Source of the DNA: a virus
Length of the DNA: 22,069 nt
Virus record (IMG/VR): IMGVR_UViG_3300035698_009487
Coordinates: 1 to 22,069 of that record
Direction: 5' to 3' (one strand)
Shown here: positions 1 through 22,069 of the stretch, piece by piece
Numbering within the stretch: the first letter of the stretch is position 1
Layout: each line of letters starts with the position of its first letter
Position numbers and translations under genes: made by a program
Notes under the pieces: generated by a model
Told to the model about the DNA's origin: nothing
The model's database searches: none
The model's input: only the letters and a program-made list of their open reading frames with translations

Positions 1-1398
1 AACAACCTGATAATTTTTGTTCGGCTTAAAGATATTCGAAAAATCAACGCTTGTGACTGCGGCGGTTATTTCTACTCGTGCAATCTCTTTAAAATCCTGC
101 AATGTGACCGAATCAACACTTGAAAAGTTTGATGATCCGTCATTAAACGCCGTACCGACAAAACGCCAATTATTGTACGGGTGATATTGACCGCGCAAAT
201 CACCTCTACGCTCGTACGGCTTTTCATCGCTGATAATCAACTGACCAGCCGTTGAGACATATAAATAATAAAGGGTATCCGCAGCCTCTGTCACGCCGCT
301 TTCAAGGTGCGTTGTAATATCCCATGTGACCGGATCATTATTGAATTGAACAAGCGTGCCATAAACTGAAACCGAGTTTCTTGTGTTCTTAGTTCGCACT
401 TCCGTATTGCTTGCAAGCGCTATTTCAATGTCCATGAACTCATTAAACGCCTTGCCGAAGTCAATTGATCTCGTAGCTATACAATCGCTGCCATCAATAA
501 CGCAAACGCCGATCAAGGTTCTATTTATTATTTCCCATTCTGAGCCGTTATATCTCTTCCATACAACATTGGCGGTATCAAACCAATAATCATCCGCATT
601 ACCTGATGGCTCATTAAACTGCACGTATGGCGATCTATAAGATACATCGAACGTTGTGCCGTTATTCTGAGCAAACAGCCAGCCAAGGCTTAATATGGTC
701 AGTGTATCGTTATCTGTGAGAACTTCGCGCACTATTGGATCACCGGATGAATCAAGGAAGTTTCCACGGAATATATTTTTAAGCTCTGTTGCCGATTCTA
801 CAAAGGCCAGCATAATTTCATTTGCGCCTTGCAATGCAACGTATTGGCCTATGCGGTCTGATATTTCAGTGCCGACCGTATCAATATTGATTGAGGTTCC
901 ATCTTCGCCCTCGTATTTCGTAAATAACTGATCAGCATAAGCTGTATTATTAACAAGACACGTATTATTTGCAGCCGGGGCAACGGTTAGGCCGCTGATG
1001 TTCACATCCGCAATAATAACCGCAGACGATGAATTCGCTGTAAAAATTAAATCCGTGTCAGTGGCCAATAGATTAAGATTTGCACCACCACCAACGCCAA
1101 TCGCTCTCAAGAAATCAGGCTGCCCAGATGTTGTGCGTGTACGGCCTGAAACAACAACGTTTCCAGCATCAGCGCCACCGCCGATATTGCTAAAATCAAT
1201 AACTTTTCCGCCGATATTAACCTGATCAGCAAACATAGTGCCCCAAGGGATCGCCGCCGTACCAAGGCTTTGACCAGCCGCAGCCGCGCCAGTTGAATTT
1301 CTACCAACGAAATCAACGCGCATTGCATTGCGGATGTCATTTACATGATCACGCTCAATCGCTGGCCCTGTAATATTTGGTATGCTTCCTGTGCCCAT
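1..1398 (-). CDS. Putative tail fiber / distal tail protein (3' end missing)
   Basis: An open frame of 466 codons without a stop runs from the ATG at 1398 to the left edge, so the C-terminus is outside the window. The start follows the previous stop by two bases and has a GAGG Shine-Dalgarno about 8 bases upstream. The protein begins MGTGSIPNITGP and is rich in Asn, Gly, Thr and Ser with alternating polar and hydrophobic residues, as expected of beta-rich virion proteins. Late segments such as LYYLYVSTAGQLIISDEKPY and ARVEITAAVTSVDFSNIF look like repeats from phage fiber or appendage proteins. No catalytic motif was recognised. Its place after the tape measure and hub genes suggests a tail fiber or tail-tip protein that contacts the host. 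The role is inferred from position and composition only. Confidence 0.6.
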   Translation of the reverse strand, partial: MGTGSIPNITGPAIERDHVNDIRNAMRVDFVGRNSTGAAAAGQSLGTAAIPWGTMFADQVNIGGKVIDFSNIGGGADAGNVVVSGRTRTTSGQPDFLRAIGVGGGANLNLLATDTDLIFTANSSSAVIIADVNISGLTVAPAANNTCLVNNTAYADQLFTKYEGEDGTSINIDTVGTEISDRIGQYVALQGANEIMLAFVESATELKNIFRGNFLDSSGDPIVREVLTDNDTLTILSLGWLFAQNNGTTFDVSYRSPYVQFNEPSGNADDYWFDTANVVWKRYNGSEWEIINRTLIGVCVIDGSDCIATRSIDFGKAFNEFMDIEIALASNTEVRTKNTRNSVSVYGTLVQFNNDPVTWDITTHLESGVTEAADTLYYLYVSTAGQLIISDEKPYERRGDLRGQYHPYNNWRFVGTAFNDGSSNFSSVDSVTLQDFKEIARVEITAAVTSVDFSNIFKPNKNYQVV

Positions 1399-1400
1399 TA

Positions 1401-2297
1401 TTAAACCTCAATGCTTGCTAGATAGCCAAATGCACCGGCAACCATTTCAACACTTGACGCCGATGCTGATGCCGCCATTGACCAATCATGATTTTTGGGA
1501 ATAATCATATAGCCATTGTCCAGTGGGAAGGTAGCGAAAGGATTGCCCGTTGATGATACAGGCACCTCTAGAACAGTCTGAAACGGATCACCTACAAAGC
1601 ACATACGCATTTCAGCGTTACCAGCTGCGGAAGTTTTGCGTAAGATACCGGCGTATATTTCTGTAATGATCCAGTATTCATCATTCCCTGTTGAGGTCTG
1701 AGCCTTCTGTGAGCGCCCGTATTTTTGTTGCATCTGTAAATGCACTTTTGCATTTGTATTAGGCACGCCAGCCGTTGTCGTGTCATCCTCATACACATAA
1801 ATCTTTTTATCTGTGGCAAGCTCATTACCATCGCCGCGCTTGTATTCGATGCGCATTGATCGTGCAAGAGGTGTGCCGAGTGTTACGGCTGTTTGTCCGT
1901 TAAGCGTGGCTTCCTGCGTTACAAAAGTAAGAAGCCCGGAGGAAATAGTGTGCCCCTCAATAACTACAACCCCCACAAACGCCGCGTCATCTGATATAAT
2001 TTTATCTATTGAATTCGTAGTTTGCAAAACCTCAATAGTTTCGGAACCTTGAAACTCCGCTATGGTGGTTCTTGTCGATCCTATACTCTCATTTCGGCCA
2101 AATTTGCGCAGGGTTTTCATATTTGATGTTATTGAAACCGTGTCCCCTGTTAAGCGCAATATCTCTTCTTGCGCCATATATAGCGGATCAAGGCTATTCG
2201 CTTGCACCATAACATATGGATCTGCATCGGTTCCAATGCCATCGGATTTTAGGCGCTTATCAAATGTCCCGCCATCTTTTATCAGTAAATTTGTCAT
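1401..2297 (-). CDS. Hypothetical distal-tail structural protein
   Basis: This encodes 298 aa starting MTNLLIKDGGTFDKRLKSDG. The ATG directly abuts the stop of the preceding hub-like gene (TAAATG), so the two are probably translationally coupled. The protein has no signal peptide or membrane segment. It is rich in Thr, Ser, Ala and Val, with beta-prone stretches and a C-terminus ending FGYLASIEV. I do not recognise a family. Lying between the hub-like protein and the fiber-like protein, it most likely belongs to the tail tip or adhesion apparatus. Alternatives are an adaptor for the fiber or a receptor-binding protein. Confidence 0.65.
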   Translation of the reverse strand: MTNLLIKDGGTFDKRLKSDGIGTDADPYVMVQANSLDPLYMAQEEILRLTGDTVSITSNMKTLRKFGRNESIGSTRTTIAEFQGSETIEVLQTTNSIDKIISDDAAFVGVVVIEGHTISSGLLTFVTQEATLNGQTAVTLGTPLARSMRIEYKRGDGNELATDKKIYVYEDDTTTAGVPNTNAKVHLQMQQKYGRSQKAQTSTGNDEYWIITEIYAGILRKTSAAGNAEMRMCFVGDPFQTVLEVPVSSTGNPFATFPLDNGYMIIPKNHDWSMAASASASSVEMVAGAFGYLASIEV

Positions 2298-3584
2298 TTA
2301 AAACGTTCCTAAGTTCTGACTATTGTTGCTGCTATTAAATATAAATCCACCATTTGAGAATACACCATCCCCAAAGGACGCGCCAGCCACTCGCAATTTT
2401 AATATTTTTGATAGGTTTTTGGGGTTTTCTCTAATGCCAATAACTTTCCACTTAACGGACGGATCAATCCTATATGATCCAAAGGATTTCGGATATTTTG
2501 CAGTCCCGTATGAAGCCACGCTATAAAGGGGTAATGATGATTCATTTTTAGCCGGTATGGTTCTATAATTCAAATCAATCGACAATTTATCAAGCAATTC
2601 CATGCCATCCGAATCATTAATCGGCACTTCTATTTCGATCTCTTCTTTTGGTACTTTGAAGTTTTTCAGAATATTATCTGCAATGAGTCCCTCGCTGACT
2701 GTATCCGTTATGAAAGAGAACGATGCTTTCTTTTGTCTGAATCCATATAGCTCAACAAAAGCATCATCCGTTCGCACCGTTTCATTGATCTTTACGCTGC
2801 TAAATGCCCGTTGTATTCCGCTGTTATAGTTCTTTATTTGCAGGATATTCTCACGCCCGTATATATCACCCCTGCCATAAAACACATATATTGCGGCGCT
2901 CTCATGTCGCGGCTTTACAAAAATTGTATTTGTCTTATCAACATATAATATAGAATTTGCGGCTATTAATATCTCATCAAGAGCGTCTTTTGCTGATAAG
3001 TCTGTGAAGAAATCACCATCATCAATCGGCAAATCAAGGTCAACCTCTATGTTTGATGGGCTATATGTCAAAACATTCGTAATCTCAGGCACGTTTAAAA
3101 TGGTATCTATGGCGCTTGAAAATAGCTGTGTTGATGCAACCGCGCCGCCCGAAACCCTGACTTGACGCAAGATGGAATCCATAGAAAGAACCCTGAATTT
3201 TACATCGTTGCCGCTTATTTCGGCCCGTGTTGCATCATCATTGATCAGGCCTCGGAATGATATTGATGAATTACCGTTACCATCAAAATATTTTATATCG
3301 ACCTTGGTTTTGTCACGGTTGTATTTGAACATTGAGCGCCAATCTTCGGGTGGTGAAAATCTTCGCTCGTGGTTTTTGCACTTGATTGTTATGTCGCCAA
3401 ACGTAAAAATGCCGATGTCATAATCGCCGTTATCAATTTCATTCGTAATGTTGCCGATTTGCTGCACTAAATCCGTAACATCAACATCCTGCGTTACGTC
3501 TACCGTTTCGCCGTATGTATCACGAGCAACCAATACAGTAAATAAAACTTGATAGTGGGGGAATGTATGTAAATCGGTTCCCAT
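2298..3584 (-). CDS. Putative tail hub / baseplate-like protein
   Basis: This encodes 428 aa starting MGTDLHTFPHYQVLFTVLVA. The ATG lies one base after the stop of the preceding gene, with GAGG 12 bases upstream. The sequence is beta-rich throughout. An early segment (about residues 60-110) describes local strands (FTFGDITIKC, KVDIKYFDGNGN, SISFRGLI), and the central part has a short helical segment (LSAKDALDEILIAANSILYV) followed by an IFVKPR strand. This alternation resembles the hub proteins (gp27-like fold) that close the end of siphovirus tails. The C-terminus is Gly/Asn/Ser rich (FSNGGFIFNSSNN). The gene sits two places after the tape measure, where hub proteins normally lie. The assignment is by position and general character, not by a diagnostic motif. 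Confidence 0.55.
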   Translation of the reverse strand: MGTDLHTFPHYQVLFTVLVARDTYGETVDVTQDVDVTDLVQQIGNITNEIDNGDYDIGIFTFGDITIKCKNHERRFSPPEDWRSMFKYNRDKTKVDIKYFDGNGNSSISFRGLINDDATRAEISGNDVKFRVLSMDSILRQVRVSGGAVASTQLFSSAIDTILNVPEITNVLTYSPSNIEVDLDLPIDDGDFFTDLSAKDALDEILIAANSILYVDKTNTIFVKPRHESAAIYVFYGRGDIYGRENILQIKNYNSGIQRAFSSVKINETVRTDDAFVELYGFRQKKASFSFITDTVSEGLIADNILKNFKVPKEEIEIEVPINDSDGMELLDKLSIDLNYRTIPAKNESSLPLYSVASYGTAKYPKSFGSYRIDPSVKWKVIGIRENPKNLSKILKLRVAGASFGDGVFSNGGFIFNSSNNSQNLGTF

Positions 3585-3585
3585 A

Positions 3586-4404
3586 CTAGATTACAACCTC
3601 TTGAAACGAATATTGCCCGATTGCTCCAAGGCTGTATACGTTCTTTTCATAGCCGTTTTTCAGCTTGCCCTCAATCTGCATTTGGTAAACATCTTCGAGC
3701 CGCCATCCGCGCTGCTTTATTCTGAAATTGTCCTCTTTGCCGCCGGAAAGCCATACAAGAAAAGGATCTTCTCTTACATGCAGACCATCTAATATGTCTA
3801 AATCTTCCTGATATGGGTAGTTAGTCAGGCGCATATCAAAGCCAGCGATCTCATAGCCCTTTTCTATAATTCTGCGGCCTGAAATCGTTTTATCTTTTAC
3901 TAGGTTCCTGTCAATAGCCACATTTGAAATCTTTGGAAAGCCCCTCATTGTGCCGATCTCATTAGTCAGGATTATTTGATTAATGAACTTCTGCGCATCA
4001 ACGATCTGCGTTGTATCCATGGTTATGGTCAGATCGTTAAGCGTAATGCTATCGAATTCGTAATATGACACTGAGCGCCCATATCCCGTTTCCGATATTC
4101 CAGAGCCGCCAATTACATCAAGGCTATTCACATTTGTAAACGATCCATCATTGCTGGTGATGCTGAAATTCTTGAGATTATGCCCAAGAATGAATATTCT
4201 TGAAACTGCCACGGGCGCGGGTAGTGTCAAGACAAACGTTTCCTGCGTTAAATCATCGCTACCGGACGACTCCCACCGGAAATAAGGGTTTACGCCTAAT
4301 GCAAGGTTCTGCGCCGCTGTGTTGCTTGATGCGCTGGCTGTTGTGCCATCCCTGAACAACGCTAGGTTTTTATCATAGAATGAAACGCCATCGGTTAAAC
4401 TCAT
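3586..4404 (-). CDS. Putative distal tail protein with galactose-binding-like N-terminal region
   Basis: This encodes 272 aa. Its ATG shares one base with the tape measure stop (TAATG), so translation is coupled. Residues about 15-130 (ALFRDGTTASASSN, then FVLTLPAPVAVSRIFILGHN) resemble the beta-sandwich of F5/8 type C or galactose-binding domains, which recur in phage distal tail proteins. The C-terminal half carries GYEIAGFDMRLTNYPYQEDL and DPFLVWLSGG, typical of proteins ringing the tail tip. The position directly downstream of the tape measure matches distal tail (Dit-like) proteins. The fold call is a reading of the sequence pattern and would need a structure-based comparison. It could instead be a minor tail protein that binds sugars on the host surface. 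Confidence 0.55.
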   Translation of the reverse strand: MSLTDGVSFYDKNLALFRDGTTASASSNTAAQNLALGVNPYFRWESSGSDDLTQETFVLTLPAPVAVSRIFILGHNLKNFSITSNDGSFTNVNSLDVIGGSGISETGYGRSVSYYEFDSITLNDLTITMDTTQIVDAQKFINQIILTNEIGTMRGFPKISNVAIDRNLVKDKTISGRRIIEKGYEIAGFDMRLTNYPYQEDLDILDGLHVREDPFLVWLSGGKEDNFRIKQRGWRLEDVYQMQIEGKLKNGYEKNVYSLGAIGQYSFQEVVI

Positions 4405-6767
4405 TATTTTTGTATCCCTAAAATTGAATCTTCGCGCTGTTTAACTGTTATGAATCGGCTTGCATCATCCTCAATACCTATCAGGATTTGAGTCTCACCA
4501 CCGCCACCGACTCCGCCGCTTTCACCACCAAATTGATCGTCAAACGTAGGGTTAAGCGGATTCAAGCCTGATGGTACGACTATCTCGCCGGGTTCAAGCA
4601 AGAACGGCACTTTATCACCGCCGCCAAATCCGCCGGGTACGATACCTCCCTGTTGTGCGCCTGATATGCCTTGAATGGCAGTCCCGGCGATTGTGGCAAC
4701 ATTTATTGCGCCGAGTATTTTTATTCTCACCGCAGCCGCCTCGCCCGCTATGGGGCCGAGTTCCGCCCTTGCCCTCGCCATCGCAGCTTGCGTATTGACG
4801 ATTGTATTTGCTATTGCTGAGGCCTTCTCTATGAGAAACAACACCTTCGAAACGGCGGTTCCTTCTTCTGCAAAGCCCCTAAGTAAACCGATTTTCTGCG
4901 CAACTTCCACGCTCAGTAAATCAATTTTTGTTTTTGATAATGCTTGCTCCTGCTTAACCTCAAGCCCGTCATTTTGCGCCTTCGCCTGTAAGGCCTTCTT
5001 TTCAATGGCCAGCTCTTTGACTTTTGATTGATCTCTTAAATCCACGGCTATATCAAGGCGTTTCTGTAGCGCCTCCATATCTTCTTCGAATTGCTCTTGG
5101 GCAAGTTCCAGCTCTTCTTCGCGCTTTTTTTCCTCTAACTCAAGATCCTCTTCGTGTTGCTGACTTTCGCGCTCAAGCTTTTCTTCGCGCTCCTTAGTCT
5201 CTTGCTCAAGCCTTTTCGTATTGGCCTCTATAAGCGCCTCATTTTCTTCATCAAAGCGATCTCTGAGATTCTGTATGGATGTTTCGTTGCCTTCTTTTGC
5301 AAGCTCGTCCTCTTGATCGTTAAACACCTTAAGCGCGGCTAAACGTGCATCAATGCGCTCTCTGAATGCGTCCCGGCCCTCTTTTGCTGTATCTTTCTGC
5401 AATGCGTTCGCAAAGCCCTCTAAGCCCGTCACGGTTCCAGACAAACCTATGTTTAGGCCAACTTTTTCGCCAAGCCCTTGTATGCCGCTAACCAAACCAG
5501 ACAGAAGGCCGAGCGATGTTGACGCAAAATTTGATATTGAATTAATGATGCCATTAAATAAAGTTGTAAATACATCGCCGATTGTCTCAGCAATAGCCGC
5601 CATACCTACGCCAATATCACGGATCGCGGCTATCATCTTCGGGGTTAGCTGTTGAATAAAGTCAGCCGTTGCATTTGACGCAGCAATAACTTGAGGCGTA
5701 AATTCTTGCCCTATTTTTGCGGATAATGCTTCGATTGATCCAATTACGCGCTTGTTTGCCCGGTCAAGGGTATCGTTTTTAACAGCAAGCGCCGCCGCAA
5801 ATGTAGCTGCGCTTTTTTGTTTATCGGTCAACTCATCAAGGATCAGCGCGAAATCATCGGAGGCTGATCCGGCTAGAGTCATAATCGTTTTTGTTGCTTC
5901 GACTGATCCGAATAGTTTTTCAAGGCTCGTGGAATTAAATTTCGCTGATTCTGTTATTGATTTGAGGAATCCATCAAGGCCTTTTGCTCTAAGCGCCGTT
6001 GAATCAAACTCAATCCCAAGCCTCTCAGCCTCGTTTGATGCCTCTTTTGATGGCCTGATTATGTTGGCAAAAATTGCCGCCAGCCCTGTATAAGCTTGGT
6101 TTGTCTTAATCGCTCCGGTTGTTGAGGCTGATACCGATGCAAGCAGCTCATCTATGCTAACGCCAAGCTCTTTTGCCGGGGCTGCGACCAGTCCGAACCC
6201 TGTTGCTAGCTCCGCAATGGTTGTTTTACCGAATTTCTGAGCCGTGAAAAACTTCTGCGACACATCCAGCGCGTCACCTGCGCCTAGCTCAAATGCACCA
6301 AGGGCGGACGTTAGGCCATCAACGGCAATGCTTGTGGTTGTAGCGCCAGCGATGGCTAAATCGGTTGCAGTTGCTAGCGTTGATATGGCTTTTTCTGCAT
6401 CTATGCCCGCTGAGATCAGGTCAAACAGGCCTTGATTTAGATTATCAAATGATTCGCCTGATGATGCTCTGAGCTTAAGAACGCCGTTTCTTAGGTCTGA
6501 TATTCCTTTTTCCAACGTCTTTGTTTTGAAACTAGATACATCCAGCAACGTAACAACGTTTGAAAATGTTTTTTCGAAATCAGAAAATGTTTTGATTGCC
6601 AATAATCCACCAGCAACGGCGGCGGCAAACCCTGCGGCGGCAATCTGTGCGCTCTTATTTATAAGCTTCATTGATCGGCTAGTTTGACCTTCAATGCCTT
6701 TAAGCTCTTGCTTATAGCGCTTTGAATTTGCGCCAATTCGGATAATTAATTCAGCGGGTTTTGCCAT
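4404..6767 (-). CDS. Tail tape measure protein
   Basis: The protein has 787 aa from the ATG at 6767; a GTG codon directly before it could add one residue. AAGAG lies about 7 bases upstream of the ATG. Residues 60-360 match the TP901-type tape measure core (PhageMin_Tail), with the block FDNLNQGLFDLISAGID and repeated Ala/Thr helices. Hydrophobic helices at about 40-60 and 375-435 could insert into the host membrane. Residues about 465-610 form a long charged coiled coil (Glu/Lys/Gln heptads such as LELEEKKREEELELAQEQF). The Gly-rich C-terminus GGIVPGG...DKVPFLLEPGEIVVP is characteristic of the family. Tape measures set tail length; at the usual ~0.15 nm per residue this would be a tail of roughly 120 nm. 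It overlaps the frameshift-extended chaperone by 17 bases. Confidence 0.93.
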   Translation of the reverse strand: MAKPAELIIRIGANSKRYKQELKGIEGQTSRSMKLINKSAQIAAAGFAAAVAGGLLAIKTFSDFEKTFSNVVTLLDVSSFKTKTLEKGISDLRNGVLKLRASSGESFDNLNQGLFDLISAGIDAEKAISTLATATDLAIAGATTTSIAVDGLTSALGAFELGAGDALDVSQKFFTAQKFGKTTIAELATGFGLVAAPAKELGVSIDELLASVSASTTGAIKTNQAYTGLAAIFANIIRPSKEASNEAERLGIEFDSTALRAKGLDGFLKSITESAKFNSTSLEKLFGSVEATKTIMTLAGSASDDFALILDELTDKQKSAATFAAALAVKNDTLDRANKRVIGSIEALSAKIGQEFTPQVIAASNATADFIQQLTPKMIAAIRDIGVGMAAIAETIGDVFTTLFNGIINSISNFASTSLGLLSGLVSGIQGLGEKVGLNIGLSGTVTGLEGFANALQKDTAKEGRDAFRERIDARLAALKVFNDQEDELAKEGNETSIQNLRDRFDEENEALIEANTKRLEQETKEREEKLERESQQHEEDLELEEKKREEELELAQEQFEEDMEALQKRLDIAVDLRDQSKVKELAIEKKALQAKAQNDGLEVKQEQALSKTKIDLLSVEVAQKIGLLRGFAEEGTAVSKVLFLIEKASAIANTIVNTQAAMARARAELGPIAGEAAAVRIKILGAINVATIAGTAIQGISGAQQGGIVPGGFGGGDKVPFLLEPGEIVVPSGLNPLNPTFDDQFGGESGGVGGGGETQILIGIEDDASRFITVKQREDSILGIQK

Positions 6768-7065
6768 CACGTAACTCTTTCAAATAATCCATGCTATCGC
6801 CCGTCATCTTATCATATTCCGCAGCGCTTGGCTTTTCTTCTTTGGCTATGGGTCTGTGATTTATAAGGTTGCGCGATTTTGTGCGTACTTTCTTATCATG
6901 CAGGGCTGCGATTGCAGCATATTCATTATGTTCGCGAATGCCCGCACAATCAAGCATCGCCTGTACTTGGTTCATCGTCATGTCAAATATTTCATTTGGA
7001 GTGTAGCCGTATCTTCCGGCTAACGAATCGAAAATAATTGCAAAATCTACTGCTTGAGCGTTTTC
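6751..7065 (-). CDS. Tail assembly chaperone, C-terminal part reached by -1 frameshift
   Basis: This is the -1 frame extension of the upstream chaperone. Read from the G at 7065, the frame gives ENAQAVDFAIIFDSLAGRYG, then YTPNEIFDMTMNQVQAMLD, and stays open to the stop at 6751 (104 aa). The segment YTPNEIFDMTMNQ resembles the C-terminal domain of gpGT-type chaperones and lies before the first internal ATG at 6981. That ATG has no Shine-Dalgarno (GAAATATTTGAC precedes it), so a free 76-aa protein is unlikely. The fused product would be 134 + 104 = 238 aa. In lambda, gpGT binds the tape measure through its T part and recruits tube protein. The layout here, immediately before the tape measure gene, is the same. 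Frameshifting is inferred from sequence. Confidence 0.82.
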   Translation of the reverse strand, partial: ENAQAVDFAIIFDSLAGRYGYTPNEIFDMTMNQVQAMLDCAGIREHNEYAAIAALHDKKVRTKSRNLINHRPIAKEEKPSAAEYDKMTGDSMDYLKELRDGKTR

Positions 7066-7466
7066 TTTTTTTTTGATTCAAGTTCTGGCTCTTCAAGGAT
7101 GCTGTTCAAGCCCCGGCATTCCATCAATGAATTAAACGCATTCATGATTTGAACGATGCCGCCAAACGACTCCATGAGCTTTTCATGGCCTTCAAGATCA
7201 ACCTCATTGCCATCATCATCAACGGCCTTCACGTCTTTAAAGAGCTTCTTTGATTTTGGGGTTAGTTGTCGCCATATCAATTGTGCCAAAAGGCGCGGAT
7301 CAAGGTTTTGAAGCTTCTTTGCAAGCTCTTCTGATTCGTAATTCTCTTGTAAATATGCCTCATCGCGCAAAGTATAGGGCCGCAATTCAAGTGTGCGTGT
7401 TTTTCCGTCATTGAAATAAACCTCAAATTCGGCTGACTTCGGCAATAGTTTGGGTAATGTGACCAT
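7047..7466 (-). CDS. Tail assembly chaperone (gpG-like, zero frame)
   Basis: This encodes 139 aa beginning MVTLPKLLPKSAEFEVYFND. The beta-rich start followed by helices (TLRDEAYLQENYESEELAKK; QLIWRQLTPKSKKLFKD) and an acidic stretch is typical of phage tail chaperones that keep the tape measure soluble while tube subunits polymerise. It lies between the tail tube gene and the tape measure gene, the standard position. It ends ESKKKKTLKQ, and the Lys codons form the slippery run used for the -1 extension, so both short and long forms are expected. The start codon has only a weak Shine-Dalgarno, and a terminator lies 61 bases upstream. Expression may therefore depend on read-through from the tube gene. 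Confidence 0.8.
   Translation of the reverse strand: MVTLPKLLPKSAEFEVYFNDGKTRTLELRPYTLRDEAYLQENYESEELAKKLQNLDPRLLAQLIWRQLTPKSKKLFKDVKAVDDDGNEVDLEGHEKLMESFGGIVQIMNAFNSLMECRGLNSILEEPELESKKKKTLKQ
7065..7071 (-). promoter_or_regulatory. Programmed -1 ribosomal frameshift site (A_AAA_AAG)
   Basis: Nine A's followed by G on the coding strand (7074-7065) contain the heptamer A AAA AAG exactly in phase with the upstream chaperone codons. This is the classical bacterial slippery sequence, as in E. coli dnaX. A -1 slip there leads into the open frame that ends at 6751. The zero-frame stop TAG lies 15 bases beyond the heptamer. I saw no clear stimulatory hairpin downstream. Confidence 0.8.
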
Positions 7467-7526
7467 GACTCATACATTATGCGATTCATTAAAAAACTTC
7501 AATGCTCTTTTTTGTTGATCGACCAT

Positions 7527-7557
7527 AAAAAAGCCCCACCCGATTAAGGGCAGGGCT
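7527..7557 (-). terminator. Rho-independent terminator after the tail tube gene
   Basis: On the minus strand AGCCCTGCCC, a six-base loop TTAATC and GGGTGGGGCT form a 10-bp stem with two G-U pairs, directly followed by a run of T's. It starts 20 bases beyond the tail tube stop codon. It would reduce transcription into the chaperone and tape measure genes, which are needed in much smaller amounts than the tube protein. Confidence 0.8.
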
Positions 7558-7577
7558 GCGAGGCGGCTGTTCAAATC

Positions 7578-8465
7578 TTAATTTGAAGCGTCAACACTGC
7601 GATATGCGATAACGCCATCACGGGTTGAGTCGCGGAATGCTTGCACTGTAATTTCTGATTCGCTAAATGCTTGTTCAACCAAATTAATCGGTGAACCAGC
7701 GCCAGTGCATCTATAAGCATCAATATACGTAATGTTTTTAGAGCCTGATTTTTGAGCAACCATATAAAGGCCGAAATCAACGTAATTTTCAGTTGATGAA
7801 CCCATGATAACCTCGTGAGATCCGGTATTAATTGCGCGAACTTCGAAAAATGCAGTGTCTCCGGTGGTCATGGCAATAGTGCCAGCGCCGCCAGTTAGCT
7901 CAATTCCAAAATCAGGAACCGTGACCGCTGTTGAGGTTGTGACCGTCAAGGCTGATGCTGTAACCTTCAAGCTATCATCTTCAAAAACTTTGTCCGTACC
8001 TTGAGCAAAATCAACATCGGACATTGAGTAAACATCAACTGTTGTTGCTGATGCTGCGACAACGACATAAAGGCCTGTCTTAACATCGGCCTCTGATCCT
8101 GATTTAATGCCAACCGTTGCAAGCCCAGTTGCAGCGACAACGCTAGTGCCGCCCGCATTTGTAAGGGCTGTTGCAACGCCCGCCGCTGCTTCTGCGGCGT
8201 TCTCTGTTGCGCCTTTACCCATAAGCACTTCAAATTCCCATACAGGCTTTTCACGCAATGTAATGCTGATCTCTGTTGAAATCAAACCACGCTCAACGCG
8301 CCAAGGGTAAGGTGAAGATCCGCCGTTTAATGGCGTAGTCTCACCAGCTAGATTAATAGAGGCCTGACCGACAACTTTCGCCGTACCAAATGGCACGAGC
8401 GTATCAGGGTTATATGCAGTAATGGAATGAATTCCAAAAATTGAGTTAGGGGCTGATAGAGACAT
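7578..8465 (-). CDS. Major tail tube protein, with a probable inserted domain
   Basis: This encodes 295 aa starting MSLSAPNSIFGIHSITAYNP, with a good Shine-Dalgarno AAAGGA. The N-terminal ~85 residues (PFGTAKVVGQASINL, WRVERGLISTEISITLREK, WEFEVLMG) and the C-terminal ~90 (FFEVRAINTGSHEVIMG, YVDFGLYMVAQKSGSKNITY) together look like one beta-barrel tail tube subunit. Between them, about residues 87-205, lies a low-complexity Ala/Thr/Val/Gly-rich segment that looks like an extra surface domain. Position before the tail chaperone, and the strong terminator behind it, fit a highly expressed tube gene. No sheath gene is next to it, which argues for a non-contractile tail. The insertion boundaries are estimates. 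Confidence 0.75.
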   Translation of the reverse strand: MSLSAPNSIFGIHSITAYNPDTLVPFGTAKVVGQASINLAGETTPLNGGSSPYPWRVERGLISTEISITLREKPVWEFEVLMGKGATENAAEAAAGVATALTNAGGTSVVAATGLATVGIKSGSEADVKTGLYVVVAASATTVDVYSMSDVDFAQGTDKVFEDDSLKVTASALTVTTSTAVTVPDFGIELTGGAGTIAMTTGDTAFFEVRAINTGSHEVIMGSSTENYVDFGLYMVAQKSGSKNITYIDAYRCTGAGSPINLVEQAFSESEITVQAFRDSTRDGVIAYRSVDASN

Positions 8466-8468
8466 GTT

Positions 8469-8657
8469 TTATCCTTTCAAAACATTTTCAGTTATTAAAT
8501 TTTCATTGAATTTTTCAGGCACGCCTAGCTTGTCCAAGCAATCGCCCTCAGTGATATCAAAATGATATTCGTTGTGATGCAAAACAAAATCACACTGCGC
8601 AATGCGGCTAGATAGTTTTTTTGTTTTCTTTCCGGTCTTAAATTCGTCTTGTGTCAT
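8469..8657 (-). CDS. Small hypothetical protein in the connector region
   Basis: This encodes 62 aa starting MTQDEFKTGKKTKKLSSRIA. The ATGA overlap with the gene before it and the three-base gap to the tail tube gene show a tightly coupled operon position, so it is probably real. The N-terminus is basic and the rest acidic (FDITEGDCLDKLGVPEKFNE). It has no membrane segment. I do not recognise a family. Short proteins between the tail terminator and tube genes are common in phages and often have unknown roles. Confidence 0.6.
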   Translation of the reverse strand: MTQDEFKTGKKTKKLSSRIAQCDFVLHHNEYHFDITEGDCLDKLGVPEKFNENLITENVLKG

Positions 8658-9133
8658 GTGAAAAAGCTTCCTTTTATTTCGACTGCGCCGACTTTATAGT
8701 TTGATCCATCCTGATCAGCAAGCGTAACAATCGCGGGCGGTAAGGGCAGAATCTCAAGTGTAGATATTAGCGGATTTGCATTTGCTTTTTCCGCTAATAT
8801 CTCGGTTATTGCCCTAGTATACCGCAAAACCTTTGATTCTGCTATATCACCTTGACCGCGATCTATAAAATAAAACGAAATAAACATTTGCGGCTCCCAC
8901 TTCACATGAACGCCTTGCGTTTCAGTGTCAATTGCTGACAGTCCGTAATGAATAAACGGGTCAAATGCTAACGCCTGATCGTTCAATGTATGGATAAAAT
9001 GCGATGGGTTGGGTTTTGTGAGAGTGATTCCGTCCGCTTTTTCCGCGTTTATCTCATCAATCTTTGCATCAATGTTATCAACAACGATCTGTAATATGTA
9101 ATCTCTAAATAATTCAACGTCAAATTTTGCCAT
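8654..9133 (-). CDS. Putative tail terminator / head-tail joining protein
   Basis: This encodes 159 aa starting MAKFDVELFRDYILQIVVDN. It follows the gpG-like gene by four bases and its stop overlaps the next start as ATGA. The pattern is an N-terminal helix (DYILQIVVDNIDAKIDEINA), a beta-rich middle (VKWEPQMFISFYFIDRG), a helix (LRYTRAITEILAEKANANP) and C-terminal strands ending AVEIKGSFFT. This resembles tail terminator or gp37-like neck proteins that cap the tube before it joins the head. Position between neck genes and the tube gene agrees. The assignment rests on order and pattern. The coding region also contains a perfect 12-bp inverted repeat, annotated separately. Confidence 0.6.
   Translation of the reverse strand: MAKFDVELFRDYILQIVVDNIDAKIDEINAEKADGITLTKPNPSHFIHTLNDQALAFDPFIHYGLSAIDTETQGVHVKWEPQMFISFYFIDRGQGDIAESKVLRYTRAITEILAEKANANPLISTLEILPLPPAIVTLADQDGSNYKVGAVEIKGSFFT
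8762..8802. repeat. Perfect 12-bp inverted repeat inside a coding gene
   Basis: AGATATTAGCGG at 8762-8773 is the exact reverse complement of CCGCTAATATCT at 8791-8802. The 17-base loop on the plus strand contains ATTTGC twice and then a run of T's. It lies wholly inside the tail-terminator-like gene. The gene's mRNA would carry a hairpin with an A-rich loop. No terminator T-run follows on the coding strand. The function is unknown. Confidence 0.85.
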
Positions 9134-9137
9134 GTCA

Positions 9138-9659
9138 TTAATCCGATATTGCTTCTAGTTTTCTTGCCACTTCATCATTGATTATTCTCAGCCATCTTTC
9201 AAGCCTTCCTGTGACTCGACTCGGCGCTGATGTAGGAGCTTCCGGCCCGATGAATAAAAACTTGCGCTGCGGAATTCTTGAGCGCGGCAAATCGCTTTGA
9301 TGAAATATTCCATACGGAACTTTCGTGCCTAGTGTTAATGATTTTTTACCTACACGCTTGATTGAATCGCTGTTAGGCCTTCCTGTTAAGGAATCGCGCA
9401 ACTTACCGCTAAAAACAAGTATCGGCTCTCTTTTGCCTAAAATCCTATCTTTGCGAGCTTGATATTCAGGCGATAAAGGCGGATATTGCCCGGATGATCT
9501 AAGTGTAAATATGGCTTGGTTTGACTTGAAAAAATCCCGTGATATTTCACCAAATGCAAAGCGTAAATCATCAACTTTGCTGGCTGCATCTTCAAGCGCC
9601 CGCCTAAATTCTGCATCATTTTCTACTGTGAATGAAATTGCCGGGGCTGCTATTACCAT
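9138..9659 (-). CDS. Phage virion morphogenesis protein (Mu gpG-like)
   Basis: This encodes 173 aa starting MVIAAPAISFTVENDAEF, overlapping the previous gene by seven bases. After an N-terminal helix it has the family pattern: a Gly-Gln-Tyr-Pro-Pro-Leu motif (SGQYPPLSPEYQARKDRILG), then ILVFSGKLRDSLTG, then GTKVPYGIFHQSD and IPQRKFLFIGP. These match the head or tail completion proteins related to Mu gpG and HK97 gp10-like neck proteins. Such proteins join the finished head to the tail. The gene's place between the gp36-like connector and the tail terminator fits. No catalytic role is expected. Confidence 0.8.
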   Translation of the reverse strand: MVIAAPAISFTVENDAEFRRALEDAASKVDDLRFAFGEISRDFFKSNQAIFTLRSSGQYPPLSPEYQARKDRILGKREPILVFSGKLRDSLTGRPNSDSIKRVGKKSLTLGTKVPYGIFHQSDLPRSRIPQRKFLFIGPEAPTSAPSRVTGRLERWLRIINDEVARKLEAISD

Positions 9660-10114
9660 TGCTGCTTATCAATATCAAATTTGTTTTCGTAGCTTATCTC
9701 GCTATTGCCGGACGCAAAGAATGAGCCGCCTGATGATGAGTTTGCGGGCGCTTCGTCCGGTAATCTAACATCGCCTTTTTGAAGCCCGTCAAGCTCCTTA
9801 ATTGCCGCCTTATATGCCGTTGCTCCGGCTAAATCCTGAGATATTAACCCATTTGGCAAAAGCTGTTGCTTGCGCGTTGATATAATGTCACTCACGCGCC
9901 ACGTAACAAGGGCTATGCAGATACGCTTAAGGTTTAGCAAGCTTTCTGTGCCTGTAATTGGCAAGGTATAGCGCTTGGTCAAGAATGAATTGATCCGGGC
10001 TGATTCCTGATCAATAAACTCCGTGACCTGTGCCAATGTAGGGATGCTAGTCGTATCAAGCACTAAAGCCTTGATCTCCGCCTGTATATCGCCTGTGGTG
10101 CAATAAGCTGACAT
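9653..10114 (-). CDS. Head-tail connector protein (gp36 / DUF1320-like)
   Basis: This encodes 153 aa starting MSAYCTTGDIQAEIKALVLD, with AAAGG about 7 bases upstream of the ATG. It has the pattern of DUF1320 (Mu gp36-like) proteins: an N-terminal YCTxxDI motif, a helix that defines a bundle (VTEFIDQESARINSFLTKRYTLP), then LNLKRICIALVTWRV and a C-terminal Ser/Gly-rich tail. These proteins form the ring beneath the portal. The stop overlaps the next gene's start by seven bases. It starts one base past the stop of the HI1506-like gene, indicating one operon. Confidence 0.8.
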   Translation of the reverse strand: MSAYCTTGDIQAEIKALVLDTTSIPTLAQVTEFIDQESARINSFLTKRYTLPITGTESLLNLKRICIALVTWRVSDIISTRKQQLLPNGLISQDLAGATAYKAAIKELDGLQKGDVRLPDEAPANSSSGGSFFASGNSEISYENKFDIDKQQW

Positions 10115-10115
10115 A

Positions 10116-10379
10116 TTACGCCTTTTCTATAACGCCTATTTCAAGCAAACGATCTTCGTTTTCGCCATCATATTTATCGCCAGCATTAAAAACTTTTCCG
10201 TTTTCTCTGATTTGGCTTTTGGCTACAAGGCCTTTTGCTTTGCCTTTTGCTTTCGGCGCTGGCTCAATGTCAGCCTTTGGCGCTTCTGCTTCTGCGGCAT
10301 TTGCTTGATCAATGTTTTCCGGCGCGTCCTTTATAACTGGCTGCACTTCTACGCTTTTTTGTTTTGATTTATTCCGCAT
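10116..10379 (-). CDS. Small virion-region protein resembling Mu-like HI1506
   Basis: This encodes 87 aa starting MRNKSKQKSVEVQPVIKDAP. The Shine-Dalgarno AAGGA is 8 bases upstream. The first ~50 residues are a disordered Ala/Pro/Lys/Glu-rich arm (EAPKADIEPAPKAKGKAKGL). The last ~35 form a compact unit, RENGKVFNAGDKYDGENEDR followed by LLEIGVIEKA, resembling the end of HI1506-type proteins found between the capsid and gp36 genes of Mu-like phages. Its biochemical role is not known to me. It is the first gene after the internal promoter at 10474-10502. Confidence 0.65.
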   Translation of the reverse strand: MRNKSKQKSVEVQPVIKDAPENIDQANAAEAEAPKADIEPAPKAKGKAKGLVAKSQIRENGKVFNAGDKYDGENEDRLLEIGVIEKA

Positions 10380-10473
10380 TCTAGATTCCTTTTAAAATTA
10401 TATGTAATGGTAATGGATCATCTACTAATGCAGCAATGCGGCTTCGAGTCTTCGCCTCACCACTACATGAAAT

Positions 10474-10502
10474 AGTATATATCAATGCTCGCACACTTTC
10501 AA
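10474..10502 (-). promoter_or_regulatory. Sigma70-type promoter for the connector/tail genes
   Basis: On the minus strand TTGAAA (10497-10502) and TATACT (10474-10479) are separated by exactly 17 bases. Each hexamer matches the consensus at five of six positions. It lies 9 bases beyond the capsid terminator and would give a leader of about 85-90 bases ahead of the gene starting at 10379. No other recognisable element was seen in the 131 bases between terminator and gene. Confidence 0.65.
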
Positions 10503-10510
10503 TCAACGTG

Positions 10511-10538
10511 AAAAGCCCCTGCACAATAGCAGAGGCTT
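10511..10538 (-). terminator. Rho-independent terminator after the major capsid gene
   Basis: On the minus strand AAGCCTCTGC, a short loop and GCAGGGGCTT form a 10-bp stem with one T-G pair, followed by TTTT. It begins 27 bases after the capsid stop. The T run is short, so read-through is likely to be partial. Confidence 0.75.
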
Positions 10539-10564
10539 CCCACGGAGATACTCAGTAAAACGTA

Positions 10565-11506
10565 TTAGGCTGTTGCGTTTTTGATAAGATAGCCAGCCGT
10601 AACTTTTTGCAATAGATCGTCATAGTAATGTTCAACTACAATTTTCTTAGAACCCGCTGGCTCATTTTCTGGATATTTGAAAACAGCAAACGGCTTTTTA
10701 CCGCGCAATTCAAGCTTATAACCAAGGCTCATTTGCTCAAGGTCAGCAGTCTTAGGCCGAACATAAAACAAAATATCATTATTCCATACTGGGGAAAATG
10801 CATCCGTTTGGCCTTTTTTGGCTGTGTTGTAAATAGCCTGACCGACTAGAATTTTCTCAACTTCCATTGCCTTTGCAAGCTCTTCAAGAGACAAACCACC
10901 GGGGCGATTGTCCTTATATCCTAAAGCATCAAGCATCTGAGCATGGAATCTTAGCTGGTTCCAAACCTTCCATGACATTACGCACCAGTTAGGCGGCATA
11001 CCAACGGCATCGTAGATTGTTTCGCGTGCTGTTGCGAAATCTTCAATGGGCGTTGAATCTGCATGGCTGCGCTTGTCGTATTGGTTATTTCCAGAAAGCG
11101 TAGTGTTTTGCGTCATAATTGATGTTGATGTCAGTTGATCGGCAAGGGCTTTTTCTCGGCCTAGCTTAAGGTTAGTCGTTAGAACTGCGGTTTTGTCTTT
11201 CTCAGCATCAAACGGCTTATTCACTGTTGCATAGTCTTGCGGGTAAACAAAACCTTTGAGGCCGTGCGCTTTAATTGAATATGTGTCTGTGTTGTACGTA
11301 ATAGACTCAACGGTGGGAAAGCCATTCTCTCCGGCTGAAATTGTTTGCTGAATGCGCAAATGTTCTGCGCCATAACGACCGACTTTCCCAGTCATCATGT
11401 CAACTGGTTTTGTAGGTAAAACCTCATCGGCAATAAAGCCAACGGGGGTAATTTTGTTTGATACGCCTGTAAGTAGTGTATCAACGATTGCATTTGATCT
11501 TGACAT
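10565..11506 (-). CDS. Major capsid protein
   Basis: This encodes 313 aa starting MSRSNAIVDTLLTGVSNKIT. AAGGA lies 9 bases upstream of the ATG. The N-terminal segment (FIADEVLPTKPVD, then GRYGAEHLRI) and the later block MPPNWCVMSWKVWNQLRFH, then EKILVGQAIYNTAKKGQ and WNNDILFYVRP, match Mu-like and related major capsid proteins with the HK97 fold. The E-K-I-L-V-G-x-A-x-Y-N-T block is typical of these capsids. It ends KVTAGYLIKNATA. It comes after the protease/scaffold and decoration genes and is followed by a strong terminator, as expected for a very abundant protein. Protease cleavage of an N-terminal piece is possible but no site was identified. Confidence 0.88.
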   Translation of the reverse strand: MSRSNAIVDTLLTGVSNKITPVGFIADEVLPTKPVDMMTGKVGRYGAEHLRIQQTISAGENGFPTVESITYNTDTYSIKAHGLKGFVYPQDYATVNKPFDAEKDKTAVLTTNLKLGREKALADQLTSTSIMTQNTTLSGNNQYDKRSHADSTPIEDFATARETIYDAVGMPPNWCVMSWKVWNQLRFHAQMLDALGYKDNRPGGLSLEELAKAMEVEKILVGQAIYNTAKKGQTDAFSPVWNNDILFYVRPKTADLEQMSLGYKLELRGKKPFAVFKYPENEPAGSKKIVVEHYYDDLLQKVTAGYLIKNATA

Positions 11507-11536
11507 TTTATTAATTCCTTTTCTTAATGTTTAAGC

Positions 11537-11908
11537 TTATGCGCCGTGATAACCGGGGTTCACAAACACCTCAAAGATGTCATTATCCACTGCACTGCGC
11601 ACTGCACGTCCGATATAAAAATCATCTTCGGTTGTTGTTGCAATCAAATGGCCTGATGCGTCTGATTTAACAAACGCGCCTTCATCAATGTTGCCCGCTG
11701 CGATGCCTAATGCGCCGCCCATAGCTACAACTGATGCGGCTTGACCTGATACCGGATTATTTTGCAACAATCCCCAACCAAGCCCACCAGCTCCGGCAAC
11801 AACCATTGCACCGGCTGCGTCTGATTTAACCGCAATGTATTGTGAGCCGGATAGATCGGCTCCGGCTGTTACGCCTGTTAAATAAATTGAATTTGCTCTT
11901 GCACTCAT
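11537..11908 (-). CDS. Capsid decoration protein (DUF2190-like)
   Basis: This encodes 123 aa starting MSARANSIYLTGVTAGADLS, with AAGGA 9 bases upstream. It is Ala/Gly/Val rich and beta-prone, with blocks YIAVKSDAAGAMVVAGAGG and GNIDEGAFVKSDASGHLIAT and the C-terminal FEVFVNPGYHGA. This is the pattern of DUF2190 head-decoration or cement proteins, which bind the expanded capsid from outside. Its place between the protease/scaffold and capsid genes is usual. The family call is from residue pattern and position. Confidence 0.7.
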   Translation of the reverse strand: MSARANSIYLTGVTAGADLSGSQYIAVKSDAAGAMVVAGAGGLGWGLLQNNPVSGQAASVVAMGGALGIAAGNIDEGAFVKSDASGHLIATTTEDDFYIGRAVRSAVDNDIFEVFVNPGYHGA

Positions 11909-11937
11909 CTTATTAAGTCCTTCTTTAAGTGTTTAAA

Positions 11938-12435
11938 TTATTCTGTTTTTTCTGAAAGCGCGTACAACTTTTCGTTTTCGCGAACTGCTTGTGACATAGC
12001 TTCGCCAAAGTCCATACCGTCTTTTGCAATACCTTCTGCAATCTCAGAAAGCTTTGCTCCGGCTTCTTCGGCTGTTTTAGGCTCATCTTCTGCGCCTTTA
12101 TCATCCGCGCCCGTTCCGGCTTCTTCGGTGTTCATTTCTTCGGCAAGGGATACGAATTTGTCCATGTCGCCAGCAAGATATGATTCGCGCTGTGATTCAA
12201 CGGCTTTGTTTTCACTCAGCATCTTATCAAATTTGCGCCCTTTATCAGCTTTGGCAATGCTTTCTTTTAACTCTTTGTTTTCAGTTTCGAGCTTAGCCGC
12301 TTTTGCTTTTGCATCGGAAAGTTGTTGTGAATCATTATCATCGCTTTTTGAACTTACGCCCAAACCGCTAGATAATGTCGCCTTGTCAGCATCGCTAAGT
12401 TTGGCAACCGCTTCTGTAATTTCTGTTAAATTCAT
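11938..12435 (-). CDS. Nested in-frame scaffold protein (Mu Z-like), internal start of the protease gene
   Basis: The codon for Met186 of the protease gene (ATG at 12435) begins a 165-aa product starting MNLTEITEAVAKLSDADK, exactly where the scaffold domain begins. AAGGA at 12446-12450 precedes it by 10 bases. The decoration and capsid genes of this window use the same AAGGA with 9 bases, so the spacing is in the local range. Nested scaffold genes are established in Mu (Z within I) and lambda (Nu3 within C). The scaffold is needed in far higher numbers than the protease, and a second start supplies that. This is inferred, not shown. Confidence 0.6.
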   Translation of the reverse strand: MNLTEITEAVAKLSDADKATLSSGLGVSSKSDDNDSQQLSDAKAKAAKLETENKELKESIAKADKGRKFDKMLSENKAVESQRESYLAGDMDKFVSLAEEMNTEEAGTGADDKGAEDEPKTAEEAGAKLSEIAEGIAKDGMDFGEAMSQAVRENEKLYALSEKTE

Positions 12436-12990
12436 TTCTTTATCGTCCTTTTTTAGTGTTTGAATTTCTTCACCAAGGGCAATACCTCGGATTTTTAAAA
12501 TCTGATCTTCGCTCAATTCTACACCATCAAACTCATTAAGTATAGCGTCCATGCCGCGAATGAATGGTCTATTGGTTAAACCAGCGCCATGGAGCATTTG
12601 ACCGACTAGCTCGCCTGTCTCATCGTCTATGTGTTTCATTGAGAAATCGGCGGATATATATTTATACTGTTTGTCTAAAATCTTTTGCCGTGCATCGCCA
12701 GTCCATTCAACCTCAATCCATAGCTCGGAGTCGTTGTTTTCAAGTGTGACGCCCTTAATCCATCCAGCCGCTTCCATATGCGACATATGAGAAAAGTCTA
12801 CGGCTAATTCAGTCCTGCGCTTTTTTGAATCGAAGTTCTTTTTGAATTTGCGCAAATCTTCTTTCTCCAAAACGATTGATCCATAATATCCATGCTCGGC
12901 TTTGATGGTTCGCATGAGCTGCACCTTTTCCGGCGCATCGACTCCAATTTCTGTGAACACGAATTCCGTTTCTTCTTTATTCTTTGGCAT
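11938..12990 (-). CDS. Head maturation protease with C-terminal scaffold domain (Mu I-like)
   Basis: This encodes 350 aa with TAGGAG six bases upstream of its ATG. Residues 1-150 look like the Mu gpI-type protease: VDFSHMSHMEAAGWI (His68/His71) and YKYISADFSM (Ser113), then GQMLHGAGLTNRPFIRG. Ser113 and a His are the likely catalytic residues, but I could not confirm the triad. Residues about 185-350 are the scaffold part: Ala/Glu/Lys-rich with a coiled coil (about 222-260) and acidic linkers (GTGADDKGAEDEPKTAEEAG). The protease cuts the scaffold out of the prohead during maturation. An in-frame start within this gene probably also makes the scaffold on its own. Confidence 0.82.
   Translation of the reverse strand: MPKNKEETEFVFTEIGVDAPEKVQLMRTIKAEHGYYGSIVLEKEDLRKFKKNFDSKKRRTELAVDFSHMSHMEAAGWIKGVTLENNDSELWIEVEWTGDARQKILDKQYKYISADFSMKHIDDETGELVGQMLHGAGLTNRPFIRGMDAILNEFDGVELSEDQILKIRGIALGEEIQTLKKDDKEMNLTEITEAVAKLSDADKATLSSGLGVSSKSDDNDSQQLSDAKAKAAKLETENKELKESIAKADKGRKFDKMLSENKAVESQRESYLAGDMDKFVSLAEEMNTEEAGTGADDKGAEDEPKTAEEAGAKLSEIAEGIAKDGMDFGEAMSQAVRENEKLYALSEKTE
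12446..12450 (-). promoter_or_regulatory. Internal Shine-Dalgarno for the nested scaffold start
   Basis: AAGGA on the coding strand, 10 bases before the in-frame ATG at 12435. It is the feature that decides for an independent scaffold product. Confidence 0.55.
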
Positions 12991-12999
12991 AATAGACTC

Positions 13000-15519
13000 C
13001 TAAAACGTCTTTGATTTTATGATTGCTTCTTTGTCTTTGCCCGTTGCGGCAACTTCAAGGCCATCTGATGATACAGGCAAATTATTCGTTGCGCCCTGTG
13101 TTTGCGCTCTGATTGTTGATTTACAATTATGATGTAATGGCGGCAAGAATGGCGTATTAATGTATTCCTCTTTGGTGAACACGCGGCCCGTTAGGTGCTT
13201 ACAAATGGGGCTTTTAGGGTCTGGATTCGTGAACACAAACGACTCTATGCCATTCAGGACTCCATCTTCCTGAAACACATCGTTTCTCACACCGTTCACC
13301 GATCCGCTGACCGCATTCACCGCTGCAACGTCATAAACGCCCTTGGCTATTTGTTCGCCATGCATACGCTTAAGCTCATCAATAAGATCATCGGCGCTCT
13401 CTTCGCTATCTATGCGCTGATTGAAAAAGAAATAAGACATTTTTTCAACGTCTGCAAAGTGTGTAGAGGCCAACAAAGCAACCTCGGCAAGTATTCTATC
13501 GCGCGTTGCTTTGGGCAGGTCTTTAATATCAGCAAGCTTTTCTGTGATGCCCAGTTCTTTTAAAACGTCACTTTGCGCTTGGTCTGAAACATCAACAAGG
13601 AAATCAGCAAGGGCTTTTTCGTATTCATCTGCACCGGGCATTTTAATCTTGAATATCTTTGCACGGCTATCGTTGGATTTCAGAGACTTTAAGAATAATT
13701 CCCTGAAATCCTTTGAATGCTTTGTAAGGCCGGATCTTATGATTTTTGCAAGCGGGTCTGATTTGCGCTTTATAAGCTGCGTTGCTTTTGTGGGCTTCTC
13801 AGCCAATTCAACTGCCCATTCGATGCCAGCCTCACCACCTAACGCTAGATATTCAATCGTCTTCTGTGTAGGCAGTCCCGTATCTTCTTTCAATTCCGGC
13901 CTGTAATGCTTTGCGTTTTCCTTGAATTCTGCAACCGTATCAATATCTGAAAGCTCCAAGCCCTCACCATCAGCGATTTTCTGCACCAATATTAAGAAGG
14001 ATTCAGATAATTCATAGTCAGTTTTGGCATAAATATCGAGCGCCTTACGAGCGTTTTCGCTTGCCTTGGCTGGTGGAGTGTCTAAGACTCTTTTTTTTAT
14101 AGGAGGGGGCCGCGCCGGGTTATCGCTTAGTTTTGGCGCGGCTTTTTTATCCGGCTCGTCATCATCCTGATCGGGGGTTGGGTTCTCAGGATCGGAATCG
14201 TCCGGGGCTGGCTCTTCATCTTGTGTATCGTCCTCTTGCTCACGTTCTATATCCGGGAACTTAAAGCGCTTATGTAGATACACCTCAAGGCGTTCGCTGG
14301 CTTCAATCGCGCCGGAACTAATTAGCGTGCTAACAACTTCGGCAAGCTCTTTGCCCGCTTTGTCATTTACGCCTGTAACTACAATTTTAGGAAAGAAATC
14401 ACGTTCACCGAATTTGGATCGGATGATCTTTTTCAAAACCTTAGATGTCAGTGCCTCGGAAATTTCAGCCGCAATAGTTTGCAGTGATGATAGAAACATA
14501 TCGCTTAAATCAGAGCCAAGGCTGAATGATCCAGAGTTTCCAGATACGCCAAGCTCCATGAAATTAGCAAGAAACGCCTTTGTCATTTCGATGTTCTCGC
14601 CATCAATAACGCGCTGCACCTTCTCAGGATCATGGGATAGCTTCAATTCGCTAATCTTAAATCCTTTTTCAAGAGCAATGTAGTTTTGTTGATTTGCTGC
14701 GAATCTCGCAAGCATCTTTTGGAATGCTTTCCACTGTGCAGAAAAATCGGATGTGTTGCGCAACGCGTCATCAATCTCGCCGACTGGTACGCCTGATGCG
14801 CAACGCTCAATGCCTATGCCTTGCAATTTTCTGTATAATGTTTTTCTAAAGTGATTGCCGTATATAGGCCGTAATGCTGATATGCCTTGAAAGTTTGAAC
14901 CCTCAAGATCGTTTGTCAGAACCAATAAGTTTTTGGCCGGAATGCTCACGTCTATTTGGTCATCACCTTGGGTAATCTGCCTAATATGACTCAACGCGCC
15001 GTTTCTCATCAAGTGCCATTCGAATATAGTTTTTGGTGATCTCCACGATAAATCCGCAAGGCCGTGATAGGTTCCGAAACGCGGATGATCAATAACAAGC
15101 TTATGAACGACCTCAAAAACACTATGCCCAAAATCAAGCATTGTAAGGCTTTCGCGCACAAACTGTCTAAATGTCTTGCTTTTTGATCCGTCCGAATAAC
15201 CTATATCATGGAATAAAACATGCTCGGCAAACGCGGCTATTTCTTTTTCTTCATCGCTATCATCAACGGATTCAACGCCCCATGAAGCGGAAAGTATCGG
15301 GCCTTTGACAATCCCCAAGAGCATTTTTATTTGCGCGTCACTCCGGCGCATTTCATCATATAACTCTATTCCGTCAAGGTCTGTAAGCTTAGCTAAGTAT
15401 TCCTCATCATAATATCCGGCGTTGTTTTTAACGCCTGTTGAGCCGATCTCTCTTGTATGAAGATCCTCAACGGTGTTTGAAGGGGCTTTTTCAAGGAATT
15501 TAAAGAGTCTCATTACCAT
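13000..15519 (-). CDS. Portal protein fused to Mu F-type head morphogenesis domain
   Basis: This encodes 839 aa. Residues 1 to about 425 are a DUF935-like portal (Mu gp29-like): LYDEMRRSDAQIKMLLGIVK, LTMLDFGHSVFEVVHK and LSWRSPKTIFEWHL. About 425-462 is an acidic Asp/Glu/Pro linker. About 480-839 is a helical region ending in the Mu F / SPP1 gp7 motif: NPDPKSPICKHLTGRVF, then PFLPPLHHNCKST (Cys773, His796, His797, Cys799). In Mu these are two genes; the frame here is open through both. The portal is the dodecameric DNA gate; the MuF part is a minor head protein that may be packed or cleaved. Start: ATG at 15519, overlapping the TerL stop by seven bases; a second ATG at 15513 is possible. Confidence 0.85.
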   Translation of the reverse strand: MVMRLFKFLEKAPSNTVEDLHTREIGSTGVKNNAGYYDEEYLAKLTDLDGIELYDEMRRSDAQIKMLLGIVKGPILSASWGVESVDDSDEEKEIAAFAEHVLFHDIGYSDGSKSKTFRQFVRESLTMLDFGHSVFEVVHKLVIDHPRFGTYHGLADLSWRSPKTIFEWHLMRNGALSHIRQITQGDDQIDVSIPAKNLLVLTNDLEGSNFQGISALRPIYGNHFRKTLYRKLQGIGIERCASGVPVGEIDDALRNTSDFSAQWKAFQKMLARFAANQQNYIALEKGFKISELKLSHDPEKVQRVIDGENIEMTKAFLANFMELGVSGNSGSFSLGSDLSDMFLSSLQTIAAEISEALTSKVLKKIIRSKFGERDFFPKIVVTGVNDKAGKELAEVVSTLISSGAIEASERLEVYLHKRFKFPDIEREQEDDTQDEEPAPDDSDPENPTPDQDDDEPDKKAAPKLSDNPARPPPIKKRVLDTPPAKASENARKALDIYAKTDYELSESFLILVQKIADGEGLELSDIDTVAEFKENAKHYRPELKEDTGLPTQKTIEYLALGGEAGIEWAVELAEKPTKATQLIKRKSDPLAKIIRSGLTKHSKDFRELFLKSLKSNDSRAKIFKIKMPGADEYEKALADFLVDVSDQAQSDVLKELGITEKLADIKDLPKATRDRILAEVALLASTHFADVEKMSYFFFNQRIDSEESADDLIDELKRMHGEQIAKGVYDVAAVNAVSGSVNGVRNDVFQEDGVLNGIESFVFTNPDPKSPICKHLTGRVFTKEEYINTPFLPPLHHNCKSTIRAQTQGATNNLPVSSDGLEVAATGKDKEAIIKSKTF

Positions 15520-18023
15520 TCTTTTTTCTCTAGATATCTTTCGTCAATTTCTGCGTTTGAAATATCGCTCATAGTCTCTCTTGAAAATCCAAGCCCTGCG
15601 CCCTCACCGACACGCAACAAATACTGACTTACTGTATCAGTAAAATCGTCATGTGTCACGGAGCCAGAACCCTTGAAAGATACTATCTCATTTATGCATT
15701 CTTGCAAATAGGGGCATCCCTGCCAAAAGAAAACATTCCCAGTTTCGAAATAAGTTGAGGCAAGGCTAAGGCGCTCAACCTTATCATTTGTACCGGGATT
15801 AAATGGAATGATGGGCAGTTGCGTTGAATCCTGTAAATCTTGAATAACCGCTATGCCGCTTGATTTATCCTCGATTATAATTTCATGCCCCGGCCTTTCT
15901 TCTTGCTTCTGTATGATGATTTTTTTCAAATCAGGATAGCGAATCCTGTCTTTGAAGATGTCCAGCAAATAATGACCGTTCTCAGTCTCAGCCCAATACG
16001 TTCCTACCGTGGGATCGTTTGATGATTTTTCTTTTGAGGCTGTATCCCACGACCAGCGAGTACGAATAATCTCATGCGGCAATGGTGCGCGATCAACAAT
16101 GCGAATCCAGTCACGATTTACGATTCCATCATTTGATGATACGTTCCAATTTCCGCCAAGGAGTCGCTCACGTTCAATCAGTGGCAAGGCCTGTAGCTTT
16201 GCGATATAATCAGGATCAACGCGCAATAGGGCCGGATTATCATATATGCTCGCCGGAATGAATGTGAAAGATAGAGGGCGGCAATCAGGCCCGAACTTAT
16301 CGACAAGTGTTTGTCTATCATCTGCCCAGTAGAGCGTTTCATCTTCGCGCACAAAATAACGTATTATGCCGCTGCGTTCTAATATTGGTAATCCAGTGTC
16401 GTTATCAATATACCAATCGACCATTTGACGTATCATATGATTTGGGTCAGGGTTGCACGTCCCTCTGAAATAAGGCCGAACACCGCAAAGCGATCTATTC
16501 CGGGATAGCATATAGAATATTTGTTTTTCGGTAAAATGTGTAATCTCATCCATGCAAACCAATGGGATTTGCGAGCCTTGCCAGTCATAACAATTATGCT
16601 CGTATTGCATTTGTGAGAATGTGACTTTTGAAGTGTCTCCACCGAACCGCCAATCAAGGCGCGGCGATTGTCTGGATCTACCGCCTACGTTTGGGTAGAT
16701 CTTTTGGCTCTCATCCCATAGTCCGCCCTGATTTGTGATCTGCGGCATTGTGCGCCGGAAAAACACTGCGCCAAAATCCTTAACATCCACATTACGCAAA
16801 GGCTCCATGAGCAAAGCCCACGTGTTATGTGTTGTTATGAAATTATCTCCGACAAGAAATAGTCCGTCCGGTGAATCTACGGTTATACACCGAACCCTCT
16901 CAGGCTTTACCAATTCGCAGGATTTTATGAAATACCTCTTTGCGCTTGGCCTTACCTCAAGCCTTTGCCGCGCCCTCTTTCTTCCCAACCAAAAAACAGA
17001 AACCTCGCTTCTGAAATTAATCCGGTATCTGGTTCCTTTTTTCACGCCATATAAAACGCTATCGCTTTCCGTCATTGATGTTTTTATTCCGAGCGATGAC
17101 GCAAGCCGGACAAAATCAATAGCCAGCCTTTCAAGGGTTACGCAAAATTCAAGCCTCCCGTTCTCCCCTGCATAGCCATCTGTATCCATAAGGCCGCGCA
17201 AAACCTCAAATCTATCTTCAATCGAATATTGAAAAACGTAATCTGGTATATGCTTATTATTCAATAGGCCGTGTTTTCTAAGGTCTGTGGTTAGGCCAGC
17301 AATGCCATATACGTATTTCTGCGATTGCCATTTTTTAACAGTTCTGCCCTTAGATTTAATCCTCTCTATCACCTCAATATCGGCTGATGTTATAGCCCCC
17401 TCGCAGCTGGTTCCATCGCCAAGCCATGCCCCCAAAAGATACGGGTCTATATCATTCTTTAATACAAAAAAATCACTCGGGCTGCAAACATCTATGCTGT
17501 GGTTTAACGCGCCGCGCTTGCTTAACAGCGTTCCATCAATATCCTGTGTTGTTTTCACGCTACCAACGACCTTACGGCTGTAAAATGCCTCTTGATTGCG
17601 CTTCACCAAGTCAGGCCGAGCGCCTTTGGATGCCTTCTTTCTGTTCTTGCGTCTTTTAGCTCTATTCTCATCTAATGATGAGCGCAAATAATCCCTGTCT
17701 TTTTCTGTGTGAGTAAACCAAAGATGATGAGCGTCCGCCAAAATGTTCGCGCCGTTATCAAATCTAACATCATACAGTTTTTCTGGAGTGTATGGATCAT
17801 GAGCCTTTAAAACCTCAACTAGAATTCCAGAGGGAGAATATACAAAATCACCACATTGAACATCGCCCATAGTTTTCCAGCCATCGCACGTAAGAATCGG
17901 CGTATGCAAAGCAAGGGCTTTACCGCCACCGGCTTGCCCGCCGTAAATGGCGAAATCTGCGGGGCAACTAAGTAGTTGAGTTTGCGGCCCCGGTTGCGGC
18001 CTGATCTCTATTCGTTTTTTCAA
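15513..18023 (-). CDS. Terminase large subunit (TerL) containing an intein
   Basis: The precursor has 836 aa; removal of the intein (residues 36-400) leaves a 471-aa TerL. Host motifs: Walker A GGQAGGGK (28-35) continued by Thr401 after splicing, Walker B PLVCMDE (487-493), and nuclease acidic residues Asp660 (RWSWDTASK), Asp719 (IIIEDKSSG) and Asp793 or Asp796 (HDDFTDT). TerL packages DNA into the prohead with ATP and cuts concatemers. The start is TTG at 18023: the in-frame stop TAG is only three codons upstream, so no ATG is available before the conserved N-terminus IEIRPQPGPQ. AGGAG lies 13 bases upstream. The gene overlaps the RHH-like gene by 56 bases and the portal by seven. Without splicing the P-loop would be broken and TerL inactive. 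Confidence 0.93.
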   Translation of the reverse strand: MKKRIEIRPQPGPQTQLLSCPADFAIYGGQAGGGKALALHTPILTCDGWKTMGDVQCGDFVYSPSGILVEVLKAHDPYTPEKLYDVRFDNGANILADAHHLWFTHTEKDRDYLRSSLDENRAKRRKNRKKASKGARPDLVKRNQEAFYSRKVVGSVKTTQDIDGTLLSKRGALNHSIDVCSPSDFFVLKNDIDPYLLGAWLGDGTSCEGAITSADIEVIERIKSKGRTVKKWQSQKYVYGIAGLTTDLRKHGLLNNKHIPDYVFQYSIEDRFEVLRGLMDTDGYAGENGRLEFCVTLERLAIDFVRLASSLGIKTSMTESDSVLYGVKKGTRYRINFRSEVSVFWLGRKRARQRLEVRPSAKRYFIKSCELVKPERVRCITVDSPDGLFLVGDNFITTHNTWALLMEPLRNVDVKDFGAVFFRRTMPQITNQGGLWDESQKIYPNVGGRSRQSPRLDWRFGGDTSKVTFSQMQYEHNCYDWQGSQIPLVCMDEITHFTEKQIFYMLSRNRSLCGVRPYFRGTCNPDPNHMIRQMVDWYIDNDTGLPILERSGIIRYFVREDETLYWADDRQTLVDKFGPDCRPLSFTFIPASIYDNPALLRVDPDYIAKLQALPLIERERLLGGNWNVSSNDGIVNRDWIRIVDRAPLPHEIIRTRWSWDTASKEKSSNDPTVGTYWAETENGHYLLDIFKDRIRYPDLKKIIIQKQEERPGHEIIIEDKSSGIAVIQDLQDSTQLPIIPFNPGTNDKVERLSLASTYFETGNVFFWQGCPYLQECINEIVSFKGSGSVTHDDFTDTVSQYLLRVGEGAGLGFSRETMSDISNAEIDERYLEKKEW
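16824..17918 (-). mobile_element. LAGLIDADG intein in the TerL Walker A motif, class 3 type
   Basis: Residues Ala36-Asn400 of TerL (365 aa). Position 1 is Ala, not Cys/Ser, so class 1 splicing cannot start there. Block A is ALALHTPILTCDGWKTMGD. Block B reads ADAHHLW, placing Trp102 two after His100 (B12). Block F reads VRCITVDSPDGLFLVG, placing Cys379 at F4. Block G reads FITTHN followed by Thr401, placing Thr398 at G5. This W-C-T set defines class 3 inteins, where the block F Cys makes the branched intermediate. A homing endonuclease is present: YLLGAWLGDG (195-204) and VLRGLMDTDG (274-283) with Asp203 and Asp282. The insertion site is between Gly-Lys and Thr of the P-loop. Both endonuclease motifs look intact, so it may still be mobile. 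Confidence 0.9.
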
Positions 18024-18192
18024 GATTGTCTAAATGCTCCTGATAGTTGTTTTTCAATATATCAGAAACCACCGATGATATAGAGGGCGCAAAGCCTTTT
18101 TCTACCGCAGCCGTTATGCCTTCCTTGATGTTCAAATCAATGTAGGCGATTACTCGTTTTTTATCCCTGAAATCTTTATGATACGCGCTCAT
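17968..18192 (-). CDS. Small ribbon-helix-helix-like protein overlapping the TerL start
   Basis: This encodes 74 aa starting MSAYHKDFRDKKRVIAYIDL. Its ATG overlaps the previous stop as ATGA, so it is translationally coupled, and its 3' end overlaps TerL by 56 bases in another frame. Residues 13-21 (RVIAYIDLN) suggest a beta strand. Then come helix A (IKEGITAAVEKGF) and helix B (SISSVVSDILKNNYQ), the order of ribbon-helix-helix DNA-binding proteins. The tail (TNRDQAATGAANSTT) is unstructured. It could be a regulator, or a DNA-binding accessory of packaging. The fold is inferred from pattern only. Confidence 0.55.
   Translation of the reverse strand: MSAYHKDFRDKKRVIAYIDLNIKEGITAAVEKGFAPSISSVVSDILKNNYQEHLDNLEKTNRDQAATGAANSTT
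18037..18041 (-). promoter_or_regulatory. Shine-Dalgarno assigned to the TTG start of TerL
   Basis: AGGAG on the coding strand inside the upstream RHH-like gene, 13 bases before TTG at 18023. The spacing is long. It is the only purine-rich site near the short permitted start region, so initiation may be inefficient or helped by coupling to the overlapping gene. Confidence 0.45.
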
Positions 18193-18665
18193 GCAGCGGG
18201 CTTTCTCTTGGCTTCACCGATATAAATGTGCATTTCGCCTTTTTCATCAAGCCGGATAGCGTCATCATTTACAAACTCATCCGGAACCCACTTCTTGATG
18301 GCCTCGTATGTGCCGCAAGCGCTCCTGTGAGAGTATGCATCAACGTTTCTTTTAACACCAAGGCGGCGAAATTCAACGGGAATGCCTAGTAATTGAGCGC
18401 GCTCGATGCCTTCAATCATGCCCTGTGATACGCCGAAATCAGTATAAACAGCGACAACATCGGCTGACTGCATCCACGCATAACCAGCGCTCATGCTCTG
18501 CTTGCGCTCGGCTGGTATATCATCATCTAGAAATTCAGTATAAAACCCGTGGCTTGCAAATGCCGCTTCCCCAAGGTTCATTGAGTGCTTTAAGGCTTTC
18601 TTGAGGTAGGCCATGTTCGCCTCAACATCGCCAGCATATGGCGATTCGATAATAACTCTTTTCAT
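18189..18665 (-). CDS. Nucleoside 2-deoxyribosyltransferase-like protein (DUF4406/DUF7768 type)
   Basis: This encodes 158 aa starting MKRVIIESPYAGDVEANMAY, joined by ATGA overlaps to both neighbours. The N-terminal strand VIIESPYAG, the paired helices and the segment WMQSADVVAVYTDFGVSQGM then IEGIERAQLLGIPVEFRRLG resemble the nucleoside 2-deoxyribosyltransferase-like Rossmann fold common in phages. There the Ser-x-Gly-Met region and a Glu shape the base or nucleoside pocket. In this protein SQGMIEGIE fills that position. Enzymatic activity is not assured, since many phage members are uncharacterised. A role in nucleotide salvage or modification, or in a metabolite-based defence or anti-defence function, is possible but speculative. 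Confidence 0.75.
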   Translation of the reverse strand: MKRVIIESPYAGDVEANMAYLKKALKHSMNLGEAAFASHGFYTEFLDDDIPAERKQSMSAGYAWMQSADVVAVYTDFGVSQGMIEGIERAQLLGIPVEFRRLGVKRNVDAYSHRSACGTYEAIKKWVPDEFVNDDAIRLDEKGEMHIYIGEAKRKPAA

Positions 18666-19111
18666 TGCTGTTTAGTCCGATCTTTGATTTTTGGCTCGTA
18701 CATTGCGCCGAGGTTTATCATGAGTTTTTCGATGGCGTTCGTGCAATTCCAGCGTGTTTTGTAGTATTGAGATTGTGCGATGCGTACTTGATTCTTGCCT
18801 GTGATTGTGAATCTGTAGCCGTATTCAAGTTTGTTTATTACGAATGTATAGTCTGACAGTGTTACTTCATCCGTGACTAAATTAGGCGCTCTTTTTTTAA
18901 CGGATTCAATCCAAGTTTTGCGGCCTTCTTTAAGTTCCAGTATTTCTTGCTGTGCTGTTTTAAGTCTCTCTTCGTAATTTATAGCACGCTCAGACCACAT
19001 TTTGTCCCTCTCCGCCGACTCAGAAATGTTAAGCCGAGTATTTCCCCTCATGTAATCTTCTAAAATCTTAATCTCTTTCTTAGCCTTGCGCCATGCAAAA
19101 TAGAAAAACAT
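18662..19111 (-). CDS. YegP/DUF1508-like small protein with N-terminal coiled coil
   Basis: From ATG 19111 the product has 149 aa, starting MFFYFAWRKAKKEIKILEDY. GGAG lies seven bases upstream (19119-19122). An upstream in-frame ATG at 19159 has no Shine-Dalgarno and falls within the predicted promoter, so I prefer 19111. Residues about 15-70 are a charged helix likely to be a coiled coil (ERAINYEERLKTAQQEILEL). The C-terminal YGYRFTITGKNQVRIAQSQY, then KTRWNCTNAIEKLMIN resembles the beta-beta-helix unit of YegP/DUF1508 proteins, whose function is poorly known. It is the first gene after the promoter at 19147-19175 and ends with an ATGA overlap. Confidence 0.55.
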   Translation of the reverse strand: MFFYFAWRKAKKEIKILEDYMRGNTRLNISESAERDKMWSERAINYEERLKTAQQEILELKEGRKTWIESVKKRAPNLVTDEVTLSDYTFVINKLEYGYRFTITGKNQVRIAQSQYYKTRWNCTNAIEKLMINLGAMYEPKIKDRTKQQ

Positions 19112-19146
19112 AATATATCTCCGTATGTTGTTACGTTGTGATTCGA

Positions 19147-19175
19147 ATCCTATGCGCATTGCATTTGTGAGTCAA
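19147..19175 (-). promoter_or_regulatory. Sigma70-type promoter ahead of the packaging/head genes
   Basis: On the minus strand TTGACT (19170-19175) and TAGGAT (19147-19152) are separated by exactly 17 bases, matching five and four of six consensus bases. It would give a leader of about 30 bases to the ATG at 19111. The spacer contains ATGCAATGCGCAT, a near-palindrome that could bind a regulator. Confidence 0.5.
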
Positions 19176-19177
19176 TG

Positions 19178-19579
19178 TCAATTATTATTCCATGCCTTAC
19201 CGCCCAGCAATCGAACGGTGGTATATGCAAGCCAGATACGATGGCTGGCAATAGAATCGACTCGCATCATGTCACGGAAAAGCTTATCAACCTGTTTGCG
19301 CGTCATGTTGTATGGATCGCCGTTGATCATATGAACCTTGCCTTGATTTTCGTACAAATAATCATGAACCAGAGTCGCTGCTCGATGTAGACCATCACGA
19401 CTTAAACCACTTAATGACCAGATCCAGCGCGGTATTGATGCGCCATCATAAACAAAGCCTTTGGGGATTTTTACTAGAATATGATGCCCGTAATTGCCAA
19501 GCCATATTTCATACTCTTCGACAAGCTCATAAAGCTGGCCTGATTCTTTGATTGGTATTATTAACGGTTGTTTATTCAT
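19178..19579 (-). CDS. DUF1353 domain protein
   Basis: This encodes 133 aa starting MNKQPLIIPIKESGQLYELV. The start is fixed by GGGGAG four bases upstream of ATG 19579; the ATG overlaps the TerS region near its stop. Hallmarks of DUF1353: VKIPKGFVYDGASIPRW, then HRAATLVHDYLYENQG and RKQVDKLFRDMM, ending YTTVRLLGGKAW. The conserved DGASIPRW and HDYLY motifs are clear. DUF1353 proteins are frequent in phages, with no firm function known to me. The conserved Asp, His and Asp residues suggest metal binding or hydrolysis. It lies between TerS and the packaging promoter. Confidence 0.82.
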   Translation of the reverse strand: MNKQPLIIPIKESGQLYELVEEYEIWLGNYGHHILVKIPKGFVYDGASIPRWIWSLSGLSRDGLHRAATLVHDYLYENQGKVHMINGDPYNMTRKQVDKLFRDMMRVDSIASHRIWLAYTTVRLLGGKAWNNN

Positions 19580-20192
19580 CTTGCTCCCCATCTTTCTGCT
19601 TGCGCCGGATAGGATCATCGCGACCATTATCAGGCAAGTAAATATGTATATTGTTTTCCTTATCCGGGCCTTGCGCATCGGTATAAAGCTTGGTGATTTT
19701 GGATATTTTCTCCATGGCGGCAATAGGGCAATGCAGGGTTACGCCGACCTCATCCGTATTACCAGCTTTGTCGCTGACTGCTTTGATTGCGCTCAATGCA
19801 TGTGGCGGCATATCCTCAAACTTTTTCAGCCTAACCCTGCCGCCTTCTGTGACCTCAATCACTTGCGAAATATCAGTGTGCATCATATCGGCAAGCTTCT
19901 GTAATATCGCTTCTTTTGATATATCGAATCTCTCTACAAATACGCCCAGTTCTTGTGTTATGTAATCTTTGACGTGCGCAAAGTTAGCATGACTTAGCAT
20001 TCTTGATGCTGTCACATGTGCAGATTTAGGCACGTATCCGGCAATTTTTGCGGCGTGTGTTGCTATGCATTCAGCCTCACCGACATAGGCTTTTGCGAAA
20101 AGAAACTGCTTTTCCGTCCAAGGATCGGGTAAGTTTCCTATCGCAACGGGCTTTTCTGGGTCATACGTGCGTTTTTTAGTCTTTTTGGTCAT
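19572..20192 (-). CDS. Terminase small subunit (TerS)
   Basis: From ATG 20192 the product has 206 aa, starting MTKKTKKRTYDPEKPVAIGN. GAGG lies about seven bases upstream; an in-frame upstream ATG at 20246 lacks one. The DNA-binding region matches Terminase_2: DPWTEKQFLFAKAYVG, then ATHAAKIAGYVPKSAHVTAS and RMLSHANFAHVKDYI, a helix-turn-helix. The central part (DISKEAILQKLADMMHTDIS) and the TEGGRVRLKKFEDMPPHALS block are typical of the family's oligomerisation region. The C-terminus is charged (RDDPIRRKQKDGEQDE) and may contact TerL. TerS recognises the packaging site and feeds DNA to TerL. The TerL gene is 1.5 kb away, not adjacent. Confidence 0.88.
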   Translation of the reverse strand: MTKKTKKRTYDPEKPVAIGNLPDPWTEKQFLFAKAYVGEAECIATHAAKIAGYVPKSAHVTASRMLSHANFAHVKDYITQELGVFVERFDISKEAILQKLADMMHTDISQVIEVTEGGRVRLKKFEDMPPHALSAIKAVSDKAGNTDEVGVTLHCPIAAMEKISKITKLYTDAQGPDKENNIHIYLPDNGRDDPIRRKQKDGEQDE

Positions 20193-20352
20193 ATCGTACC
20201 TCGCAACTTTCGCATAGGGTTCTAGGGGCTTCAAATCCGTTTTCACCTGATTGTTTTAGAATGCCGTTCATTTCGCATTTGCAGAAATTGCATTTTCGGT
20301 ATTCAAAGCGCCTCATGTTTTTCGATGGCGATCTAATTGATGTTATTCTCAT
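20176..20352 (-). CDS. Small Cys-rich, probable zinc-ribbon protein
   Basis: From the ATG at 20352 the product has 58 aa, starting MRITSIRSPSKNMRRFEYRK. A second possible ATG at 20316 gives 46 aa and keeps the whole motif. GGAG is about 13 bases upstream of the first. The core is KCNFCKCEMNG...LCESCEV, two CxxC pairs 24 residues apart, consistent with a zinc ribbon that might bind DNA or RNA. The 3' end overlaps the TerS start by 17 bases. The role is unknown. Confidence 0.55.
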   Translation of the reverse strand: MRITSIRSPSKNMRRFEYRKCNFCKCEMNGILKQSGENGFEAPRTLCESCEVRYDQKD

Positions 20353-20545
20353 TTGCTTGTTCTGACTCCCATGCGGTTTTAAAAAGCTGAATTGCCTCAT
20401 TATAGCTAAGCTCAACGCATTTTAACAGCCCAACTAGCAGTGCTGTTGTGCAAATCAAGCTCGGAATTATTTGGCCCTCATCAGCGTATTCTAACAGAAC
20501 ATCGGATAATTTGTTTATAAGTTCTCGCTCTTTTTCTTCGTTCAT
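20333..20545 (-). CDS. Small helical hypothetical protein
   Basis: This encodes 70 aa starting MNEEKERELINKLSDVLLEY. Its ATG overlaps the previous stop as ATGA, which supports translation. It is mainly helical: an acidic amphipathic start, then a hydrophobic stretch IICTTALLVGLLKCVEL-like in the middle (about residues 26-45) that is short for a membrane span, and a second helix (YNEAIQLFKTAWESEQ). I do not recognise a family. It sits in the early region between the replication-type gene and TerS. Confidence 0.5.
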   Translation of the reverse strand: MNEEKERELINKLSDVLLEYADEGQIIPSLICTTALLVGLLKCVELSYNEAIQLFKTAWESEQANENNIN

Positions 20546-21021
20546 TGTGCAATCATTTTCATGGTTTTTTGTACTATGCTGTTAATTTCTTCACATTCGA
20601 TTTTGTGATCTTCGCGTTTGCCGTGTTCTTGCTCATCGAATTTTTTAATCACATCGTAGGCATCGGTATATTCATCGAATCTCTGGTTTATCCGCTGCCA
20701 TTCCTTTGCGGCTATGTATTCCGTTTGCGTAACCGTTGGTGCTACTGGAGCTAAGGTGCAGTTAAGATCGGCGACCTTGGGGATATTTGATTTGTTTTCA
20801 CAGTGGATATGAATAGCGTGAATTACCGCGCTTACAGGGTATTTTTGTTCGAAATAGATTTTGTATTTTTCTAAAATAACATCAAGATCAACGCCTTTGC
20901 CGTAGTCGTCAAGATCACAAAAATAAATAGCCATAACCTTAATCAGATTCTGAATTTCCGTATTTTTCCAACAAAACCCTTGCTTGGTTTCCGAGAGTTT
21001 CTTTTCTTGTTTGTTTTCCAT
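20542..21021 (-). CDS. Hypothetical early-region protein, possibly replication-associated
   Basis: From ATG 21021 the product has 159 aa, starting MENKQEKKLSETKQGFCWKN. AAGGA lies four bases upstream, but this start overlaps the DUF1376 gene by 83 bases. The alternative ATG at 20934 follows that stop by four bases but has only AAGG two bases away. I favour the longer form. The segment FCDLDDYGKGVDLDVILEKY, then NIPKVADLNCTLAPVAP looks like small phage proteins next to replication initiators, where Ile-Pro-x-x-Ala-Asp-Leu recurs. The C-terminal half is helical and charged. It might be a helicase-loader partner; function unproven. Confidence 0.6.
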   Translation of the reverse strand: MENKQEKKLSETKQGFCWKNTEIQNLIKVMAIYFCDLDDYGKGVDLDVILEKYKIYFEQKYPVSAVIHAIHIHCENKSNIPKVADLNCTLAPVAPTVTQTEYIAAKEWQRINQRFDEYTDAYDVIKKFDEQEHGKREDHKIECEEINSIVQKTMKMIAQ

Positions 21022-21673
21022 AGTTTCCTTCTTTCGTGTTTTTGGTTATCCATTCTGATTTGAACCCCTGCCAACCCCTAGCGCATATTTCAGATATGGC
21101 TTGCTCTAGCGTCCAATTGATCTTTTCAGCTTCGATTTTTATTTTGTTTAGAGCCGTCTGTGTGATCGGTGCTTTTTTAGCTAAGCGCAACATTTTAAAA
21201 TCTTCCCAAATTTGCTGATCAACTTCATCGGGTTTTAAAATAATATTTTTCTTTTTTTTGGTACTTTTTTTATTCTTACTTACTATTACTTGTTTATTGT
21301 TACTTGTATTCGTAGGCGTTTGGTAGGCGTTTGGTAGTACGGTTGGTAGGACACTTTCGTATCTTTTCAATATGTTATATCTGTTCTTAGTGCTTAATTT
21401 TGCGTACTTGAACAGCTCTTCAGAAACCTTTTTATGTTCCCAAAAGTGTTCTTTAACGATAAATTTCTTTTCAATTTCGGGCCTGATTTTCTTCCATTTA
21501 CGGAGATTGCACCGGGCTATTCTTGATAATTTTCTATCATCATTAGGGAGCTTATTTGAGGTCTGATAGCACGCAATTAATAATGAGATATATGCGCCAA
21601 ATTCCGCCGCATCCATGCCAACGCATCCGCCTATGGTTTTCTCTATATTAAGCTGTATCGTGTGGATATGCAT
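20939..21673 (-). CDS. DUF1376-type phage replication protein
   Basis: This encodes 244 aa starting MHIHTIQLNIEKTIGGCVGM, with AAGG 8 bases upstream. Residues about 20-90 resemble DUF1376: AAEFGAYISLLIACYQTSNK, PNDDRKLSRIARCNLRKWKK and IVKEHFWEHKKVSEELFK. DUF1376 proteins are winged-helix replication proteins of phages that can bind the origin or load helicase. A Lys/Ser/Thr/Asn-rich linker follows (about 120-146), then a helical C-terminal unit with ALNKIKIEAEKINWTLEQAI and ARGWQGFKSEWI, also typical. No primase or helicase motifs are present. The linker codons contain the in-phase slippery heptamer A_AAA_AAG (21251-21257). Confidence 0.75.
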   Translation of the reverse strand: MHIHTIQLNIEKTIGGCVGMDAAEFGAYISLLIACYQTSNKLPNDDRKLSRIARCNLRKWKKIRPEIEKKFIVKEHFWEHKKVSEELFKYAKLSTKNRYNILKRYESVLPTVLPNAYQTPTNTSNNKQVIVSKNKKSTKKKKNIILKPDEVDQQIWEDFKMLRLAKKAPITQTALNKIKIEAEKINWTLEQAISEICARGWQGFKSEWITKNTKEGNYGKQTRKETLGNQARVLLEKYGNSESD

Positions 21674-21683
21674 TGTCGCGCCT

Positions 21684-21830
21684 TTATTTAGTCTCTGTAT
21701 CAGCTTTTGCTAGTTTCAAAAGATAAATGATCTGACCTGAAACGCTTCTATGTTGAGCCTTGGCCTGTTCTTCAAGCCAGTCTGATAGATCAAACGGCGT
21801 TCTCATGCATATTTGTTTTGTTTCGCCCAT
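21684..21830 (-). CDS. Arc-like ribbon-helix-helix transcriptional regulator
   Basis: This short gene encodes 48 aa: it starts MGETKQICMRTPFDLSDWLE and ends LLKLAKADTETK. The pattern is Arc/Mnt-like: a beta strand (ICMRTPFDLS), helix A (DWLEEQAKAQHR) and helix B (SVSGQIIYLLKLAKA), matching the Arc-type RMPxxLxxWLKxxAxxxxRS layout. Two Arc-like proteins form a dimer that binds with paired strands in the DNA major groove. It is the first gene after the TTGACA promoter, whose spacer and -10 hold a palindrome-like site, so it probably controls its own transcription and that of the replication genes. The next gene starts 10 bases after its stop. There is only a weak Shine-Dalgarno (GAAAG). Confidence 0.75.
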   Translation of the reverse strand: MGETKQICMRTPFDLSDWLEEQAKAQHRSVSGQIIYLLKLAKADTETK

Positions 21831-21858
21831 GATGTTGCTTTCTATTTGTTTTGTTATT

Positions 21859-21950
21859 AAATAAATAGCATGGGTATTCTTTTAATGTCAAGTACGCGGA
21901 TAAAATATTGTATCGGCCTCGTTTTCATCAAATAAATACCATGCGCAATT
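21859..21950. repeat. Two copies of AAATAAATAsCATGsG, 71 bp apart
   Basis: AAATAAATAGCATGGGTATT (21859-21878) and AAATAAATACCATGCGCAAT (21930-21949) agree at 15 of 20 positions, including nine leading bases and CATG. The first covers the -10 and spacer of the early promoter; the second is inside the last codons of the right-edge gene. They may be paired operators for the Arc-like regulator, or chance similarity in AT-rich DNA. Confidence 0.5.
21862..21891 (-). promoter_or_regulatory. Strong promoter before the Arc-like gene, with candidate operator
   Basis: On the minus strand a perfect -35 TTGACA (21886-21891), an 18-base spacer and TATTTA (21862-21867) preceded by TGC, an extended -10. Transcription would begin near 21855, about 25 bases before the regulator's ATG. 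The spacer plus -10 hold ATACCCATGCTAT, a partial palindrome centred on CATG, well placed for autorepression by the Arc-like protein. Confidence 0.65.
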
Positions 21951-22069
21951 ATCCTTACCAACGCTCTTTGAACCCGGAATCCACTTAACGCGGCCTACTG
22001 ATACGATTTTATGACAGTACGGCATATATGGGATTGATTGTTTTGTGTGCATCCAATCCGCATAAAATA
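21888..22069 (-). CDS. 3' end of an unidentified phage gene (start outside the window)
   Basis: An open frame enters from the right edge and codes 59 residues before the stop at 21888-21890. It includes the segments MPYCHKIVSVGRVKWIPGSK and GKDNCAWYLFDENEADTIFY. The Gly-Arg-Val-Lys-Trp-Ile-x-Gly-Ser-Lys and Asp-Asn-x-Ala-Trp-Tyr-Leu-Phe signature resembles C-terminal parts of phage proteins, possibly related to adenine-methyltransferase-like ones. I cannot confirm a family. It ends just before the early promoter, so it probably belongs to the preceding transcription unit. Confidence 0.65.
   Translation of the reverse strand, partial: FYADWMHTKQSIPYMPYCHKIVSVGRVKWIPGSKSVGKDNCAWYLFDENEADTIFYPRT

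Follow-up and report, generated by a model that had tools for sequence, protein, structure and literature searches.

Inteins interrupting the large terminase subunit (TerL) have been described from several groups of phages. In mycobacteriophages, the available part of PMC5050341 reports a TerL insertion that separates Lys from Thr in Walker A (site TerL1-a, whose own class is not given there) as well as class 3 TerL inteins, and describes assays of splicing and DNA cleavage by mycobacteriophage TerL inteins (Kelley et al. 2016). The Rak2 and K64-1 large terminases also contain LAGLIDADG inteins (PMC5259590), and inteins occur in TerL of crAss-like phages (PMC7886860). Outside TerL, oxidation blocks the M. 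smegmatis class 3 intein DnaBi1 by way of a disulfide between Cys48 and Cys118 (PMC6195587). The definition of class 3 used here follows the available parts of PMC5050341, PMC7664689 and PMC6195587. TerL inteins at the Lys-Thr position of Walker A, class 3 TerL inteins and the proposal that TerL inteins control packaging have all been published; the original prediction had itself noted that the class is not new, a remark supported by the available part of PMC5050341.

We analyzed a 22,069-base IMG/VR virus record, referred to below as the window, in which the TerL gene is accompanied by a terminase small subunit gene and by portal and protease genes of Mu type (Table 1). It is highly probable that the Walker A motif of this TerL, which belongs to an uncultivated tailed phage whose head genes are of Mu type, is interrupted by an intact class 3 intein bearing a homing endonuclease of the two-motif LAGLIDADG kind. 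The basis for this reading is the sequence and its motifs, the predicted fold, the empty sites and a conflict between the intein and TerL trees, from which we infer splicing, cleavage and homing. The TerL ORF matched PHROG 979 (terminase large subunit; E 2.6e-111) and the Pfam domains Terminase_6N (precursor residues 401-641) and Terminase_6C (nuclease domain, 658-802), and apart from the insert the protein was intact by both Pfam and PHROG. Residues 36-400 formed a non-terminase insert of 365 aa between GGQAGGGK and TWALLMEP, so that the Walker A motif GGQAGGGK^T was split between Lys35 and Thr401 (^ marks the insertion point), and the predicted spliced TerL has 471 aa.

Three neighboring ORFs were also inspected. 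In the 839-aa portal ORF, the long C-terminal region (..SPICKHLTGRVFTKEEY..LHHNCKSTIRA..) looked on visual inspection like a MuF minor head protein, and a portal-minor head fusion is possible; a search of the library models for a distinct minor-head domain in the last part of this ORF gave no significant match. A DUF7768 protein was encoded in the interval separating the genes of the two terminase subunits, and the end of a 74-aa ORF without a family match overlapped the TerL TTG start by about 50 bases.

Table 1. Positions in the window of the TerL precursor gene, its intein and neighboring ORFs.
Feature	Position	Strand	Basis
839-aa ORF, Mu-type portal domain at residues 52-418	13000-15519	(-)	
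TerL precursor gene, 836 aa, TTG start	15513..18023	(-)	ORF, Pfam and PHROG matches
C-extein, 436 aa, remaining ATPase and nuclease	15516..16823	(-)	Pfam, alignment of joined protein
+1 Thr (precursor Thr401), second nucleophile and TerL Walker A Thr	16821..16823	(-)	sequence
Class 3 intein, 365 aa, A1 to N365 (precursor residues 36-400)	16824..17918	(-)	PDB match, homologue alignments
Thr363-His364-Asn365 (block G, THN: T of WCT, precursor Thr398, and cyclizing Asn)	16824..16832	(-)	alignments
Cys344 (block F4, class 3 initiating nucleophile; precursor Cys379)	16887..16889	(-)	alignments
Second LAGLIDADG motif VLRGLMDTDG, catalytic Asp247	17175..17204	(-)	alignments
First LAGLIDADG motif LLGAWLGDG, catalytic Asp168	17412..17438	(-)	alignments
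Trp67 (block B12, W of WCT; precursor Trp102)	17718..17720	(-)	alignments
His65 (block B)	17724-17726	(-)	alignments
Leu48, at position of redox-partner Cys48 of Msm DnaBi1	17775..17777	(-)	alignment
N-extein, 35 aa, ending GGQAGGGK (first part of Walker A, 17919-17942)	17919..18023	(-)	sequence
74-aa ORF	17968-18192	(-)	
DUF7768 protein	18189-18665	(-)	family match, E 6.8e-29

A phmmer search of the PDB revealed that the best sequence matches of the insert were the class 3 mycobacterial DnaB inteins 6bs8 and 6rix (E 1.5e-14), and a profile of 41 sequences strengthened these matches to E ~1e-41, with PI-SceI following at ~1e-17. Alignment with the Msm DnaBi1 structure was free of gaps from residue 1 through His65 and Trp67. 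At the other end, VRCITVDSPDGLFLVGDNFITTHN of the intein aligned on blocks F and G of 6bs8 and 6rix, placing C344 on the block F Cys and T363, H364 and N365 on the terminal THN. Position 1 is Ala, as in 115 of the 178 aligned sequences, and thus offers no Cys or Ser nucleophile. The AlphaFold2 model built on the alignment had a pLDDT of 94.8 and a pTM of 0.90, and its splicing domain was matched by Foldseek to the class 3 DnaB inteins 6rix and 6riy (TMt 0.79-0.83) and to chain B of 6bs8 (0.81).

The class 3 residues were also conserved among relatives. W67, C344, T363, H65, H364 and N365 were invariant in 24 of 24 diverse homologues, and W, C and T were each present in 178/178 rows of the larger alignment, which drew on IMG/VR, on bacterial genomes and on annotated phages; this invariance is partly selected, as the relatives were collected with a class 3 query, but it still carries weight because the mean column identity across the 24 homologues was only 38%. 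The terminal THN was found in 175 of the 178 sequences. The +1 residue of the relatives was Ser in 89 cases and Thr in 88. The class 3 type inteins of L211, L284 and L296 had the penultimate His replaced by Ser or Cys (TSN, TCN). Chance can be excluded, because the insert is an in-frame run of 365 codons within a conserved motif, matches class 3 inteins of known structure at E 1.5e-14, and has similarity covering 80% or more of its length in 457 phage records. The 365-aa insert in TerL is a class 3 intein, and it is predicted to splice. The original prediction had given the frame, the coordinates 16824-17918 and the numbering (Trp102, Cys379, Thr398, Thr401, 365 aa, 471 aa) exactly, including Thr as the +1 residue. 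Its assignment to class 3 agrees with the WCT triplet, the 6bs8 and 6rix matches and the fold model, and its placing of Cys379 in block F was upheld when we checked the alignment with Msm DnaBi1.

These data also bear on whether the insert might be a non-splicing HINT pseudogene, or a class 1 or 2 intein mistaken for class 3, in which case TerL would be broken. A pseudogene among class 3 inteins does exist, Arsp-FB24 Arth_1007, according to the available part of PMC3196547. The window intein, however, lacks Cys or Ser at position 1, retains all class 3 residues and both junctions, aligns over its full length with class 3 homologues and sits in a TerL whose remainder is intact, and we regard such a misreading as extremely unlikely.

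Relatives of the class 3 intein were widespread. They were present in 753 phage records, including the 457 with similarity over 80% or more of the intein, in at least 589 confirmed IMG/VR stretches and in 34 plasmid records. In bacterial genomes, a single-protein scan found no relative, and a profile scan confirmed 323. Among the 177 relatives with both junctions, 145 were inserted at a G-K^[T/S] site, in TerL, DnaB, apparent SNF2-type and other ATPases; 22 of these lay at an LEGK^S site without the first Gly of Walker A. The window intein is ordinary among the hundreds of class 3 relatives known or found here. Several groups of relatives showed features of their own. The 22 loci (L251, L252, L255, L257, L262, L264 and others), from Chloroflexota and Actinomycetota genomes, carried class 3 inteins with an endonuclease at one conserved LEGK^SSLGRL site. 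Five TerL-like proteins (L209, L222, L223, L227 and L235) carried class 3 inteins at an apparently equivalent position in the motif MPPRH^TKS, with no Lys directly before the site, and class 3 type inteins of ~570 aa, about 200 aa over the usual length, were seen at GSGK^T sites in L300 and L314.

To place the boundaries independently of the intein, we compared the joined TerL with uninterrupted proteins. At least 120 IMG/VR stretches had an empty site with the pattern GGGKTWALLMEP, that of L030 reading IYGGAAGGGKTWALLMEP. The joined 471-aa protein aligned unbroken across the junction with many empty-site TerLs at 42-44% identity, for example from 7 to 468 with L065 (42%). The empty sites confirm the intein boundaries and, residue by residue, the predicted split of Walker A between Lys and Thr. 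A near-identical intein-less allele was not found, as the TerL of L029 was 94% identical but started just past the site, and no near-identical DNA was present in annotated phages. Beyond the codon constraint of G-K-T/S, no DNA signal was seen at the insertion point, where the wobble bases in the codons for Gly and for Thr/Ser held ~0.1 bit.

The closest intein among the matches listed was that of L160 (IMGVR_UViG_3300018080_000831), which was 52% identical and located at the same TerL site, whereas the TerL exteins of the two phages were only 39% identical and empty TerLs such as L065 were nearer to that of the window. Conversely, L160 and L033, each with an intein at this site, were 53% identical in TerL and only 23% identical in the intein. 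These opposed identities therefore indicate that inteins reached this site more than once. The trees, which came from quick searches without bootstrap and, for TerL, contained long branches elsewhere, agreed with this: the window protein was grouped with 20 empty TerLs on a 98% branch excluding L160 and L033, while the window and L160 inteins were sisters at 99%. The simplest reading would be that class 3 inteins have come to one TerL site repeatedly, by horizontal transfer.

Queried alone, the intein scored above the Pfam cut-offs for both LAGLIDADG_3 and Hom_end. The first catalytic Asp was present in 171 of the 178 aligned sequences and replaced in seven, and the second was present in all 178. 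Foldseek matched the intein model across both domains to PI-SceI, the best fold match (TMq 0.72), and across the endonuclease to I-DmoI. PI-SceI shares the two-domain build of the window intein, and is a class 1 splicing intein of the yeast V-ATPase. With D168 and D247 retained, the endonuclease is intact in sequence and predicted fold, as the original prediction had said, and its activity is likewise a prediction. An immobile remnant, in which the intein still splices but the endonuclease is dead and inheritance now only vertical, would fit a cleavage activity that is deduced and an intein known from a single sequence, and the loss of the first Asp in 7/178 relatives reveals that decay does happen. 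No such decay was seen in the window intein, in which both catalytic Asp residues, Lys222 and the full-length predicted fold are all intact, and the occurrence of a close intein in the more distant TerL of L160 implies transfer. We consider a remnant of this kind unlikely.

For the mobile, splicing intein that we prefer, the following course can be proposed. By analogy with the class 3 mechanism, Cys344 would attack the peptide bond before Ala1 to form a branched thioester, and the N-extein would next be transferred to Thr401. Asn365 would then cyclize with the assistance of His364, and the exteins would be joined as GGQAGGGKT, giving a complete Walker A motif in the 471-aa TerL. In mixed infections, the endonuclease may cut intein-less TerL genes around GGN-AAR|ACN, and repair of the cut gene would copy the intein in. 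The conserved ATP-binding site would serve as a refuge, since the same sequence is met in each target and an inexact loss of the intein would inactivate the motor.

The original prediction had further held that TerL cannot hydrolyze ATP until splicing is complete. This is soundly reasoned, since unspliced TerL lacks a complete Walker A motif and should be inactive, and it has a precedent in archaeal RadA, in which a P-loop intein disrupts the ATPase (cited in the available part of PMC6195587). The added suggestion that splicing acts as a check on late gene activity was unsupported, given the horizontal spread of the intein in the phylogeny, the common empty relatives and Leu48 in place of Cys48; nor is the idea of a packaging check original, having been proposed for the TerL of cyanophage Mic1 (PMC7156551). 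In its full form, this explanation states that the intein is kept because its splicing senses the state of the infected cell (redox, metal or DNA) and frees active TerL only late, as a gate on packaging. The dependence of the Walker A motif on splicing, the Mic1 proposal and the inhibition of the class 3 P-loop intein DnaBi1 by H2O2 (PMC6195587) all lend it some appeal. Nevertheless, the position of the DnaBi1 disulfide partner, most commonly Cys in the alignment (114/178), is Leu in the window intein and Val in L160, many related phages have no intein, and same-site inteins are dissimilar enough for separate arrivals, as parasites would be; retention for such sensing is very unlikely.

A DnaBi1-like redox switch was ruled out for the window intein by the absence of the partner Cys48, and no sequence features pointing to a switch were found in it. 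Another redox route is conceivable because the intein has six further cysteines besides Cys344. It is nonetheless highly doubtful that slow splicing of the TerL intein, or splicing confined to a late-infection condition, sets the time of DNA packaging through some switch different from the Cys48 disulfide. Our verdict is a real, intact and selfish class 3 intein, with splicing and mobility predicted from its sequence.

This locus adds, from an uncultivated phage, a class 3 intein that lies in a TerL of the Terminase_6 type and has an endonuclease intact by sequence. It also provides what appears to be a clear natural case of separate, repeated class 3 arrivals at one Walker A site, with the same position, conflicting relationships and many empty sites, which helps the study of homing and of intein persistence in ATPases and leaves the overall picture unchanged. 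Compared with described and newly found systems, the L160 intein was the most similar, with 52% identity over the full length and in common the K^[T/S] site of a related TerL, WCT and LAGLIDADG, but having Ser instead of Thr at +1. The DnaB intein of Brevibacterium phage Rousseau (OV696622) was 37% identical over all 365 residues and shared the GK^T site and LAGLIDADG, although its host protein is a replicative helicase rather than TerL. DnaBi1 and MchDnaB1 (6bs8, 6rix) resembled the window intein in class, P-loop insertion, W67 numbering, gap-free blocks A and B and splicing-domain fold; in contrast to it, they are mini-inteins that lack an endonuclease and carry Cys48. Mic1 TerL (PMC7156551) likewise has its ATPase domain interrupted, and one intein there has an endonuclease, but it contains two inteins, with Cys at the boundaries and therefore apparently not of class 3, whereas the TerL of the window has one, of class 3. 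Finally, in the available part of PMC5050341, several mycobacteriophage TerL1 inteins are of class 3, as in the window, but reside in Terminase_1-type TerL of actinobacterial phages, while the window intein resides in a Terminase_6N/6C TerL next to Mu-type portal and protease genes.
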